Source: Pseudoalteromonas sp. NC201
Lineage (GTDB): Bacteria; Pseudomonadota; Gammaproteobacteria; Enterobacterales; Alteromonadaceae
NCBI RefSeq assembly: GCF_002850255.1
Contig: NZ_CP022523.1
Span: forward strand, 878,486-942,485
Reading direction: 5' to 3'
DNA: 64,000 nt
Shown here: positions 1 through 64,000 of the stretch, in pieces
Layout of the letters: each line of letters opens with the position of its first letter
How positions within the stretch are numbered: the stretch's first letter is position 1
Notes under the pieces: model-generated
What the model was told of the DNA's origin: nothing
The model's database searches: none
The model's input: only the letters and a program-made list of their open reading frames with translations
Position numbers and translations under genes: made by a program

Positions 1-670
1 TGCAAAAGAGCTACTGGTGGTGACCGAAGAGTGGAAGCCGTACAACTTCACCAATGACAAAGGTGAGGTTGTTGGGAGAGCAACAAAAAAGGTAAGGGAA
101 GTGCTTGCTGCTGCTGAAGTTGACTACGAGATAAAAGTTTACCCTTGGGTACGGGCAATGAAAATTGCCAAAGAGCGCCCAAATACAATGATTTACTCTA
201 TTTATCGTACCGCTGAGCGTGAAACTGACTATGAATGGGCATGCCCTTTGATCCGCCCTGTGGGCGTGTATTTCTTCAAGCTTAATACGCGCAAAGATAT
301 TCAAGTGGCTTCATTGGAAGATGCTAAGCAATACACTTCTGCAGTAGTAAAAGGCAATATCTATTATGATTTTTTGATTCAACACGGATTTACTCAAGGA
401 GATCATTTGATGGTCGCCGCCGACTCCAAAAGCTTTTACAAACTCTTTTTCAAAGGGCGGATAGATCTTGTAATGTCAACGGAATATATCATGAGTGAAG
501 AACTTAAGGCGGCCGGGCTCAATTATGATGAGGTTGTACCTCTGATAGAAGTAACCAAAGCTACTCAACAGCGTGGCTGTATGGCATTTAGCAAGGATAC
601 AGAACCTATGTTAATAGAGAGAATTAGGCGTGCTCTGGCAAAGCACAATCAAGAGTTTGTTGGATCATAA
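1..670 (+). CDS. ABC-type solute-binding protein, family 3 (5'-truncated)
   Basis: The frame is open from the first bases of the window, so the start and signal peptide lie outside it; about 222 residues are visible. The opening 'EEWKPYNF' followed by a predicted alpha/beta fold resembles periplasmic family-3 solute-binding proteins, which capture amino acids or similar small polar molecules for an ABC importer. Many stand-alone members of this type in marine gammaproteobacteria have no linked permease, and none is visible here. The ligand cannot be deduced. A hairpin follows the stop codon. Convergent with the next gene. The family assignment is reasonably secure, the function is inferred. 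Confidence 0.7.
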   Translation, partial: AKELLVVTEEWKPYNFTNDKGEVVGRATKKVREVLAAAEVDYEIKVYPWVRAMKIAKERPNTMIYSIYRTAERETDYEWACPLIRPVGVYFFKLNTRKDIQVASLEDAKQYTSAVVKGNIYYDFLIQHGFTQGDHLMVAADSKSFYKLFFKGRIDLVMSTEYIMSEELKAAGLNYDEVVPLIEVTKATQQRGCMAFSKDTEPMLIERIRRALAKHNQEFVGS

Positions 671-698
671 TGGGCAATCCTCAGGGAAAGATTGCCCA
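671..698. terminator. Hairpin between convergent genes
   Basis: A 9-bp perfect stem (TGGGCAATC / GATTGCCCA) begins directly after the stop of the solute-binding protein. No clear T-tract follows on either strand, so it is only a possible terminator or RNA 3'-end stabiliser. Confidence 0.4.
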
Positions 699-721
699 GA
701 GTGTTAGGGTACTAATCAATG

Positions 722-1303
722 TTAGTAGCTAAGCTCAATTTGACCAACTGCCACGCTGCCTTTATCCCACGTTGTTCTGCACTTGAAATCCAAAACAGCG
801 CTACTTTCGTAGTTATTGTCTAACATTGTGGTGTAGCTAACAAATTGCTCTTCTGCTACGTTTGGATCAGATATATCTGTCCAATAAAAAGCTTTACCAG
901 TTTCAAACTTGAACCATTTATCGATACCGCCATCACTTACTTTACGTATTCTCGAAATCGAACAGAAGGCATTAGTACCAGTTAATCCTTTAGTTGTTCC
1001 ATGAACGGTTAGCGTAAATTGGCCAATATTGGCATTTAGCGGCACGCTACAGTTGAAGTAACGATCAGTTCTTAAGTAGGCTGGATTGAAAATAAAGTAG
1101 CCATTTCCCGTGGCACCCGCTTGTTCGCTGTGTTTTTGTGTTAACGCCTCTAAGTTACCAACCGCATTTGCATGTTTAGTGAAAGCAGCAGCCTCTAGTT
1201 TAGTGTCTAAAGCACAGTTATTTGCACCTGAGTACAATTCCACATTAGCGTATGCTGAGTTCGCAGCGAATAATGAAACGATAATCGCAAGTTTGGTTTT
1301 CAT
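722..1303 (-). CDS. Secreted hypothetical protein, 193 aa
   Basis: I do not recognise the family. The N-terminus is a clear Sec signal peptide (basic MKTK, hydrophobic core, likely cleavage after 'SAYA' near residue 19), so the product is periplasmic or secreted. The mature part is rich in Asn, Thr and Gly and has four well-separated cysteines ('NNCALD', 'FNCSVP', 'FCSISR', 'FKCRTT') that could form two disulfides. The pattern of short polar strands suggests an all-beta fold. It is a single-gene unit convergent with the upstream solute-binding protein gene. No function can be assigned. Confidence 0.6.
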   Translation of the reverse strand: MKTKLAIIVSLFAANSAYANVELYSGANNCALDTKLEAAAFTKHANAVGNLEALTQKHSEQAGATGNGYFIFNPAYLRTDRYFNCSVPLNANIGQFTLTVHGTTKGLTGTNAFCSISRIRKVSDGGIDKWFKFETGKAFYWTDISDPNVAEEQFVSYTTMLDNNYESSAVLDFKCRTTWDKGSVAVGQIELSY

Positions 1304-1408
1304 ACTAATTCCTTGTTTTAGTTAGCGAAGTGGGTACATTAACAGGGAGAGCTGTTCGTGTAAATTAAATGTTTTTTAAATATTAATGAATGTGTTTTTT
1401 AGGAGAGT

Positions 1409-1436
1409 AAGAAGAAAAGCGCACCACATGGTGCGC
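1409..1436 (-). terminator. Rho-independent terminator of the deacetylase-fold gene
   Basis: Stem GCGCACCA/TGGTGCGC (1419-1426 with 1429-1436). On the minus strand it is followed by a T-rich tract ending near 1409. It lies downstream of the minus-strand gene at 1539-2444. Confidence 0.6.
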
Positions 1437-1538
1437 CTAATCAGTGCCATGGTGAAGGGGAAATTAACTAAAGGTGTTACACCAATCAAACCCTTCATAA
1501 TGATAAACGAATGAGCAAAATAAAAAGATCATCATTTT

Positions 1539-2444
1539 TTAAAGTTTTGCAGCTTGTTGCACTACAATCGCGTGGCGCTTTGCTAATCTTTGGTGATCTT
1601 TATCGTATCCGCCACCAATCACGGTTGCGACAGGGACACCATGCTTTTGACATAACGTCAGCACCAGTGCATCTCGTTTCGCAATGCCAAGCCATGAGAT
1701 ATCTAATTTACCTAAGTTATCACCTTGCCAAACATCGACACCAGCGTCGTACAGCACGATATCTGGATTTAGGTCAATCAATAATGACTCAAGCGTATGT
1801 GCAACAATTTCGAGGTAGTGTGTGTCACTGATCCCTATTTCTAAGCCAATATCTAAATCGCTAGCATGTTTACGGAATGGGAAGTTTTTCTCACAGTGGA
1901 TTGAGCAGGTATAAACATACGGGTTGTGCTTCAACATGGCAGCGGTGCCGTCACCTTGATGAACATCCAAGTCAAAGATTAAGGCATTGGTGATCTGATT
2001 ATTGTCGAGCAGATGTGTGGCCGTAAAGGCGAGATCGTTTACCATGCAAAAACCAGAGCCAAAATCATAATGTGCGTGGTGCGTGCCACCGGCTAAATGG
2101 CATGCAATACCATGTTTAAGCGCCAGTTCTGCAGTTTTTAGCGTTCCAAGAGGCGCAGTAAAAGTACGTGCCATAAGCTGCTCTGACCAAGGTAGACCTA
2201 TACGGCGCATCATTTTAGCGTCGAGTTGATTACGCCATAAGTCCCAAATATATTGCTCGCAGTGCACGCTTTCAAGTGGCGATGGGTCGCCGGGTTCAGG
2301 GCTATAAACATTGTTGTGAATGAGCCCTAATGCGTCTACTTCTTGGTATAGACGCGCAAATTTACTCATCACGAAGCGGTGCTTTGGGTCAAAATTGAAT
2401 GAGTAATTAGCGTGATAAACTAGTGGTAAATTTGGGTTGTTCAA
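1539..2444 (-). CDS. Histone deacetylase-superfamily amidohydrolase
   Basis: A 301-residue protein of the arginase/deacetylase fold (HDAC, AcuC and acetylpolyamine amidohydrolase relatives). Visible motifs are the active-site His pair in 'GGTHHAHYDFGSG', the zinc-binding 'DLDVHQGDGTA', a second metal Asp in 'DAGVDVWQGD' and the C-terminal 'GGGYD'. Family members remove acetyl groups from lysine or polyamines using Zn2+, and the substrate here is unknown. The length is typical for the short bacterial class. It is cytoplasmic, with no signal peptide. It lies just downstream of the two-component genes on the same strand, with a 39-bp gap, so co-transcription is possible. A hairpin with a T-tract follows. 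Confidence 0.85.
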   Translation of the reverse strand: MNNPNLPLVYHANYSFNFDPKHRFVMSKFARLYQEVDALGLIHNNVYSPEPGDPSPLESVHCEQYIWDLWRNQLDAKMMRRIGLPWSEQLMARTFTAPLGTLKTAELALKHGIACHLAGGTHHAHYDFGSGFCMVNDLAFTATHLLDNNQITNALIFDLDVHQGDGTAAMLKHNPYVYTCSIHCEKNFPFRKHASDLDIGLEIGISDTHYLEIVAHTLESLLIDLNPDIVLYDAGVDVWQGDNLGKLDISWLGIAKRDALVLTLCQKHGVPVATVIGGGYDKDHQRLAKRHAIVVQQAAKL

Positions 2445-2483
2445 AAACGGCTCCGGAAATGGCGATATGGCAGTGTAGCAATA

Positions 2484-3110
2484 TCAATCCCCGAAGCCGA
2501 GCGCTTTAGCTTTCAGTGTTGCTTGTGTTCTGTCTCGTACTTGTAGTTTTGCTAGCAAGCAAGAAACCGAGTTACGGATGGTACCTTCCGCTTTATATAA
2601 TGTGTTGGCGATTTCCTTATTGGAATATCCTTTCGCGATTAGTTTTAAAATATCCTTTTCTCGTGTGGTGAGCTTATCTAAAGTGGGGTCAGGTTTTAGT
2701 AGGGTCTCAGCAAGCTCGTCTTGGATGATGAGTTCACCTTGATGGACTTGTCGAACGGCATCAATTAGCTCTTCTAAGTCCACGTCCTTAAGAAGGCAGC
2801 CTTTAGCACCAAGTTCTAGGGCTAATTTTAGCTTTGCAGTATCGTTGAAGGTAGTGAGGATAATGACTTTAAAGTTTATAGCCAAAGGCAAAAGCTCGGT
2901 GAGCACATCGACACCATCTAGCTCAGGCATCCGCATATCTAAAAGTACAATGTCAGCTGTAATTTGGTTTAATTGAACCTGTTGAATGAACTCACTGCCG
3001 CTGCCACAACTTCCAGAACAAATAATGTCACCACTCAGCGAAAGCAGTGCTTGCATACCTTGGCGCACAAGCGCCTGATCATCGACTAGGTAAACTGATA
3101 TTTTAGCCAT
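2484..3110 (-). CDS. NarL/LuxR-type response regulator
   Basis: Receiver domain (about residues 1-120) with the acidic pocket and phospho-acceptor Asp in 'ADIVLLDMRMPELDG' and the switch Lys in 'GAKGCLLKDV'. A LuxR-type helix-turn-helix follows ('LTTREKDILKLIAKGYSNKEIA'). It should bind DNA when phosphorylated by the kinase encoded upstream. I chose the ATG at 3110 (MAKISVYLVDD) because it begins directly at the receiver. An in-frame ATG four codons earlier (3122) overlaps the kinase gene further. The overlap with the kinase stop implies translational coupling. The regulon is unknown; the neighbouring deacetylase-fold gene is an obvious candidate. Confidence 0.88.
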   Translation of the reverse strand: MAKISVYLVDDQALVRQGMQALLSLSGDIICSGSCGSGSEFIQQVQLNQITADIVLLDMRMPELDGVDVLTELLPLAINFKVIILTTFNDTAKLKLALELGAKGCLLKDVDLEELIDAVRQVHQGELIIQDELAETLLKPDPTLDKLTTREKDILKLIAKGYSNKEIANTLYKAEGTIRNSVSCLLAKLQVRDRTQATLKAKALGFGD

Positions 3111-4215
3111 TTGTCGTCCCAAAATGGATAGTTAATGTTACGCCTTGATGAGTTGACACATCAAGACTGCCGCCGAGTTCTTGGATCCGCTCCTGCATAC
3201 CAGCCAGACCATTTCCAAATCGAATACTATTTAAGGTAATGCCGTTATCGCTTATTTGTACTTTTAATCCTTGTTGACAATACACTCGTACTTGCATTTT
3301 ATCCGCCTTGGCGTGCTTCAAGGTATTGGTGATGGCCTCTTGGCAGCATTTTAGAATGCAATTGGCATAACTTAGTTTCTCGAGTAATGGGTGATGTTCA
3401 TAGTCGAGTTCAATGTTAAGACGAGGGATAGATTCAGTAAGCCTCAGCAAAGCATCATGGAGATCGATATGCTCGTTGCTACGCTTGTCGCTGACTAAAT
3501 CGCGAATACATTTTAGGGTGTCTTTAGCTTGCAAATAGCAGCTATCTAATAGCTCGGTCAATGGTGCCGCTGCAGTTCGTCTTGCGACATCTAAATTTAC
3601 AATCAGACTGGTTATTTGATGTCCAACGTCGTCATGTAACTCTCGTGCTAATTGAAGCCGCTCTTGTTTAGCAATACTTTGGCTTAGCAGAGACTGCGTT
3701 GCAGATAGCTGACTGTGGGCGAGTTGTAGCGCTTCTTTGGCTTCTTGTTCCTTTTGCATTCTTTTACACACCACGTACGCAAATAACTGAAAACAGGCAA
3801 ATAACACTGCGTTGAGATATTCAAAGCCATGTCCCCAAAAAAAGTATTGCGACGCAACATACAAGCAAGAGGTAACTAGGATATATCCAAGCGCAAAGCT
3901 CAAAGGAACATAAAAAGCAAGGATCCCAACGAGTTTTACATTGTAAATGAGATGAATTGCGGCGGGGGAGGTAAGATTAATTGACTGGATCAAAAGCGCC
4001 AATACAAACAGCATCGAATATCTAACCTTGTAGCCATAGTATTTTTCGGATTCATTGATACATAAAAGCACGAGGATCAAAACACCGATATGCTGTACCC
4101 AAGGCAGCCATTGTGCTTTTTGCTGAGCATAAACCAAACTTGGTATTGCAACGGCTAACCAAGTGAAAATGGTTGTTACTAACCAAGCCGTCGGATAGCG
4201 AAAAAACGCCGACAT
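3103..4215 (-). CDS. Sensor histidine kinase, NarL/DesK class
   Basis: A 370-residue membrane kinase. The first ~150 residues form about five or six hydrophobic spans with little periplasmic loop, a layout seen in DesK-type sensors of membrane state. A coiled linker ('ALQLAHSQLSATQSLL') leads to a HisKA_3 dimerisation helix whose phospho-acceptor is in 'ARELHDDVGHQ'. The HATPase domain shows the N box ('CCQEAITNTLKHAKA'), 'ISDNG' and 'NGLAGMQERIQELGG'. It pairs with the overlapping response regulator. The signal is not evident from the sequence. The pair starts divergently from the chemoreceptor gene. Confidence 0.88.
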   Translation of the reverse strand: MSAFFRYPTAWLVTTIFTWLAVAIPSLVYAQQKAQWLPWVQHIGVLILVLLCINESEKYYGYKVRYSMLFVLALLIQSINLTSPAAIHLIYNVKLVGILAFYVPLSFALGYILVTSCLYVASQYFFWGHGFEYLNAVLFACFQLFAYVVCKRMQKEQEAKEALQLAHSQLSATQSLLSQSIAKQERLQLARELHDDVGHQITSLIVNLDVARRTAAAPLTELLDSCYLQAKDTLKCIRDLVSDKRSNEHIDLHDALLRLTESIPRLNIELDYEHHPLLEKLSYANCILKCCQEAITNTLKHAKADKMQVRVYCQQGLKVQISDNGITLNSIRFGNGLAGMQERIQELGGSLDVSTHQGVTLTIHFGTTNG

Positions 4216-4444
4216 CTACTTACTCCGCTAAAAACCTGCTCTGCAGGTATTATTCCTTTATTCTCTTGCGAACCTATCCTAGCAGATATTTGTGACTCTG
4301 TGATGATGACGAATGTCATAAGTTTTACATTGTAAATCAAAGTGCAATAACGGTTTTTCATCCTTAATAGTGCATTGATTTGTGGCACCACTATTCCTGT
4401 TCTATCTTTATGTAACAATCTTTTCATAATTAGGGATACTCAGA

Positions 4445-7210
4445 ATGAAAAGTGTAAAGGCAAAACTTATTTCTGCGGTAACAGCGGGTTTAGTGGTAAT
4501 GCTCATCGGGGCGATGGTTACTGTTTTGGTGATGAAACGCGTAGCGGAACAGTATGACAACATGATAGACAATGAATTGGCTGCTCGCGAGCAAATAAAC
4601 ATAGTGCTCGATGATTTCAAAACCCAAGTACAAGAGTGGAAAAATGTACTCATTAGAGGAAGAGATCCTGCCCAGCTAAATAAATATTGGTCAAGATTTG
4701 AAACCAAAGAAGCTGAGGTACAAAAACAACTCAGTTCAATTGTTTCAGCCTATACATTACCACCTACCCTAGAAAATAAGTTGCGTGAATATCAAAAAGA
4801 GCACCTCACCTTAGGACAAAAATATCGTGAAGCGGTGGATCTATTCAAAAGTTCAGGCTTTGATATTAACCTTGCTGATGCTTCTGTGAGTGGAATAGAC
4901 CGCCAAGCAAGTGTGTACCTACTTGAAATTAATGAGCAAATTAACGCGTTAGTAGACACGAGAACGAGTGAAATTGTCGCAACAAAAAACCAACTTATCT
5001 TTTTTAGTACCCTAGGACTCATCGTTGTTGCGCTTGTGACTTTAGGATTACTGACTTGGTATATGCAGCATTTAATCACTCGTCCAATCCGCCGTGCATC
5101 TGATGTGGCAAAGGCAATTGCGAGTGGTCGATTAGACAACAAAGTCGTTGTACACAGTGACGATGAAATAGGTAACTTACTGACAAATCTACGGCAAATG
5201 CAAACTAGCTTACTTGATGCGACCCAAAAGCTAGAGCTACAAGCAAAAGAAAACTTACGGATCCGTTATGCGCTAAATAACGTGGCCGCGCCCGTGCTTT
5301 TATGTGATGACAGTAATCAAGTGATCTACGTAAACGCACAATGTGAGTCTTTGTTTGATCGTTACCGCACCGCGCTAAGCGTGCCTGCTGAAATTGTTAA
5401 TCATCCAATTCCCGAAGCTTTACTTCACAGCTCTAAAGCACTACACCAAGCCTCGGGTCAATTAGTACGCCAGTTAGAGTGGGAGTGGTGCGTAGGTGAC
5501 ATAATCATTGCGGCAACCGCCAACCCGGTTTCCGATCAAAATGGTAGGGTGTTAGGTACGGTATTTGAATTTAAGGATTTAAGTCAGACAAGACGTGCGG
5601 AGCAACAGGTTGAACAGCTCATTCAATCAGCTTCCGATGGCAAACTAAGTGAACGTCTAAACCTTGAGGGATACGTTGGCTCCATGAAATTAATAGCCAG
5701 CGGACTTAACAAACTACTTGATGCTGTTGAGCAACCTATTAGTCAAACAAAACAATATCTTACTTCGCTTTCAAAAGGAGAAATTCCTGAGCAGATTAAC
5801 GGTGAGTTTAAGGGCGAATTTGCGCAAATACATATGGCCTTACAACGTGCCACGTCTTCGCTTTCGTTACTTATTGAAGATACTTACAGTTTAGTTGCCG
5901 CTGCAGGAGAGGGGAGGCTTTCTACTCGGGCGGATGAGGCTAAACACCAAGGTGAATTTCGAAAAATCATTCGTGGTGTTAATGAAACACTTGACGCGGT
6001 CTCTAAACCCGTTGCACTTACAAGCGGATATCTAGAAAGTATCGCAAAAGGAGAGTTACCCGCCTTCACAAATGATGGTTATAAAGGAGAATTTGATAGC
6101 ATCTATCAAAGCCTCTTCGCTTGTGTTGGTGCGATAAAATTGATGCTAATCGATGCCGAAAAGCTTGCTGAAGCGGCCAGTGAGGGAGACTTACAACATA
6201 GAGCTGATGCCAGTAAACACCACGGCGCATATGCCAGTATAATCACAGCCATGAATGAAACGCTGGACTCGATAGAAGCGCCGCTTAAGGAGTGCATGAA
6301 TGTGATGGATGGGCTATCTCAAGGCAATTTAACTCGCCAAGTTGAAAAAAGCTATGCAGGTGATTTTGCGCTGTTGAAACAATCTGTGAATACCAGCGTT
6401 GGCAACTTAGCCAATATGATGCAAAAGCTGCTGGCCATGGCGGAATCCATCACTGTCTCGGTACAGCAGATCACCACAGGTATTGAAGAGTTAAGTGAAC
6501 GGTCCTCTTCTCAAGCCGCATCTATTGAAGAAACACGAGTATCAGTCGGTGAAATCACCGAAACCGTGCACTCAAACGCCAATAATGCGCAATCTGCTAA
6601 TCAGTTGGCTATAGAAGTTAACCAGCAAGCACAGCAAGGTGGAAAGGTTGTTGAGTCAACGATTGAGGCAATGACCGAGATTAGTAAGAGTGCCAAAGAA
6701 ATACTCACAGTCATTGAGGTTATTGATTCCATTGCATTTCAAACTAACTTATTAGCACTGAACGCCTCTGTTGAAGCTGCACGAGCGGGAGAAAAAGGAA
6801 AAGGTTTTGCGGTCGTTGCCTCAGAAGTAAGAAATTTAGCGCTGCGTAGTGCAAGTGCCTCAAAGGATATCTCTGAGCTGTTGGGAAGCAGTAACGTCAA
6901 AGTGAAGCAAGGGTCTAAGCTGGCTTCAGAATCCGGTGAAACGCTAAAAACCATTGTGGAAAGTGTATATGGGCTTGCATCGCAAGTGCAAACGATCGCT
7001 GAGGCTTGCAATACGCAATCGAGTGGTATTGAGCAAATTAATCTAGCGATTAAACAAATTGATGGTATTACGCAGCAAAACAATACTTTGGTAGAGATGA
7101 CGAATGCATCGGGGCTGTCGTTGTTGAGTAAAGCCAATGAATTGCGAGAGATGGTTGAGCAGTTTGATATCGGCAAGACTAAAGCGGAGTTGATGAAAGT
7201 GGTGAGCTAA
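4445..7210 (+). CDS. Methyl-accepting chemotaxis protein with PAS and repeated HAMP-like modules
   Basis: A 921-residue chemoreceptor. Order: TM1 (about 8-30), a helical periplasmic domain (about 35-180), TM2 (about 184-206), HAMP, a PAS-like domain (about 265-385), then roughly four HAMP-like segments recognisable by recurring 'SEGDLQ/GEGRLS ... [20 protein letters not shown]' motifs. The long methyl-accepting signalling hairpin follows, with the conserved tip '[19 protein letters not shown]' and '[13 protein letters not shown]'. It would relay a signal to CheW/CheA. The poly-HAMP layout recalls Aer2-type receptors. There is no C-terminal CheR-binding pentapeptide. It is a single gene with its own terminator. 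Confidence 0.9.
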
Positions 7211-7251
7211 AGGTCAGCAAAATCTAGGGCCTGCTGACCTTTATTGTTTTT
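7209..7251 (+). terminator. Rho-independent terminator of the chemoreceptor gene
   Basis: An 11-bp perfect stem (AAAGGTCAGCA / TGCTGACCTTT, 7209-7219 with 7232-7242) overlaps the stop codon and is followed by ATTGTTTTT. Confidence 0.8.
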
Positions 7252-7329
7252 AGGAACATCACGTGACATGATTGGAGTAATTAGATGGCTTTTTAGCCGC
7301 TAACAATGTTAAGGGATAAGGCATAAACC

Positions 7330-7812
7330 ATGGTTACACCAATCATCATTATACTGTTACTTTGCGGCCCGTTATTGTTCGGTGTTATCTATTCAAAGAT
7401 AAGAGACGTACAGGTAGAGATCACAACGCTTGCCTGTTGGGGTCTCGGTATCGCATTTATGTTCTTTTTTATTGGCCATATCGTAAAAGCACAAGGGATG
7501 GTAGAAATGTTACCTAGTTGGGTGCCGTATAGGCTTCCTTTGGTGTACTTCACTGGTGTCATCGAACTCGTAGTAGCGATTCTGTTATTTATACCAAAAT
7601 ACCAATTACCTGCAGCAAAAGCGGCAATTGCCATTTTTATGCTGTTTTTTCCCGCAAATGTGTATGCCGCGCTCAATAGCGTTGGCCTGGGAGGACATCA
7701 GTGGGGACCAGTTTATTTGCTAATTAGAGCACCACTGCAAATCATATTGATTGCTTGGGCATATTTTATGTGTGTAAAACCGCTATCAATGCCTGTGGCT
7801 GAAATTAAATAA
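7330..7812 (+). CDS. DoxX-like membrane protein, 160 aa
   Basis: A small integral membrane protein with four or five hydrophobic helices (about 3-21, 33-52, 72-91, 97-116, 130-150). The arrangement and the motifs 'FFIGHIVKAQGM' and 'YFTGVIELVVAILLF' (Gly-Glu within a helix) are typical of the DoxX/DUF4267-like superfamily. Their biochemical role is poorly defined; some relatives associate with redox or thiol homeostasis. It stands alone between a terminator and a convergent hydrolase gene. The family call is moderate, the function unknown. Confidence 0.6.
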   Translation: MVTPIIIILLLCGPLLFGVIYSKIRDVQVEITTLACWGLGIAFMFFFIGHIVKAQGMVEMLPSWVPYRLPLVYFTGVIELVVAILLFIPKYQLPAAKAAIAIFMLFFPANVYAALNSVGLGGHQWGPVYLLIRAPLQIILIAWAYFMCVKPLSMPVAEIK

Positions 7813-7838
7813 AGCTCAGCTCAAGCAGAACACATAAA

Positions 7839-7875
7839 CAGAAAGGGGTGTGAGATTTACCCGCTTCCCTTTCTG
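7839..7875. terminator. Bidirectional hairpin between convergent genes
   Basis: A 9-bp perfect stem, CAGAAAGGG / CCCTTTCTG, with a 19-nt loop between the DoxX-like gene and the minus-strand hydrolase. The T-tracts are weak. Confidence 0.45.
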
Positions 7876-7890
7876 CATTTCGCGACTAGA

Positions 7891-8634
7891 CTATTGGTCG
7901 TTTGCTTTTTCATTCTCTAAGCAAGGTATACCAGCCAAATGATCAGCCAAAATTTGTGCTATTTTGTCGGTTAGCCAGCTCGGACCTTCGTCAGTCATGT
8001 CATTGTGTTTTGCGCTCGCTATCGTGACAACACAATCCTGATATTTGTGCTTTTCAGTACGACTTGGCAACACCCCTTTGTCCGCTGGAAAGTCACTTGC
8101 ACGTATCGACAATACCTTTACATCAAGGCTTCTCGGTAATGGCACTCTGCGATGATCTAGCGTAATGATTTGGTTTACAAATTTAGCCCCGTGATTGATT
8201 AACCATGCTGAAATGTCGCCGCCATTAGAATGGCCAATTAAGAGGATATGCTCAAAATCAAAGGTGGTGAGTTTTGGCTTAAAGTAATCGTGAATAAACA
8301 CCAGCGTATCAGCGCCCCGTTGCCAGTTTTCTGCGCGTGTTTCGTATAAGTTCCCCTCGACGGAAAGAGGAGGATCAGTTGCAAGCTCATGGCCTACAGT
8401 AATAACCAAATATCCAGCTCGGTTTAGCGTCTTGACCAAAAATTGATAGTCAGTATGTGAGACACCATAGCCGGCGCTTAGCAGTGCAACAGGACAAGGT
8501 GCCGCTTTTGAACAGTGATTGATGTCGGTTGGCAAATGAGTTTCTACTGGAATTGCTCTATCACGAGCTGGATCAATTACGGTTTCAGCGGCCAAAACGA
8601 ATGGCAGACATAATAATAAAAGTGGGCGTAACAT
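7891..8634 (-). CDS. Secreted alpha/beta-hydrolase, 247 aa
   Basis: A short signal peptide ('MLRPLLLLCLPFVLA', cleavage near residue 16) precedes an alpha/beta-hydrolase domain. The nucleophile elbow is 'LIGHSNGGDIS' and the catalytic His is probably in 'ASAKHNDMTDEG'. The oxyanion region resembles the 'SAGYGVSHTDY' loop of dienelactone-hydrolase or PAF-acetylhydrolase-like enzymes, so an esterase or lipase role in the periplasm is likely. The substrate is unknown. It is downstream of the M1 aminopeptidase gene on the same strand, but a terminator separates them, so it is probably expressed separately. Confidence 0.75.
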   Translation of the reverse strand: MLRPLLLLCLPFVLAAETVIDPARDRAIPVETHLPTDINHCSKAAPCPVALLSAGYGVSHTDYQFLVKTLNRAGYLVITVGHELATDPPLSVEGNLYETRAENWQRGADTLVFIHDYFKPKLTTFDFEHILLIGHSNGGDISAWLINHGAKFVNQIITLDHRRVPLPRSLDVKVLSIRASDFPADKGVLPSRTEKHKYQDCVVTIASAKHNDMTDEGPSWLTDKIAQILADHLAGIPCLENEKANDQ

Positions 8635-8642
8635 ATTTATCC

Positions 8643-8681
8643 TAAAAAATAGTGGCGCTCGGCAAAAGCCAAAAGCGCCAC
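8643..8681 (-). terminator. Rho-independent terminator of the aminopeptidase gene
   Basis: Stem GTGGCGCT / AGCGCCAC (8652-8659 with 8674-8681). Read on the minus strand it is followed by a TATTTTTT tract. Confidence 0.75.
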
Positions 8682-8697
8682 AACTGGTTGGAGTCTT

Positions 8698-11286
8698 TTA
8701 CAGATTATTCAAAAATTGATTGACTGAAGCTAGCTCTCTTTGCTTTTGCATGATGCAGGTATTTGTTGCCAGTTCCAGCTGCTTAAGTGATTTACTTAAA
8801 CCTTCTACTTCTTTTTGCATCGGTTCAAAAAACTGCTGAGCTTGTTTTAATGCATCCGCGTCACAATACGTAAATAGGTAAAAAGGTAGCTGTGGCTTTG
8901 CAAAAGGAGGGAAGCGCTCCTTTAAGCGCTCAAAGTGCTGATAAAACCACTTTTGATAAAGCGCTTTTCGCTCATCGCCTTTACCATTCCCGCTTAATAT
9001 GTAATTAAAGTCGGAGGCCGTTACATGCTCGCTTAGCGCATAATCTAGTACTTGTTGTTGCAAGTCTTGTGGACCAAAATAACCCATTGCAAGCAATAGA
9101 TTAGTACGTTGAGTTGGGTTATTGGTGGTTTCAAAGACTTTTTTGTATGACTTCAACAGCTCAGCATCACCGTAGTAAGCGGCAATTTGCAGGAAGCTTC
9201 TAGCCAAGTAGGGGTCGACTTTATCAGGTGACGTTAAATATAAACTCGCTTGCTTTTTTGCATGCTTAATAATGGTTTGATGCTTTGTCTCGAAAGCCAG
9301 TGCTCTAACCAATGCTGCACGTATTTCCGATGTGGCAGCTGGTTCATTTGCATTTGCCTCAAGTCCATATCGAGAAAACGCAGGCTCAACATAAGTGGTA
9401 TAAAGTTTCTCCCAAAGTAACTTATTTGAATCGTCTTCATACTGTTTATGTTGTGATAGTAATTGAGTAAGAGCGGCCTTTGCTACTTTGGGATGAGTGT
9501 CGTTAATAAACTCACTGAGCGTTAACATCAACGCATTGGCGTTTATTTTTCCAGACTCCATTAGCGCGTCAACATTGCTTAGTAAGTCTAATCTCTCCCG
9601 CTCGTTTAGCTTGTTTGGGGCATGTGATATTAGGCTTGCGAGTTGAGACTCAGCAAGATCCCAGCGATAATAACCTGTCGCGTTGTCGTTTGGTAAGATC
9701 CACTCAGGCTCAAAGTCTAATTTAATCTGTTGCGCCTTGGAGTCTAAAAGTATTGTCTTAGTGGCTGTTTTATCACCTCTACCATAGCGCAGTGTGATGG
9801 GGATATGCCAAGTTTGTGCTGCTGCTTCTTGTCCTTTTATTACAAAACGTTGTTGCGATACTGTGGCATTCTGGCCATCTAACTTAATCGTCAAAAGTGG
9901 AAATGAAGCTTGTGATACAAATGAGTCTAGCACTGTCGCTACATCTTTATTAGATACTTTACCCAGCTCATTCCATAGATCTTTGGCTTCTGCATTCTTA
10001 TAAGCAAATTTACGGATATAATTGCGCATGCCTTGCTTAAATACGGCTTCCCCAAGCCACTGCTCAACCATGTAAAGTACCGCGCTACCTTTGCTGTACG
10101 CAAGACCCAAGCCGTCTGTTACATCAGACTCTGTAATAACCGGTTTACGGATCGGTGAGGTGGTTGCTTGAGCATCATAGGGCATTGCATTGTGTTGAGA
10201 TAGGGATAAATTTGTTTCTAGCTCAGGAAATAGCTGCTGGGTGATCTTTGCAGCCATCCAAGTGGCAAACGCCTCGTTTAACCACAGGTCATTCCACCAT
10301 TTCATCGTAACTAGGTTGCCATACCATTGGTGTGCAAGTTCGTGAGCGATAACATTCACATGTGAGGTTTGAGCTTGTTGTGTTGACGTTGCAGGGTCAA
10401 TAAGTAGTATATCCTCACGATAAGTCACCAGGCCTGCATTCTCCATTGCGCCGAACGGAAATTCAGGGACTGCAACTTGGTCTAGTTTTTTATAGACATA
10501 GGGTAAGTCAAAATAGTCTTCAAGTGCTTTGAGTATCTTTGGCGTGTTTTCGATGGAATAAGCGGCAAGATTTGATTTCTTTTGTGGGGTAATAATGTTA
10601 CCCGGAACCGACATCCCTTTAACATCAAGTACTTCGAATGGACCAACGGATAAGGCGACTAAGTAAGAAGGAAGAGGCGGCGTCTTGTCGAAGTAATGGG
10701 TGGTCATACCATTCGACTTTTTGGTCTCTAAAACAGGCGTGTTGGCGAATACTTTTTGATCGTCAGGGGCTGTAATAGTGAGCTGAAATGGGATTTTATA
10801 CTCAGGCTCATCAAATGTAGGCATTGCTCTTCTTGCATCACTCATCTGAAACTGTGTAAATAAGTAAGGCACGCCGTTGTCTATGGTTTTGTAGAGACCG
10901 ACGCTATTACGGTTGAAAGGGGCGGTATAGTCGATAGTAAGCGTGTAGCGACCGGGTTGCAGTGTTTTTTCGCAACTCAATCTCACTTTACCGGTTTCGA
11001 GCATTTTATCTCTGAGCTCACACGACGTTTTTCCGACTAGTGCAGCGGTATCTATCGCATAGTCTAATCCGTTGAGCTCAATAAATTGGGTGGCTTTGAG
11101 CACCTCAAGTTTTATAGTCGTGTGTCCTGAAAAACGCTCTTTAGAAGGGTCTAAGTTAAATGTGACCGCTTGCTCTATAGGTTTAGCCACGGTGGCTAGA
11201 CGATGAAGTTCAGCATTTGGTTGGGCCTGAGCTGAAGCGCTGATAGACAGCAAAATAGCACTGCATATTAAAGACCTAGATAGCAT
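8698..11286 (-). CDS. M1-family zinc aminopeptidase, exported
   Basis: An 862-residue metallopeptidase with a signal peptide (cleavage near 'ASAQA', residue 21). The N-terminal beta-saddle precedes the substrate-binding 'GAMEN' (about residue 276). The zinc site follows in 'HELAHQWYGN' (about 312) with the third ligand in 'NEAFA' (about 337). 'YSKGSAVLYMVE' supplies the transition-state Tyr region. The C-terminal half is the helical ERAP1-like domain. It should remove N-terminal residues from peptides in the periplasm or cell envelope, fitting the proteolytic lifestyle suggested by the S8 protease further along. Single gene with its own terminator. Confidence 0.92.
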   Translation of the reverse strand: MLSRSLICSAILLSISASAQAQPNAELHRLATVAKPIEQAVTFNLDPSKERFSGHTTIKLEVLKATQFIELNGLDYAIDTAALVGKTSCELRDKMLETGKVRLSCEKTLQPGRYTLTIDYTAPFNRNSVGLYKTIDNGVPYLFTQFQMSDARRAMPTFDEPEYKIPFQLTITAPDDQKVFANTPVLETKKSNGMTTHYFDKTPPLPSYLVALSVGPFEVLDVKGMSVPGNIITPQKKSNLAAYSIENTPKILKALEDYFDLPYVYKKLDQVAVPEFPFGAMENAGLVTYREDILLIDPATSTQQAQTSHVNVIAHELAHQWYGNLVTMKWWNDLWLNEAFATWMAAKITQQLFPELETNLSLSQHNAMPYDAQATTSPIRKPVITESDVTDGLGLAYSKGSAVLYMVEQWLGEAVFKQGMRNYIRKFAYKNAEAKDLWNELGKVSNKDVATVLDSFVSQASFPLLTIKLDGQNATVSQQRFVIKGQEAAAQTWHIPITLRYGRGDKTATKTILLDSKAQQIKLDFEPEWILPNDNATGYYRWDLAESQLASLISHAPNKLNERERLDLLSNVDALMESGKINANALMLTLSEFINDTHPKVAKAALTQLLSQHKQYEDDSNKLLWEKLYTTYVEPAFSRYGLEANANEPAATSEIRAALVRALAFETKHQTIIKHAKKQASLYLTSPDKVDPYLARSFLQIAAYYGDAELLKSYKKVFETTNNPTQRTNLLLAMGYFGPQDLQQQVLDYALSEHVTASDFNYILSGNGKGDERKALYQKWFYQHFERLKERFPPFAKPQLPFYLFTYCDADALKQAQQFFEPMQKEVEGLSKSLKQLELATNTCIMQKQRELASVNQFLNNL

Positions 11287-11807
11287 AAAAATCCTTTATT
11301 CATTTTGTTATTGTTGATTTATCTTGCGAATCAATGCTCTGTATGTTGTCACTTGGTGTGATAAAAGCATAGATAGTTAGTGCAATGTTCCTTTTACTTT
11401 AACAAAACTTGTTGCAAAAAGAGTGGGGGTAAAGGTTTACTATCGGGCTAATATTTTAAATATTAAGTAATATCAATAAATTGAAGAGGTGGATTAGCCG
11501 ACTTTTTGTGTAACAAAAATTGTAACAGACTCCACCGTACTTAATTAACCTGAGGTTTGGATAAGGAATGTTCCCACATATTGAGACTACTTATGTTTCA
11601 CTATGTGTTCTAACTTCAGATAGGCCCCGATTATAGTTAACCAGTGTAATAACTGTGACTTTGGCTTTGGTTTACAATAATTCATTGTTGCTCCTGTCGT
11701 AGTAGTGAATAAACTGCGTTTAGGTTAAGTAATTTATGACTGTATCTTGGGTCAAAATATGGCAGGATACCAACGATAGTTAATTACAATTAATATAAGT
11801 TGAGCTT
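11287..11807. other. 521-bp intergenic region with a solo MITE end
   Basis: This spacer between the divergent aminopeptidase and LysR genes has no supported gene. At 11547-11574 it carries 28 bp identical to one end of the MITE family described below (AACCTGAGGTTTGGATAAGG...), after which similarity stops. No matching opposite end is convincing nearby, so it reads as a decayed or truncated copy. The remainder is AT-rich promoter-like DNA. Confidence 0.6.
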
Positions 11808-12710
11808 ATGGATAAGAGGTTAAGGCACTTAAGTGCACTACGCTGTTTTGAGAGTGCAGCTCGGCTCCAAAGTTACACTCAAGCTGCACTCGAATTGAAC
11901 ATTACGCAAGCGGCAGTAAGCCAACAAATGCGGCAATTAGAAAATGCACTTGCAGTTAAGCTTTTTGTAAGAAAAGGCCGCAATATGCACTTAACTGAAG
12001 CCGGCGAAGTGTTGTTAATGTCTACTCAAAGTGCGTTTAAGCGCATTATTGGGGGATTGAACCAAATTCAAACACAAGGATTGGCTGGTAGCTTGACTAT
12101 CACGTCAACCCAGTCTTTTTGCTCTTTATGGCTAATGCCTAACCTGTGCTCGTTTTACGAGTCTCATGACGACATCCAAATTCGCGTGCTTGGCTCTAAT
12201 CGCTTTGAAGATATTCGTTTAAATCATATTGATATCGCGATCCGGTTTTCTACCAAGCGAGAGTTAGCCTGCCCCGCCGGACTTGAGCAGTTATATCTTG
12301 GGGAAGATAGTAACTATCCTGTTTGTTCACCAAGCTACAAAGAATCGCTGCAAATTAAGTCTCCGAATGATTTAGCAAGGTGCAATCTTATTCACCACGA
12401 CGATGATAAAGTAAGCTGGGAGCAATGGTTTGAGTCTCAGGGGATATGCGGTTCAAGTATTTGTGCCAAAGGCCCACACACTCGAGTCTCTTCTAATGAC
12501 ATGGCATTGAGTGCAGCGCTTAAAGGCCAAGGTGTTGCAATCGTCTCCAAAGAGCTATTTTTAGACTTTCAACAAGCTGGCCTTATTGTGCAGCTTTTTG
12601 ATACCCCTCACCCTGTGGTATGGCAACGCTATGTGTTATTTGATCCCTATTCACCAAAAAGAGCTCGGATCCAAGTATTTATTGATTGGCTTATCAATCA
12701 CTTGCCATAA
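11808..12710 (+). CDS. LysR-family regulator, GcvA-like
   Basis: 300 residues. The N-terminal winged helix-turn-helix ('TQAALELNITQAAVSQQMRQ') is followed by a two-lobed effector-binding domain; 'LSALRCFESAARLQSYTQAA' is typical of the GcvA/AmpR branch. It binds DNA as a tetramer and responds to a small molecule. It lies 168 bp upstream of the PhoD-like gene in the same direction. LysR genes often act on neighbours, but more usually divergent ones, so that link is only a suggestion. Confidence 0.88.
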   Translation: MDKRLRHLSALRCFESAARLQSYTQAALELNITQAAVSQQMRQLENALAVKLFVRKGRNMHLTEAGEVLLMSTQSAFKRIIGGLNQIQTQGLAGSLTITSTQSFCSLWLMPNLCSFYESHDDIQIRVLGSNRFEDIRLNHIDIAIRFSTKRELACPAGLEQLYLGEDSNYPVCSPSYKESLQIKSPNDLARCNLIHHDDDKVSWEQWFESQGICGSSICAKGPHTRVSSNDMALSAALKGQGVAIVSKELFLDFQQAGLIVQLFDTPHPVVWQRYVLFDPYSPKRARIQVFIDWLINHLP

Positions 12711-12878
12711 GGCCTCGTTATGGCTCATTTATTGAGCCACTTTCGTATTATTTCATGAATGTGGAAGTAAATGTGAATTTGAAATAAATATTAAACTAAA
12801 ATTTAACATTGCCGGATTAGACTCCGTTCCCGCAAGGAAAACTAGCAAGGATGCCAACATTCAAATACCGAGGAAACG

Positions 12879-14585
12879 ATGAAAACTTATACTCTCACGC
12901 CAGCCGTGTTGATGCTCATGAGCAGCGTCGCCAGTGCAGAACCTGAAGTTCACTACGAGTCTTGTAAATCCACCTTTAACTATCTAGCCGCACAGTATCA
13001 AGGGACAACGGATAAAAATAATTCAGGTTCGCAGTGGTGCTATTTAAAACAAAGCATCGAAGGCGCAACATGGGGTCATGTCAGAACAGAAACCATCCCA
13101 GAATTCAAAACGGTAACCGGAAAAGCATGTAAAACGCCATCTGAGTATCAAGGTGAAAAATTTTATGGCTGTACAACCCGAAATCACACCGCTCCTTGGT
13201 GTTATGTCGAAGAGGGCGGTTGGGAAGAATGTCAACCAGAAGCGCCGCCAACGCTTTTAGCTCACACTCAACCCCTACAAAGTAAACGATTAGATAGAGT
13301 TGCGTTAGGTTCATGTTTCAAAACCAAAGGAGATATGCCAGAAGCGCTCGCTAAGTTAATTGGCCAACAACCGGATCTGTTTCTTTGGTTAGGGGACAAT
13401 ATCTACGCAGATACCACTGATATGGCGGTGATGCGCCAGAAGTATGATGATAAAAAGAATAATAGTGAATATCGCAAGTTTTTAGAGGCTAAGATCCCTG
13501 TGATGGCGACTTGGGATGACCATGATTTTGGTTGGAACAATGAAGGCAAACATTATCCAGAGAGAGTAAACGCACAAAAAGAATATTTGCGTCACTTTGA
13601 TGTCGATAAAACAGATCCAAGACTAAATGGTCAAGCTGGTATTTATGAAGCAAAAATGTTGGGGAGCTCGGGCGAAACCACGCATGTGATCACATTAGAT
13701 GCCCGTTACTTCCGCTCTCCAACCTTCTCAAGTTACGGAACGTGTGAGGGGGAAAGTAGCACTATATTGGGAGAGGCGCAGTGGCAATGGCTTGAGCAAG
13801 AGTTACAAAAGCCATCAGAAATCAAGCTCATTGCAAGCGGCATTCAAGTACTGCCTCCGCTGCATCAAGGCAGAAGTAAAACTAACTACTGTGCTTATGG
13901 AGACGGCAAAACATTTAATGCTGCCATCGCGTCATTAGAAGAAACAAATATGTCTGGTACTAGTTATGAATCTTGGGCTGAAATGCCAGCGCAAAGGGAA
14001 CGTTTGCTTAGGTTAGTACAGAAATCAGTGAACGAAGGTAAGACTAAAGCCGTTGTGTTTTTGTCTGGCGATCAACATTGGGGAGAGCTTTTGCAAAAGA
14101 CTATTCCCGCAAGCAGCACATATGGTCAAGCAGTTAACGTCTACGAAGTGACGGCATCGGGTTTTGGTCAAAACTGGCCTTATCATATTGAAAATCCATT
14201 AAGATTACCTATTTACGCAGACGACAAAGGGGATGGCAATTTTGCCAAAGCATGTCAGCTACCGTTCAAATATGCAGGCATTACCTATCAAGGTTGTATC
14301 ACGCGAGACAATGATAAGCCTTGGTGTTATACCCAAGTGGATGATAACCAAAAAGGTATTGAGGGTGAATGGGGCAACTGTGCGCCAGCTGGTGCTAATA
14401 TCCCAACTGGACGAGTTGGCGTAGTTAGCAAAGATATCGCAAAGTTGACAACATCTAACCGCCATTTGATTAATAAATCGGGAAGTAACTACGGCTTGAT
14501 AGACATTGATTGGCAAAATCGTGAGCTGAAAATGTCTATTGAAACGGCAAACGAGGAAGCGGTTTCCACTATCATTAAATTTTGA
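12879..14585 (+). CDS. PhoD-like metallophosphatase with fibronectin type II-like modules
   Basis: 568 residues with a Sec signal peptide (cleavage near residue 20). The core (about 135-440) is a PhoD/alkaline-phosphatase-D-type metallophosphoesterase: 'RVALGSCF', 'LWLGDNIYAD', 'TWDDHDFGWNN' and 'FLSGDQHWGEL' carry the metal ligands. Unusually, it is flanked by Cys/Trp modules that look like fibronectin type II or kringle folds. At residues 84-118 the spacing is C-x13-C with 'YGCTTRN' and 'PWCYV'. At 459-501 it has 'ACQLPFKYAG', 'YQGCITRD' and 'PWCYT' ending 'WGNC'. A degenerate third lies at about 29-65. These could bind polysaccharide or protein. The probable role is phosphate release from phosphodiesters outside the cytoplasm. 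Confidence 0.85.
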   Translation: MKTYTLTPAVLMLMSSVASAEPEVHYESCKSTFNYLAAQYQGTTDKNNSGSQWCYLKQSIEGATWGHVRTETIPEFKTVTGKACKTPSEYQGEKFYGCTTRNHTAPWCYVEEGGWEECQPEAPPTLLAHTQPLQSKRLDRVALGSCFKTKGDMPEALAKLIGQQPDLFLWLGDNIYADTTDMAVMRQKYDDKKNNSEYRKFLEAKIPVMATWDDHDFGWNNEGKHYPERVNAQKEYLRHFDVDKTDPRLNGQAGIYEAKMLGSSGETTHVITLDARYFRSPTFSSYGTCEGESSTILGEAQWQWLEQELQKPSEIKLIASGIQVLPPLHQGRSKTNYCAYGDGKTFNAAIASLEETNMSGTSYESWAEMPAQRERLLRLVQKSVNEGKTKAVVFLSGDQHWGELLQKTIPASSTYGQAVNVYEVTASGFGQNWPYHIENPLRLPIYADDKGDGNFAKACQLPFKYAGITYQGCITRDNDKPWCYTQVDDNQKGIEGEWGNCAPAGANIPTGRVGVVSKDIAKLTTSNRHLINKSGSNYGLIDIDWQNRELKMSIETANEEAVSTIIKF

Positions 14586-14591
14586 TATGTT

Positions 14592-14623
14592 CATATTAGC
14601 TGGGCGCTCGCTCAGCTAATATG
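14592..14623 (+). terminator. Strong hairpin after the PhoD-like gene
   Basis: An 11-bp perfect stem (CATATTAGCTG / CAGCTAATATG) with a 10-nt loop, 6 bp after the stop. No long T-tract follows, so factor-independent termination is uncertain. Confidence 0.5.
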
Positions 14624-14744
14624 GGGCTTACATAGTAACTCTTTGTAAATTATCGAAATAAATTGTATACTGCGTGCAATCTCTGAATAAATCAGTTAGA
14701 CTTCATTATGGATTGTAGGTCACGCAAATTAAAAGGACATTAAT

Positions 14745-14981
14745 TTGAAATTTATCATTTCTCTTTTACCCGCACTTTTTTTAACTAAATTAGTCTTTTA
14801 CATCACTGATTTTGAATATTTACTTTTTGAAGAGCCTTTCGATTTTGGCAAATTGCTAATTGATATCAGTGTGTTCGGATTCTTCTATTTTACTTCAGTT
14901 ATCGTTTACGAATACTTTTTTGGTGAAAAGCTAGAGCTCAAACGTCAAGTGACGAGCAAGCGGACTAAAGGTTCAATGTAA
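14745..14981 (+). CDS. Small membrane protein, 78 aa, unknown
   Basis: Starts at TTG, supported by an AAGGA Shine-Dalgarno seven bases upstream (14733-14737). Two hydrophobic stretches (about residues 2-20 and 37-56) predict a two-span inner-membrane protein with a basic C-terminal tail ('KRQVTSKRTK'). I do not recognise the family. The gene ends 2 bp from the stop of the convergent MgtC-like gene. No function is proposed. Confidence 0.5.
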   Translation: MKFIISLLPALFLTKLVFYITDFEYLLFEEPFDFGKLLIDISVFGFFYFTSVIVYEYFFGEKLELKRQVTSKRTKGSM

Positions 14982-14983
14982 AC

Positions 14984-15424
14984 TTATTGGGAGCTGGATG
15001 GCTTTTTATAAGGCTCAAGTAAGCGAAATACCATAAAGCCCACCGCGCTTAATACAATTGCGATTTCATATCGCTGATATGCACTAGAGATCCCTATTGC
15101 CCCGGTTAACCAGATACCTGCAGCGGTTGCTGTGCCATGTGTGGAATTATCGTTTTTCACAATTGAACCGCCACCAATAAAACCAATTCCAGTAATGACA
15201 CCGTACATGACTCTCGCTTGTGCTTCATGTGACTCAAATACATCCATACTTGTTAAAATAAAAGCACAACAGGAAATAGCGACTAATGGGAATGTTCTAA
15301 GCCCCGCGCTATCAGAGCGACTTTCTCTATTAATAGCTAAAGGTAATGTAAGTAAAAACGCAAAAACAATTTGGTAAAAGTGATACCAAATGAGTGCTAA
15401 ATCAAGATTAATCCAATCTGGCAT
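14984..15424 (-). CDS. MgtC/SapB-family membrane protein
   Basis: 146 residues with four predicted membrane helices and the MgtC/SapB signature: 'REsrSDSAGLRTF' after the first span, the glycine-rich 'VMYGVITGIGFIGGGSIVK', and 'GTATAAGIWLTGAIG'. The family contains the MgtC virulence and Mg2+-limitation factors as well as short uncharacterised versions. This protein lacks the C-terminal ACT-like domain of classical MgtC, so it belongs to the short SapB-like group. The role is probably envelope or ion homeostasis, not established. Confidence 0.85.
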   Translation of the reverse strand: MPDWINLDLALIWYHFYQIVFAFLLTLPLAINRESRSDSAGLRTFPLVAISCCAFILTSMDVFESHEAQARVMYGVITGIGFIGGGSIVKNDNSTHGTATAAGIWLTGAIGISSAYQRYEIAIVLSAVGFMVFRLLEPYKKPSSSQ

Positions 15425-15526
15425 TTTTTATCTCCTATACTGTTATTGGGTTAATGCAAAAGGCATTCCTTTGAGTTGGCATAACCCATGCAGGATGAAA
15501 GCGTCTATAACTTTTAGGAGAGAACA

Positions 15527-15685
15527 ATGGATTTATTGAGGATCATCATTGCAATTCTGCTTCCACCACTTGGTGTATTTTTACAAGTCGGTCTTGGCGG
15601 GGCTTTTTGGTTAAATATTTTGCTGACATTGTTGGGTTATATACCAGGAATTGTGCATGCAGTGTGGGTGATCGCCCGTCGGTAA
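15527..15685 (+). CDS. YqaE/Pmp3-family small membrane protein, 52 aa
   Basis: A short gene preceded by an AGGAGAG Shine-Dalgarno. The product begins MDLLRIIIAILLPPLGVFLQ and has two hydrophobic helices with the family hallmark 'PPLGV' and a 'LGYIPGIVHAVWV' second span. Pmp3/YqaE proteins are stress-associated proteolipids that affect membrane potential and salt or cold tolerance in other organisms. It lies alone between the MgtC-like gene and the LysE gene. The family call is confident, the physiological role inferred. Confidence 0.85.
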   Translation: MDLLRIIIAILLPPLGVFLQVGLGGAFWLNILLTLLGYIPGIVHAVWVIARR

Positions 15686-15730
15686 AAAGCGGACAACAAG
15701 TAACAATAACACGGTAATCTTTGCAGGGTA

Positions 15731-16336
15731 TTATCCTGCAAAGATCTCCAGCACAATTGGCATTACTGAAAGTACAAGTAATGCAGCCATCACAAAATTA
15801 AACCATCTACGACTTTGCTCATTTTTTAATACATGTTTCAGCGACGAACCAAACACTAACCAGATCCCAACACAAGGAAATGACACCAACAGAAAGACAA
15901 TGGTGATCATCAAGTTTTGACTCATAAAATCTGCGCCAGCGGAGGTATAAGTTGAAATAGCACCTATTGCCACAATCCATGCTTTTGCGTTTACCCACTG
16001 AAATAGCGCGCCTTTTAAAAACGAAAAAGGTTGAGGGGTTGAGTCTGCATCAGTCGTGGGTGAAGACATCGCGACAAGGTAGGCAAGATATAAAAGGTAA
16101 ATGACGCCAATGCACTTTAAAATAAAGTGCAAACTAGGAAATAGCTCAAAAAGCTGCGCAAAACCCAAGCCGACCAGCAACAGCATGATCGAAAAGCCCA
16201 CACAAATACCGCTTAACAGGGGGATGCTTCTCTGTAAGCCAAAATTAACGCCAGACGTCATTACCATAATATTGTTTGGCCCGGGCGTTACGGAAGACGC
16301 AATAGCAAATAAAGTGATAGCAACCAAATAGTCCAT
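15731..16336 (-). CDS. LysE/RhtB-family amino-acid exporter
   Basis: 201 residues starting at MDYLVAITLF, the usual length and start context for the family. The signature 'SSVTPGPNNIMVM' is in the first span, with six hydrophobic segments overall and 'FQWVNAKAWIVAIGA' in the middle. LysE/RhtB proteins export amino acids or related metabolites using the proton gradient. The frame stays open 29 codons upstream into the MITE at 16389-16584, but that extension is repeat-derived and has no homologous character, so I place the start at 16336. The MITE sits immediately upstream and may have displaced or supplied promoter sequence. Confidence 0.88.
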   Translation of the reverse strand: MDYLVAITLFAIASSVTPGPNNIMVMTSGVNFGLQRSIPLLSGICVGFSIMLLLVGLGFAQLFELFPSLHFILKCIGVIYLLYLAYLVAMSSPTTDADSTPQPFSFLKGALFQWVNAKAWIVAIGAISTYTSAGADFMSQNLMITIVFLLVSFPCVGIWLVFGSSLKHVLKNEQSRRWFNFVMAALLVLSVMPIVLEIFAG

Positions 16337-16388
16337 TAAGTAGTCCTTTTTATATAGCCGGAGTGTTACATCAAGGCATTTGTTATTT

Positions 16389-16584
16389 AACCTGAGGTTT
16401 GGATAAGGAATGTTCCAACTCATTGTTGCTAAAGCACAACTTAGTTTTTTCCTTGTCTAGCCAGCAAGTTTTAGGGAAAACAAGGCGAATTTACGCACCA
16501 ATAGCTGGCTATTGGAAGTGAATTCAACGCAGTTAGCGCTAAAACTGGCTGCTAGAAAGGCATTAATTATCCGCAGCTCAGGTT
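16389..16584. mobile_element. MITE family A, internally deleted copy (196 bp)
   Basis: Imperfect terminal inverted repeats (AACCTGAGGTTTGGATAA and the complement of TTATCCGCAGCTCAGGTT) flanked by a 4-bp target duplication ATTT (16385-16388, 16585-16588). Compared with the 243-bp copies it lacks 47 bp internally, with short direct repeats at the deletion join. No transposase is encoded. Confidence 0.85.
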
Positions 16585-16694
16585 ATTTAGAGTGTGTCTT
16601 TTGTCTGGTAATGCCAAGTGGATTTCATACTTCACTATTGGGTTTGCGCGCAAAATAGTCAATAGGTGATTAGTCGAGGTGTTGTTTTTAGTTT

Positions 16695-16731
16695 TGTTAT
16701 AAGATAACATATTTAAAGTTATGGTATAACA
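16695..16731 (+). promoter_or_regulatory. Two tandem Zur-like operators
   Basis: Two dyads precede the lipoprotein gene: TGTTATAAGATAACA (16695-16709) and AGTTATGGTATAACA (16717-16731). Both match the gammaproteobacterial Zur consensus core TGTTATA-N-TATAACA as I know it. The first differs at one position; the second differs at two besides the free central base. Their centres are 22 bp apart, two helical turns, so dimers would bind the same face. They end 23 bp before the ATG, where they would block a promoter. This predicts induction under zinc limitation. Confidence 0.7.
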
Positions 16732-16754
16732 TAAATAAAAATAGGATCTCTCTC

Positions 16755-18068
16755 ATGGTATTAAAAGGTAAACTTTTGGCAGTTGCCATTTCCGCAATTC
16801 TTCTTTCTGCATGTGGTGGTACTGAGCACACAATTGTAAAAGTAGACCCGCCAGCACAAGATAATGGCAATGATGACGATGGTGATGATGATCATGGAGA
16901 TGCGATCACAGACGCAAATGGTCGCCTGTTAGTCACTAGCGCAGAAAGTAACGTTGTGAATGTGTACTCAACGGCGGATAAATCACTTATCGACTCGATT
17001 GGCGTTACACACTATCCAAAATATGTATATAGCTCTGAAAATCACCGCTTTGCTGTCTTGGTACAACGTGACCAAGGTTTAGTGGAGTTTATTGACGGTG
17101 GTTTATATGAAGAGTCGCCTGCACTTGCTTCGTTCCATTTAGAATCAGTGAAGCCAACACACGTGACTGTCGGTGAGTCTGGTATTGCTGTGTTCTCAGA
17201 TGGCGACAAAGACAGCCAACAAAATGCCAGTGCCGCGATGTTTAGTGAAGCGCATATTAGCGGCGAGCAAAGCGAAGTCGCTGCATTACATTACGACACT
17301 TACATGCACGGTGCGGCGCAAGCTCGAGGCGAATTTCTAATTAGCACGATCAGAGACCCTCAAACCGAAACTTCTCTACCCTCGCAAATTGGTTTGTATC
17401 ATGCGCATGGTGACCATTTTCATCAAGAGCAGGTATTTAACGTAAGCTGTCCAGCACTTCACGGCAGCGCACAAAATGAAGAAGCAGTGGCATTTGGTTG
17501 TGGTGATGGTGTTGCGGTTATAACTCAGCAAGGCGAAAGCTTTAGTGCAGTAAAACTAGCTAATCCAGATTACTTTGCTGACGGGCAGCGAATTGGCACC
17601 CTTAAAGGTCACCATGATGCAGAGCAGTTTATCGCATCAGCAGGTAATGATGTGCTGATGGTTGACCCAGAGCATGGCCATATCGAGAAGCTTGAATGGC
17701 AAGTAAGTGATAACTATCGCATTGCTAGTTTTGGATTTAGCTTTGCGGGTGAGCATGTTGTGGTGATGGATACCGCAGGTAAACTCAGCATTTTTGCCGG
17801 TCATGAGCATGATGGTGAACACCATTTTGAAGCTGCAGGTGAAGTACAAGTAAGTGATGCTGATTTAACTACGATGCCAGAAGGTCACGGCTTCCAAATT
17901 ACATTTTCTCATTCAGAGCAAGCGGTATATGTGAGCGACCCAATCGCAAAACAAATTAAAAAGTTTGATTTAGAAGAAGCCAAACTGGTAGACACATTTG
18001 AGCTAGATTACGTACCAGAAAAACTAGTATGGCTTGGTATTACTGCAGAGGAATCTCACGACCATTAA
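16755..18068 (+). CDS. Beta-propeller lipoprotein, probable zinc-binding (AztD-like)
   Basis: 437 residues with a lipoprotein signal peptide (lipobox 'LLSACGG', Cys at about residue 20). A low-complexity acidic/His linker follows ('NDDDGDDDHGDA'), then a repeat-rich domain that reads like a WD40/YVTN propeller ('RLLVTSAESNVVNVYST', 'AVLVQRDQGLVEFIDGG', 'VYVSDPIAKQIKKFDLE'). Histidine clusters 'HAHGDHFHQE' and 'HEHDGEHHFE' could bind metal. This layout resembles AztD, the periplasmic zinc chaperone of AztABC transporters, but no aztABC or znu gene is present here. Tandem Zur-like boxes upstream support a zinc role. Terminated by a strong hairpin. Confidence 0.7.
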   Translation: MVLKGKLLAVAISAILLSACGGTEHTIVKVDPPAQDNGNDDDGDDDHGDAITDANGRLLVTSAESNVVNVYSTADKSLIDSIGVTHYPKYVYSSENHRFAVLVQRDQGLVEFIDGGLYEESPALASFHLESVKPTHVTVGESGIAVFSDGDKDSQQNASAAMFSEAHISGEQSEVAALHYDTYMHGAAQARGEFLISTIRDPQTETSLPSQIGLYHAHGDHFHQEQVFNVSCPALHGSAQNEEAVAFGCGDGVAVITQQGESFSAVKLANPDYFADGQRIGTLKGHHDAEQFIASAGNDVLMVDPEHGHIEKLEWQVSDNYRIASFGFSFAGEHVVVMDTAGKLSIFAGHEHDGEHHFEAAGEVQVSDADLTTMPEGHGFQITFSHSEQAVYVSDPIAKQIKKFDLEEAKLVDTFELDYVPEKLVWLGITAEESHDH

Positions 18069-18121
18069 TACTTAACCTCATGTAGTCCCTGACAATTTTT
18101 AACACTGTAGATAGTGGCTTT

Positions 18122-18153
18122 GCCACCTTAGTTAAGCTAAGGTGGCTTTTTTT
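18122..18153 (+). terminator. Rho-independent terminator of the zinc lipoprotein gene
   Basis: A 10-bp perfect stem GCCACCTTAG / CTAAGGTGGC with a 5-nt loop, followed by seven T residues. Confidence 0.9.
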
Positions 18154-18164
18154 AAGGGAAATAT

Positions 18165-18864
18165 ATGATAATTAGACCAGCCACCATCAACGACTTAACT
18201 AACCTAAGGTTTGGATAAGGAATGTTCCAACTCATTGTTGCTAAAGCACAACTTAGTTTTTTCCTTGTCTAGCCAGAGAGTTTTAGGGAAAACACCGCTT
18301 CCGCGTCCTGCTCTCGCTAAGGTACCTACATCCTGTAGGCAAGGCGAATTTACGCACCAATAGCTGGCTATTGGAATTGAATTCAACGCAGTTAGCGCTA
18401 AAACTTTCTGCTAGAAAGGCATTAATTATCCGCAGCTCAGGTTAACTACACTTCTAGGTTTAGAACAGCAAGTGATCGAAGCGGAGCGTCCGTATAACTC
18501 AACAATCAAATCACAAGACGCCAAATACTACGATTTTGAAAAATTACTCACTTGTTCAAATACGTTAGTGGTTGTTGGTGAAGTATCAGAGCAAATAGTG
18601 GCAACAGGGTATGTGCAGATAAGGGCATCTAAACAGCAGCTACAGCACACGCAGCATGGTTATCTTGGGTTTATGTATGTAGCACCTGAGCATCGTGGTA
18701 AAGGTTTGAATCAAGCGATCATGGAGCACTTAATCGCTTGGTGTAAAACCCAAAACGTCAACGACTTCTACCTTGATGTATACAGTAGTAATGCCGCAGC
18801 AATTCGCGCTTATGAAAAAGCGGGATTTACACCTTGCCTGCTTGAAATGAAACTACACCTCTAG
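18165..18864 (+). pseudogene. GNAT acetyltransferase gene interrupted by a MITE
   Basis: The ATG at 18165 encodes MIIRPATINDLT and then runs into a 243-bp MITE (18201-18443), where a stop follows within six codons. Removing the MITE and one AACT target copy restores one continuous frame (...NDLTTLLGLEQQVIEAE...) to the stop at 18864. The acetyl-CoA-binding motif is intact downstream: 'YVAPEHRGKGLNQAI', then 'VYSSNAAAIRAYEKAGF'. The 3' part could still be translated from a GTG at 18472, but that product would lack beta strand 1 and helix 1. This is a recent insertional inactivation, because the rest of the gene shows no decay. Confidence 0.9.
18201..18443. mobile_element. MITE family A, full-length copy (243 bp) in a GNAT gene
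   Basis: Ends AACCTAAGGTTTGGATAA... and ...TTATCCGCAGCTCAGGTT, flanked by the 4-bp duplication AACT (18197-18200, 18444-18447). The reconstructed empty site is a continuous coding sequence, which fixes the element boundaries. No coding capacity of its own. Confidence 0.92.
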
Positions 18865-18876
18865 ATTAACCAAAGT

Positions 18877-19833
18877 TTACAGCCAACCTTTGTGTTTAAA
18901 GAATAAATAAGGCGCAAAACCAGAGAGCAGCATAATAGCAATGGCAAAAGGATAGCCCCATGCCCAGTTTAGCTCTGGCATATTATTAAAATTCATCCCA
19001 TACACACTGGCAACCACAGTGGGCGGCAAAAATACGACAGAGGCAATGGAGAAGGTTTTAATAATTTGGTTCTGTTCTATATTGATAAAACCCTGCGTAG
19101 AGTCCATCAAAAAATTCACTTTATCGAAGAGAAAGGCGCAGTGCGACATTAGGGTTTCGATATCTCGTGTGACTTCCCGTAGCGTTTCTCGCTCCTCAGA
19201 TTGCACCCCCACATGACGCATTAAAAACGAGATATTGCGCTGCGTATCCATCAAACATAAGCGCACTTTACCGTTGGCATCTTCTAGCCTTGAAATACGA
19301 CTAACAGCTTCTTCTAGATCTGAGTCTTCTTCCTCAAGCACATAGGCACTGAGCTTTTCAAGCTGGTGGTGCATATCCTCAAGCATGTCCGCATGGTTTT
19401 CGACTTTTTGGTCGAACAAAGTCACTAACAGCTGTTTTGGGTTATCGCACGCCACTTGCCCTTTACGCGCACGCAGTCGCAGCAACCTAAAATCTGCAAG
19501 CTCGTCATCACGAATGGTTAATAAGCAGTTTTTTTGTAATAAGCAGGCCACGGTCACCGTATTAAAACGCCCGTCATTGGGAGACATAAATAAAGCGTGT
19601 ACATGCAGACCTTCGCTGTCGATAAAACAGCGCGAAGAGGCTTCGATTTCTTCTACGTCATCCGCACCAGGAAGGGTAATATTTAGCGTGTTTGCCAGAG
19701 CAACTCGCTCCTCCTCAGTGGGATTAATAGTATCTATCCAATGGGCGTTTTTGATTGCTATTTCAATCGGGGTGTCGGCGCTTGGTTCCATTTCGGAAAT
19801 TACACCGTGTTCAATCGAAAAAAACCTCAGCAT
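18877..19833 (-). CDS. corA: CorA magnesium/cobalt transporter
   Basis: 318 residues, the usual CorA length. The large N-terminal cytoplasmic domain is followed by a long stalk helix and two C-terminal transmembrane helices. The first ends in the selectivity motif 'YGMNFNNMPE' and the second is followed by the basic tail 'FKHKGWL'. CorA forms a pentameric inner-membrane channel for Mg2+ (also Co2+, Ni2+) gated by cytoplasmic Mg2+. It converges with the MITE-broken acetyltransferase gene. No riboswitch-like leader was recognised in the short upstream region. Confidence 0.95.
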   Translation of the reverse strand: MLRFFSIEHGVISEMEPSADTPIEIAIKNAHWIDTINPTEEERVALANTLNITLPGADDVEEIEASSRCFIDSEGLHVHALFMSPNDGRFNTVTVACLLQKNCLLTIRDDELADFRLLRLRARKGQVACDNPKQLLVTLFDQKVENHADMLEDMHHQLEKLSAYVLEEEDSDLEEAVSRISRLEDANGKVRLCLMDTQRNISFLMRHVGVQSEERETLREVTRDIETLMSHCAFLFDKVNFLMDSTQGFINIEQNQIIKTFSIASVVFLPPTVVASVYGMNFNNMPELNWAWGYPFAIAIMLLSGFAPYLFFKHKGWL

Positions 19834-19918
19834 CTCATTACTCTACACGACGACTCTTTGGCAAAGTATAAGAGTGAATGTATTAATCAACAATGACAAT
19901 CCAGGGATTATCCGCAGA

Positions 19919-20410
19919 TTATTCAGCTTGATAGGTGTAGATATTACGCGCCGCAACCGAGTTATTCATGATTGTTGTGTAATTAGCAACCAATTTAAAG
20001 CCATGGCGCTGAAATAAATGATTCACTGCTAAGGCATCTACTCGACAACGAGTGTGGATAGGTTGGCGAGTAGCGGCTAAGGTGTCTTGTAGTAATTGCT
20101 TGCCAATTCCTTTGCCGCGAATATTCGCATCAACCATAAAGTTCGAAATGTATAGGCCTGACGTAAGATCAAAGCGCGCTTTATCTTTAAAATGCGCGAT
20201 TGGCACTAGCGACAAACTGCCTATAAGTTGCTTTGTTGAGTCATCAAAAATAACACGTACTTCGCCTTCTTCGATTTCCTTTTCCATAAGCAAGCGAATG
20301 GCTGCTTGGTCTATTTCTTCATTACGTGGCGGCGCTGAAAAGGTCGCGATGTATAGCTCAGTAAGCTGCTCAACAATATCGCGGGTTGGGGTAGAGATTA
20401 TTTCAATCAT
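19919..20410 (-). CDS. GNAT-family N-acetyltransferase, 163 aa
   Basis: Contains the acetyl-CoA pyrophosphate-binding motif 'FMVDANIRGKGIGKQLLQD' and the C-terminal 'NHLFQRHGFKLVANY' beta strand/helix. The N-terminal half has the usual receptor-binding strands. The substrate is unknown. Its ATG overlaps the stop of the TetR gene by four bases (ATGA), so it is the last gene of a hydrolase-TetR-GNAT operon and probably co-regulated with it. Confidence 0.85.
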   Translation of the reverse strand: MIEIISTPTRDIVEQLTELYIATFSAPPRNEEIDQAAIRLLMEKEIEEGEVRVIFDDSTKQLIGSLSLVPIAHFKDKARFDLTSGLYISNFMVDANIRGKGIGKQLLQDTLAATRQPIHTRCRVDALAVNHLFQRHGFKLVANYTTIMNNSVAARNIYTYQAE

Positions 20411-21033
20411 GTAGATACGCTCCGTGTTTTTGGATCAGCTTGATAACTTTCAAGTAAGTGCTCAATATTACGTTTAAACAACTCGCTGGCATGTTCTGTT
20501 AGTACCGTATTTTTCGCTATCGCATGGCCTAGATACAAGTTGTATAGCTCGTACGCCGCGCACTGCGCATCAAGCTCAGGATGAAAAATACCGCTTTCTA
20601 TCCCTTGCACAATTTTATGCTTAATATAGCTAAATAATCGGTTATGTTGCTCGGTAACTTTGGTATGAATCGGGCTGTCTGTATGGCAATTAAATTCAAC
20701 CAACGCTTTGATAAATGGGCAAGTTGAATGTGGCTCATTAAATAGTTCACGAGTCCAGTCTGCCCAAATAGAAAAGAGCATTTTGAGTTGCACTAGGGGA
20801 TCTTGGTGCCGTGCCGGTGCGACGACATGCAGCATAAATTGATCTTCACAGTAATCGAGGATCGCCAACTGCATATCTTCTTTACTGTCAAAATGCGAGA
20901 TAAGCCCGCTGCGAGACAAGCCACAAAGCTTTGCCATAGAACCAATAGTGACTTCTATTAAGCCATATTGGCTACTAAAGCGCATACCTTGCTCTAAAAT
21001 GGTTTGTCTCGTTCTCTCGCCTTTATTCATCAC
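20407..21033 (-). CDS. TetR/AcrR-family repressor
   Basis: 208 residues. The N-terminal helix-turn-helix ('TIGSMAKLCGLSRSGLISHFDSK') and the mostly helical C-terminal ligand domain with the 'SCPFIKALVEF'-like segment are typical of the TetR_C_16/YsiA-like branch. It is the middle gene of a compact operon. The hydrolase stop abuts its ATG, and its stop overlaps the GNAT ATG. Two palindromes upstream of the operon are the obvious operators, implying autoregulation. The inducer is unknown. Confidence 0.88.
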   Translation of the reverse strand: MMNKGERTRQTILEQGMRFSSQYGLIEVTIGSMAKLCGLSRSGLISHFDSKEDMQLAILDYCEDQFMLHVVAPARHQDPLVQLKMLFSIWADWTRELFNEPHSTCPFIKALVEFNCHTDSPIHTKVTEQHNRLFSYIKHKIVQGIESGIFHPELDAQCAAYELYNLYLGHAIAKNTVLTEHASELFKRNIEHLLESYQADPKTRSVST

Positions 21034-21894
21034 TTATGCAGTTATTTTTTGAGTAATACGTTGAATAACGCCAGTATCGCCTAAAATGCGGCGATGTCCA
21101 AGGCCTGAGGTTTGGATTAAACGCTCAGGAGTGGCAGCGATAAGCGACTCTACGTGTTCAAATGGCGCAAATCGGTCCTCGGTATCGTGAATAAATGTCG
21201 GCTTAAACTTAAGTACACCGTCGTGGAATTTATCTCGGATCAAATGCCAATGCGTGCCATATCTTGTGGTGATAGCGCCTAACACTTGGTGCAGCATTTT
21301 TTCAGAAATACCCGCTCGCGCAACGCGCTCAAACATCAGCTCAAAAAACTGCACGGGAGTTGCAACATTTATAACCACACGATTTTCTAGGCGATAATCC
21401 GGTAAGTTCATCAGCGCCACAGCGCCCATAGAATGCCCCACCAAAGCCACGATATCATGGCGATCGGCTTCTAGCTTCTCAATCAGGGTATCCAGTGCTT
21501 CAACAAAAGCCAGCAAATGGGCTTGCTTACCATGAGATTGTCCATGACCAACATGATCAATCGCCACAACGCAAAATCCCGCTGCTACGAGTTCAGGGAT
21601 CAAAGTATCAAAGCAACTGCTGTTATCGGCCCAACCATGACTTAACACAACGGTCTTCGGACCAAGGCCAAACACGTTTACATGAACGCGACCTAGCGAG
21701 GTAAGAATATTGAACTCACCATTGGGTTTTTTATTTTTAAACTGATACTGACGCTTACCATGCGGACTCATCAGTAGTACCTGACCTAACCTCGAAGTAA
21801 TAGGTGGCGCAAGCGTGCACATAAGCCCTGTGACACCCCGACTTATCTTGGTAATAAGTGAGCCGTCTTTGTCGTTAAAGTAGCTGAATTTCAT
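21034..21894 (-). CDS. Alpha/beta-hydrolase, 286 aa
   Basis: First gene of the operon. The hydrolase core shows 'LSHGWADNSSCF' (oxyanion loop), the nucleophile elbow 'LVGHSMGAVAL', an acidic residue in 'HDTEDRFAPFEH' and the catalytic His in 'SGLGHRRILGD'. There is no clear signal peptide. The N-terminal ~60 residues include a short hydrophobic stretch that may associate with membrane. It probably cleaves esters or acts in lipid turnover, and the linked TetR may sense its substrate or product. Two operator-like palindromes sit immediately upstream. Confidence 0.82.
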   Translation of the reverse strand: MKFSYFNDKDGSLITKISRGVTGLMCTLAPPITSRLGQVLLMSPHGKRQYQFKNKKPNGEFNILTSLGRVHVNVFGLGPKTVVLSHGWADNSSCFDTLIPELVAAGFCVVAIDHVGHGQSHGKQAHLLAFVEALDTLIEKLEADRHDIVALVGHSMGAVALMNLPDYRLENRVVINVATPVQFFELMFERVARAGISEKMLHQVLGAITTRYGTHWHLIRDKFHDGVLKFKPTFIHDTEDRFAPFEHVESLIAATPERLIQTSGLGHRRILGDTGVIQRITQKITA

Positions 21895-21906
21895 CCTGAC
21901 CTCTAA

Positions 21907-21951
21907 AAAAGAACACTTGTACTTTTATTAAAATAGAACAACTGTACTTTT
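21907..21951. promoter_or_regulatory. Paired TetR-type operators
   Basis: Two near-identical 20-bp dyads, 21907-21926 and 21932-21951, share the form AAAAGaACA-NN-TGTACTTTT, each with one or two mismatches from a perfect palindrome. Their centres are 25 bp apart. They lie 12 bp upstream of the hydrolase start, overlapping its expected promoter, so the operon's own TetR protein is the likely ligand. Confidence 0.7.
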
Positions 21952-21982
21952 TTGTAAAGCATAACAATCACCTTTTAATATT

Positions 21983-22272
21983 GCAGCTGGTTTACTCTGC
22001 GATACACCTCCATGTAGGAGCTGGTTCACCCAGCGATACACCCCGCGTAGGAGCTGGTTTACCCAGCGATACACCTCCGCGTAGGAGCAAGTTTACCCAA
22101 CGATACACCTCCGCGTAGGAGCTGTTTTACCCAGCGATACACCCCGCGTAGGAGCTGGTTTACCCAGCGATACACCTCCGCGTAGGAGCTGGTTTACCCA
22201 GCGATACACCTCGCGTAGGAGCTGTTTTACCCAGCGATACACCTCCATGTAGGAGCTGGTTTACCCAGCGAT
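21983..22272. repeat. Tandem array of nine REP-like 33-34-bp units
   Basis: About nine consecutive units with the consensus GTAGGAGCTGGTTTACCC followed by AGCGATACACCTCCGC; the first and last are partial or divergent. Each has a small hairpin (GCTGG/CCAGC) behind a GTAGGAG head, the layout of Pseudomonas REP sequences. Variants (ccccgc, ctcgc, gcaag) are scattered, so the array expanded some time ago. There are no spacers, so it is not a CRISPR. Confidence 0.85.
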
Positions 22273-22446
22273 CTTTTTAAAACGCCGGCTGCGGATTACT
22301 TAGGGCTATGAGGGGTGTACCCTCAATAAAGTTTGTCTTTAAAGAACGGTTAGGCGTGAAAAACGATGAAAATGTTTCAAATTACGTAAAGTTGGTGAAG
22401 TATTGAGTGTTTTATTGTTTTTTCATTGCAATTTATCGAGAGAAGC

Positions 22447-22475
22447 TTGTCTTTATATTTAACTAAATGTAATGT
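22447..22475 (+). promoter_or_regulatory. Promoter of HTH-membrane paralogue 1
   Basis: -35 TTGTCT (22447-22452), 17-bp spacer, -10 TAATGT (22470-22475). The same block recurs before paralogues 2 and 3, far more conserved than the surrounding intergenic DNA. Confidence 0.65.
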
Positions 22476-22519
22476 TTGGGTTAATTTCAAGGGAGCTAAC
22501 GTAAAACAATGGTGGACAG

Positions 22520-23395
22520 ATGCAAACGCCAGAGGAATATGAGGTAAGCCAGCGGATAGGTAGGTTAATACTTGGGTTAAAGTGTACCAGAGGTATGACC
22601 CGAGAAGATGTGTGTAAACGTTTAGGTATAGGCTCGCGCACGTTAGATAATTACCTAAACGGAGTGAGCTCATTTAAACTTGGGACATTGTTAAAGTTTG
22701 CGGATCTTTGCAAGGTAAAACTGGCTGATATCTTGGATGATACCGACGCGCTGAAGCGCTTGTATCCTGAGAATATTAAAGACAAAGGCAATATCTTTTT
22801 GCTATTTACAGGCTATTTTGTCGGCGTTATGGTGCTTGAATTTACCTTATTTGCTTTTCTTATTTTGTTATCGTTTTATGCGCGTAATGACAAGAATAGT
22901 CAGAGCATTGTTGCAATTTTTATATTTGCTTTTTCGTTGGAAATCGTTGTTGCATACTGGTTGAATTATGTCGTCTTCCCAGCTATTGAAAGCTATTACA
23001 TTGAAAATATCTATGCTTTTGCAACTCAACTTTTACTGAGTTTACTGCTGGCGCTAATGATCAAATACAGAATGTTCTTAGGTGCATGGTTTACCAAAGG
23101 GAATTCAGCCAGTATTTTTGAGAAGAACCAAGTAGATGCGCCGCTTTATGCACTCGCATGTACGTTAGCTTTGATTGATTTTGCCGCATTGATGGAAAAC
23201 TTTATCCGTAACCTAGAGCGTTTAGGTATAGATGAAGAAGTTGCCAAACCATTTTGGGAGCTGACCTTTATTTATGATTACTTTGCTTATATTAAGGCCG
23301 TGCCTTATCTGCTCTGTATGTTTGTTTTATACGCAGGAATAACAGCGCGCCGTAAGCAGGTTTTAGATAAAGCAAATGCTGCGCCTACACAATAA
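22520..23395 (+). CDS. HTH-membrane paralogue 1 (291 aa)
   Basis: I do not recognise a named family. Residues 1-85 form an XRE/Cro-like helix-turn-helix: 'MTREDVCKRLGIGSRTLDNYL' has the helix-turn-helix spacing, with 'SSFKLGTLLKFADLCKVKL' as the following helices. A short charged linker ('LYPENIKDKGN') leads to about five membrane spans (roughly 96-125, 130-155, 165-190, 210-232, 255-280). The loop 'KGNSASIFEKNQVDAPLY' and 'ALMENFIRNLERLGIDEE' with 'FWELTFIYDYFAYIK' are shared by all paralogues. It would be a membrane-tethered DNA-binding protein. It has its own promoter. Its HTH is more diverged than those of copies 3-6. Confidence 0.75.
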   Translation: MQTPEEYEVSQRIGRLILGLKCTRGMTREDVCKRLGIGSRTLDNYLNGVSSFKLGTLLKFADLCKVKLADILDDTDALKRLYPENIKDKGNIFLLFTGYFVGVMVLEFTLFAFLILLSFYARNDKNSQSIVAIFIFAFSLEIVVAYWLNYVVFPAIESYYIENIYAFATQLLLSLLLALMIKYRMFLGAWFTKGNSASIFEKNQVDAPLYALACTLALIDFAALMENFIRNLERLGIDEEVAKPFWELTFIYDYFAYIKAVPYLLCMFVLYAGITARRKQVLDKANAAPTQ

Positions 23396-23594
23396 TGTGA
23401 AGGTTTTCCCATAAAAATAGAGAAGTCTGTGTGTTTTTAATTATTGATTTTAATGGTCTGCAAAACAACAAATAAGCAGGTTTAGCGAGGGTTGCTTAAA
23501 TCGATTGATACCAAAAATTCAAATATAATGATAAGTTTGTTTCTATTTTGGGTTGTTTTGCGAGTGTGCACCTAAAAATAGTACTGTCATCTAC

Positions 23595-23623
23595 TTGTCT
23601 TTATATTTAACTGGATGTAAACT
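23595..23623 (+). promoter_or_regulatory. Promoter of HTH-membrane paralogue 2
   Basis: -35 TTGTCT (23595-23600), 17-bp spacer, -10 TAAACT (23618-23623). The -35 and most of the spacer are identical to paralogue 1. Confidence 0.6.
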
Positions 23624-23666
23624 TTTGGTTAACTTGGTTGGGGTGATTGAGAGATATGGTGGGGCG

Positions 23667-23978
23667 ATGCAGACGCCAGAAGAATACGAGGTGAGTCAGC
23701 GTATCAGCCGATTGATACGGGGGCTAAAGCGCAAAAAAGGGATGACCCGAGAAGAGGTTAGCCGGCGTTTAGGTGTGGGTGACAGGACCCTTGATAACTA
23801 TTTAAATGGCTCTAGCTCCTTTAAGCTTGGGACATTGCTTCGGTTTGCTGAAATCTGTAAAGTAAAGTTATCAGATATTTTAGAAGATACAGATAAGCTC
23901 TCAGGCCTGTATGGAGAAAAACATGAGGAAAAGAACAATGAAGGCTGCACAGAAAAAGCCGATAAAAATAGCCCTTAG
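23667..23978 (+). CDS. HTH-membrane paralogue 2a: HTH domain only (103 aa)
   Basis: Starts at the conserved MQTPEEYEV; the frame is open further upstream, but homology begins here. It encodes the XRE-like helix-turn-helix ('MTREEVSRRLGVGDRTLDNYL') and then ends in a hydrophilic tail ('HEEKNNEGCTEKADKNSP') instead of entering the membrane domain. The matching membrane part is a separate gene at 24089-24709 in another frame. It could act as a soluble DNA-binding version that competes with the membrane-bound paralogues, or be a broken gene. Confidence 0.65.
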   Translation: MQTPEEYEVSQRISRLIRGLKRKKGMTREEVSRRLGVGDRTLDNYLNGSSSFKLGTLLRFAEICKVKLSDILEDTDKLSGLYGEKHEEKNNEGCTEKADKNSP

Positions 23979-24084
23979 TCGCTCATTGTGCAAATTAATA
24001 TCTGGAGCAGGTCTTGTAACTGGAAGCGGGCCTAAAAATCAGCAAGCGGAATCTACGCCGCCGGAAGAAAAAAGCCAAGGTTGA
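23923..24084 (+). CDS. Bridging small ORF in split paralogue 2 (53 aa)
   Basis: An ATG-started frame overlaps the last 56 bp of the HTH ORF and ends four bases before the ATG of the membrane ORF. The product is basic at first ('MRKRTMKAAQKKPIKIAL') and Pro/Glu-rich at its end, with no recognisable domain. It has two possible explanations. It may translationally couple the HTH and membrane ORFs, or be a by-product of frame-disrupting mutations that split an ancestral gene. Listed because its position is suggestive; expression is unproven. Confidence 0.3.
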   Translation: MRKRTMKAAQKKPIKIALSRSLCKLISGAGLVTGSGPKNQQAESTPPEEKSQG

Positions 24085-24088
24085 ACGC

Positions 24089-24709
24089 ATGAGAAGTCTG
24101 TTTAATTTATCGTTGTTAACTAGTGTCGCTGCGCTATTGCTAGCTTTTTTTGCAGGGTCAACAATATTTGAGCCAATTACTTGTGGGCTACTTTTTGCGC
24201 TTGTTTTCTTATCAAGGGAAGATGAAAATAGTCTACTGTTAACCCTAATTTTTGCTATAACTTTTGCCCTCGATACCGTGATGGTTTACTTTATAACGTA
24301 TGTTATTATTCCAGCGGTAGAAAGCTACTATGTAGAGAACATTTACGCTTTTGGAATCCAGTTAACTTTAAGCCTATTATTGTTGTTCTTACTCAGGCAT
24401 CGAATGACAATCGCTGTTTTGATTACTAGAGGCAAAAGTGCATCAGTATTTGAAAAAAATCATGTCGAAGGTCCTCTATATCTCTTAGTAATATTACTGG
24501 TATTTATCGATTTTATGGCTTTGATGGAAAACTTTCTTCGCAATTTAGAGCATTTAGGAGTGAATGAAGAGCTAGCGAAGACTTTTTGGGACGTTACTTT
24601 CTTTTTCGACTATTTTCCGTACCTGAAAGCAGTGCCTATGTTGTTGTGTGTAACAATGCTTTATGTAGGCTTGGTGGTACGAACCAAGAGACAACCAATC
24701 CAGAGTTAG
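24089..24709 (+). CDS. HTH-membrane paralogue 2b: membrane domain only (206 aa)
   Basis: A free-standing version of the multi-span C-terminal domain, with about five hydrophobic segments. It keeps the family loops 'RGKSASVFEKNHVEGPLY', 'ALMENFLRNLEHLGVNEE' and 'FWDVTFFFDYFPYLKAVP'. Its closest relatives in the array are copies 5 and 6. An AAGG motif lies eight bases before the ATG, so independent initiation is plausible. The membrane domain has remained open over 200 codons, which argues that it is still translated. Confidence 0.6.
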   Translation: MRSLFNLSLLTSVAALLLAFFAGSTIFEPITCGLLFALVFLSREDENSLLLTLIFAITFALDTVMVYFITYVIIPAVESYYVENIYAFGIQLTLSLLLLFLLRHRMTIAVLITRGKSASVFEKNHVEGPLYLLVILLVFIDFMALMENFLRNLEHLGVNEELAKTFWDVTFFFDYFPYLKAVPMLLCVTMLYVGLVVRTKRQPIQS

Positions 24710-24863
24710 TCAGAGGTTCAGGGGCGCGCAGTATGTTTCCGGTATTGCGCTCGCTTTTATGTTCCAATATGTTCCAAAGTATCCTTCTCTGATAACCATT
24801 ATAGATACGTTATTATCATCTACTTGAAAGTGTACGCTTTTTCATAAGTTAGTGTTATTCCAC

Positions 24864-24892
24864 TTGTCTTTATATTAAACAAAATGTAATGT
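24864..24892 (+). promoter_or_regulatory. Promoter of the paralogue 3-6 operon
   Basis: -35 TTGTCT (24864-24869), 17-bp spacer, -10 TAATGT (24887-24892), followed by the same GTTTGGGTTAATT discriminator as paralogue 1. Copies 4-6 lack this block and follow at gaps of about 40-45 bp, so they probably depend on this promoter. Confidence 0.65.
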
Positions 24893-24934
24893 TTGGGTTA
24901 ATTTTGTGGTTTGATTAAAGGGGAATGTGGGGCG

Positions 24935-25798
24935 ATGCAAACGCCAGAAGAGTACGAGGTAAGCCAGCGTATAGGACTACTAATAAAGGGCCTTAAGCAT
25001 AAACGCGGGATGTCTCGAGAAGATATATGCCGCCACCTCGGGATTGGCATGCGAACGCTAGACAACTACCTCAATGGTGTTAGCTCTTTTAAGCTTGGCA
25101 CGTTAATGAAGTTTGCTGACCTCTGTAGAGTCAAGCTTGCCGATATTTTAGATGATACCGAAGCGCTCTCACGACTATATCCAGACAATATGAAGGACAA
25201 GGGCAGTATTCTAACATTGCTTTTCGGCTCTCTTGCAACGGCAATGCTTTTTGAGTCAATCACTTTGTTTTTGCTAATTATGTTGCTTTGCTATTCACAC
25301 AAAGACAAAAACAATCAATGTATGGTCGCAATTTTTGTAGTGATCTATGCATTAAGTAATGCATTTGGTTACTGGCTTAAATACTTTGTTTTCCCCACAG
25401 CTGCTAATAACTTCATTCAAAATGTATACGCTTTTTCAATAAACTTGGCACTAAGTTTATTTCTGCTCTTTTTAATTAAATATAGAATGAAATTTGCGGT
25501 GCTTATCACGCGAGGAAGGTCTTCCGAAGTATTTGAGAAGAGTCTTGTTGAAGCTCCACTTTACTTCCTTGCTCTGATCCTAGCAGTTGTTGATTTTTGT
25601 GCGCTAATAGAGAATTTTATTCGCAATTTAGATCGATTGGGAATGGATGAAGAGAAGGTAAAAATATTCTGGGAGTTGACCTTCTTCTATGATTATTATG
25701 AATACCTTAAAGCCCCGCTGATGTTGCTTAGTATAGCACTTCTCTATGCAGGGGTACTTGCACGGAAAAGCAATATGCAGCAGCCCCAAAGTGCGTAG
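24935..25798 (+). CDS. HTH-membrane paralogue 3 (287 aa)
   Basis: Starts at the conserved MQTPEEYEVSQRIG; an upstream in-frame ATG at 24911 adds eight non-conserved residues. The HTH (residues 1-92) is almost identical, even at the DNA level, to copies 4, 5 and 6 ('MSREDICRHLGIGMRTLDNYL'). After 'DNMKDKGSILTL' the sequence diverges sharply into the membrane domain. C-terminal loops: 'RGRSSEVFEKSLVEAPLY', 'ALIENFIRNLDRLGMDEE', 'FWELTFFYDYYEYLKAPL'. It heads an apparent four-gene operon. Confidence 0.75.
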   Translation: MQTPEEYEVSQRIGLLIKGLKHKRGMSREDICRHLGIGMRTLDNYLNGVSSFKLGTLMKFADLCRVKLADILDDTEALSRLYPDNMKDKGSILTLLFGSLATAMLFESITLFLLIMLLCYSHKDKNNQCMVAIFVVIYALSNAFGYWLKYFVFPTAANNFIQNVYAFSINLALSLFLLFLIKYRMKFAVLITRGRSSEVFEKSLVEAPLYFLALILAVVDFCALIENFIRNLDRLGMDEEKVKIFWELTFFYDYYEYLKAPLMLLSIALLYAGVLARKSNMQQPQSA

Positions 25799-25843
25799 TA
25801 ATAAGTCGATAAATAAATCACGGAAATAGGAGATGGCGGGCTG

Positions 25844-26707
25844 ATGCAAACGCCAGAAGAGTACGAAGTAAGCCAGCGCATAGGGCTACTAATAAAAGGT
25901 CTAAAGCATAAACGCGGGATGTCGCGAGAAGATATATGTCGCCACCTCGGGATTGGCATGCGAACGCTAGACAACTACCTTAATGGTGTTAGCTCTTTTA
26001 AGCTTGGTACGTTAATGAAGTTTGCTGACCTCTGTAGAGTTAAACTCGCTGATATTTTAGATGATACCGAAGCGCTCTCACGACTATATCCAGACAATAT
26101 GAAGGACAAGGGCAGTATTCTAACATTGCTTTTGGGTTCTCTTGCTTCCGTTATGCTCTTTGAGTCTGTTTTCTTAGTTTTACTAATTTTACTGCTTTGC
26201 TACTCACATAAAGATAAAAATAATCAATGCATAGTTGCTATTTTTGTTGTGGTCTACGTGCTAACTAATATTGGTGGCTACTGGCTAAACTATGTCGCTT
26301 TTCCAGCAGCTGAAAACTATTATATGCAGAACGTATACGCATATTCGCTACACCTATCATTAAGTCTGTTACTATTCCTTCTGCTCAAGTACAGGTTGAT
26401 GTTCTCGGTATTGGTTACTCGCGGAAAATCGGCAGCTGTTTTCGAAAAAAGCCTTATTGAAGCTCCTCTCTACTTTTTGTCTATGATGCTAGTCACTATA
26501 GACTTTTTGGCGTTAATGGAGAACTTTATTCGTAATCTGGAACGATTAGGAATCGACGAGGAGAAAGCTAAAATATTCTGGGAGTTAACCTTTTTTTACG
26601 ATTACTTTAGGTATCTTAAGGCCGTACCATTATTACTCAGTTTAGTACTCCTCTATGCAGGAATACTCGCACGGAAAAGAAATACGCAGCAGCCCCAAAG
26701 CGCGTAA
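25844..26707 (+). CDS. HTH-membrane paralogue 4 (287 aa)
   Basis: Second gene of the 24935-28523 operon, 45 bp after copy 3, with an AGGAG-type ribosome site (AGGAGATGG) in the spacer. The HTH is near-identical to copies 3, 5 and 6. The membrane domain is closest to copy 3 ('YSHKDKNNQC', 'FEKSLIEAPLYFL') but clearly distinct ('YWLNYVAFPAAENYYMQNVYAY'). Both end in the same 'QQPQSA' tail. The paired tail and spacer similarity suggest that copies 3 and 4 arose by recent duplication and then diverged in the membrane part. Confidence 0.75.
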   Translation: MQTPEEYEVSQRIGLLIKGLKHKRGMSREDICRHLGIGMRTLDNYLNGVSSFKLGTLMKFADLCRVKLADILDDTEALSRLYPDNMKDKGSILTLLLGSLASVMLFESVFLVLLILLLCYSHKDKNNQCIVAIFVVVYVLTNIGGYWLNYVAFPAAENYYMQNVYAYSLHLSLSLLLFLLLKYRLMFSVLVTRGKSAAVFEKSLIEAPLYFLSMMLVTIDFLALMENFIRNLERLGIDEEKAKIFWELTFFYDYFRYLKAVPLLLSLVLLYAGILARKRNTQQPQSA

Positions 26708-26751
26708 TAATAAGTCGATAAGTAAATCACGGAATAAGGAGATGGCGGGCG

Positions 26752-27615
26752 ATGCAAACGCCACAAGAGTACGAAGTAAGCCAGCGTATAGGACTATTAA
26801 TAAAGGGTCTTAAGCATAAACGCGGGATGTCACGAGAAGATATATGTCGCCACCTCGGGATTGGCATGCGAACGTTAGACAACTACCTTAATGGCGTTAG
26901 CTCCTTCAAGCTTGGTACGTTAATGAAGTTTGCTGACTTATGTAGAGTCAAACTCGCCGATATTTTGGATGATACCGAAGCGCTCTCGCGACTATATCCA
27001 GACAATATGAAGGACAAGGGCAGTATTCTAGCCTTGCTAATGACTACGGTAGTAAGTGCTACAGTTTTTGAGCCGATCACCTGTATTTTACTTTTTGTCT
27101 TAGTTTATTTATGTAAAGAAGATCAAAATAGCTTATCGCTAACTTTGATTTTTGCAGTTGTGCTTTCACTAGATGCAGTAATGGTATTTTACTTAAAAAA
27201 TATTGTTTTCCCTGTGGTTGAAAGCTATTACATCGAGAATATTTATGCTTACGGTGGACAGTTAATCTCAAGCCTACTGCTGTTATTTCTGCTCAAGTAC
27301 CGAATGGCACTTTCAGTTTTTTTCACACGTGGTAAATCAGCCTCGGTATTCGAGAAAAATTACGTGGAAGGACCATTGTATTTCTTGGCTTTAACGTTAG
27401 TGCTTATAGACTTCTTTGCATTGATGGAAAACTTTCTTCGTAATTTAGATCGCCTAGGTATGGATGAGGAAGCGTCTAAAATATTCTGGGAAGTTACGTT
27501 CTTTTTTGACCACTTTGCGTATCTAAAAGCTTTTCCGACACTATTGTGCATTACTCTGTTATATATTGGATTGCTTGCACGTAAGAAGAGCCGCCAGCAG
27601 CTATCACACTTTTAA
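26752..27615 (+). CDS. HTH-membrane paralogue 5 (287 aa)
   Basis: Third gene of the operon, 44 bp after copy 4, again with an AGGAGATGG site. The HTH is near-identical, with one difference at residue 5 (PQEYEV). The membrane domain belongs to the second subtype shared with 2b and 6: 'VFEPITCILLF', 'KEDQNSLSLTLIF', 'RGKSASVFEKNYVEGPLY', 'ALMENFLRNLDRLGMDEE', 'FWEVTFFFDHFAYLKAFP'. The product should sit in the inner membrane with its HTH in the cytoplasm. No ligand can be inferred. Confidence 0.75.
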   Translation: MQTPQEYEVSQRIGLLIKGLKHKRGMSREDICRHLGIGMRTLDNYLNGVSSFKLGTLMKFADLCRVKLADILDDTEALSRLYPDNMKDKGSILALLMTTVVSATVFEPITCILLFVLVYLCKEDQNSLSLTLIFAVVLSLDAVMVFYLKNIVFPVVESYYIENIYAYGGQLISSLLLLFLLKYRMALSVFFTRGKSASVFEKNYVEGPLYFLALTLVLIDFFALMENFLRNLDRLGMDEEASKIFWEVTFFFDHFAYLKAFPTLLCITLLYIGLLARKKSRQQLSHF

Positions 27616-27656
27616 TAACAATAGATTAATTATTAGATTCAGGAAACGGTAGGTCG

Positions 27657-28523
27657 ATGCAAACGCCAGAAGAGTATGAAGTAAGCCAGCGCATAGGACT
27701 GCTAATAAAAGGTCTAAAGCATAAACGCGGGATGTCTCGAGAAGATATATGTCGCCACCTCGGGATTGGCATGCGAACGCTAGACAACTATCTCAATGGT
27801 GTTAGCTCTTTTAAGCTTGGTACGTTAATGAAGTTTGCTGACTTATGTAGAGTTAAACTCGCTGATATTTTGGATGATACCGAAGCGCTCTCACGACTGT
27901 ATCCAGACAATATGAAGGACAAGGGCAGTATTCTTACGCTTATCTTGGGATCGGCTTTTGGCGTAATTATTTTTGAGTCCATTTTATTTATCTTATTGTT
28001 GGTTTTGTTCTTTTACTCTTACAAAGACAAAAATAGTCAGCTGTTGACGTTATGTTTTGCAGTGCCTTACTTTCTTGCAATTGTAGCGATATACATGCTT
28101 CGCATCGCGATCTTCCCTGTTGTGGAAAGCTACTTTATAGAAAATATATTTGCGTTTTCAATTCAGTTTTCTCTCAGCCTACTGTTGCTCTTTTTACTCA
28201 AGCATCGTATCGAGATAGCTATTATTTTAACTCGGGGAAAGTCGGCTTCTGTCTTTGAAAAAAACTATGCTGAAGGGCCATTATATTTCCTAGCAATTGT
28301 TTTAGCTTTCGTAGACTTTCTGGCATTGATGGAAAACTTTCTCCGTAACCTAGATAGAATGGGTATAAACGAAGAAACCGCAAAGGTGTTCTGGGAAGTA
28401 ACCTTTTTTTATGACTATTTTGCTTACTTAAAATCAGTGCCTATGTTGCTGTGTGTCGCGGTACTTTATATCGGTTATATCGCACGTAATCAAGTATCAA
28501 GATCGGCTGAACATGTTGAGTAA
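27657..28523 (+). CDS. HTH-membrane paralogue 6 (288 aa)
   Basis: Last gene of the operon, 41 bp after copy 5. The HTH is near-identical to copies 3-5. The membrane domain looks mosaic. Its first spans carry 'YSYKDKNSQLLTL', resembling copies 3 and 4, while later loops 'RGKSASVFEKNYAEGPLY' and 'ALMENFLRNLDRMGINEE' match the copy-5 subtype. This is consistent with recombination between paralogues. No terminator hairpin is obvious in the ~100 bp after the stop. Confidence 0.75.
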   Translation: MQTPEEYEVSQRIGLLIKGLKHKRGMSREDICRHLGIGMRTLDNYLNGVSSFKLGTLMKFADLCRVKLADILDDTEALSRLYPDNMKDKGSILTLILGSAFGVIIFESILFILLLVLFFYSYKDKNSQLLTLCFAVPYFLAIVAIYMLRIAIFPVVESYFIENIFAFSIQFSLSLLLLFLLKHRIEIAIILTRGKSASVFEKNYAEGPLYFLAIVLAFVDFLALMENFLRNLDRMGINEETAKVFWEVTFFYDYFAYLKSVPMLLCVAVLYIGYIARNQVSRSAEHVE

Positions 28524-28654
28524 TAATGGTAGTATCTGATGTCGATTATACAGATTTTTCGTTTATGAGTTGCTGCTATAGTTTGGTCTCCTCAACCCTT
28601 TGAGGATAGCGTTAAATCATAGATTACTTTGCAAAAGCACACAAAATCTTCTGC

Positions 28655-28674
28655 GGTGGGTGTCAGTGATTTTT
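28655..28674 (+). repeat. Dispersed GGTGGGTGTC boundary motif
   Basis: One of three copies of GGTGGGTGTCA-K-T-R-ATTTTT; the others are near 31140 (with a shortened head) and at 34115. All lie just upstream of or between orphan genes. It shares its core with the REPIN-like hairpins described elsewhere in this window. Confidence 0.6.
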
Positions 28675-28697
28675 CGGCTCAATTTTTAGGAGTTAAA

Positions 28698-28970
28698 TTG
28701 AAGCGTAGTTTACAGTTTAAGATTCATTTGGCTCTACTCGTAGCCTGCATTATAGGTTTTCAATTTTATAGGGGTACGATTGATAACTTCTTTACTAACC
28801 CTTTTTATATCGGTTCAATGCTTGTTGGTGTTTTACTTGTGTTAAAAGCTATTTTTTACTCGTGCCAAAAGTGCCGAAGAAATCAAGTAATACTGGGGTG
28901 GTATAGGTATAGGTTGCCTAAAGAAAGGTGTTATAATTGCGGTCATAACATTGACAATAGTCGCTCCTAA
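28698..28970 (+). CDS. Small membrane protein with C-terminal zinc-ribbon-like cysteines (90 aa)
   Basis: I place the start at TTG 28698 because TAGGAG lies five bases upstream; the frame also extends to a TTG at 28629 without a ribosome site. Two hydrophobic segments (about residues 8-25 and 36-56) are followed by two Cys pairs, 'SCQKCRRNQ' and 'RCYNCGHNI', spaced like a zinc ribbon. A membrane-anchored zinc-ribbon protein is therefore likely. I do not recognise a family. It lies directly after the HTH-membrane array. Confidence 0.5.
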   Translation: MKRSLQFKIHLALLVACIIGFQFYRGTIDNFFTNPFYIGSMLVGVLLVLKAIFYSCQKCRRNQVILGWYRYRLPKERCYNCGHNIDNSRS

Positions 28971-29002
28971 TAAATTAACGAAATAGGGGCGCAACAGTAG
29001 GT

Positions 29003-29428
29003 TTGTGCTTTTTTAGTATAAAATCAGAAAAACTGGATAAGTTTAGCTTTATGGAAAAGTTTTGTATCTCAATTATTTCACTGTGTCTTGCTCTTGGTGG
29101 TGTCACCCATATTTTTGACAATGTGTACTTTGGACTTCTACCATATAAGTTTGCACCAAATTGGGTGAATTTATACTGGACATCCCTTGGTGTTATTGAT
29201 TTTTTAGCTATTTATATTCTGCTAAAGAATAGAAATCTGGGGATAATTTTAACTTTGATAATAATGATAAGTGACGTAGTTATTAATTCAGCGGCTTACT
29301 ATTCTATGCAAGTTATTAAAGACCCTATAGCATTGCAGCTACAAACACTTTTTCTCGGCTTTTGTCTTGGCGCGTGCATGTGGTTATGGAAAAGCAATAG
29401 CAGTAACTCTGTTTCGCCTGTTACTTAA
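29003..29428 (+). CDS. Hypothetical four-span membrane protein
   Basis: Up to 141 residues with four hydrophobic helices, ending in a short hydrophilic tail ('WKSNSSNSVSPVT'). The start is uncertain. GTG 29003 has a TAGG four bases upstream, while ATG 29051 (MEKFCISIISL) begins directly before the first span. No family recognised; the four-helix layout resembles DoxX-like or DUF-type small membrane proteins. It is the last gene before the IS1111-type element, whose insertion may have cut off downstream relatives. Confidence 0.5.
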   Translation: MCFFSIKSEKLDKFSFMEKFCISIISLCLALGGVTHIFDNVYFGLLPYKFAPNWVNLYWTSLGVIDFLAIYILLKNRNLGIILTLIIMISDVVINSAAYYSMQVIKDPIALQLQTLFLGFCLGACMWLWKSNSSNSVSPVT

Positions 29429-29512
29429 CATATATGTTCTTTTTAAAGAACAGCAAAAAAACAAAAATAAGAACACAAAATAAGAAGAAAATAAGGAAAG
29501 AAGAAAATAAGT

Positions 29513-29909
29513 GACATATATGGACGCTCAGCTGCTGTCAAGTAATACTCATCCAACAAGGTTGTTTTAACAGCCTTGTTGCTTCTTTTATTTATCTCTC
29601 ATTTACTATTTGTATGTATTGATAAACAGTCACTTTGAGTCACCCTAAATAAGGTGCTGCTCTGACATATATTCGGGCTTAACTGACTTTCAGCGCCCCT
29701 AATGAGTTTCGAACCTAGCCACCCAAAAAGTAGAATACACCCACGCGGCATTGAATGCCTTGCCTATAACGGGTTTAACTAGGTAGGTTTGACCTTTTGT
29801 TCATCGTTATGTTTACAGCAATGAGAATATGGCTATCAAGGGCTCATAAACACCCACTCGGGCTCGAGGCCCTTGTCACGACCGGGCTCCTTAATAGCCA
29901 TAATTTGAG
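29513..29909 (-). ncRNA. Candidate bridge-RNA region of IS copy 1
   Basis: IS110-family elements encode a structured guide (bridge) RNA in their long non-coding end; in the IS1111 subgroup this is downstream of the transposase. This ~400-bp end is fully conserved between the two copies. Beside the transposase stop it contains a large inverted repeat, ATGGCTAT (29829-29836) with ATAGCCAT (29894-29901). The exact RNA limits and the target- and donor-binding loops cannot be fixed by eye. Confidence 0.4.
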
Positions 29910-30941
29910 TCATGATTGCGCCTCACTTTGTGTATATTGGGCTTTATAAGGTTCATTTCTTTGTAGCAATATCCACATTAAGCGAGCCAATCGGTGGGCC
30001 GTGGCCACCACCGCTTTATTTTTACCGCGACGTTCTACCAATGCGTTGATCCATTTGTTTAAATCATCCTGCTTTTTGTGCGCATGATTGACCACTGTAC
30101 GGGCACCATGAATGAGTTGTTTTCTTAGATAACGATCACCTCGTTTGGTGATCCCTCCCATCTTATTGGTTTCACCCGAAGCATATTGACGTGGTGTGAT
30201 CCCAAGCCACACAGCCAACTCCTTTTTATTAGAAAATGCTTGCCCTTTATCTATTGTGGCACTCAATGCCGATGCGTTGATAATCCCAATTCCGGGGATG
30301 GATTGGATAATTTGAGCAGCTTGGCTCTGTTCATTAAACTGCTTAAATTGTGCCTCTACATTTTTAATATTGGCGTCTAACTTTTGCATTTCTTCATAAA
30401 CGTCTCTGAGGAGTAGATTTAAAGCTCCATGTAAATTACGGTTGAGCAGATCAGCAATGGTTGCACGAAAAGACTTTAAGCTCTTTTTGATGACGATGCC
30501 AAATTCAAGTAACAAACCACATGTTTGGTTGATGCAGGCGGTTCGATTATGTATGAGCCGCTCCCGATAGCGATGTAGTGCTAGGATTGCTTGTTGATGC
30601 TCTGTTGTTACAGGAACAAAGCGAATGTTAGGTCGAAGGCTCGCTTCATAAATCGCCATACAATCATTTTTATCGTTTTTATTGCCACGGACAAAAGGGG
30701 TAACATGTTGCGCAGGGATAAGCTGAACTTGGTGCCCAGCTTGTAAGCAGTACCGCCCCCAATAATGAGACGTTGAGCATGATTCCATAACAACATTACA
30801 AGCAGGTAATTGGGTCAATGTTTGCAAGAGCTTTGCTCTATCTAACCTTCTGGAAAAACATTTATTACCTTGCTTATCAAACGATAAAAGTTGGAATACA
30901 TTTTTTGCTAGATCAATTGAAAGCGTGCTAACGTTATTCAT
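29910..30941 (-). CDS. IS110-family transposase (copy 1)
   Basis: 343 residues from the ATG at 30941, which has AGGAG eight bases upstream. It has the DEDD RuvC-like domain at the N-terminus ('LSIDLAKNVFQLL', 'VVMESCSTSHYWG', 'KNDKNDCMAI'). The C-terminal Transposase_20 domain has 'IQSIPGIGIINASAL' and the presumed catalytic Ser in 'RQYASGETNKMGG'. Family members cut and paste using a bridge RNA. Identical to copy 2 except Thr versus Lys in 'FVPV[T/K]TEHQQ'. The full-length frame suggests an active element. Confidence 0.93.
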   Translation of the reverse strand: MNNVSTLSIDLAKNVFQLLSFDKQGNKCFSRRLDRAKLLQTLTQLPACNVVMESCSTSHYWGRYCLQAGHQVQLIPAQHVTPFVRGNKNDKNDCMAIYEASLRPNIRFVPVTTEHQQAILALHRYRERLIHNRTACINQTCGLLLEFGIVIKKSLKSFRATIADLLNRNLHGALNLLLRDVYEEMQKLDANIKNVEAQFKQFNEQSQAAQIIQSIPGIGIINASALSATIDKGQAFSNKKELAVWLGITPRQYASGETNKMGGITKRGDRYLRKQLIHGARTVVNHAHKKQDDLNKWINALVERRGKNKAVVATAHRLARLMWILLQRNEPYKAQYTQSEAQS

Positions 30942-31114
30942 GATGGACTCTCCTAATAACTGTGTTTGCAACTATCAGTTTGGCGCATTGACGCCGATTT
31001 GGGAGCGTCCATCTCATCACCCATTACTATTAACGTCAAAGCTGAGGAAGCAGAACTAACGTGGGCACCCACCATAACTAACACTACAGAACGAAGGGTA
31101 TCAGCTTAAGGTTA

Positions 31115-31159
31115 TGACACCCAGCCATATTTGAAATTTGTGGGTGTCAGTAATTTTTC
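31115..31159. repeat. REPIN-like hairpin next to IS copy 1
   Basis: TGACACCCA (31115-31123) and TGGGTGTCA (31141-31149) form a 9-bp perfect stem with a 17-nt loop. The right arm continues into the boundary motif GTCAGTAATTTTT. Confidence 0.65.
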
Positions 31160-31341
31160 TCGCAGATAAGTTATAACTCGTTTTTTCAGGTAATTCGTAT
31201 GTTGAATGACAATGTTTGACTGGTAATTTGCTAAAATTATTAAATAAAGTTTCTTGAATATTGCGATTTTTCTCTTGTGGATAAGTGAGATATTAAAGAA
31301 TTTATACTAATTAGCTGTTAAATTTCTAAAGGAGCATCAAG

Positions 31342-32583
31342 TTGGCAAATGGAAGTTTTGGTCTCGATAACGAGGCTTTAATTATTAAAAGTGGTATAAG
31401 AAATGTTTTTACGCCTCATATTCCGATTGACGAAATATCTCATTTTTTTGGGCGTGAAGATGAAGCAACAAGATTAGTCAGCGTTATTAATTCTCCCGGC
31501 CAGCATATCCTTCTTTACGGTGATCGCGGTGTTGGGAAAACATCTCTTGCGAAAACTACTTGTAAACTAATTTTACATAAACTTCAGCGCGGGCATTTTT
31601 TTGAGAAACGTTGTGATTCTGGAGATAGTTTCTCTTCTATTTTTGTTGAAGCACTTGAAAAATGTGGGATTGATTTGTCGTTCAGAGAAGCAACTCAAAC
31701 GCATAATCAAGGTGGTGGCGCAGTATTAAATGCAGTTTTCGCAAAGGCTGACCTGTCCACTAAAAGGGAAACAAAAACTACAATAGTAACCACATTTAAA
31801 CCTGACTCTCCATCTTGGGTTGCGAAGCACTTAAAGTCCCTTTCAGGAATTATGCTTATTGACGAAGCTGACGCACTTCAAGATGAATCCGATAAGAAAA
31901 AAATTGCAGAACTTATTAAATTGCTTAGCGATCATAAGTCCAATTTCAAATTGGTGGTGGTAGGTATAGCGGCTACTGGGGAAGAGTTAACAGCTGGTCA
32001 TCCTTCAGTAGAAAGATGCTTAAAAGAAGTTTCATTGCAACGAATGTGCGACGAAGACCTTAAGAAGATAATTCTTAATGGCATGAATTCTTTAAATCTT
32101 CGCCCTGATGATAGCGTTGTCGAAAAAATAGTAGATATAAGTGCTGGATACCCCCACTTCACTCATTTAATTAGCTTAAAATGTGGTGAGGCTGCAATCG
32201 TTAGAGGCAATAAGCATATAACAAAAGATGTACTCAAAAGTGCACTCAATGAAGCGGTGAAGGATTCTGAGGGAGCATTACAAAGAATGCTTGAGTCTAC
32301 ACTTCGCGTATTAAACACTCCACAGGAGTATAAGTTCCTGCTTCTTACAGCTTCTTATTGTAATACACCTGAATTTCGTAGCTCTGAGTTAAGAGAAAAA
32401 TTAAAAAGTAAATTTGGTGTCATCGTTGATTCGCAGACTTTAAGCCGAAGACTAACAAAATTAACCAAAGGGAGTGAAAAGACAATTCTGTATAAGCCCG
32501 CGAGGGGGTGCTTTCAATTCACAGATCCAAGAATGCCTAGCTTCTTAAAGATGGCTTTGAATGCAGATGATGACGTAATGTAA
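31342..32583 (+). CDS. Orphan AAA-type ATPase, 413 aa
   Basis: Starts at TTG, with AAGGAG seven bases upstream. Walker A is 'LLYGDRGVGKTSLAK' (about residue 57), Walker B 'IMLIDEADAL' (about 174), followed by a sensor-like 'KLVVVGIAATGEE'. The helical lid and a C-terminal winged-helix-like segment ('SSELREKLKSKFGVIVDSQTLSRRLTKL') resemble the ORC/Cdc6-like and STAND-type ATPases often found in accessory islands. There is no partner effector next to it apart from a toxin-antitoxin pair. The role is unknown; defence, regulation or a mobile-element function are all possible. Confidence 0.75.
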   Translation: MANGSFGLDNEALIIKSGIRNVFTPHIPIDEISHFFGREDEATRLVSVINSPGQHILLYGDRGVGKTSLAKTTCKLILHKLQRGHFFEKRCDSGDSFSSIFVEALEKCGIDLSFREATQTHNQGGGAVLNAVFAKADLSTKRETKTTIVTTFKPDSPSWVAKHLKSLSGIMLIDEADALQDESDKKKIAELIKLLSDHKSNFKLVVVGIAATGEELTAGHPSVERCLKEVSLQRMCDEDLKKIILNGMNSLNLRPDDSVVEKIVDISAGYPHFTHLISLKCGEAAIVRGNKHITKDVLKSALNEAVKDSEGALQRMLESTLRVLNTPQEYKFLLLTASYCNTPEFRSSELREKLKSKFGVIVDSQTLSRRLTKLTKGSEKTILYKPARGCFQFTDPRMPSFLKMALNADDDVM

Positions 32584-32678
32584 CAAGCCACCACACTCGG
32601 AAATTTCACTTACTCCGCTCCCAAAATTCCGGTGAGCGGAGTGTTGGTTACCTTATCAATATTACATGCTCAATTTAC

Positions 32679-32725
32679 TGTACAAGTAGAATGGTGAAGA
32701 CTATACTTGTTCCATTAAATGTACA
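32679..32725 (+). promoter_or_regulatory. TGTACA operator motifs of the toxin-antitoxin operon
   Basis: Two TGTACA hexamers (32679-32684 and 32720-32725) flank the likely promoter just before yefM. The YefM-YoeB complex of E. coli recognises palindromes with this core. The spacing here (41 bp) is wider than in E. coli. Confidence 0.45.
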
Positions 32726-32738
32726 TGTAGAGGTTCTT

Positions 32739-32993
32739 ATGAGAATTGTATCTTTTACTGAAGCTAGAAATGGTCTTAAAGCTGTTCTAGACGGTGTAGT
32801 TAATGACGCAGATACAACAGTCATTACACGTCGTGACTCTGAGGATGCTGTGGTTATGTCTTTAGATTACTACAATAGCCTTATGGAGACTGTCCACTTA
32901 CTACGCTCTCCTCAAAACGCTGAACACTTAAATCGTTCGATTGCACAGTACCGTGCTGGTAAAACAACAGCACGAGAGTTAATTGATGAGTAG
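32739..32993 (+). CDS. yefM: Antitoxin of the Phd/YefM family
   Basis: 84 residues from ATG 32739 (MRIVSFTEARNGLKAVLD); the frame is open 16 codons further upstream, but homology starts here. The N-terminal Phd/YefM dimerisation and DNA-binding part ('VTRRDSEDAVVMSLDYYNSL') is followed by a toxin-binding tail ('LNRSIAQYRAGKTTARELID'). It neutralises YoeB and represses the operon with it. It overlaps the toxin gene by 8 bp, so translation is coupled. Confidence 0.93.
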   Translation: MRIVSFTEARNGLKAVLDGVVNDADTTVITRRDSEDAVVMSLDYYNSLMETVHLLRSPQNAEHLNRSIAQYRAGKTTARELIDE

Positions 32994-33255
32994 TAGTCAA
33001 CGTTTACTATCGTGGACTGATGACGCTTGGGATGACTATCTGTATTGGCAAACTCAAGACAAGAAAACACTCAAGCGCATCAACAAACTCATCAATGATG
33101 TTAAGTGCTCCCCATTTGAGGGCATCGGTAAACCAGAGCCGTTGAAAGAGAGTTTATCTGGTTTTTGGTCTCGTCGTATTGATGACACTAACAGGCTTGT
33201 TTATGCAGTTGATGATCAAGCGATAACGATAATTTCGTGTCGTTACCACTACTAA
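32986..33255 (+). CDS. yoeB: Toxin YoeB, ribosome-dependent mRNA interferase
   Basis: 89 residues from ATG 32986. The RelE/YoeB fold is recognisable from 'WDDYLYWQTQDKKTLKRINKLI', 'PFEGIGKPEPLKESLSGFWSRRI' and the invariant C-terminus 'SCRYHY', which carries catalytic residues. It cleaves mRNA in the ribosomal A site when YefM is degraded. All key motifs are intact, so the pair should be functional. In accessory DNA such pairs stabilise the surrounding segment. Confidence 0.95.
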   Translation: MSSSQRLLSWTDDAWDDYLYWQTQDKKTLKRINKLINDVKCSPFEGIGKPEPLKESLSGFWSRRIDDTNRLVYAVDDQAITIISCRYHY

Positions 33256-33290
33256 ATTAGAGGCGGCGATAATACAGCAAGCGAATTAGG

Positions 33291-33443
33291 TGTATCGAAC
33301 CTGTGTTCGGCAACATCATAGTGAATAAAGGAATGAATAAACTCACATTACGAGGGCAAGGGAAAGTGAATGCGCAATGGAAGTTGTATTGCTTGGTGCA
33401 TAATCTAGAAAAGTTGCAAAAAATAATACACAAAGAAGTGTAG
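33291..33443 (+). pseudogene. IS1182-family transposase remnant (C-terminus only)
   Basis: About 50 codons with the terminal signature of IS1182-type transposases: 'IEPVFGNIIVNKGMNK', 'TLRGQGKVNAQWKLYCLVHN', 'LEKLQKII', ending at a stop at 33441. The upstream part is missing and the toxin gene ends 35 bp before it, so the element was truncated. It marks past insertion-sequence activity at this locus. Confidence 0.75.
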
Positions 33444-33628
33444 CTCATTTTAAACCTCAAAAAGCCACAGAGACCAGCCTTATAGCCTCATAAAACACAG
33501 TAAAAAAATGACAGTGACGTTTAGAGTAAACGATTGAATCAAATAAAGAACTCGGCTAAGGTTGATACCACTATGCAAAATGTATTAAAAATGAGCAATT
33601 CTACAGGCTTGTTAGGCATTCCTAAAGT

Positions 33629-34039
33629 ATGAAGATAAATTTAAGTGATAGCCATAAATTAGAAATCGTTGTATTGAGCCGAGGAGCGGATGAGTACGAC
33701 TATGATTACAATCTTCGGCTAACTTTGAGCTCTAGCGGGTTCACTTTTACAAAGGACGTATGGGCTGATGGAAGTGAAGTACAGGAATTCATAAAAAATA
33801 TTGAATCATTAAAAAGTACATTAAAGGGCGAAGCTAAACTAACTTCTGAAAGCCCTGATGAATTGGAGTTGCTAATAAAACCAGTTGATGCCCTTGGCCA
33901 TTTTGTTCTAAAAATCGAACTTGGAAACCAGTTTATGATAGGGAAAGAGTGGTTTTGGTCGAAGTACATCGATGCATTTTCTCTAGAGGCTGCAGCATTA
34001 GAATTGGTTTGTGATGAGCTCTTAGAAAATTTGGTATAA
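33629..34039 (+). CDS. Hypothetical protein, 136 aa (immunity-protein-like)
   Basis: An acidic, soluble protein without signal peptide or membrane span. It begins with beta strands ('LEIVVLSRGADEYDYDYNLRLTL') and ends with a helical segment ('SLEAAALELVCDELLENLV'). The layout of a short beta sheet plus helix with many acidic residues resembles small polymorphic-toxin immunity proteins such as WapI, but I cannot assign it firmly. There is no adjacent toxin carrying an RHS or LXG signature. It sits alone between repeat motifs. Confidence 0.5.
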   Translation: MKINLSDSHKLEIVVLSRGADEYDYDYNLRLTLSSSGFTFTKDVWADGSEVQEFIKNIESLKSTLKGEAKLTSESPDELELLIKPVDALGHFVLKIELGNQFMIGKEWFWSKYIDAFSLEAAALELVCDELLENLV

Positions 34040-34114
34040 GAATGCCTAAGGATGGATTGGTGATACCCATCACTAATTGCATTGACGTTAGGAAAATGAA
34101 GGCTTGAAATTTGT

Positions 34115-34134
34115 GGTGGGTGTCATTGATTTTT
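34115..34134 (+). repeat. Dispersed GGTGGGTGTC boundary motif
   Basis: A second full copy of the motif at 28655-28674 (one mismatch), preceded by TTGAAATTTGT as at 31130. It separates two orphan genes. Confidence 0.6.
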
Positions 34135-34289
34135 GCTTCTTGATTTTTGAGCTTGGGATATATGAAGCGTCATTCGACTTTGATTGTTTGATATGATATT
34201 GGCAATCTAATGATGACTCAGGCTCCTTGCAATGCTAGCTTCGTGTGTGGATCACTTTGTCTATGTGCCTGAAAAACTCAGAGGACAAC

Positions 34290-34781
34290 ATGTCTAATAA
34301 AAGTCTTCGTGCTCGAATTCCAGCCTATAAAATGGCATTTGCAAGTGGCGAACTGCAGAGAACCTATAAGGATCTCGTCTCTATTGTTCAAAGTCTCAGA
34401 GCTGAATTCAGTAAGCAGTATAAAGGCCAGTTTACAGTCGCAAACGTGTTACACGGATATATTGACTTTACATACTTTTATCTGCAAAACGATTACCTTA
34501 AAAAACACAAGCTCAAATTGGCAGTTGTGTTGAACCATCAAGAGGTGCAATTCGAACTTTGGCTCCTTGGGCAAACAAAGGATGTTCAGATTGATTATTG
34601 GGCAAAGTTACAGGGGGTTAGGTGGGTGGATCAAGATGTTATGCCTGAGTGGTCAATCTTTGAAATTTTAATGCTTGCTGACCCTGATTTCGATAATGTA
34701 AAAGCGCTATCTGAGCGGATCCACGGTGTGTTTGCAGAACTGTCCGAGGAAATCTTTACTACATTGAAGGTGTACCAATAG
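34290..34781 (+). CDS. DUF7000-family protein
   Basis: 163 residues from ATG 34290 (MSNKSLRARIPAYK), with a GAGG ribosome site six bases upstream; an earlier GTG-started extension of 15 codons lacks homologous character. Features typical of the family are 'YKMAFASGELQRTYKDLVSIV', 'VLHGYIDFTYFYL', 'LAVVLNHQEVQFELWLLG' and 'IDYWAKLQG'. The function of the family is unknown. It is a cytoplasmic, single-gene unit in the accessory region. Confidence 0.7.
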   Translation: MSNKSLRARIPAYKMAFASGELQRTYKDLVSIVQSLRAEFSKQYKGQFTVANVLHGYIDFTYFYLQNDYLKKHKLKLAVVLNHQEVQFELWLLGQTKDVQIDYWAKLQGVRWVDQDVMPEWSIFEILMLADPDFDNVKALSERIHGVFAELSEEIFTTLKVYQ

Positions 34782-34880
34782 TACACCTAACACATAAATT
34801 TTCGCAGGTTATCCGCGTCGTAAAGTATGTGCAGCTAATTTCTTTTCAAACTTTAAATCTGTTTAACTCTATTTCTAGCG

Positions 34881-34909
34881 AAAAAAAGAGTGCTAGTAGT
34901 AGCACTCTT
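34881..34909 (-). terminator. Rho-independent terminator of the 77-aa gene
   Basis: A 10-bp perfect stem (AAGAGTGCTA / TAGCACTCTT) with a 4-nt loop. On the minus strand the stem is followed by an uninterrupted T-tract (A-run at 34881-34887). Confidence 0.85.
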
Positions 34910-34945
34910 GTTAATGCAAAACTCAACAGCAATAACCCGTAGTTG

Positions 34946-35179
34946 CTAGTCCATGCTTGGGGCGCTGGAATATACCAACTCAATTAGGTTATTCATCGTT
35001 CTTGATTTTTGCATATAAGCCTTTTCCATATGGGCAAGCTCTTGTAATTCAAATAAGGTCGTTTCTACGAGTGCCAGCCATTTTTCTGTGGTGTCTGGTA
35101 CCGCTTCACTTTGCTTTGTTGCTTTTTTTAGTGCGTCGTAATAAATAGTTAAGTCACGATATTGGCTTTGATAGTCCAT
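34946..35179 (-). CDS. Small hypothetical protein, 77 aa
   Basis: An all-helical, charged protein ('MDYQSQYRDLTIYYDALKKA', 'EKWLALVETTLFELQELAHMEKAYM') without membrane spans. Its expression as a real gene is supported by the strong terminator 37 bp downstream. The family is not recognised; helical hairpins of this type are often dimeric regulators or antitoxin-like proteins. It lies just upstream (same strand side) of the LysR gene. Confidence 0.5.
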   Translation of the reverse strand: MDYQSQYRDLTIYYDALKKATKQSEAVPDTTEKWLALVETTLFELQELAHMEKAYMQKSRTMNNLIELVYSSAPSMD

Positions 35180-35267
35180 TGATGCTCCAACCCGTCTCTT
35201 TTAATTTACAGCAAGGTAACAGGAATTCTCAGCAGAAATCTGCGGAAAATAATTTTTTTACAACTTT

Positions 35268-36167
35268 TTAATTCGAAAGATAATTAATATTAGCAAAGGC
35301 GGAGATCACATCTTTTGCAAAAGCAATGCGTGGGTGTTTTAACGCGCCCTTTTTCCATACTAGATAGATATTGTTTTCAGGGCCTACAGGGCCAAGTTGG
35401 ATCAGTTCACCTGCTTTTATGAGATCTCGGCAGAGATAATCGGGGAGGACGGAGTAACCTATTCCAGAGCGAATGATGTTAGCGATTGCTCTAATGTCTG
35501 GGCAAATAGCGATGACATTAGAGTTGCAGCCCGCATTAAATACACGGTCAAAGTATTGTCTAACCAAAGGTAAGTCTTGATCGTACGTGACGACATTATA
35601 GCTTGAGAGTAAGTCGGCGGTAATATCGCTGTCTTGAATTTCTCTGCCCTCTAAACGGTTCATCACTAGCCACAATTGCTCTTTGTCTAGAACTAAATAG
35701 TCAAAGCTTGTGGGATCTGGCGCAGAGGCGGCAATGGCGATGTCGGCGGTGTCGTTTATTAGTGCGTCGAAAATGTTAATTTTATTGCCAATATGAAGTA
35801 CCACGTTAATGTTGCCCGCTTGCAATAAGTTGGCGATTTGTGGACCGGAGACAAAGCTTAAATACTCCGCGGGGCCAGCAATATTTAGTGTGCCAAACAC
35901 CGCGTTGGAGCGCGCTCGAATTGAGGTGATCTTCTGCTCTAAAATATCGATATGACCAGACACCTGCAGCGCTAAGTCATGTGCTGTTGGCGTTGGCTTT
36001 ACCCCTCTTGCTTGGCGTTCAAACAGGGCTTTTCCTACTACCGCTTCCATGGTTTGAATATGTGCCGTGACAGCTGGCTGCGACATCCCCAAGTTGGCCG
36101 CTGCCTTGGTGATATTTTTGCAGCGGTATACTTCCACAAAGGTTTTTAGTTGGGTGAGATGAGACAT
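35268..36167 (-). CDS. LysR-family regulator
   Basis: 299 residues: N-terminal winged helix-turn-helix ('NITKAAANLGMSQPAVTAHIQTM') and a periplasmic-binding-protein-like effector domain. It is divergent from the PfpI-like and YqhD genes, with a 110-bp shared promoter region, the classic LysR arrangement, so it probably regulates them. YqhD in E. coli is controlled by an AraC protein (YqhC) and responds to toxic aldehydes; here a LysR protein may do the equivalent job. Confidence 0.88.
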   Translation of the reverse strand: MSHLTQLKTFVEVYRCKNITKAAANLGMSQPAVTAHIQTMEAVVGKALFERQARGVKPTPTAHDLALQVSGHIDILEQKITSIRARSNAVFGTLNIAGPAEYLSFVSGPQIANLLQAGNINVVLHIGNKINIFDALINDTADIAIAASAPDPTSFDYLVLDKEQLWLVMNRLEGREIQDSDITADLLSSYNVVTYDQDLPLVRQYFDRVFNAGCNSNVIAICPDIRAIANIIRSGIGYSVLPDYLCRDLIKAGELIQLGPVGPENNIYLVWKKGALKHPRIAFAKDVISAFANINYLSN

Positions 36168-36277
36168 AAATTACTTGAGCCATAAATATTCTGATTGCTC
36201 CTACCAATTTATCCGAATTCACCTGTGTCCGCAAATCGCCTAAACTCGTCGATATTGAACTGGTATGAGGAGCCGGG

Positions 36278-37141
36278 ATGAAAAAGAGTATAGTGAATAC
36301 GATGGTGTGGGTGTCATCGTTATTGGGTGCAACACATGTGCTTAGCGCTCATGCAAGTGAAGGTGAAGTATTAGTGTTACTTTCGAGCGAAACCTCTATG
36401 GAACTTGCCAGTGGTGAGACAATAGAAACAGGTTATTACCTCAACGAGTTTGGGATACCTGCAAAGGCTTTAGTGGATGCTGGATATAAACTGATATTAG
36501 CAACACCAAAAGGCAATGCCCCTGCTGTTGATCAAAAATCAGTGTCGGTTAATTACTTCGGCGGTGATGAGACTAAATTACAAAGCATCAAGAAATTTAT
36601 TGCTAACCTGCCAGATATTAATGATACCGCAAGTTTTAGCGAGATCCTTGCTGCGGGGCTAGACGAATTTGATGCGGTATTTATTCCAGGCGGACACGCA
36701 CCGTTAATTGATTTGGCGAATAATCCGCAGGTGGGTGAAATTTTGCGCCATTTTAACCGCGAGAATAAACCAACAGCTGCGATTTGCCACGGCCCAATTA
36801 CGTTGCTTTCGGCACAAAGTGAACCAAAAGCGTATTATCAGAGTTTAACAACACAGTCACCTGTTCAAGCGAAAAACTGGATTTATGACGGATATCAAAT
36901 GACGATATTTTCGAACCCAGAAGAACAAGTATTTGAAAGCACGTTAAATGGCGAAAAACTCAACTTTTACCCAGCAGCCGCGATGTCTCAGGCTGGAGGA
37001 AAAATGCAGTTTGCAAATGCATGGCAGCCAAAAGTGGTTGTTGATAGAGAGCTAATTACGGGGCAAAACCCGTTTTCAGACTCATTACTAGCAGAAAAGC
37101 TGCTAGAAATGTTAGCGAAAGAACCGAATATTAAACAGTAA
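36278..37141 (+). CDS. Exported DJ-1/PfpI-family protein
   Basis: 287 residues with a signal peptide (cleavage near 'LSAHAS', about residue 26), followed by a glutamine-amidotransferase-like fold. The nucleophile Cys is in 'AAICHGPITLL', and 'FDAVFIPGGHAPLIDL' forms the supporting loop. Relatives of this length (Hsp31/glyoxalase III-like) detoxify reactive carbonyls or act as chaperones; an exported version is less common. It is followed 10 bp later by the aldehyde reductase gene, so carbonyl stress is a sensible theme. Confidence 0.8.
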   Translation: MKKSIVNTMVWVSSLLGATHVLSAHASEGEVLVLLSSETSMELASGETIETGYYLNEFGIPAKALVDAGYKLILATPKGNAPAVDQKSVSVNYFGGDETKLQSIKKFIANLPDINDTASFSEILAAGLDEFDAVFIPGGHAPLIDLANNPQVGEILRHFNRENKPTAAICHGPITLLSAQSEPKAYYQSLTTQSPVQAKNWIYDGYQMTIFSNPEEQVFESTLNGEKLNFYPAAAMSQAGGKMQFANAWQPKVVVDRELITGQNPFSDSLLAEKLLEMLAKEPNIKQ

Positions 37142-37151
37142 GGAATTGAGT

Positions 37152-38306
37152 ATGCTTAATTTTGTATTTAAAAATCAAACCGAAATTCTTTTTGGTAAAG
37201 GCCAAATGCGTGAAATCACCTCACGATTACCGGAGGCTGCAAAGGTGCTGCTACTGTACGGTGGCGGCTCGATTAAAAATAATGGTGTATACGACCAAGC
37301 AATGAATGCATTGACAGGTGTTGAGGTTGTGGAATTTGGTGGTGTGGAGCCAAACCCAACATATGAAACGCTAATGCAAGCGGTCGCGACGACAAAGCAA
37401 AATAATGTGAATTTTATTCTTGCGGTTGGCGGCGGCAGCGTTATCGACGGCGCAAAGTTTGTGGCGGCAGCCGTGAATTTTGACGGTGAGCCTTGGGACA
37501 TTTTGGTAAAGGGCGCAAGCTTTAGCAATCCATTACCGATTGGTGCTGTGCTCACTTTACCTGCTACAGGCTCTGAGAGTAACGGCAACTCAGTGGTTAC
37601 AAAAAAGGCAACTTCGCAAAAGCGTGCGTTTTCGTCACCAACTGTGCAGCCGCAGTTTGCGGTACTTGACCCAGAATACACCTATTCACTGCCGCCTCGC
37701 CAAGTGAGTAATGGGGTAGTGGATGCGTTTGTTCACGTGATTGAGCAGTATTTAACTTATTCAGTAAATGCACCACTGCAAGACAGATTTGCAGAAGGTA
37801 TTTTACAAACGCTTATCAGCGAAGGGCCAAAGGCGTTAAGCGAGCCTAACAATTATGATGTAAGAGCAAACGTTATGTGGTCTGCAACTATGGCGCTAAA
37901 TGGCCTTATTGGTCAAGGCGTGCCACAGGATTGGTCAACCCATATGATTGGTCACGAGCTAACGGCATTGTATAACCTTGACCACGCGCAAACGCTTGCG
38001 ATTGTATTACCTGCGGTGATGTATGTGCAACGAGACAAAAAAGCCGAGAAAATCAAGCAACTTGGTGAGCGTGTATTTGGTATTACAGCCGCAGACGAAG
38101 CGCAGCAAATTGACCAAACAATAAAAGCAGTTCAAGACTTTTTTGAGTCGATGGCGGTGCAAACCCGTTTAGCTGATTATCAATTAGACGAAAAAGCAGT
38201 ACAAGAAGTTATCGCTAATCTAGAAAAGAACGGCATGACGGCACTAGGTGAGCACGGCGATATTGATTTAGCGAAGGCGAAAGAGATTTTAATGCTGGCG
38301 TTGTAA
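37152..38306 (+). CDS. yqhD: YqhD-type NADPH-dependent aldehyde reductase
   Basis: 384 residues from ATG 37152, with AAGGA seven bases upstream. It is an iron-containing alcohol dehydrogenase: the nucleotide-binding 'AVGGGSVIDGAKF' and 'LPATGSESNGNSV' precede metal-ligand histidines in 'AFVHVIEQYL', 'HMIGHELTALYNLDHAQTLA'. Alignment by eye to E. coli YqhD is close along the whole length ('ILFGKG', 'EFGGVEPNPTYETLM', 'VLDPEYTYSLPPRQVSNGVVD'). It reduces short-chain toxic aldehydes. Operon with the PfpI-like gene. Confidence 0.92.
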   Translation: MLNFVFKNQTEILFGKGQMREITSRLPEAAKVLLLYGGGSIKNNGVYDQAMNALTGVEVVEFGGVEPNPTYETLMQAVATTKQNNVNFILAVGGGSVIDGAKFVAAAVNFDGEPWDILVKGASFSNPLPIGAVLTLPATGSESNGNSVVTKKATSQKRAFSSPTVQPQFAVLDPEYTYSLPPRQVSNGVVDAFVHVIEQYLTYSVNAPLQDRFAEGILQTLISEGPKALSEPNNYDVRANVMWSATMALNGLIGQGVPQDWSTHMIGHELTALYNLDHAQTLAIVLPAVMYVQRDKKAEKIKQLGERVFGITAADEAQQIDQTIKAVQDFFESMAVQTRLADYQLDEKAVQEVIANLEKNGMTALGEHGDIDLAKAKEILMLAL

Positions 38307-38348
38307 AGCAAGTAATCAGTGGCAATGTGTTACCCTTTGATAACAAAA

Positions 38349-38382
38349 GTAAGATGGTTTAGAGGTAACTAAACCATCTTAC
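38349..38382. terminator. Bidirectional hairpin between convergent genes
   Basis: A 14-bp perfect stem (GTAAGATGGTTTAG / CTAAACCATCTTAC) with a 6-nt loop between yqhD and the minus-strand 274-aa gene. The minus-strand side continues with TTTTG. Confidence 0.7.
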
Positions 38383-38394
38383 TCCATCGGCTTT

Positions 38395-39219
38395 TTATAG
38401 GCTTCTTAGTTGATCAATAACAGCCTGAATTTTGTTAAATTTGGTTTGCCTGTATTCTGTTTCAGCTTGGGATTTTTTGCGATTCCAGTATTCAACATCA
38501 TCTGGATATTGTGGCTCTACCACGTACGATGCTAAATAGTTACCATACGGGTCTTTAAGCCAGCATTTATATTCAACGATTTGAGAATAAGGGTCAGGTG
38601 CTTCACAGCCGCTTCTAAGTGGCAAGTCCGCCTGCTTTTTCTGTGCCAGCATTATGCTTAACTGATCCGCTAGATTTTTAGCTGCGGTAACGACGGTTGT
38701 TTTTGGCACCATGCCAGCCAAATAACGCTCAGTATACACTGCCACTACAACCGATGCTGCTAAGGCATAGGTGTCTGCAAGGTAGAAAAAGTCATCATTG
38801 TAGCTACTATTTAAAGCTCGGTGATTTATCAGATCGTTAGCTTTTAGTAATAATCCACCAAGTAATACAGGGTCTTCTCCATTGTATTTTACGGTATCGC
38901 CATAGTGTTTTAAGCTTGCTTCAACGCTTCTAAACTCAGAAAGAAAGTCGAACTCCGCATCACGTACAATTTCTTCTCTAACGCGCTCTTGTATTGCCTG
39001 CAGGCTCTCTTCGCTCAGCATAACGTATTGTGGTCCACCAGAACCAAATACAGCATCAGCTAAAAGTGAACCAAACCCCGATAGTAATTTACTTTTTACT
39101 TTATCTAAAATCTGCTCACCGATTGTCGCGGTTTTTTCTTCTTGTTCAGTAGCACCAACAGTAAATGTTGCACTACATAACGCTAAGCTTACTACTGCGG
39201 CGATTGAATGAAATTTCAT
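38395..39219 (-). CDS. Exported hypothetical protein, 274 aa
   Basis: Signal peptide of about 23 residues (cleavage after 'TVGA'). The mature protein is largely helical and charged ('EESLQAIQERVREEIVRDAE', 'RKKSQAETEYRQTKFNKIQ'), with a mid-protein helix 'YALAASVVVAVYTERYLAGM' and two Cys ('RSGCEAPDP', 'YKCWLKDP'). This recalls secreted helical proteins with pore-forming or toxin-like domains, but I see no diagnostic motif and assign no function. Single-gene unit. Confidence 0.55.
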   Translation of the reverse strand: MKFHSIAAVVSLALCSATFTVGATEQEEKTATIGEQILDKVKSKLLSGFGSLLADAVFGSGGPQYVMLSEESLQAIQERVREEIVRDAEFDFLSEFRSVEASLKHYGDTVKYNGEDPVLLGGLLLKANDLINHRALNSSYNDDFFYLADTYALAASVVVAVYTERYLAGMVPKTTVVTAAKNLADQLSIMLAQKKQADLPLRSGCEAPDPYSQIVEYKCWLKDPYGNYLASYVVEPQYPDDVEYWNRKKSQAETEYRQTKFNKIQAVIDQLRSL

Positions 39220-39581
39220 AGAAATAATCCTTTTATATTAGAAAGTATGTTTTTATAGACCTTAGCACCCACAACCCACATCAAATACAGGCTTTTTACC
39301 TAGCTTTAGAATTGTTATGCTTACTGCTTTTGGATTGGTTTGATTTATAAACTTAGTTCCAAAGGCTGGGTCTTACCTATGTTAGGTGAGTTGTGTTAAA
39401 AAAAGATTAAATAAACGATGTTTTCTTTTACGATGTGGCTAAATTGGAAGGTGTTATTAGTTTGAAAACATTTTTCATACTGCAAATGGCTTAGTCCGGA
39501 TATCGCAAAATACGTAGTTTACCTAGCTTATCTTCAGTGCTACTCTACGGTGGTATTCAAAAAAAGTTTAAGGAGAATTTG

Positions 39582-39632
39582 ATGATTGTTTTATTGAGCC
39601 ACCCGGTAAAAGTTGTAGCTAGGTGTGATTAG
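39582..39632 (+). CDS. Putative leader peptide upstream of rsgA (16 aa)
   Basis: ATG preceded by a strong AAGGAG six bases upstream, encoding MIVLLSHPVKVVARCD. The ORF sits in a structured leader. CACCCGGTAAAAG, inside the ORF, can pair (one mismatch) with CTTTTACCCGGTG about 65 bp downstream, and the latter can alternatively pair with CTCCGGGGTC (near 39700). Such mutually exclusive stems suggest attenuation or translation-coupled control of rsgA. I know of no named leader of this type. Confidence 0.45.
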   Translation: MIVLLSHPVKVVARCD

Positions 39633-39768
39633 TAGACGCTAACTTTCGTCTCTTCTAAATTTTTACTCCTTTTACCCGGTGTGATGCCTAACAGGCTTCT
39701 CCGGGGTCAATGATATTCATTAACCCTGCTTGATTTTTGCAGTCTTTCTGCATTTTTGAGATTTTATA

Positions 39769-40812
39769 ATGAATACATCTTATTCGCCAACACAGCTTGG
39801 TTGGCAAGCATTTTTTCAACAGCAACTGACACTAACAGAACTAGAATCATCAAATCTTGGCCGCGTGATAGCGCACCACAGAAGTAATTATTTAATCCAG
39901 TTGCAATCACGACAAATTTCTTTAGCTACTCATGTTTCACTGCCTAGTATGACGGTTGGTGATTGGGTTTTGTTGGATGAAAATTATCAATTTATTAGGC
40001 TATTATCCCGCAAATCGGTTATTTCAAGGAAAGCTGCGGGCAGTAAAGTCGCGGAGCAATTGATAGCTGCAAATATCGATAGCCTGTTTATTGTTTGCTC
40101 GCTAAATCAGGATTTTAATCTAAACCGGATCGAACGTTACTTAGCACTGGCTAACGAAGCTCAAGTGGAGCCAATTGTTGTTTTGACCAAGAAGGATTTG
40201 GTCGATTGTTGGCAACAGCAAGTACAACTCGTTCAGGAGTTGGATCCATTTTTGACAGTCGAAGTGATAAATGCGTTGGAGCCGAGCTCCGTTGAGTGCC
40301 TAAAAGCTTGGTGTAGCGCGGGCAAAACGTTGTCATTTGTAGGCTCATCAGGTGTGGGTAAGTCCAGCTTGGTGAACACGCTGTTAGAGTGTAAAGAGCA
40401 GCTCACCGGTTCAATCCGTGAAGATGATGCAAAAGGGCGGCACACGACAACCTCTCGCTCGTTACATTTTATGGACAATGGCTCAGTGTTGCTCGATACA
40501 CCAGGAATGAGGGAGATCCAACTAGCCGATTGCCAACAAGGGATCAGTAAAACATTTGCAGAAATTGAAGTGTTAGAAAGCGCTTGCCGCTTCAGTGATT
40601 GCTCACATCAAAATGAGCCCGGATGTGCTGTTCAGCAAGCGATAGAGAGTGGCGAACTTGAAGTTAGGCGCTTCAACAACTTCATAAAACTAAGAAGTGA
40701 ACATCAAAGAAACAACGCCAGCCTAAAAGATAAGAGAGACAAGGAAAGAGCACTTGCAAAGAAATATCGTTTTGTACAAAGCGATACTAGAAGACTAAAA
40801 AAGGGCTACTGA
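39769..40812 (+). CDS. rsgA: Ribosome small-subunit-dependent GTPase RsgA
   Basis: 347 residues: N-terminal OB fold, then a circularly permuted GTPase with G4 'VVLTKKDLVD', G1 'GSSGVGKSSLVN' and G3 'LLDTPGMRE' in that order. The C-terminal zinc-binding region is 'CRFSDCSHQNEPGC'. It assists late 30S maturation and responds to (p)ppGpp. It ends in a basic tail. It is preceded by a ~135-bp leader after a putative leader peptide and terminated by a strong hairpin. Confidence 0.95.
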   Translation: MNTSYSPTQLGWQAFFQQQLTLTELESSNLGRVIAHHRSNYLIQLQSRQISLATHVSLPSMTVGDWVLLDENYQFIRLLSRKSVISRKAAGSKVAEQLIAANIDSLFIVCSLNQDFNLNRIERYLALANEAQVEPIVVLTKKDLVDCWQQQVQLVQELDPFLTVEVINALEPSSVECLKAWCSAGKTLSFVGSSGVGKSSLVNTLLECKEQLTGSIREDDAKGRHTTTSRSLHFMDNGSVLLDTPGMREIQLADCQQGISKTFAEIEVLESACRFSDCSHQNEPGCAVQQAIESGELEVRRFNNFIKLRSEHQRNNASLKDKRDKERALAKKYRFVQSDTRRLKKGY

Positions 40813-40839
40813 GCAGTAATTGCTAGTTCTGTTTATCTT

Positions 40840-40879
40840 AAACCAAAGTGGACTCGCTCCACTTTGGTTTTTGCTTTTC
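40840..40879 (+). terminator. Rho-independent terminator of rsgA
   Basis: A 13-bp perfect stem (AAACCAAAGTGGA / TCCACTTTGGTTT), 5-nt loop, followed by TTTGCTTTT. Confidence 0.9.
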
Positions 40880-40913
40880 TACGCTAAAGTACGGCTAAAG
40901 CGAAAGCGGCTAA

Positions 40914-40932
40914 AAAGACACCCATTTAAATT
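40914..40932. repeat. Single GACACCCA arm (REP-like)
   Basis: AAAAAGACACCCATTTAAA here matches the left arm of the hairpin at 42007, without a nearby partner arm. Confidence 0.45.
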
Positions 40933-40986
40933 TAGAAGAAACAGGGTGAGGCATTTAACGCTGTGACTACTCAAAAGCTATGTAAA

Positions 40987-41742
40987 CTAAAAAGTAAACT
41001 CTAGACCTTTAATAACCCTTGATTGGATACCCCTAATTAAACTATTGTCTTTAAGTGCACCAGAAAAGCTGCCTGTTCTAACCCTCTGAACTTCCATGTC
41101 AAATTCACATGGTTTTGAAGTTGCAATCTGCTCTAGATCTATGAGGCTAGCGCTTTTTGCATTGAATGTATTGCTTGTCGAGTTTCCAAACTGTGTTGAG
41201 AAAGAGCCTGTCACTAACCCGCCCGTATTATTCGGGCATGCATAGTTAACGATAAGAGATGTCTCACTCGCTAAGTCTATTCCATCAATATGAATTTCAA
41301 TATCTTCATCATATCGAAAAGTTTTCTCTGCTTCGGGGGTAAGTATCAGGAAGCCTAAGGGAAGCTCAACTGACGCTGAAGCATTTTCTTCCTTCTTCCG
41401 ATTTAACTGGATAGTATATAGGCTGTTACCAGTTACAACAGAGGATCTGCCCTCGTAATCAATATCTAGAATGTCAGTATCTTTAATCAATTGGATCATC
41501 TGACCATTTACGATCGCTCTTAGTGTATCGCCTTCGCTTAAATTTACATTAGAGCCGAACGAGTCCCCAACATTTAACTCGGCCACAATTCGGGCTCTTT
41601 CTCCATTTGAATTTATTGATATATCCGCACTAATTGCGTTTGTTTTCAACAGATCAGATTCTGTTTCAGATGTGCAGGCCGTGAGAAATGTGCTGATACT
41701 GGCTACTGTTATAGGTAGTAGATAAAGTTTGGATGGTTTCAT
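40987..41742 (-). CDS. Putative lipoprotein, 251 aa, unknown
   Basis: Lipoprotein signal peptide with lipobox 'FLTACTS' (Cys at about residue 23). The mature part is Asp/Ser/Thr-rich and mostly beta ('ADISINSNGERARIVAELN', 'SFGSNVNLSEGDTLRAIVNG'). This resembles surface-exposed or inter-membrane beta-sandwich lipoproteins. Cysteines in 'NYACPNNT' and 'SKPCEFDM' could form a disulfide. I do not recognise a family, and the neighbours give no hint. Confidence 0.6.
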   Translation of the reverse strand: MKPSKLYLLPITVASISTFLTACTSETESDLLKTNAISADISINSNGERARIVAELNVGDSFGSNVNLSEGDTLRAIVNGQMIQLIKDTDILDIDYEGRSSVVTGNSLYTIQLNRKKEENASASVELPLGFLILTPEAEKTFRYDEDIEIHIDGIDLASETSLIVNYACPNNTGGLVTGSFSTQFGNSTSNTFNAKSASLIDLEQIATSKPCEFDMEVQRVRTGSFSGALKDNSLIRGIQSRVIKGLEFTF

Positions 41743-41904
41743 TTTTTACCCGTGATTCATTTAAAAACAGATTCTCCAATTTAGAAACATAGATTGCAAG
41801 TTAAAAAATGTAATGGGATTGTACGGTATAAGGAAACAGTCAGTGTTAATAGCTGGAGTTATTTAACAACTTTTCAGTGCATTAATGCTATTCCTGTTTA
41901 TGAT

Positions 41905-42000
41905 TCACGGCTTTTGCCATAGCTGCTCAATGCGCTGTTCAAAACTTGGGTATGTGTTTATCCAACTATGTTGCTCGTCGCTTTCCTCGGAGAGAGAACG
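41905..42000 (-). pseudogene. Fragment of an M48 peptidase gene (C-terminus)
   Basis: The minus strand encodes a segment ending '...EESDEQHSWINTYPSFEQR' plus 'IEQLWQKP' and a stop. It is clearly homologous to the last ~30 residues of the intact M48 peptidase at 46634-47407 ('KESDEQHSWLSTHPSFEQR'). Upstream coding sequence is absent; the similarity ends exactly where a REPIN-like hairpin begins (42003). It is a diverged duplicate remnant, not an independent gene. Confidence 0.8.
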
Positions 42001-42003
42001 TTA

Positions 42004-42046
42004 AAAAGACACCCATTTTTAAACTGTGACGATAAAGTGGGTGTCT
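42004..42046. repeat. REPIN-like hairpin
   Basis: AGACACCCA (42007-42015) pairs with TGGGTGTCT (42038-42046). The stem extends inwards through one G-T wobble and three A-T pairs; the loop is about 14-22 nt. Adjacent to the M48 fragment and about 1.4 kb from the RAYT gene. Confidence 0.7.
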
Positions 42047-42167
42047 GCATATGCCAACAATACAGGCGCTACAGTTAGTTTGATGTTTGAAACTTAATTG
42101 TCGTCAAAGCAAACTTTTTACGGCCTCAATACGACAATAATATTTTAGTGTTTGAATAGGCCGATAT

Positions 42168-43361
42168 ATGAGAGTCATGAAAATCACACTGCTGGCAGCT
42201 CTGGTTACTGTGGCGAGCTGTGCAGAACAAAAGTTGAAAGCTGTAGCACCAGATTATGTAAATAAACAACGAGTATTCGAGCAGAGTATTCGCGAAATTA
42301 ATGATAACGGGGTGAGTAGTGAAACAGCGAGTACACTTCAATCCAGAATGAGCACATACCGCGTCCCTGCTGTTAGCATTACTGTTTTTGATAATAATCA
42401 TATTCTTTGGTCGAAAGGTTACGGCGTTACAGATGAGTACTCAAAAGTGAATGTAACGCCGGATACGCTGTTTCAGGCTGCTTCCATTTCTAAAGCTGTA
42501 ACGAGCTTTGGTGCTTTTAAGATGATAGAGCTAGGTCGTTTTGGACTACATGAAGATGTAAACAGTAAGCTTACACGCTGGCAGGTCCCCAATAATAAAT
42601 TTACTAAAGAAAATAAAGTGACACCCAGTCGAATTATGAGTCACACCTCAGGGCTCAATGTACAAGGGTTCGCTGGTTATGGCAGAAACCAAAAAACTCC
42701 TTCGCTCGTACAGGTTTTACAAGGGAGTGAGTTGAGTAATTCCCCATCAGTTAGAGTGTTTCAAACACCTGGGAAGTCTGAATTTTATTCAGGTGGTGGC
42801 ATGACAGTTTTGCAACTGTTGATGGAAGATAGTAGTGGGCTGTCATTCTCTGAGTTAATGGAAAAGCAGGTATTAAAGCCCCTAAACATGAATAACAGCT
42901 CTTTTAAGTTAGCGTCGCTGAATCTGCCTCAATATAGAGTTGCTAAAGGTCATGATTTACAAGCAAATATGATCGCTGGAGGTTATCGGCTATATCCTGA
43001 AAAGGCAGCTGCGGGGTTATGGAGTACTCCTTCTGATTTAGCATTATTTATGATTGCTCTAGGTAAGTCCTATCGTGGTGATGAAGAAAGCTTATTATCT
43101 CCACATCTTGCGAAAGTCATGCTTACTAGAGTTCCCGGTGCTGGTGGTACAGGAATAGGACTCGATGGAGAAGGTAACGCTTATAGATTTAGACATAGTG
43201 GTGGGAATGCCGGGTATACTTGCTATGCTGTGTCTTTTGCTAGTGTTGGCCGAGGTTTTGTGGTTATGACAAACTCAGACAATGGCTTTCAATTAATCCA
43301 TGAAATCTCTAGAGCCATTTCTGAAGTTTATGATTGGCCTGCATTATGGATGCATGAATAA
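42168..43361 (+). CDS. Serine hydrolase of the class-C beta-lactamase/DD-peptidase family
   Basis: 397 residues with a probable lipoprotein signal ('LLAALVTVASCAEQ'). The nucleophile motif is 'QAASISKAVTSF' (S-x-x-K), the second motif is 'EFYSGGGMTVLQ' (Y-S-G in place of Y-x-N), and a third 'RHSGGNAGY' matches the H-x-G of esterase-type members. The combination suggests an esterase or D-aminopeptidase-like enzyme (EstB, CubicO group) rather than a true cephalosporinase. It acts in the periplasm or at the outer membrane. It converges with the RAYT gene. Confidence 0.85.
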   Translation: MRVMKITLLAALVTVASCAEQKLKAVAPDYVNKQRVFEQSIREINDNGVSSETASTLQSRMSTYRVPAVSITVFDNNHILWSKGYGVTDEYSKVNVTPDTLFQAASISKAVTSFGAFKMIELGRFGLHEDVNSKLTRWQVPNNKFTKENKVTPSRIMSHTSGLNVQGFAGYGRNQKTPSLVQVLQGSELSNSPSVRVFQTPGKSEFYSGGGMTVLQLLMEDSSGLSFSELMEKQVLKPLNMNNSSFKLASLNLPQYRVAKGHDLQANMIAGGYRLYPEKAAAGLWSTPSDLALFMIALGKSYRGDEESLLSPHLAKVMLTRVPGAGGTGIGLDGEGNAYRFRHSGGNAGYTCYAVSFASVGRGFVVMTNSDNGFQLIHEISRAISEVYDWPALWMHE

Positions 43362-43428
43362 GCAAGCTATATTGCTTCTCGCTAAGGTGCAATTGGTCTA
43401 GGCTCTCAATTATTAATTAATTTGATGA

Positions 43429-44400
43429 TTAACCAAAAAGTGCTACACAATTGGAGATATTCGAACGCCGTTGAATTGAGAGTGAATCACAATATTTTTG
43501 CTTTGCTGCTGAGCTACCTGCAGCTCCATGGATCACAGTACTAAATTGTGTTGTCAGGGTTATCCAGTTCTTAGAGGTTAGATTTAACCTGTCTAAAATC
43601 GGTTGTTTGTTTATAATGCAACCTATTTTGTCACTTCTTATGCAACGCCCTGTGAGTTCGACCAGTTCGAGATATGATGACAGCTCAAGCGGTATACCTT
43701 TAGGCATATGCTTTCTCGGATTGCCAGCAAATCGGAATAGTGAGCGAGGTTGCTTACCTTGTTTGGCTAATTCAATACGCTTTTTTACACTCGTGTATTT
43801 AGATTCTTCAGGTAGCTTAGCTAGGTTAGCGCGAATGGGATTTAGATCAACATAAGCCATGCACGCAGCAAGTGCAGCTTCATCAAGTAGTGCTTGTGAT
43901 TTGAAGCGCCCTTCCCAAAACCGACCTGTGCATTGGTCTTCTCGATTTGCTCGTCGTGCAATATACTCATTAAGAGTTCTCATAAACCAGCTTATACAGG
44001 TTATGCGTGATCGATATATATTGATAGTGTTATCAAGTATTGATCTTTCCGCATCTGATAATGGCTCATTACGAATAAACTTATGTGTGAGCCAATTGCC
44101 TTTAAACTGCTTGTGCCAGCGAATGATAATAGCTTTGTCAGTTAGACGTTTGGCTTTTTGAATATCAACGTGCAGAACTACATGAGTGTGGTTATTCATA
44201 ACCGCATATGCACAGACATCAATGCAAAACGTTTTTTTAAGGGCGAGTAGCTTTTCTTCGACCCAATCTCTGCGATGCTCGTAAGAACGCCCAGTGGCTA
44301 TATCCTGACCGCAAAGGTAGGCTTGCCTAACACAGCGAGAAATACAGTGATAATATTTGGTTTCTGATAGACAAATTTGTCGGCAGCGTGCAGTGGCCAT
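43429..44400 (-). CDS. REP-associated tyrosine transposase (RAYT, Y1_Tnp family)
   Basis: 323 residues from ATG 44400; a TTG five codons upstream is less likely. The Y1 HUH nuclease signature 'YAVMNNHTHVVLHVD' and the RAYT-typical 'CMAYVDLNPIRANLAK', with the catalytic Tyr, are present, and the opening 'KYYHCISRCVRQAYLCG' is characteristic. RAYTs are IS200/IS605-related single-copy domesticated enzymes thought to move REP/REPIN sequences. GGTGGGTGTC-based hairpins are found on both sides of the gene and elsewhere in the window, so these are its probable substrates. Confidence 0.88.
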   Translation of the reverse strand: MATARCRQICLSETKYYHCISRCVRQAYLCGQDIATGRSYEHRRDWVEEKLLALKKTFCIDVCAYAVMNNHTHVVLHVDIQKAKRLTDKAIIIRWHKQFKGNWLTHKFIRNEPLSDAERSILDNTINIYRSRITCISWFMRTLNEYIARRANREDQCTGRFWEGRFKSQALLDEAALAACMAYVDLNPIRANLAKLPEESKYTSVKKRIELAKQGKQPRSLFRFAGNPRKHMPKGIPLELSSYLELVELTGRCIRSDKIGCIINKQPILDRLNLTSKNWITLTTQFSTVIHGAAGSSAAKQKYCDSLSIQRRSNISNCVALFG

Positions 44401-44476
44401 ATTAGATACCTTCAATCCTTTGAATGTATCTTAAGAGTAGATTGCCTTAGCCAATTTAACAAATGAAATACTAAAT

Positions 44477-44719
44477 AACCTGAGCTGTGGATAATTAATG
44501 CCTTTCTAGCAGCCAGTTTTAGTGCTAACTGCGTTGAATTCACTTCCAATAGCCAGCTATTGGCGCGTAAATTCGCCTTGCCTACAGGATGTAGGTACCT
44601 TAGCGAGAGCAGGACGCGGAAGCGGTGTTTTCCCTAAAACTCTCTGGCTAGACAAGGAAAAAACTAAGTTGTGCTTTAGCAACAATGAGTTGGAACATTC
44701 CTTATCCAAACCTCAGGTT
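44477..44719. mobile_element. MITE family A, full-length copy
   Basis: 243 bp, in the opposite orientation to the copy at 18201, flanked by the 4-bp duplication AAAT (44473-44476, 44720-44723). It lies in the upstream region of the RAYT gene. Confidence 0.9.
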
Positions 44720-44789
44720 AAATAGGTGGGTGTCTTTTTAAAAGCTAGAGTAGATTGCCTTAGCCAATTTAACAAATGAAATACTAAAT

Positions 44790-45032
44790 AACCTGAGCTG
44801 TGGATAATTAATGCCTTTCTAGCAGCCAGTTTTAGTGCTAACTGCGTTGAATTCACTTCCAATAGCCAGCTATTGGCGCGTAAATTCGCCTTGCCTACAG
44901 GATGTAGGTACCTTAGCGAGAGCAGGACGCGGAAGCGGTGTTTTCCCTAAAACTCTCTGGCTAGACAAGGAAAAAACTAAGTTGTGCTTTAGCAACAATG
45001 AGTTGGAACATTCCTTATCCAAACCTCAGGTT
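44790..45032. mobile_element. MITE family A, duplicated copy
   Basis: The same element as 44477-44719, copied by the 313-bp tandem duplication rather than by a separate transposition; flanks AAAT at 44786-44789 and 45033-45036. Confidence 0.9.
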
Positions 45033-45106
45033 AAATAGGTGGGTGTCTTTTTAAAAGCTTCTTTTTAAAAGCTGTTTTTAAAGTTTCTACTGAGCAGAAT
45101 TTAATA

Positions 45107-45503
45107 GACATATATGGACGCTCAGCTGCTGTCAAGTAATACTCATCCAACAAGGTTGTTTTAACAGCCTTGTTGCTTCTTTTATTTATCTCTCATTTAC
45201 TATTTGTATGTATTGATAAACAGTCACTTTGAGTCACCCTAAATAAGGTGCTGCTCTGACATATATTCGGGCTTAACTGACTTTCAGCGCCCCTAATGAG
45301 TTTCGAACCTAGCCACCCAAAAAGTAGAATACACCCACGCGGCATTGAATGCCTTGCCTATAACGGGTTTAACTAGGTAGGTTTGACCTTTTGTTCATCG
45401 TTATGTTTACAGCAATGAGAATATGGCTATCAAGGGCTCATAAACACCCACTCGGGCTCGAGGCCCTTGTCACGACCGGGCTCCTTAATAGCCATAATTT
45501 GAG
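45107..45503 (-). ncRNA. Candidate bridge-RNA region of IS copy 2
   Basis: The non-coding 3' end of the second element, the same as in copy 1, including the inverted repeat ATGGCTAT/ATAGCCAT next to the transposase stop. RNA limits are unknown. Confidence 0.4.
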
Positions 45504-46535
45504 TCATGATTGCGCCTCACTTTGTGTATATTGGGCTTTATAAGGTTCATTTCTTTGTAGCAATATCCACATTAAGCGAGCCAATCGGTGGGCCGTGGCC
45601 ACCACCGCTTTATTTTTACCGCGACGTTCTACCAATGCGTTGATCCATTTGTTTAAATCATCCTGCTTTTTGTGCGCATGATTGACCACTGTACGGGCAC
45701 CATGAATGAGTTGTTTTCTTAGATAACGATCACCTCGTTTGGTGATCCCTCCCATCTTATTGGTTTCACCCGAAGCATATTGACGTGGTGTGATCCCAAG
45801 CCACACAGCCAACTCCTTTTTATTAGAAAATGCTTGCCCTTTATCTATTGTGGCACTCAATGCCGATGCGTTGATAATCCCAATTCCGGGGATGGATTGG
45901 ATAATTTGAGCAGCTTGGCTCTGTTCATTAAACTGCTTAAATTGTGCCTCTACATTTTTAATATTGGCGTCTAACTTTTGCATTTCTTCATAAACGTCTC
46001 TGAGGAGTAGATTTAAAGCTCCATGTAAATTACGGTTGAGCAGATCAGCAATGGTTGCACGAAAAGACTTTAAGCTCTTTTTGATGACGATGCCAAATTC
46101 AAGTAACAAACCACATGTTTGGTTGATGCAGGCGGTTCGATTATGTATGAGCCGCTCCCGATAGCGATGTAGTGCTAGGATTGCTTGTTGATGCTCTGTT
46201 TTTACAGGAACAAAGCGAATGTTAGGTCGAAGGCTCGCTTCATAAATCGCCATACAATCATTTTTATCGTTTTTATTGCCACGGACAAAAGGGGTAACAT
46301 GTTGCGCAGGGATAAGCTGAACTTGGTGCCCAGCTTGTAAGCAGTACCGCCCCCAATAATGAGACGTTGAGCATGATTCCATAACAACATTACAAGCAGG
46401 TAATTGGGTCAATGTTTGCAAGAGCTTTGCTCTATCTAACCTTCTGGAAAAACATTTATTACCTTGCTTATCAAACGATAAAAGTTGGAATACATTTTTT
46501 GCTAGATCAATTGAAAGCGTGCTAACGTTATTCAT
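45504..46535 (-). CDS. IS110-family transposase (copy 2)
   Basis: 343 residues from ATG 46535. The DEDD RuvC-like domain and the C-terminal serine motif 'YASGETNKMGG' are as in copy 1. The single substitution is Lys for Thr in 'FVPVKTEHQQ'. The close identity points to recent movement. Confidence 0.93.
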   Translation of the reverse strand: MNNVSTLSIDLAKNVFQLLSFDKQGNKCFSRRLDRAKLLQTLTQLPACNVVMESCSTSHYWGRYCLQAGHQVQLIPAQHVTPFVRGNKNDKNDCMAIYEASLRPNIRFVPVKTEHQQAILALHRYRERLIHNRTACINQTCGLLLEFGIVIKKSLKSFRATIADLLNRNLHGALNLLLRDVYEEMQKLDANIKNVEAQFKQFNEQSQAAQIIQSIPGIGIINASALSATIDKGQAFSNKKELAVWLGITPRQYASGETNKMGGITKRGDRYLRKQLIHGARTVVNHAHKKQDDLNKWINALVERRGKNKAVVATAHRLARLMWILLQRNEPYKAQYTQSEAQS

Positions 46536-46633
46536 GATGGACTCTCCTAATAACTGTGTTTGCAACTATCAGTTTGGCGCATTGACGCCGATTTGGGAGC
46601 GTCCATCTCATCACCCATTTTAACCTTTAAGGA

Positions 46634-47407
46634 TCACGGGTTTTGTTTGAGCTGCTCAATGCGTTGCTCAAAGCTTGGGTGTGTGCTTAACCAACTATGC
46701 TGTTCATCGCTTTCCTTGGCGAGTTTTTCGAATATAGAGATCATTGCGTCACTATTACCATACAGCGCCATTAGCTTGTTATGCGCGTACAAATCAGCCT
46801 CGAGTTCAGCTTGCTGAGAGTAATTTTGGTTGATACCTAACATTGCGCCCTGCATCATAAGATCTGAGAGCGCAGAGATGTCACCCAATACGACACTCAA
46901 ACTGACAAATACGATAGACGAGCTAACAAGAGATTCCATGACGTGATTATGCTCGACATGACCAATCTCGTGGAGTAATACTGCGCTAAGCTCTTGCTGA
47001 GTAGATGCCAGTTCGACCATGTTATCGGTGATCACAATGCTACCATTGGCCAATGCCATGGCGTTGGCTTTATCTTTCCACTGCCTAAATTCAAGTTTAA
47101 ATTCACGTTCACTCGATGCATTGGTGCCAAGCAGTGAGACAAATAAAGCGCGAGTCTCTTGCTGTTTGATTTCACTTAGCTTTGACTCCGAGAATTCCGA
47201 GTTATCTAGCTCGTTTAGGCTTCCTTCGTCGATGATTTGGTAGATTTGTTTGGGCAATGAGGCTGAGATCTCTTCAGCGAAGTACGGCACGCCTTTGGTA
47301 TAAAACTGATAACCACTAAATAAAACGACCACTACTGTGGCCGCTATAATCCAAAGCCACTGCGTTTCTTTAGACTGTTTGACTCTGTTGTGTATCTTTG
47401 AGCTCAT
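46634..47407 (-). CDS. M48-family membrane metallopeptidase
   Basis: 257 residues. One N-terminal membrane anchor (about 18-38) precedes a zinc-protease domain with 'LLHEIGHVEHNH' (H-E-x-x-H) and the third ligand in 'AELEADLYAHNK'. The C-terminal 'STHPSFEQRIEQL' is typical of the M48/HtpX-BepA group. The active site is probably periplasmic, with a role in envelope protein quality control. It overlaps the start of the upstream TM2 gene by 38 bp. A diverged fragment of a sister gene lies at 41905-42000. Confidence 0.9.
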   Translation of the reverse strand: MSSKIHNRVKQSKETQWLWIIAATVVVVLFSGYQFYTKGVPYFAEEISASLPKQIYQIIDEGSLNELDNSEFSESKLSEIKQQETRALFVSLLGTNASSEREFKLEFRQWKDKANAMALANGSIVITDNMVELASTQQELSAVLLHEIGHVEHNHVMESLVSSSIVFVSLSVVLGDISALSDLMMQGAMLGINQNYSQQAELEADLYAHNKLMALYGNSDAMISIFEKLAKESDEQHSWLSTHPSFEQRIEQLKQNP

Positions 47408-47756
47408 CTAGTACTTCTCGCATTACATCGATGTTGTATTTTCTCACTATTTTTTGGCTGTTAAATAACTGAGGTAGCTCAATTAAACACACTAAAATTA
47501 GCAGAACCCAGCCATAAAAGAGAATAAATACAAGCCCCAATAGCATCAAGGTGAGGTTAATTACACCTCGTGCTGTTTTACCCAGATAAAAGTGATGTAA
47601 ACCTGCGGCAAAAAAGTAATTGAGTACGGCGTAAGTATCAGGATCTTTTACTAGCTGTTCTTCAAGTTGGTAGTATTGCTTGCGCGCTTCAGGACTTAGC
47701 TGAGCAACTTGGTTTCTTAACGATTCTTCTTGTTCTCTTAATGCTATTTCGTCCAT
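47370..47756 (-). CDS. TM2-domain membrane protein, 128 aa
   Basis: An N-terminal helical segment ('EESLRNQVAQLSPEARKQYYQL') is followed by a TM2 domain: two helices with the family turn 'FFAAGLHHFYLGKTARGVINL' and 'ELPQLFNSQKIV'. TM2 proteins are small inner-membrane proteins of uncertain function. It is upstream of and overlaps the M48 gene in another frame, so the two are translationally coupled and may work together. Confidence 0.85.
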   Translation of the reverse strand: MDEIALREQEESLRNQVAQLSPEARKQYYQLEEQLVKDPDTYAVLNYFFAAGLHHFYLGKTARGVINLTLMLLGLVFILFYGWVLLILVCLIELPQLFNSQKIVRKYNIDVMREVLDELKDTQQSQTV

Positions 47757-47774
47757 GCAAACTCCTAGGATTGG

Positions 47775-48011
47775 TCACGGTAGGGGGTCTGACTTTACTT
47801 CAATACAATCTGGGTCATTACAGCGCTTGATACGACAAAAGCCGATACGCACGCCTTTAAAGAAGCCGTATTTTTCGATTGCTTGATAGGTATATTCAGA
47901 GCATGACGGCGTAAAGTTACAACTTATATTGAAGTGGGCTTTTGCTCCACCATTCGCTTGATAGCGGCGAATGGCAGACAGAGCAAAGCGTTTAAGCACG
48001 TTTACGACCAA
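47775..48011 (-). CDS. yidD: Membrane protein insertion efficiency factor YidD
   Basis: 78 residues with the family signature 'NFTPSCSEYTYQAIEKYG' and 'GFCRIKRCNDPDCI'. YidD is an amphipathic inner-membrane protein linked to Sec/YidC insertion. It normally sits in the rnpA-yidD-yidC cluster. Here it is in a different setting with a DUF4177 gene, and its sequence departs from the usual 'CRFxPSCSxY' form, so it may be a second, divergent YidD. It overlaps the DUF4177 gene by 20 bp. Confidence 0.85.
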   Translation of the reverse strand: MVVNVLKRFALSAIRRYQANGGAKAHFNISCNFTPSCSEYTYQAIEKYGFFKGVRIGFCRIKRCNDPDCIEVKSDPLP

Positions 48012-48216
48012 GTGTTAAGATCACGGCTTCACGGCTCCAAAATAGCAGAAAACGTTTGTTTTCGATAACTTGGAAAACAAGCTGCCAGCCATCTTGCGCT
48101 TCCATGTTTAAAGTTGCTTCAAGTTTTTTTAACGGTAATCCACTTGAGCCGAGTAACAGTGTGCCGCAGCCACCTTCAACTACATGGATAACTTTATATT
48201 CGTCGTATTGGGTCAT
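47992..48216 (-). CDS. DUF4177-family protein, 74 aa
   Basis: A short beta-alpha-beta-beta protein with the family features 'YKVIHV', 'LEATLNMEAQDGWQLVFQVIEN' and 'AVILTLGRK'. The function of the family is unknown; members are thought to be small dimeric cytoplasmic proteins. It is the first gene of a DUF4177-yidD-TM2-M48 run on the minus strand with overlaps or short gaps, an apparent envelope-related operon. Confidence 0.8.
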   Translation of the reverse strand: MTQYDEYKVIHVVEGGCGTLLLGSSGLPLKKLEATLNMEAQDGWQLVFQVIENKRFLLFWSREAVILTLGRKRA

Positions 48217-48326
48217 AATACATCCCTGATTTAATTAGAATAAGTGAGATTTAATTCTATAGTAGCCAAGTAATCGCGACAATAGCGATTTCGTTGTTAT
48301 TTTTTTAATTACAACAAAATTTGATA

Positions 48327-49043
48327 TTACTCATGAATAAAGCAAGATGTTGCTCCAAGTGACCACTCTACAACGGCTTCAGCATGAAGTTTGGTCGTGT
48401 CATAAAGAGGAACTTGAGTATGCGCTTGCTGAACGAGCAAACCGATTTCTGTGCAACCTAAAATAACCCCTTCAGCCCCTTGTTGATAGAGTGCATCGAT
48501 GATGTCTAGATAAGTTTGCCTTGAGCTTGCGTTGACTTTACCACGACATAATTCGTCATAAATTATGTTGTGAACTAAAGCTTGTTGGTCCCCATCAGGT
48601 GTTATGACCTCAATGCCGTGAAGATCTTGTAATCGTGCTTTATAAAAGTCTTGCTGCATCGTAAATCTCGTACCTAACAGCGCGATGCGTTTTATGCCGT
48701 CATTTTTAAGTCGCTTCGCGGTTGCGTCGGCAATATGCAGTACAGGCAATCCTGACGCTGCGCTAATTTCATCTGAAATTTTATGCATGGTGTTGGTACA
48801 GATCACAATGGCATCTGAGCCGGCAAGCTTCAACGACGTAGCAGCGCCTGCCAAAATGGTGGTCATTTTCTGCCAATCACCAGCTGCTTGAAGCTCTGCA
48901 ATTTCGGCAAAGTCGACGCTATACAAGCAAAGCTTGGCACTGTGTAGTCCGCCAAGCTTTGCTTTAACGGTTTGATTGATAAGCTGGTAGTAGCTTTGTG
49001 TTGACTCCCAACTCATACCGCCAATTAGCCCAAGTTGTTTCAT
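48327..49043 (-). CDS. Aspartate/glutamate racemase family protein
   Basis: 238 residues with 'LIGGMSWESTQSYYQ' at the N-terminus and the two catalytic cysteines in 'AIVICTNTMHK' and 'VILGCTEIGLL', two-base PLP-independent racemase motifs. The 'GGMSWEST' form matches the YgeA-type broad-specificity amino-acid racemase group. It would interconvert L- and D-amino acids in the cytoplasm. Monocistronic. Confidence 0.9.
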   Translation of the reverse strand: MKQLGLIGGMSWESTQSYYQLINQTVKAKLGGLHSAKLCLYSVDFAEIAELQAAGDWQKMTTILAGAATSLKLAGSDAIVICTNTMHKISDEISAASGLPVLHIADATAKRLKNDGIKRIALLGTRFTMQQDFYKARLQDLHGIEVITPDGDQQALVHNIIYDELCRGKVNASSRQTYLDIIDALYQQGAEGVILGCTEIGLLVQQAHTQVPLYDTTKLHAEAVVEWSLGATSCFIHE

Positions 49044-49106
49044 AGTGATTGCTCGTTATTTGCTGATAATAACGACAATAACGGATCTGGATTGAAACTT
49101 GAACCG

Positions 49107-50240
49107 TCAGCTTAAGGCGAGTTGACGGTTTTTCTTACTCTTGTGTTTTTTACGCTTTCTTTGCCACCATAAATATAACCCAGTAAAACCAAGCAATACG
49201 GGGGCGAGTCCCATAATGCACCAAATTATTTTACTGGTAAGCCCTGCAAAGTGGCCAAAGTGAAGTTTTCTAAAACTGTCGATTACCCTGTCTACAGTAG
49301 ACGCCGTTCGAATATCGTAGGCAAAGGTTTGTATACCAGACTGCGCGTCAAAACTAACCGTTGCAGCATAGTTACTAATGAACGGGTTGGCATCGGCGAC
49401 GCTACCAAAAATGGTAATGTTGGTTTGCTCTGGCCCAAATGGAAATAGCCAGTAGGTTGGTTTAAGTCCGTTAACCGCACGATGGCTTTGGGTCATCATG
49501 GCATCAAAATCTAATGAGTGATTAAACATTGCGTGGCTGACAATATGGTGCTCATCTTCTTGGTGTTCAAAAGCCTCGTGATAATACTCCACTGCATTAA
49601 AGTAAACGCCAGTAATACCTAGCGCGAGCAATACTGGCGAACTCCAAATGCCAATTACCTTATGCAGGTCGCTCATCATGATGAGCCGAGGAGCTTGTCG
49701 CCTAAAGCTAAAGAATCGCCGCCAAAAGCGCCGATATATCACTAAACCGGAAACACCGAGCAAGGTAAAAAGTATAGCCACAGCTAAACCGATAACGACA
49801 CCCATGTGTGGAAAGGTTTTACTCACATCATCGAGTAGTAAGGTGTAATGTAGGTGAAGAATAAAATCAGTAAAGTCGCTGTGAATACCCACAGGCTCGC
49901 TTAGCATTTTGCCTACGTACGGATCTAGATACGTTTTAAACCACGTGTCTGTGCCATGCTTTAATAAATAGACTCTATCAGCTTCGTAGCCATCATCAAA
50001 TATTTCCCAGCTACCAATTTCATAATTTGGATGGGTGTCTGCGACATAATTAACGAGCACCTTCATGGGCTGACGTTGGACGCCTTGGTCCTGATAAGTC
50101 AATGTTGCTTGCTTTGGAAGTAATAGGCTGTCTATCTCGAATTTAAACACCAACATGCTACCCGTGATTGACATAACGGCGAGCGGCAGTATCGCGATTA
50201 ATGCCATTGCACTGTGCCATTTAAATAGTGTTTTACGCAT
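49107..50240 (-). CDS. PepSY-associated membrane protein of iron uptake
   Basis: 377 residues with four membrane helices (about 12-32, 140-165, 190-215, 338-360) and large periplasmic parts, a PepSY_TM protein ('KWHSAMALIAILPLAVMSITG', 'DLHKVIGIWSSPVLLALGITG', 'KLHFGHFAG'). His residues in or near spans suggest heme or metal handling. Such proteins are commonly encoded beside siderophore receptors and are proposed to reduce ferric siderophores at the inner membrane. That fits the TonB receptor gene 160 bp upstream, although a hairpin lies between. Confidence 0.85.
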   Translation of the reverse strand: MRKTLFKWHSAMALIAILPLAVMSITGSMLVFKFEIDSLLLPKQATLTYQDQGVQRQPMKVLVNYVADTHPNYEIGSWEIFDDGYEADRVYLLKHGTDTWFKTYLDPYVGKMLSEPVGIHSDFTDFILHLHYTLLLDDVSKTFPHMGVVIGLAVAILFTLLGVSGLVIYRRFWRRFFSFRRQAPRLIMMSDLHKVIGIWSSPVLLALGITGVYFNAVEYYHEAFEHQEDEHHIVSHAMFNHSLDFDAMMTQSHRAVNGLKPTYWLFPFGPEQTNITIFGSVADANPFISNYAATVSFDAQSGIQTFAYDIRTASTVDRVIDSFRKLHFGHFAGLTSKIIWCIMGLAPVLLGFTGLYLWWQRKRKKHKSKKNRQLALS

Positions 50241-50307
50241 TGTTTTCCTTTGAGTTAAAGCTAAATGAGAATGAATAAAGGGATGAATAAACAGGCTGAA
50301 TTAACAA

Positions 50308-50351
50308 GGACACCCACCTTAATGCTTGCAGTCGCGTTAAGGTGGGTGTCC
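50308..50351. repeat. REPIN-like hairpin with a 15-bp perfect stem
   Basis: GGACACCCACCTTAA (50308-50322) and TTAAGGTGGGTGTCC (50337-50351) with a 14-nt loop, between the siderophore receptor gene and the PepSY gene. This is the cleanest example of the GGTGGGTGTC hairpins. It could also act as an mRNA processing or attenuation site between the two genes. Confidence 0.8.
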
Positions 50352-50401
50352 GTTTAAATCTTTCAGTCTATGTCCTTCCGTAAATTCTCCTAGATGAGTG
50401 A

Positions 50402-52507
50402 CTAAAAGCGGTAGTGAAGACCAACATCGGCTTTGCGCTCTGCCCCCATCCAGCAGTTACTTTCGTCATAGCATGCGCCAACGTAACGCTTGTCACTGAG
50501 GTTACTAATGCTAAAGGTGAGCCTGGCTTGCTCGCTGAGTTCATAATCAAAGGCGATGTCAAATAAGGTATAGGATGGCACAGTATCAGAGTTGTATTTG
50601 CCAACATAACTCTCGCCAACATACCGAGCACCAACACTGACTTTAAGTGCACTCAACAGGCTTGGGTAATAGTTTAACCAAAGCGATGCGGTGTTATCTG
50701 CAACCCACACTAAGCGTTTCCCCACCAAATCTTGATCTAATTCGTTTTTAGTGACTTTCTGGTCTAGATGCGTGGCATTGAACTGCACATCAACTTGTTC
50801 GTTAAAGGTGTGAGAAGCCTCAAGCTCAATACCTTTGGACTGGATTTCACCGGCTTGAGTTTTCGTGACAAAGTCTTTGCTGTTAATGATTTCGTTCTGC
50901 TTGGTGAGATCGAATAGCGCAAATGTTAGCTGTGTATCGCGAGATTGATATTTAACGCCAAGTTCCCATTGTTCTGCTTCAGTTGGTTTGAAGGCTTGTT
51001 GAGTTACGCTATTTTCTCCTGCAACGGGCTCAAATGACTGACTATAGCTTACGTAAGGTCGCCAACCAGAGTCCAGCTGATAAAGTGCGGCAATCCTCCC
51101 GGTGAGTTGGGTGTCATCAATAGTTGATTCCGTTTGCCACTCGGTGCCAGCGTAGTTTTTATCAGCAGTAACATCACTGGTGAAACTGTCGTATCTAAGA
51201 CCTGCCAAGAGGGTTAGCGCTGATATTGTCACTTCGTCTTGGACGTAAAACGCACGGTTACTCTGTTCAATATCGTGCGCTTCGGTATAGAAGTTAAGTG
51301 GCAAAGCGCCTACATCAAAGGCTGCATAATTGGGCGCTGCTAGATTAATGTTTGGTGTGCCTGTCCCGAGTGTATCCCAATACCCTACGGTTGAGCTTAA
51401 GGTTTTGTATTCAAAACCCAAGAGTAAGTGATGTGATGAGTTGCCAACCGTAAAGTGAGTAGACAATTGGTTGTCTAAAACATAGCCATGTTGCGTTTCA
51501 TCGGTTTTATATGCTGCACGGGCAAGTATGGTATCGCTATCTGCAATTAAGTTTTGGTTGTAGGTATTTTGCTGTAGGCCTTCTGCATCGGTGTAACGCC
51601 AGTTGGCAAATAAAGCCCAATTGTCGGACAAATTGTGTTCCAACTTTAGCCCTGCCATTAGCGTTGTTCTATCAAAATTAGACCAATTGATATCGCCTGC
51701 AAATGCATCGGCATCTAGATAACCGTAACTTGCACGCGTGAGCGTACCAACGCTATGTAAGGGAGTGGACGGTATAGCTTTGGGATCGTCTTGGTAATAA
51801 AGCTGTGCAGTTAAAGCCGTATCATGGCTCGGTTGCCAGCGCAGTGATGGTGCAAATACAGTGCGTTCTTCTTCAGTTGTTTTTTGCTGGCCATCACTTG
51901 TTCTTGATAGCGCAATGGCACGATAGCTCAGTTCATCGGTGATCACACCTCCATGATCAACGCCAATTTCTTTGAGCGCTCTGCTACCGACTCTCAGGCG
52001 AACCTGTGTTTGCTCAGTGCCATTGGCAAGCTTTGCGATTTGATTCACCATGCCACCTGGCGGGGCTGAGCCGTAAAGTACTGACGCTGGGCCTTTTAGC
52101 ACCTCAATGGTGTCGGTGGCAAAGGCATCAACTTGAGGATATAAATTCCAAAGGTTATTGGATTGCAGTTCTAGGCCATCGTAATAGTTTCGATAAGATT
52201 CAAAACCGCGAATAGTGTATTGGTCAAAAATGGTGACCGTGCTGCGGCTTTCTGGTGTGATACCAGAAACATAGCGTAACGCAGCATTGACCGAGTCAGC
52301 TTGGCGTAGTTGCAGGGTATCTTGATCTATATGAGAAATAGAAAAGGGCGCGTTGATAGGTGCCAAAGACGACTTTGTTCCGGTACTTTTATATTGACTG
52401 CCCTGAACTTCTATTCTTTCTAACTCATCTTTTTGGTTTTCATTGGCACTTGTGGTTTGAGAAAGCAGTGAGAGGCACACTGCAGCATAGAGCGTGTTAA
52501 TTTTCAT
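50402..52507 (-). CDS. TonB-dependent siderophore receptor
   Basis: 701 residues: signal peptide (about 1-21), plug domain with 'SLAPINAPFSISHIDQDTLQL' and 'IEVLKGPASVLYGSAPPGGMVNQ', and a 22-strand barrel ending in aromatic 'VGLHYRF'. The plug motifs mark the ferric-siderophore group (FhuA/FoxA-like). It imports an Fe3+-siderophore across the outer membrane using TonB-ExbBD. A Fur-like box lies upstream, and an AraC regulator of PchR type is encoded next upstream. Confidence 0.92.
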   Translation of the reverse strand: MKINTLYAAVCLSLLSQTTSANENQKDELERIEVQGSQYKSTGTKSSLAPINAPFSISHIDQDTLQLRQADSVNAALRYVSGITPESRSTVTIFDQYTIRGFESYRNYYDGLELQSNNLWNLYPQVDAFATDTIEVLKGPASVLYGSAPPGGMVNQIAKLANGTEQTQVRLRVGSRALKEIGVDHGGVITDELSYRAIALSRTSDGQQKTTEEERTVFAPSLRWQPSHDTALTAQLYYQDDPKAIPSTPLHSVGTLTRASYGYLDADAFAGDINWSNFDRTTLMAGLKLEHNLSDNWALFANWRYTDAEGLQQNTYNQNLIADSDTILARAAYKTDETQHGYVLDNQLSTHFTVGNSSHHLLLGFEYKTLSSTVGYWDTLGTGTPNINLAAPNYAAFDVGALPLNFYTEAHDIEQSNRAFYVQDEVTISALTLLAGLRYDSFTSDVTADKNYAGTEWQTESTIDDTQLTGRIAALYQLDSGWRPYVSYSQSFEPVAGENSVTQQAFKPTEAEQWELGVKYQSRDTQLTFALFDLTKQNEIINSKDFVTKTQAGEIQSKGIELEASHTFNEQVDVQFNATHLDQKVTKNELDQDLVGKRLVWVADNTASLWLNYYPSLLSALKVSVGARYVGESYVGKYNSDTVPSYTLFDIAFDYELSEQARLTFSISNLSDKRYVGACYDESNCWMGAERKADVGLHYRF

Positions 52508-52522
52508 TGTTCGACTACTATG

Positions 52523-52541
52523 GATAATGAGAGTGATTCTT
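52523..52541. promoter_or_regulatory. Fur-like box before the siderophore receptor
   Basis: GATAATGAGAGTGATTCTT matches 14 of 19 positions of the classical Fur consensus GATAATGATAATCATTATC and lies 16 bp upstream of the receptor start, in a very AT-rich promoter. Confidence 0.6.
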
Positions 52542-52572
52542 ATTATATATATTTTGCACGGTTCAGTTTTGT

Positions 52573-53415
52573 CTAAGAGTGCACTCGTTGTGAAATTTGT
52601 TTGGGAGAAAGAGAAAATAATTGCTTAAAACGACGGCTGAAGTGCGCCTGATTTTTAAATCCGCTATCAATAGCAATTTGATTTAAGGATGCAGAGCTAT
52701 TAAGTAACTCAAAATAAGCATGAGTGAGCCTAGTGCGGATAAGATATTCACTGGCACTCAGATCAGATGCGGCAAAGAGTTTGTGAATATAACGTTTTGA
52801 CCAGCCTGAATGGTCACATAGCATGTCGATACAAAATGCTTCATCATTTGCATGTGTAGAGATGAGCTGTTTTAACTCCGCTAGCGGCGACGTTGGTAAT
52901 TGGGTCGGCTGGCAAGCACTTAGGTGCAGTACAATTTCATCTTCAAGCCATTTTGTCGCTGTTAAATTTAACGTTGTGGCGGTTAAGGCGCTTTTGAATA
53001 ATGTTGCTAGGCCAAAGGGAATGGTCAGCGCTTGACCATGCTGAAGTCGTTTGCCGGTTCGAGAGGCTAGCCAATTGATTGGAAAGTTGAAGCTAACAGC
53101 GAGGTATTGTGTCGGAAGGTGAAACACATGTTTTTGATTTGCTTCAAGATAGATTAGCTGCGTTAGATCAGCACGCTGTAAAGACTGTTCAGTCAACCAC
53201 CAACCACTTCCTTCAGTGATAAGGATTAAACTACCATAGTTTTCAGGCATCATCGCCGCAGTTTGCGCAGTGCGATGGTAAATAATGCCATCGAGCTTTA
53301 CTTGCGAGATGCTACTGGAGATGAGTGGTACTTCGTTGTGTAATTCACCGTCAGATACATGGTCATAAAATCCTTGATGTAATAATTGGCTGTAGAGGTC
53401 TAGTACAATACTCAT
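52573..53415 (-). CDS. AraC-family regulator, probably of siderophore uptake
   Basis: 280 residues from ATG 53415 (MSIVLDLYSQ); a start three codons earlier is possible. The C-terminal ~100 residues carry two AraC helix-turn-helices ('CIDMLCDHSGWSKRYIHKLF' and 'LNQIAIDSGFKNQAHFSRRF'). The N-terminal half is a poorly conserved sensing domain. Directly upstream of a siderophore receptor gene on the same strand, it resembles PchR-type activators that respond to the ferric siderophore. The ligand is inferred. Confidence 0.85.
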   Translation of the reverse strand: MSIVLDLYSQLLHQGFYDHVSDGELHNEVPLISSSISQVKLDGIIYHRTAQTAAMMPENYGSLILITEGSGWWLTEQSLQRADLTQLIYLEANQKHVFHLPTQYLAVSFNFPINWLASRTGKRLQHGQALTIPFGLATLFKSALTATTLNLTATKWLEDEIVLHLSACQPTQLPTSPLAELKQLISTHANDEAFCIDMLCDHSGWSKRYIHKLFAASDLSASEYLIRTRLTHAYFELLNSSASLNQIAIDSGFKNQAHFSRRFKQLFSLSPKQISQRVHS

Positions 53416-53416
53416 T

Positions 53417-53450
53417 AAAAACAAAAGTGGCGGCTCAAACGAACCACCAC
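53417..53450 (-). terminator. Terminator of the S8 protease gene
   Basis: Stem of seven pairs (GTGGCGG, 53427-53433, with CCACCAC, 53444-53450, one G-T) followed on the minus strand by TTTTGTTTTT. Confidence 0.65.
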
Positions 53451-53508
53451 TGTACTTGTTTTTTCAATAAACCCCAAACGAAATGAGATTTATTTGTAAT
53501 AAAGCCAA

Positions 53509-55374
53509 TTAGTAGCTTGCAACAAGCGTTACGCCAGAGAAGCTAGAGTAGCCACGCAATTTGATGTAATAGGTTGCACCTTGACCTGAACTTAAACTAC
53601 AAGACTCGTTATTACCATTTAAGAACGGACGACAGTCATAGGTTGATGTCGTAGGTGCTGCACCTTTACGAACATACAAGTCTGCATCGCCAGAGCCGCC
53701 AGAGCTCGCAACTGTCAAGGTTACATTTGCTGGAACATCAATGGTGTATAGTAACTCTTGGCCAGATGAACCGGCAAGACCACTTACTGGAATGCCATTT
53801 TCTAAGCAGTTGCTACCACAGCCACCAGGATCTGATGAGTAAGTGCCAGTGAGCGTTGCATTTGCATACGCAGAGTACCCATTTAGCATCACATACCAAT
53901 CACCAGCAGTCGGATTAGTGAAATCGCATGATTCATTGTTACCGTTTTTGTAAGGGCGACAAGCGTAACTATTCAGCGTTGGCTGTGTGCCTTGCTGTAC
54001 ATACAGGTCGGCATCACCAGTGCCACCAGCAAGTGAGAAGTTCAGCGCGCTAGCGCCTGCTGGAACAACCAACTTATAGAAAGTTTGCTGACCAGATGCA
54101 CCAGATGCACTGACGCCTTGGCCGTTAACTAGCTCTGTGATTGGATCTGGGTCCGGATCCGGATCAGTGCCATCAGCTAGCGTATAAAGTAGCTCGTTAG
54201 GTGAACCGCTTTGTGGGTTAGACACTTTACCTTTTGATGAGCGTTGGCTCAGCAAGCTATCAATTTGTGACGGGCTTAGACTTGGGTTTTCATCCAAATA
54301 TAGCGCAACAGCACCCGCAACGTGCGGCGCGGCCATCGAAGTACCACTGATGGTGTTGGTTGATGTATCTGAGTTATACCAAGCTGAGGTGATGCTTGAA
54401 CCCGGTGCATAAATATCTAGACAGTTCCCATAGTTTGAGAAGCTAGAGCGGGCATCGCTGCTTGTGGTTGAACCCACAGTGATTGCATCGGCTGCACGTG
54501 CAGGTGAGTAATTACAGGCATTGCTATTGTCATTACCTGCCGCAACAACAAAGCTAACGCCTGAGGCAACTGCGTTATTTACTGCGTCATCAACCGCTTG
54601 AGAAACGCCACCACCCAAACTCATGTTAGCAACGGATGGGCCTGATGCATTGTTTTTAACCCAATCGATACCAGAGATAACGCCTGAATATGAACCCGAG
54701 CCGTTACAACCCAATACTCTTACCCCAACAATGTTGACGTTTTTTGCTACCCCATATTCACCGCCACCAATTGTGCCCGCAACATGGGTACCATGGCCAT
54801 TACAGTCTGTTGCATCATTGTCATTATCAACAAAGTCATAACCATGTGATGCACGGTTACCAAATTCATTGTGACTAATGCGAACACCGGTATCGATAAC
54901 ATAGGCCGTTACGCCAGTACCATCAAAATCATAATGGTAGTTTGAGTTTAGCGGTAGATTACGTTGATCGACACGATCTAGACCCCAAGTAGGGTTAGCT
55001 TGGTCGCCGCTTGCTGTGATAGCGGGGGTCACTGTAACCATTTGGTCTTGTTCGATATAGTCAATATTAGGGTTATTAAGAAGCCCTTTTAGTTGTTTTG
55101 CAGATGCATTAATGACCACACCATTTAGTACACCACCAAATTCTTTTGTAATGCTTACGTTATGTTTGTTTTCTAACGCTTTTGCCTGCTTATTAGCGAA
55201 GGCCGCAATTGCTTTGCTGTTTTGAACGTTAAGGACTGAAGGGGTGCTAAATACAACGATGTATTGATCTTTAATTGCTTTGTTTGATTCTACGCTAAGT
55301 ATTTTAGCGGCTTGTGCGTTGACTGAAGTCAAACCCGCTAATACTGCAAAACTAATAGCACTTAATTTACGCAT
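53509..55374 (-). CDS. Secreted S8 subtilisin-like protease with two PPC domains
   Basis: 621 residues: signal peptide (about 1-22), I9 inhibitor propeptide (about 35-105), and a subtilase domain with catalytic Asp in 'AYVIDTGVR' (about 156), His in 'GHGTHVAGT' (about 193) and Ser in 'GTSMAAPHVAG' (about 343). After an Asp-Pro linker ('DGTDPDPDPDP') come two PPC repeats ('GDADLYVQQGTQPTLN', 'GDADLYVRKGAAPTTS'), usually removed during maturation. It is a proteinase K/aqualysin-like extracellular protease exported by type II secretion, typical of marine scavengers. A conserved Cys pattern suggests disulfides. Confidence 0.95.
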   Translation of the reverse strand: MRKLSAISFAVLAGLTSVNAQAAKILSVESNKAIKDQYIVVFSTPSVLNVQNSKAIAAFANKQAKALENKHNVSITKEFGGVLNGVVINASAKQLKGLLNNPNIDYIEQDQMVTVTPAITASGDQANPTWGLDRVDQRNLPLNSNYHYDFDGTGVTAYVIDTGVRISHNEFGNRASHGYDFVDNDNDATDCNGHGTHVAGTIGGGEYGVAKNVNIVGVRVLGCNGSGSYSGVISGIDWVKNNASGPSVANMSLGGGVSQAVDDAVNNAVASGVSFVVAAGNDNSNACNYSPARAADAITVGSTTSSDARSSFSNYGNCLDIYAPGSSITSAWYNSDTSTNTISGTSMAAPHVAGAVALYLDENPSLSPSQIDSLLSQRSSKGKVSNPQSGSPNELLYTLADGTDPDPDPDPITELVNGQGVSASGASGQQTFYKLVVPAGASALNFSLAGGTGDADLYVQQGTQPTLNSYACRPYKNGNNESCDFTNPTAGDWYVMLNGYSAYANATLTGTYSSDPGGCGSNCLENGIPVSGLAGSSGQELLYTIDVPANVTLTVASSGGSGDADLYVRKGAAPTTSTYDCRPFLNGNNESCSLSSGQGATYYIKLRGYSSFSGVTLVASY

Positions 55375-55917
55375 TTTGTTGTTCCTTGCATGTTGTTTTG
55401 TTTAATTGTGTTTACCAATCTCAAGGTTATGAACTTATCTAGCTGCTGTAGACGCGTTATTCACTAAATTTCAACGCTTGGTTGCGTTTGTTTTGTGATA
55501 GTGAACAACGCCAACTAAATTAAAATTGCACATAATTTCGACTGGTTACACTAGGATAGAAGTAAAGCTTAAAAAATAAACAAAAAATACAAAAAAAATT
55601 TACAATGCGTATTTTAATGCATAGATTAGCTGACCAGATAAGCGAGAGGTTTTCTCCTGCTTTTTATATTTTACCAATAAATACATGTGGTTAATTTTTA
55701 TTTTAGGGAGAGGTAACACTACAAGGAAAGGGGAATAAATAGGCTGTAAAAATTCCAAATGAGTATAGGGTATGTGATTTTTGTTAATTTATCTTTACAT
55801 TTAGGTTCGGTTTTTGACTTTTGAATTGTTAACAAGGACAAAACCAACCAAGGTGAAAACCATGCTTATTATTAAACCTGGTTGATACAGCTTTAGCTTC
55901 TCTTTGATCCTCATTTT
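55375..55917. other. 543-bp intergenic region
   Basis: The promoter side of the protease gene, AT-rich, without a supported ORF. Near 55845-55890 an imperfect stem (CAACCAAGGT with ACCTGGTTG), followed on the minus strand by GTTTTG, could terminate the bufferin operon. I see no repeat-family member here. Confidence 0.5.
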
Positions 55918-56718
55918 CTATGCCGATTTGTTGAATATCGCAACTTTAAAGCCACTAAACCATCCCAAGTTAAGCCCTTTTTGCAGTAACTGCATCACCA
56001 TTGCTGTGCCTTGTGCTAAATCATCACTTTGCTCGGCCGCGTATTCACAAACAAAACTAAACGGCAGTGCATTCTTCATGCTTTGTAGACAAGCAAATTC
56101 TGCTTCCGTTAACGAGTGATACCCAGTGCGCATATCGCGCTCTCTGGCGAGTATCCAGTAGTTTGGTTTTGTGGATACTTCAGGGACAGGTGTACTGTTC
56201 TTTAACGCTTGCCAGCTGTCGACCGCATTATGTGTAAATCCCAATAAGTGAACGCTGGGGTGAAAAGTAAACTGCAAGTTTGGAAATTGTGCTGCTGCAA
56301 TTTTTTGTAGGTGCACAAGTCCCAATTGAGGCGCATCTTCTGCGTCAAATGCACTGAGTAATGTACGTTCAAATTGTGCGATTTCAGTGAGAATAGGGTA
56401 GAGCTTAAATGGCTCAAATTGACTTAAATATTCAGGAAGCGCGTCGCCAAACTGGCGCAATGAGGTCGAACGTGAAGGAAAGTGCTGTAGATAGCCCGAG
56501 AACATCTCATCAAACAGGGCATCACCCAAATAAAAGCCAAGCATTTCGTGATCTTGTTCTAACACTTTTTTTAATCTGATGTGGTAAGCGTTAGTGTATA
56601 TTTGCGCACGTTGCGCGACATTCAGGCCACTTTGATATTCAATTTCAGCCATTAATTGGCTGTCATCGCCTTTTAGCATTGCAATAAAGGCGTGTTGCAG
56701 CGCGGCGAGATCAGCCAT
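55918..56718 (-). CDS. bufC: BufC/HvfC-type MNIO partner protein (DUF2063)
   Basis: 266 residues with the N-terminal DUF2063 helical bundle ('LAALQHAFIAMLKG', 'NVAQRAQIYTNAYHIRLKKVL', 'FSGYLQHFPSRSTSLRQFGDALPEYL') and a C-terminal domain with 'LGFTHNAVDSWQAL'. In bufferin and related RiPP systems this protein binds the precursor and presents it to the MNIO enzyme. Its ATG overlaps the bufB stop by 8 bp, the usual operon arrangement. Confidence 0.9.
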   Translation of the reverse strand: MADLAALQHAFIAMLKGDDSQLMAEIEYQSGLNVAQRAQIYTNAYHIRLKKVLEQDHEMLGFYLGDALFDEMFSGYLQHFPSRSTSLRQFGDALPEYLSQFEPFKLYPILTEIAQFERTLLSAFDAEDAPQLGLVHLQKIAAAQFPNLQFTFHPSVHLLGFTHNAVDSWQALKNSTPVPEVSTKPNYWILARERDMRTGYHSLTEAEFACLQSMKNALPFSFVCEYAAEQSDDLAQGTAMVMQLLQKGLNLGWFSGFKVAIFNKSA

Positions 56719-57541
56719 ATGTTCTCCAACTGCTAGGGGCTATTCCTTTGGCCAAGTTCAGCTCTTGTAACAATCCCGCGAGCTCAGGAAAGTTATCATC
56801 ACGCTCAATCATGGTGTTAATGGGAGATCTGTTCTGAGTATATTGTCGATATAAACTCCATACCTCTTCGCAAATTGGTTGGTCGTGCGTATCAACAATA
56901 TGGGTCCCAAAATCGCTATGGCCGGCCAAGTGGATTTGCGCGATTGCTTGTGTTGGTATGGCGTTTAGGTAAGTCATTGGGTCGAATTGATGATTGCGCG
57001 AGCTTACATATACATTATTGATGTCGAGTAATAACTGGCACCCGGTACGCTGGTGTAATTCGCTCAAAAACGCCCACTCTGTCAGCTCAGATTGTTTGTA
57101 GTTTAAATAACTTGAGACATTTTCAAAAATCATTGGACGCTCAAGGTAATCTTGTACTTGATTGATTCTTGCGGTGAGATGTATCAGCGCTTCTTCAGTG
57201 TAGGGAAGTGGCAATAAATCATGGCTATTAAATTCGCCTAAGCTGCTAAAGCAGAGGTGATCTGACACCCATTCGGGTTCAACCCGTGCGATGGTGCGTT
57301 TAAGTTGCGCAAGGTAATTCATATCTAGGGGCGAAGTACTGCCTATCGACATCGATACTCCGTGCATCACAATGGGGTAGTGCTCTTTAATCTGCGAGAG
57401 GTAATACCAAGGCTTGCCGCCGTCGACAAAGTAATTCTCAGAGATAATCTCAAACCAATCTACTTGTGGCTGAGTGTCGATAATAGCGTCAAAATAACAC
57501 GTGCGTAGGCCAAGACCAAAGCCCAGAAAGGGTACTGACAT
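56711..57541 (-). CDS. bufB: MNIO-family RiPP-modifying enzyme (BufB/HvfB, DUF692)
   Basis: 276 residues of the TIM-barrel DUF692 family. Conserved metal-binding motifs visible are 'MHGVSMSIGS', 'FENVSSYLNY', 'LLDINNVYVSS' and 'QIHLAGHSD'; 'WFEIISENYF' is near the N-terminus. Multinuclear non-heme iron oxidative enzymes use two or three Fe ions to convert cysteines of a precursor peptide into heterocycles. In bufferins these are proposed to bind copper. Substrate: the two-core precursor encoded 85 bp upstream. Confidence 0.93.
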   Translation of the reverse strand: MSVPFLGFGLGLRTCYFDAIIDTQPQVDWFEIISENYFVDGGKPWYYLSQIKEHYPIVMHGVSMSIGSTSPLDMNYLAQLKRTIARVEPEWVSDHLCFSSLGEFNSHDLLPLPYTEEALIHLTARINQVQDYLERPMIFENVSSYLNYKQSELTEWAFLSELHQRTGCQLLLDINNVYVSSRNHQFDPMTYLNAIPTQAIAQIHLAGHSDFGTHIVDTHDQPICEEVWSLYRQYTQNRSPINTMIERDDNFPELAGLLQELNLAKGIAPSSWRTYG

Positions 57542-57565
57542 AATTGCGCTCTTTTAATGCATTGT

Positions 57566-57609
57566 GCGTGTTTATCTATTGCAATAATAAGCTTGATAGA
57601 TAAACACGC
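57566..57609 (-). promoter_or_regulatory. Intercistronic hairpin between precursor and enzyme genes
   Basis: A perfect 14-bp inverted repeat (GCGTGTTTATCTAT / ATAGATAAACACGC) with a 16-nt loop starts 17 bp after the precursor stop. No T-tract follows on the minus strand. It probably stabilises the precursor mRNA or attenuates read-through so that the precursor outnumbers its enzymes. Confidence 0.6.
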
Positions 57610-57626
57610 GCCGAGGTTAAAGCTTA

Positions 57627-58076
57627 TTAGCTTTCTGCTTTGCCACCAATGTCAGCACAGGCCTTTGCTGGCATGCTGACAAATCCAGTCCCTTTGCAAG
57701 AAGCGTGTCCCGCACAAGCATTACTTGCGGTTTTACAATCGTTATGGCCTCCGCAAACGTTGACATCGTGGCAGTGCACAAGGTCGGCCTTTGCGACACT
57801 GCCAACCCAAGTGTCTTTTTGATTGCCACCGACATCACTACACGCTTTGCTCGGCATGGCAACAAAGCCAGTGCCTTTGCAAGAAGCTTGTCCTGAGCAG
57901 GCATTACTCGCTGTTTTACAATCGTTATGTCCACCACAAACATTGACATCATAACAATGCACTAAATCTGTTTCAGCTGTCGCAGCTTGTGCGCTTGTAG
58001 AATTGTTCTCTGTGCTATTACAACCGACCAAACCCGCTACCATCATCGCCATTGCAGCGCCCGTTAATGCTTTCAT
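57627..58076 (-). CDS. bufA2: Bufferin-type metallophore precursor with two core repeats
   Basis: 149 residues. The signal peptide carries a lipobox-like 'AGLVGCNS' (Cys at about residue 19), so the product may be a lipoprotein; typical bufferins have a plain Sec signal. Two near-identical Cys-rich modules of about 48 residues follow (about 37-85 and 96-143). Each contains 'DVNVCGGHNDCKTASNAC' and 'ASCKGTGFV' with 'KAC', six cysteines per module, as in single-core BufA2 proteins. The linker is 'NQKDTWVGSVAK'. The MNIO encoded downstream would modify the cysteines for periplasmic copper binding. An internal duplication of the core is the odd feature. Confidence 0.85.
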   Translation of the reverse strand: MKALTGAAMAMMVAGLVGCNSTENNSTSAQAATAETDLVHCYDVNVCGGHNDCKTASNACSGQASCKGTGFVAMPSKACSDVGGNQKDTWVGSVAKADLVHCHDVNVCGGHNDCKTASNACAGHASCKGTGFVSMPAKACADIGGKAES

Positions 58077-58122
58077 GTTTTTAATCCTCTTTGTTATCTA
58101 TTAACGTGCTTAGCTTCGGCCA

Positions 58123-58387
58123 AGGGGCTGCTTATCTTTCAAGTTTGTTTTTGCAGCAGTTTGATTGCCATTTATACAAGGCAGAGCCAGCGTAGCATAG
58201 TTGTTCTATGTAAGTCTGGCGATAACACAGTAGAAATGCCAATCAAGCGCTGCCCTTCGGGTTCACCTGAGTGTGCTTCGTTCTTTGTTGCTCAACTTTA
58301 GCTTAGCCCACTATGCGGCAAGTCGAGCGCCGCGATCAAAACTCACTCAGGAGAACAAAAATCAAACAGCAAAGGTAAGCAGCCCCT
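58123..58387. mobile_element. MITE-like element of a second family (265 bp)
   Basis: 12-bp perfect terminal inverted repeats, AGGGGCTGCTTA (58123-58134) and TAAGCAGCCCCT (58376-58387), enclose non-coding DNA with further inner complementarity. No target duplication is certain. It fills most of the spacer between the bufferin operon and the AraC gene and could affect the bufferin promoter. Confidence 0.7.
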
Positions 58388-58472
58388 GGGATTATCGAAA
58401 CGCAGTCACGTTATAAAAGACCTAGTAACCGCAAGATCCATTTCAGTGTAGAAGAAAAAATGGGGGATAAAG

Positions 58473-59465
58473 TTAAATCTTACGAAAATAGGAAGGCGTT
58501 AATCCCGTCCATCGCTTAAATGCACGGCGAAAATTAGTGATGTCGCTAAACTGTAAAGCGGTTGCAATTTGTTCATTGGAATAGCCTTGCTCAGTCACAT
58601 AAAACATGGCTTGTTGACGATGCAGTCTGTCTTTTTCGTTAATAAAAGTAGTCTGATGCCGCTTGAGTTTGCGTTTAAAAGTTGCAGCGCTCATGCCCAT
58701 CATTTCGGCGATTTGCTCACTATGATATTTAGGATATTTTAACTGTAAGCGGTGCAGCTGGGCGAGAAATCCACGCTGTGGTGAGGGCAAGGCTTTTAAC
58801 TGCCGAGCCACTAAATAAGGAAAAGTGCCAATTTGTTGCTGAGCTAAAGCTTGGTTACTCATTACAACGGCAAAATCACTGTGATCAAAGCTGTAAGCTA
58901 GGTGTATATGGCTCAGGTATTGCGCGACTTGTTTTGGCTTTGTATACGGAAACTGCAATGTTAATGTGGTTTCTGGGCTGCGCCACTTAAGGTAGCCACA
59001 ACAAAGGCTTGCCATTGTTTCACATAAAAATCGCGTGACCGCAGGCTTACCTTCAGCAATGGCGGGTGAAAACAGTAAATGGCAGCTTGTTTCTGTCTGG
59101 AGTTTTCTAATGTGGTAAAAAGGCAGTATATCCAAACCTTTAAGCAGTAGAACTTTGAGCAATTGTTGTATGTTGTGGCAATTAAATAACAGCTCGGCAT
59201 GGTGACTGATTAGCGTATTAAGTAGGTATTGGCCGTAAATAAAACTGACTTCCTGACAGCTCGCCTGACTGACAAGGTTGCTTACTATTGTTTCAAACTG
59301 CTCATAACTAATGAAGGTTGGGTTAGCGTGCAGATCGGTATAAAACAACTTACTGCCTTTCAAAATGACGTCTGCATGTACACCGCGCTGGGAAGCCAAC
59401 TCCACTAAAGGGAGTGCAAAATAGCGACTCGCAAGCTGTTTTGTTTGGCACTCAAAGTAGGACAT
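58473..59465 (-). CDS. AraC-family regulator with Arabinose_bd-type N-terminal domain
   Basis: 330 residues. The N-terminal ~200 residues resemble the OruR/ArgR-type effector domain ('LASQRGVHADVILKGSKLF', 'ISYEQFETIVSNLV', 'YGQYLLNTLISHHAELLFN'). The C-terminal AraC domain has 'YHSEQIAEMMGMSAATFKRKLKRH' and 'EQIATALQFSDITNFRRAFKRWTG'. Regulators of this group respond to amines or fatty-acid-like ligands. Its ATG overlaps the stop of the upstream GGDEF-like gene by one base (TAATG), so the two are made together. Confidence 0.85.
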   Translation of the reverse strand: MSYFECQTKQLASRYFALPLVELASQRGVHADVILKGSKLFYTDLHANPTFISYEQFETIVSNLVSQASCQEVSFIYGQYLLNTLISHHAELLFNCHNIQQLLKVLLLKGLDILPFYHIRKLQTETSCHLLFSPAIAEGKPAVTRFLCETMASLCCGYLKWRSPETTLTLQFPYTKPKQVAQYLSHIHLAYSFDHSDFAVVMSNQALAQQQIGTFPYLVARQLKALPSPQRGFLAQLHRLQLKYPKYHSEQIAEMMGMSAATFKRKLKRHQTTFINEKDRLHRQQAMFYVTEQGYSNEQIATALQFSDITNFRRAFKRWTGLTPSYFRKI

Positions 59466-60373
59466 TAAGCCGCAGCTACCTTGGCCTGATTCAGCTCGTT
59501 CACAAGCGCTGCTATCAGAGATTCAAATTCACAGTGTTTGTCATTAACTTCGATACAGCTCCATCTCACTGCACTATATTGCGGCTGGTTTTCACCATCA
59601 TCATAGTTGGCATGGCGAGCGATAAATTCGGCCGCACGATTGGCAAAAGCTTGGGCCTGGACATGGTTGCTGTGTGGGTGAACGACCACAAATTTATCCG
59701 CTGCAAAGCGACATAGCAGATCACTCTCTCGCATGCTTAAAGAGAGCATATCGGCAATATCGCGTAGTAACTGATTACTTTTTTGCATACCATGCTGGCG
59801 AGCGTAAGCGGCAAAATCACATATATCGAATAGCGTTAAGCAAAATGGGCTATTGCCATTGGCAAGGCGAGATTGTTCGTGGCGAACTTGATTTTGCATA
59901 TACTCTACGCTGTAGAGGCCGGTGACAAAGTCGGTCATGCTGTGGTCACGATAAAAACGCTCTTTTTTCATCAAGGTTTGATTGAATATGCTTTGTTCTT
60001 TATACCAGTAATAGGCTGAAATACTCATCAGCACCATGCCAAAGCAAGCAGGGATCGCTTCAAAACTGGTTAAATAATGGGGCGTGAACACCACCATCTC
60101 ATCTAAAAAATCCCACAGCATAGAAACATACATGGCACTCAACCCTGCAAACAGTAGGTTAGTGACGAGTCCTTTTGGTCGAGTGAGCAAGGTCACCGCT
60201 ATCCAAATCAGTGTCATCAGCGTGAGGCCACCTTCACCAACGCTATCGAGCCAATTGACGTCCGACAGTGGTCGCAATACAGAGGTATAGGCTGTGATGG
60301 TAATGGCAACCAGTGTAAGTACCACCAGTAGCAACCACCGCGATTGATGCAGTAAAAAAGGCTGAAGTTTCAT
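59465..60373 (-). CDS. Membrane protein with degenerate GGDEF domain
   Basis: 302 residues: about five N-terminal membrane helices (a MASE-like sensor, residues 12-130) and a C-terminal GGDEF fold ('DHSMTDFVTGLYSVEYMQNQ', 'LFDICDFAAYARQHG', 'ESDLLCRFAADKFVVV'). The GGDEF signature is replaced by AADKF, and the metal/substrate 'DxDxFKxxND' segment is also altered. It is therefore probably not a diguanylate cyclase and may instead sense a signal or bind nucleotide. It is translationally coupled to the AraC regulator, suggesting a sensor-regulator pair. Confidence 0.8.
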   Translation of the reverse strand: MKLQPFLLHQSRWLLLVVLTLVAITITAYTSVLRPLSDVNWLDSVGEGGLTLMTLIWIAVTLLTRPKGLVTNLLFAGLSAMYVSMLWDFLDEMVVFTPHYLTSFEAIPACFGMVLMSISAYYWYKEQSIFNQTLMKKERFYRDHSMTDFVTGLYSVEYMQNQVRHEQSRLANGNSPFCLTLFDICDFAAYARQHGMQKSNQLLRDIADMLSLSMRESDLLCRFAADKFVVVHPHSNHVQAQAFANRAAEFIARHANYDDGENQPQYSAVRWSCIEVNDKHCEFESLIAALVNELNQAKVAAA

Positions 60374-60725
60374 GTTTGTCGTCTAGTCAAAATTTAAAGC
60401 GATATAGTAAAAACTTGCGCTTGGTGCTGATAGGGTCAATTTAGCTCAGTAAAGGCGATGTTTTTATGACAAAAACCGCAACATTTTTGCATAACAGCAG
60501 CTAGCAAACCGATTGTTATTCAGAGTTCAGGTTAAATATCGTTGCCAAAATTCTAAGGGCTGGGGGGGGTCATATCGGCTCAAATTTACGCGTTCGGCTG
60601 GCATAAACGCCCTGTTATAGGCTGCAGCGCACTCAAGTGAAATAAAAGCGTCACGTTTTCGCACTAGGGTAGCCGCGACGTTTTAGCGGGGCGCTAAAAT
60701 TCTACTCAACCTGTGCGAGCAAATA
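60374..60725. other. 352-bp intergenic region
   Basis: Promoter region between the divergent GGDEF-like and TonB receptor genes. It contains TTATTCAGAGTTCAGGTT (60518-60532 and flanks), a possible decayed end of MITE family A, and a G8 run at 60562-60569. No supported ORF or clear regulator box. Confidence 0.45.
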
Positions 60726-63515
60726 ATGAAAAAAAATCTACCGACTAGCTTTACACTTTCTGCCGTTGCGATGATCTGCGCTGGACTGACGTTAAGCTCA
60801 GCTGCAAATGCTAACACCCTAACAGGGCAAGTCAGTTCCGTATCGAAAAAGAGCCACTTTCAAGGGGCTAAAGTGGTGATCAAAGAATTAGACAGAACCC
60901 TTATCTCTGAGCGAGATGGTCGCTTTACCGCAACGAATGTCCCAGCGGGTAATTATACGCTTGAGATAAGTTATCTTGGCGCTGAAACCGTGACTAAAAG
61001 CATCACAATTACTGATAACCAAGTCACCGATGTTCAAGTACAGCTTGGTTCTCAAACGGGCCAAATGGACGATATTATTGTTGTAGGGCAAAGAGCTGGA
61101 CAAGCAGGTGCATTAAACCGACAAAAAAATGCTCTGTCACTTAAGTCGATCGTCAGCGCGGATTCCATCGGTCAGTTGCCGGATCAAAACGCAGCAGAAG
61201 CACTGCAACGTCTGCCTGGACTTTCTATTCAACGAGATCAAGGTGAAGGCCGTTTTGTGGCAATTCGTGGGATCGACCCAAATCTAAACAACGTCACCAT
61301 CAATGGTGCAAATGTACCTTCTCCTGAAGCCGGCGTGCGCTCGGTGGCGATGGATGTCATCCCAAGTGAGTTAGTGCAAAGCCTAGAGGTGAGCAAAACG
61401 GTCACACCGGATATGGACGCATCAGCGGTGGGTGGTAGCATCGAAGTAAAAAGCCTCAGTGCTTTTGACCGAGAAGGGCAGAGCTACAGCGTGACGTTAC
61501 AAGCGTCACACAATGAACAGGTGAGCGAGACCAGTCCAAAAGCGTCGTTTAGCTTCACCGATATTTATGCCGCAGGCAAAGAGTTGGAAGTTGGGGTTGC
61601 AACGGCGGTATCTTGGTTTGAGCGTGAGTTTGGTTCTCATAATATGGAAACCGATGGCGGCTGGATGGAACTAGAAATGGACGATGTGAACTCAGAAGAA
61701 GAAGTGAGCTTTTTTGGTGCGGAGGAAATGGAGCAGCGCCACTATCGTATTACGCGAGAGCGTTTAGGGGCGGCACTGAATCTTGATGTGCATCACAAAG
61801 GGTTTAACAAATACTACTTACGCACGCTCTACAGCAAGTTTTCTGACGATGAATTTCGTCAACGCAATGAGTACAAGTTTGACAAAGGCGATGTATTTGC
61901 CGATGAGCTAAGCCAAAATGCGGCCTATTTCTCAGGTGCAGAAATGGATAGAGATACCAAAGACAGATATGAAGAGCAAAGCATTTTATCTGTGGTTTTG
62001 GGCGGCGAAAACTTAGTGCAGGATTGGTTTATTGAATACAGTATTGGCTACTCGAAATCAGATGAAAGCGAGCCAAATCGCTTGGATACCTCATTTGCTG
62101 GAGAAGACTTTGCGCTAGGGTATGTACTGGATGGTAAGACACCCACGCTTGCAGCGGATGAAGCTTCTCAGCAACTTAGCAATTTTGAAATCGATGAAAT
62201 TGTCTGGGAGAACAACCTAAGTGAAGATGAAAATACTAGCTTTAGACTGGATTTAACTAAAGACTTCACTTTACTTGGTCGCAATGCGCAAATTAAATTT
62301 GGTGGTAAATATGCCGACCGTGAAAAGTTTAACCGCGTTGACGCCAAGCTATATGACGGCGGCTTTGATGATCTAACGGCGAAAGACTTTGCCGCCAATG
62401 AGCCTGAGTATGAGCTTGGGGCCTTTGGTCCGGGTTTAAGTCGCGGCCAGATCCGCGACTACTTCTACAGTAATCGCAGTGCCCTTGAGCTAAACCAGCT
62501 TGAAACTGACATTGAAACACAAGGTCGCTCATACACCAGTGAAGAAACCGTCACCGCGCTCTACGCCATGCTGACGGTCGACATTGATAAACTCAATGTT
62601 ATTGCAGGCTTTAGATACGAAGACACAGATTATGCAACGAGTGGTAATCGTGTTGAACTCATTAATGATGAAGTGAATGACGTTGAGCGCGTCGAGATCA
62701 ACCAATGGCAAGTTGAAGATAGCTACGACCATTTATTACCAAATTTAACATTACGCTATGAAATCAGCGATAAGCTGATCACCCGTTTTGCCTATACACA
62801 AACTCTTGCGCGTCCAAGCTTTGAAGATGCAGCAGCATTTCAAATCATAGAAACAGAGACCACAGAAGATGATGGCGAAATTGAAATTGAGCGTAAAGCC
62901 GAAGTCGGAAACCCAGACTTAGACCCATACAAGTCAACAAACTATGACTTCTCGGTAGAATATTACCCCGGTGCGATTGGCGTGTTATCTGCGGGCGTTT
63001 TTCACAAAAACATCGATAATTTTATTGCCAAAGCCGAGGTGCAAGATAACGGTCAGTGGCAAGGCTATAAAGAAGTTATTCAAAGTGTTAATGGCGGCGC
63101 CGCTGAACTAACAGGGGTAGAACTTGCGTACACGAAGAACTTTAAAAATGGTTTGATGCTCTCAGCTAATGGTACATTTATTGATGCTGATGACAATCTA
63201 CCAAACCAATCCGACACCGTGGGCAACCTAATGTTTGGTTATGAAAATAGCCAAATAAGCGCAAGGTTGAGTGCGTCGTACAAGAGCAAAAGCTTTTTGT
63301 TTGAAGAGAACAAGCAGCGCGTTTTCCAAGACGACCATCTGCAACTCGATTTAAGCATGAAGTACTTTTATACCGAGCAAACTCAGCTTTATTTCAACGC
63401 GATCAATTTAACCGACGAGCCGATGAGCATTTATCAAGGCGACACTCGTTACAACTACCAATACGAAACCTATGGGCGTTCATTTGAGCTTGGAGTAACG
63501 GTAACGTCTTTCTAA
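60726..63515 (+). CDS. TonB-dependent receptor with CarboxypepD_reg-like N-terminal domain
   Basis: 929 residues: signal peptide (about 1-29), a carboxypeptidase-regulatory-like beta sandwich ('LTGQVSSVSKKSHFQGAKV', 'RFTATNVPAGNYTLEISYLG'), plug ('SADSIGQLPDQNAAEALQRL', 'VAIRGIDPNLNNVTING'), and a barrel ending 'GVTVTSF'. 'SIGQLPDQNAAEALQRLPG' is characteristic of large CirA-like or carbohydrate/peptide receptors of marine bacteria rather than siderophore receptors. The next gene appears to encode an exported phosphoesterase, so the ligand may be a phosphorylated organic compound. The substrate is inferred only. Confidence 0.9.
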   Translation: MKKNLPTSFTLSAVAMICAGLTLSSAANANTLTGQVSSVSKKSHFQGAKVVIKELDRTLISERDGRFTATNVPAGNYTLEISYLGAETVTKSITITDNQVTDVQVQLGSQTGQMDDIIVVGQRAGQAGALNRQKNALSLKSIVSADSIGQLPDQNAAEALQRLPGLSIQRDQGEGRFVAIRGIDPNLNNVTINGANVPSPEAGVRSVAMDVIPSELVQSLEVSKTVTPDMDASAVGGSIEVKSLSAFDREGQSYSVTLQASHNEQVSETSPKASFSFTDIYAAGKELEVGVATAVSWFEREFGSHNMETDGGWMELEMDDVNSEEEVSFFGAEEMEQRHYRITRERLGAALNLDVHHKGFNKYYLRTLYSKFSDDEFRQRNEYKFDKGDVFADELSQNAAYFSGAEMDRDTKDRYEEQSILSVVLGGENLVQDWFIEYSIGYSKSDESEPNRLDTSFAGEDFALGYVLDGKTPTLAADEASQQLSNFEIDEIVWENNLSEDENTSFRLDLTKDFTLLGRNAQIKFGGKYADREKFNRVDAKLYDGGFDDLTAKDFAANEPEYELGAFGPGLSRGQIRDYFYSNRSALELNQLETDIETQGRSYTSEETVTALYAMLTVDIDKLNVIAGFRYEDTDYATSGNRVELINDEVNDVERVEINQWQVEDSYDHLLPNLTLRYEISDKLITRFAYTQTLARPSFEDAAAFQIIETETTEDDGEIEIERKAEVGNPDLDPYKSTNYDFSVEYYPGAIGVLSAGVFHKNIDNFIAKAEVQDNGQWQGYKEVIQSVNGGAAELTGVELAYTKNFKNGLMLSANGTFIDADDNLPNQSDTVGNLMFGYENSQISARLSASYKSKSFLFEENKQRVFQDDHLQLDLSMKYFYTEQTQLYFNAINLTDEPMSIYQGDTRYNYQYETYGRSFELGVTVTSF

Positions 63516-63527
63516 GAGAGAAGTAGA

Positions 63528-63647
63528 GGTGGGTGTCCTTGTAAAAGCAAAAGGATTATTAAAAGGACAGCCACCGTATCGATCTAGGGTCTTAGGTATA
63601 GGATGTATTAAAAGGATATTAAAAGATATTAAAAGGACACCCACCTT
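63528..63647. repeat. Cluster of three GGTGGGTGTC-type arms
   Basis: GGTGGGTGTCCTT (63528-63540) can pair with AAGGACAGCCACC (63563-63575, one mismatch). A third arm, AAGGACACCCACCTT, is at 63633-63647. Between them are iterations of ATTAAAAGGATATTAAAAG. It lies between the TonB receptor and phosphoesterase genes. Confidence 0.7.
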
Positions 63648-63702
63648 ATTTCCACCTTATTTATATGCAGGAGGATGCAGTGGTAACACTGTGTCGGTAA
63701 CA

Positions 63703-64000
63703 ATGAAAATAACATCAATAGCATTACTATTCGCGCTTAGTAGCACAGCGCAAGCCGCAGAAAATATTAACTTTCTGGCCTTTGGAGATGGTGGCTATCA
63801 CCCAGATTATCCAAAAACGAAGCACATTAAATCGCCTAAAAATAAGGCCGAGTTTATTGCTGCTGAAAAGGCGGATTGGTTAGAAGAGCATCGCCCGCTC
63901 GAAGAGTTTAATCATGCGCCTATCTATGTTTATCCGGGAACCGAAACCGCAACGGAGGAAACCGGTGCGTTGGTGGTTGGGCAGGCAATGGCCTCTTTGT
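63703..64000 (+). CDS. Probable exported metallophosphoesterase (3'-truncated by the window end)
   Basis: About 99 residues visible from ATG 63703; an in-frame GTG at 63691 is an alternative. A signal peptide ('MKITSIALLFALSSTAQA') is followed by 'INFLAFGDGGYHPDY', which fits the first metal-binding strand of calcineurin-like phosphoesterases. The Lys-rich segment after it ('KTKHIKSPKNKAEF') is not diagnostic. It follows the TonB receptor gene in the same direction with a repeat cluster between. The remaining motifs lie outside the window, so the family is tentative. Confidence 0.55.
   Translation, partial: MKITSIALLFALSSTAQAAENINFLAFGDGGYHPDYPKTKHIKSPKNKAEFIAAEKADWLEEHRPLEEFNHAPIYVYPGTETATEETGALVVGQAMASL

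Follow-up and report, generated by a model that had tools for sequence, protein, structure and literature searches.

A tandem array of HTH–membrane protein genes in Pseudoalteromonas as a candidate polymorphic peptide-receptor locus

Organization of the array

The window, a stretch of 64,000 nucleotides of Pseudoalteromonas sp. NC201 DNA, contains six units at positions 22520-28523, all on the forward strand, in which a helix-turn-helix (HTH) part is joined to a membrane part, unit 2 being split. Their coordinates, and comparison of the units with one another, confirmed the view taken in an earlier, sequence-only reading that these are six adjacent same-strand paralogues. Unit 1 encodes a fusion of 291 residues (22520-23395), units 3, 4 and 5 fusions of 287 residues each (24935-25798, 25844-26707 and 26752-27615) and unit 6 a fusion of 288 residues (27657-28523); no peptide gene was seen alongside the fused units. 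Unit 2 (23667-24709 as a whole) is a compact module of three genes: an unfused HTH gene encoding 103 residues (23667-23978), a gene for a peptide of 48 residues (23938-24084, with an alternative start at 23923) and a gene for a membrane protein of 206 residues, with six predicted helices and a hypervariable first half (24089-24709). The peptide gene overlaps the 3' end of the HTH gene and its stop codon lies 4 bp ahead of the membrane gene.

Inspection by eye revealed a promoter-like block (TTGTCT-N17-TAATGT or TAAACT) ahead of units 1, 2 and 3 only, at 22447-22489 (TTGTCT-N17-TAATGT), 23595-23637 and 24864-24906, respectively, all on the forward strand. The conserved block begins at the -35 element, and an inverted repeat (TTTAAC-N16-GTTAAT at 22458-22485 for unit 1, and at 23606-23633 and 24875-24902 for units 2 and 3) spans the -10 element. 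Units 4-6 are separated from the preceding unit by gaps of 41-45 bp in which the block is absent, in agreement with the earlier proposal of promoters before copies 1-3 and an operon of copies 3-6, served by the unit 3 block. A gene for a helical-looking protein of 77 residues lies on the reverse strand 6.4 kb past the array (34946-35179); the genome has four copies of it, three adjoining solo modules and one beyond the array, and it was found downstream of the array in six of seven other genomes read there.

The ten array genomes that we examined share one layout, namely a fused unit 1, an HTH/peptide/membrane unit 2 and then fused units, with four to six units in each. The cassettes that follow unit 2 recur among strains, that of unit 3 in G116 and strain 2515, unit 4 in G014, G089, G090 and G116, unit 5 in G080 and G088, and unit 6 in G014, G028, G089 and G090; the membrane part of unit 5 groups with the unit-2 clade. 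All units are full-length open frames but the last ones of G116, which is cut near the contig end, and of G084, which encodes 269 residues with a differing C-terminus and may be damaged. Tandem copies in varying number thus occur in other genomes, as the sequence-only reading had proposed to check, and they are neither peculiar to this strain nor mostly broken elsewhere. That reading had taken unit 2 for a damaged fusion and overlooked its hypervariable peptide; the same split, with the peptide gene inside, is present in all ten array genomes.

The unit 2 peptide and its variation between strains

The peptide consists of a double-glycine-type leader, MKAAQKKPIKIALSRSLCKLISGA, and a core, GLVTGSGPKNQQAESTPPEEKSQG, the predicted cleavage-site motif in this stretch being GA. 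Cores of the array peptides are 16-24 residues long and poor in hydrophobic side chains, with 1-4 residues per core drawn from V, I, L, M, F, W and C. Of 62 unfused modules, which include some near-identical orthologues, 41 (10/10 array modules and 31/52 others) have a GG-like peptide ORF situated between the HTH gene and the membrane gene; the reverse strand gave 0/62 and shuffled sequences 4-5%. This loose pattern is met in 41 modules and a strict L-12..GG pattern in 33; the 21 modules missed by the GG-like pattern comprise 13 with look-alike peptides by eye and eight without a peptide. A second pattern, G..P[RK], occurs in 49/62 modules, but also in 9/62 on the reverse strand. Precursors in which the GG-core unit is repeated up to seven times also occur. 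The array peptides gave no match to GG-leader family models, and only two of the solo-module peptides tried approach or reach the ComC or EntF models; one of them scores 20.5 bits against the Pfam ComC cut-off of 20.4, while staying under the cut-off for the EntF induction factor (21.9 against 35). Most array peptides have L at -12, yet L/C at -8/-7, where the consensus for leaders of C39 substrates given in part of PMC6363468 is L-12, E-8, L-7.

Variation in the array is unevenly distributed. Over nine genomes (all but G084), unit 1 is 98% identical in the HTH and 92% in the membrane part, which falls into one cluster for nine of the ten genomes. In unit 2 of the same nine genomes, identity is 97.9% for the HTH and 83% for the leader, but 33-37% for the core, 56% for the N-terminal half of the membrane protein and 79% for its C-terminal half. 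Against P. piscicida strain 2515, the DNA is 93-100% identical up to near the leader/core boundary, 46-72% identical over the core and membrane gene, and 90-97% identical from unit 3 on. Such block replacement between close strains is bounded by the leader/core junction on one side and the promoter of unit 3 on the other, and the alignments show that the core and membrane gene were exchanged between strains as one block, with the HTH and leader kept constant. Core and membrane protein covary in the ten genomes (Mantel r 0.60, p 0.002), but the correlation drops to r 0.23 (p 0.12) when G089, whose allele equals that of G028, and the outlier G084 are removed. Displaced peptide modules are found as stacked relics in two genomes.

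These observations bear on a further idea, which follows the sequence-only reading in having the proteins respond to membrane signals: they would be HTH-tethered sensors of membrane state (lipid, stress or voltage), and the small ORFs would be there by chance. A regulator with a polytopic membrane protein can suffice as a sensor, as parts of PMC6193735 describe for LytTR regulatory systems, but the strand bias of the GG-like ORF, and the centring of diversification on the peptide core and the neighbouring membrane half, make this explanation very improbable.

The membrane and HTH domains

A confident model of the unfused membrane protein has six helices (pLDDT 86, pTM 0.84), rather than the roughly five described earlier; a model of the fused protein has five clear helices, its first stretch (85-101) being poorly modelled. 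The membrane family had no convincing match in Pfam (over cut-off), NCBIfam or the PDB, and database searches placed the fusion in no characterised family, as the sequence-only reading had suspected. Among 25 unit-2 alleles, variable patches (0.34 and 0.40), picked after inspection of the profile, map to those ends of helices 1-4 that the model places on the periplasmic side, and the modelled cytosolic loop is conserved (0.80). This placement, at the modelled periplasmic rather than cytosolic face, counts against the proposal that the peptide stays inside, binding the HTH or the membrane protein in the cell or membrane as an internal regulatory peptide. Such a role would suit the very tight, overlapping arrangement of the peptide gene with its HTH and membrane neighbours, the module without a visible exporter gene and the non-consensus residues that most array peptides have at leader positions -8/-7, but a conserved leader with a GG-type motif ahead of a hypervariable core, and the precursors with repeated GG cores, speak against it, and we consider it unlikely.

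Over the N-terminal ~93 residues, the Pfam models HTH_26/HTH_3 score above cut-off, and the Pfam-type matches of the HTH are HTH_26, HTH_3 and HTH_31, with LytTR absent; the array accordingly falls outside the LytTR systems, which are defined by that DNA-binding domain. No kinase or receiver domain was matched in the HTH, fusion or membrane proteins, which sets the array apart from the two-component systems of agr/ComCDE type, with their kinase and response regulator. The RRNPP cytosolic peptide receptors (PlcR, ComR) have the order HTH then TPR; here the C-terminal part of the fusion consists of membrane helices and gave no match to TPR, and Foldseek comparison with PlcR/ComR gave a TM-score of only about 0.2. 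PADLOC anti-phage models found nothing for the fusion or membrane proteins and weak generic matches for the HTH only, which sets aside the known defence systems.

In units 3-6, the HTH is 99-100% identical in protein (93-96% in DNA) and the membrane parts 51-70% identical in protein, a disparity that, in these comparisons, far exceeds chance. The two parts have also been fused or separated repeatedly, judging from the trees at least five times: 11 switches between the fused and unfused state were counted when 110 membrane domains were placed on a tree (10 without one mislabelled row), and eight on a 99-row tree with the longest branches removed, of which starred branches force five, against 32 for shuffled labels. 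The HTH and membrane parts therefore probably work together. The earlier suggestion of regulators that share a DNA site and answer different membrane signals is partly supported and agrees well with the constant HTH, the diversified membrane domain and this repeated fusion and separation; the shared site itself is a candidate, seen only as the conserved inverted repeat. The operator-like motif has three sites in the genome, all at the array, so that no wider regulon is visible, and the short inverted repeat by itself is no commoner across the genome than in the control (8 against 10).

A candidate peptide-receptor locus

Of 108 Pseudoalteromonas genomes, 46 carry the membrane family, and we found no convincing match outside the genus. 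No exporter gene was seen inside the module or adjacent to it. A canonical C39 domain (E below 1e-18, a threshold chosen after the list was seen) is present in 45/46 genomes with the family and 20/62 without it, and any C39 match in 46/46 and 35/62, counts that ignore kinship. Both C39 genes of this genome lie in what appear to be other peptide clusters, with bacteriocin-like and lanthipeptide genes as read.

We interpret the array, with a probability of roughly 0.52, as a polymorphic peptide-receptor locus, similar to agr except that the receptor carries the HTH itself and is accompanied by peptide-less receptors. The peptide, which suggests the identity of the signal, would be cleaved at the GG/GA site and leave the cell, probably through an ABC exporter of C39 type whose gene lies elsewhere. 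Its mature core would bind the membrane domain at the periplasmic face and so alter occupancy, by a cytosolic HTH either fused to or held by its membrane partner, of the inverted repeat over the -10 element of the array promoters; the array would therefore regulate itself. The peptide-less fused units would serve to detect peptides of other strains or of earlier times, and the whole would be equivalent to agr or ComCDE, but as a one-component system and in a Gram-negative host.

The main competitor, to which we assign clearly less weight, is a bacteriocin-immunity locus, in which the peptide acts as a small bacteriocin of narrow spectrum, the membrane protein confers immunity (and is perhaps a sensor too) and the fused units are inducible immunities against other strains' peptides, autoregulated by the HTH. 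A variable membrane protein beside a hypervariable peptide fits bacteriocin/immunity pairs as well, the additional peptide-less copies fit orphan immunity, and the restriction of the operator-like motif to the array and the bacteriocin-like and lanthipeptide genes beside the C39 genes agree with it. Class II bacteriocins and microcins likewise have a GG-type leader and a small precursor encoded beside a membrane (immunity) protein gene. Most membrane-active bacteriocins, however, are not short and hydrophobic-poor like the hydrophilic array cores of 16-24 residues, and immunity does not need a DNA-binding domain, yet here an HTH lies in the operon and has repeatedly been fused to, or separated from, the membrane protein; class II loci also differ from the array in its lack of any adjacent exporter gene that we could see.

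For the peptide-receptor reading, the closest parallel is the agr system (AgrBDCA) of staphylococci, in which, according to parts of PMC10482373, a hypervariable block over the peptide and membrane partners of a conserved locus creates allelic groups. The array also has a hypervariable peptide/membrane block, with allelic variation of both, in a conserved locus; autoregulation, demonstrated for agr, would be shared as well. Unlike agr, the module has no histidine kinase or response regulator, its DNA-binding domain is either part of the membrane protein or the product of a neighbouring gene, its leader is of double-glycine type rather than processed by AgrB, and several peptide-less receptor copies stand beside the peptide module. 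In ComC/ComD and Blp-type systems, GG-leader peptide pheromones act on a kinase receptor and the exporter is in the locus; the leader type is shared, and one solo-module peptide reaches the ComC cut-off, but here the receptor is not a kinase, the locus contains no exporter and the host is Gram-negative. Regulators of the ToxR/CadC type are membrane-tethered by a single span; the array proteins share the tethering, but place an XRE HTH before a six-helix domain and have a tandem repertoire and a peptide gene. The LytTR regulatory systems (HdrRM, BrsRM) described in parts of PMC6193735 also pair a regulator with a multi-pass membrane protein and are autoregulated, as the array may be; they differ in that the array HTH is XRE-type and a peptide gene lies in the array operon. 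The repeat seen in the conserved block of the array is an inverted one covering -10; those reported for LytTR are direct repeats above -35.

Among the titles and abstract openings of open-licence papers that our searches listed, none described such a system, and we found no described relative of the membrane family. What appears new is the components and the way they are put together; polymorphic peptide/receptor loci as such are already known, well so in Gram-positive bacteria, and the function given here is our reading of the genes. A tentative extension, held with somewhat less than even confidence, is that this is a new class of peptide signalling, so far confined to Pseudoalteromonas, in which GG-type peptides meet six-helix receptors carrying the DNA-binding domain, strains trade peptide/receptor alleles, and receptors that are foreign or no longer in use persist as fused copies without a peptide, which would give each cell a strain-specific 'self' channel and a 'non-self' repertoire. 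If true, this would be peptide communication (or warfare) without a kinase or peptide import, the receptor being the transcription factor, and a counterpart, with several HTH classes, spread through a Gram-negative marine genus in which repertoires of non-self receptors are inherited. Organisms that are easily grown would then allow tests of kin recognition and of cross-talk between peptides. The array thus has the look of a hitherto undescribed means by which bacteria would sense one another's peptides.

The array and the three-gene unit

Six adjacent same-strand units joining a helix-turn-helix (HTH) domain to membrane spans had been proposed by the sequence-only reading, and these were borne out at 22520-28523 on the + strand of the window, which is part of a genome in two contigs, the one concerned being 1.24 Mb long; to judge by named relatives, the genus is Pseudoalteromonas. 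An XRE-type HTH is common to all six (Pfam HTH_26/HTH_3, over cut-off), and no Pfam family exceeded its cut-off for the membrane parts; with units 4 and 2 as queries, no NCBIfam family did so either, no PADLOC family matched and PHROGs gave only chance-level matches. Among units 3-6, the HTH is 99-100% identical as protein and 93-96% as DNA, the 14 of 93 HTH codons that differ between units 3 and 4 all being silent, and the membrane parts are 51-70% identical; these values indicate that selection keeps the HTH constant as the membrane part diversifies. An imperfect tandem repeat of ~33 bp (GTAGGAGCTGGTTTACCCAGCGATACACCTCCGC) occupies 21985-22272, directly upstream of the array.

The description of one unit as split holds in that the HTH gene (23667-23978) and the membrane gene (24089-24709) of unit 2 are separate, but the unit is a three-gene module, with a 48-codon peptide gene (23938-24084) overlapping the end of the HTH gene in another frame. 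The peptide has a lysine-rich start, a leader ending in LSRSLCKLISGA and a hydrophilic core of 24 residues; PMC6363468 counts GG, GA and GS as variants of the double-glycine site, L being the consensus residue at -12. A peptide gene with a similar leader was found in unit 2 of 10/10 array genomes, some loci having two or three peptides, and those array peptides that were run against family models matched nothing relevant. The cores differ between genomes with the exception of a few pairs: G028 and G089 have identical cores, and G088, G080 and G090 have one core in common, in nearly identical form.

The model of the unit-2 membrane protein (pLDDT 86, pTM 0.84) contains six helices (2-21, 27-41, 46-76, 80-103, 127-151 and 176-200), and a fold search of the PDB gave no match that stands out. 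Both termini are probably inside, because the HTH is fused to related membrane domains in other units and the tail is charged. On this topology, the 25 unit-2 alleles are most variable where the helix pairs 1/2 (0.34) and 3/4 (0.40) end on the modelled periplasmic side, patches that were picked after seeing the profile and were equalled by 3/205 circular shifts. The modelled cytosolic loop 97-131 is conserved (0.80), as is the third modelled periplasmic loop (0.78), which contains the invariant Glu147.

Variation and exchange between genomes

Tandem copies in other genomes and variation in copy number, the checks suggested by the sequence-only reading, were both found: in genome sets where most species have a single entry, at least ten genomes have an array, with 4-6 units each. 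All ten begin with the fused unit 1, continue with the peptide module and then have further fused units, and the exceptions to intact copies are the last units of G116, cut near a contig end, and of G084, with a different C-terminus; in a differently ordered relative, G131, a peptide module stands last in one array and first in another. With G084 excluded, the nine remaining genomes have an almost invariant unit 1 (HTH 98.4%, membrane part 92.0% identity), and their HTH is constant in unit 2 (97.9%) and in units 3 onward (mean 99.1%), with membrane parts 58-100% and 47-100% identical, respectively. The unit-2 membrane parts of the ten genomes form nine clusters at 85% identity, and most units from 3 onward are cassettes, fused types seen again in other genomes at ~87-100% identity and in new combinations. 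When database proteins were added and clustered at 90%, 34 unit-2 membrane sequences gave 25 clusters and 56 fused ones gave 16.

The flank upstream matches that of P. piscicida strain 2515 (NZ_CP074588.1) at 98.5% identity. Compared with this strain in 100-bp steps, the DNA from 22401 to 23900 is 93-100% identical; identity is 85% at 23901-24000, 46-60% at 24001-24400, 70-72% across the latter half of the membrane gene, 50-62% between that gene and the unit 3 promoter, and 90-97% beyond this promoter. Homology by blastn ends at 23990, the leader Cys18, and restarts at 24862, directly ahead of the unit 3 promoter. The cassette set of strain 2515 also differs, the unit-5 type being absent and the last unit being of a different cassette type. 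Ahead of the intact module, both G079 and P. flavipulchra (G080) have a stack of remnants from former modules, made up of HTH ends, peptides and truncated membrane starts.

In a tree built from 110 membrane domains, 47 of them fused, the fused or unfused state changes 11 times, or 10 without one row, a broken fusion labelled unfused; a 99-row tree without the longest branches (quick method) gives 8 changes, five of them forced by starred branches, against 32 with shuffled labels. The HTH and the membrane protein would thus appear to act together, repeated fusion being the best evidence for this. Unit 5 of the window joins unit 2 in a starred group made up of 11 unfused and three fused rows, as would be expected if a receptor allele had been captured as a fusion.

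The family in the genus

The membrane family was found in 46/108 Pseudoalteromonas genomes, G091 being counted on a weak match alone, and in protein searches, two of the three scoring the best ~8000 candidates, the named organisms were all Pseudoalteromonas. A search of 394 genomes of the order gave five matches, three in Pseudoalteromonas and two outside it that, on inspection, look like unrelated proteins. Outside arrays, the membrane protein follows unfused HTHs of several classes. We counted 62 unfused modules in the fetched loci, ten array modules and some near-identical orthologues among them, one membrane ORF without an HTH having been dropped. A peptide ORF with a loose GG pattern lies between the HTH and membrane genes in 41/62 (array modules 10/10, others 31/52; reverse strand 0/62, shuffles 4-5%), and the strict pattern is found in 33/62; by eye, 13 of the 21 modules missed by the loose pattern have look-alike peptides and eight have none. 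Many cores across HTH classes have G...P(R/K) in common (for example KDPR, KPPR and GSGPRQQ), a pattern that alone is present in 49/62 modules and on the reverse strand in 9/62. One peptide from a solo module, outside the arrays, reaches the Pfam ComC cut-off and stays below that of the EntF induction factor.

Precursors at L045, L042, L142, L143, L146 and L156 have tandem leader/core repeats, up to seven (L045), each with its own GG-type site, resembling a polyprotein pheromone precursor. A second HTH class (GDDLRAMR; L048, L053, L117-L123) repeats the plan of the array: after an HTH/peptide/membrane module come one or two fusions that lack a peptide, of which the one at L123 is broken. An HTH protein of the type seen in this system also stands alone (MQTPEEYEVTLRI...; L009 3776-4111 (-), L039, L040); at L009 neither a peptide nor a membrane gene was seen adjoining it, and further genomes of the group have it too. 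Directly after one solo module, in three genomes, lies a possible RiPP precursor of 74 aa, cysteine-rich (MDLKLNKKQLKSL...IGGGCSYYC; L011 3633-3857, reverse complement; L044, L046).

A 77-aa protein (MDYQSQYRDLTIYYDALKK...; window 34946-35179 (-); L011, L012, L013, L108, L109, L111, L112, L113, L038), a relative of which matched no family in profile searches, occurs four times in this genome: three copies adjoin solo modules and one lies 6.4 kb past the array; its gene lies downstream of the array in 6/7 other genomes examined there, and it is possibly a further component of the system. Variable cargo occupies the interval between, 28629-34040, where the sequence was read as two small ORFs, an IS110-like transposase, an ATPase-like gene and a Phd/RelE-like pair; in other genomes it holds a Fic-like gene or almost nothing.

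Regulation, export and interpretation

Units 1-3 share a promoter-like block, matched in 28/30 promoters of the ten genomes; 26/28 of these blocks carry TTWAAC-N16-GTTAAY over the -10, a position at which a repressor would act. The only visible regulatory target would be the array itself (autoregulation), because the longer motif occurs in this genome at the three array promoters only (control 0) and the short repeat by itself does not exceed background (8 vs 10 in the control).

Canonical C39 peptidase exporters (E < 1e-18, a threshold chosen after the list was seen) occur in 45/46 genomes with the membrane family vs 20/62 without (Fisher p 2e-13, kinship of genomes ignored); any C39 match is found in 46/46 and 35/62, respectively. 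This genome has two C39 peptidase exporters, one adjoining LanB/LanC-like genes and the other several glycine-rich bacteriocin-like precursors (L139, L140), as named by reading of the sequences.

The covariation of core and membrane part is weak, with r 0.60 and p 0.002 for all ten genomes, and r 0.23 and p 0.12 without G089 and G084. The chief competing explanation is a bacteriocin accompanied by an inducible immunity repertoire. The locus differs from agr, ComCDE, LRS and RRNPP systems in output domain or receptor type. The variation in unit 2 is like that of the agr allelic groups, as described in PMC10482373: output domain and leader are constant, the core and the membrane partner's outer half are hypervariable, and exchange is in one block. 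Because of this match, our preferred reading is a peptide-receptor locus whose receptor would bear its own DNA-binding domain.
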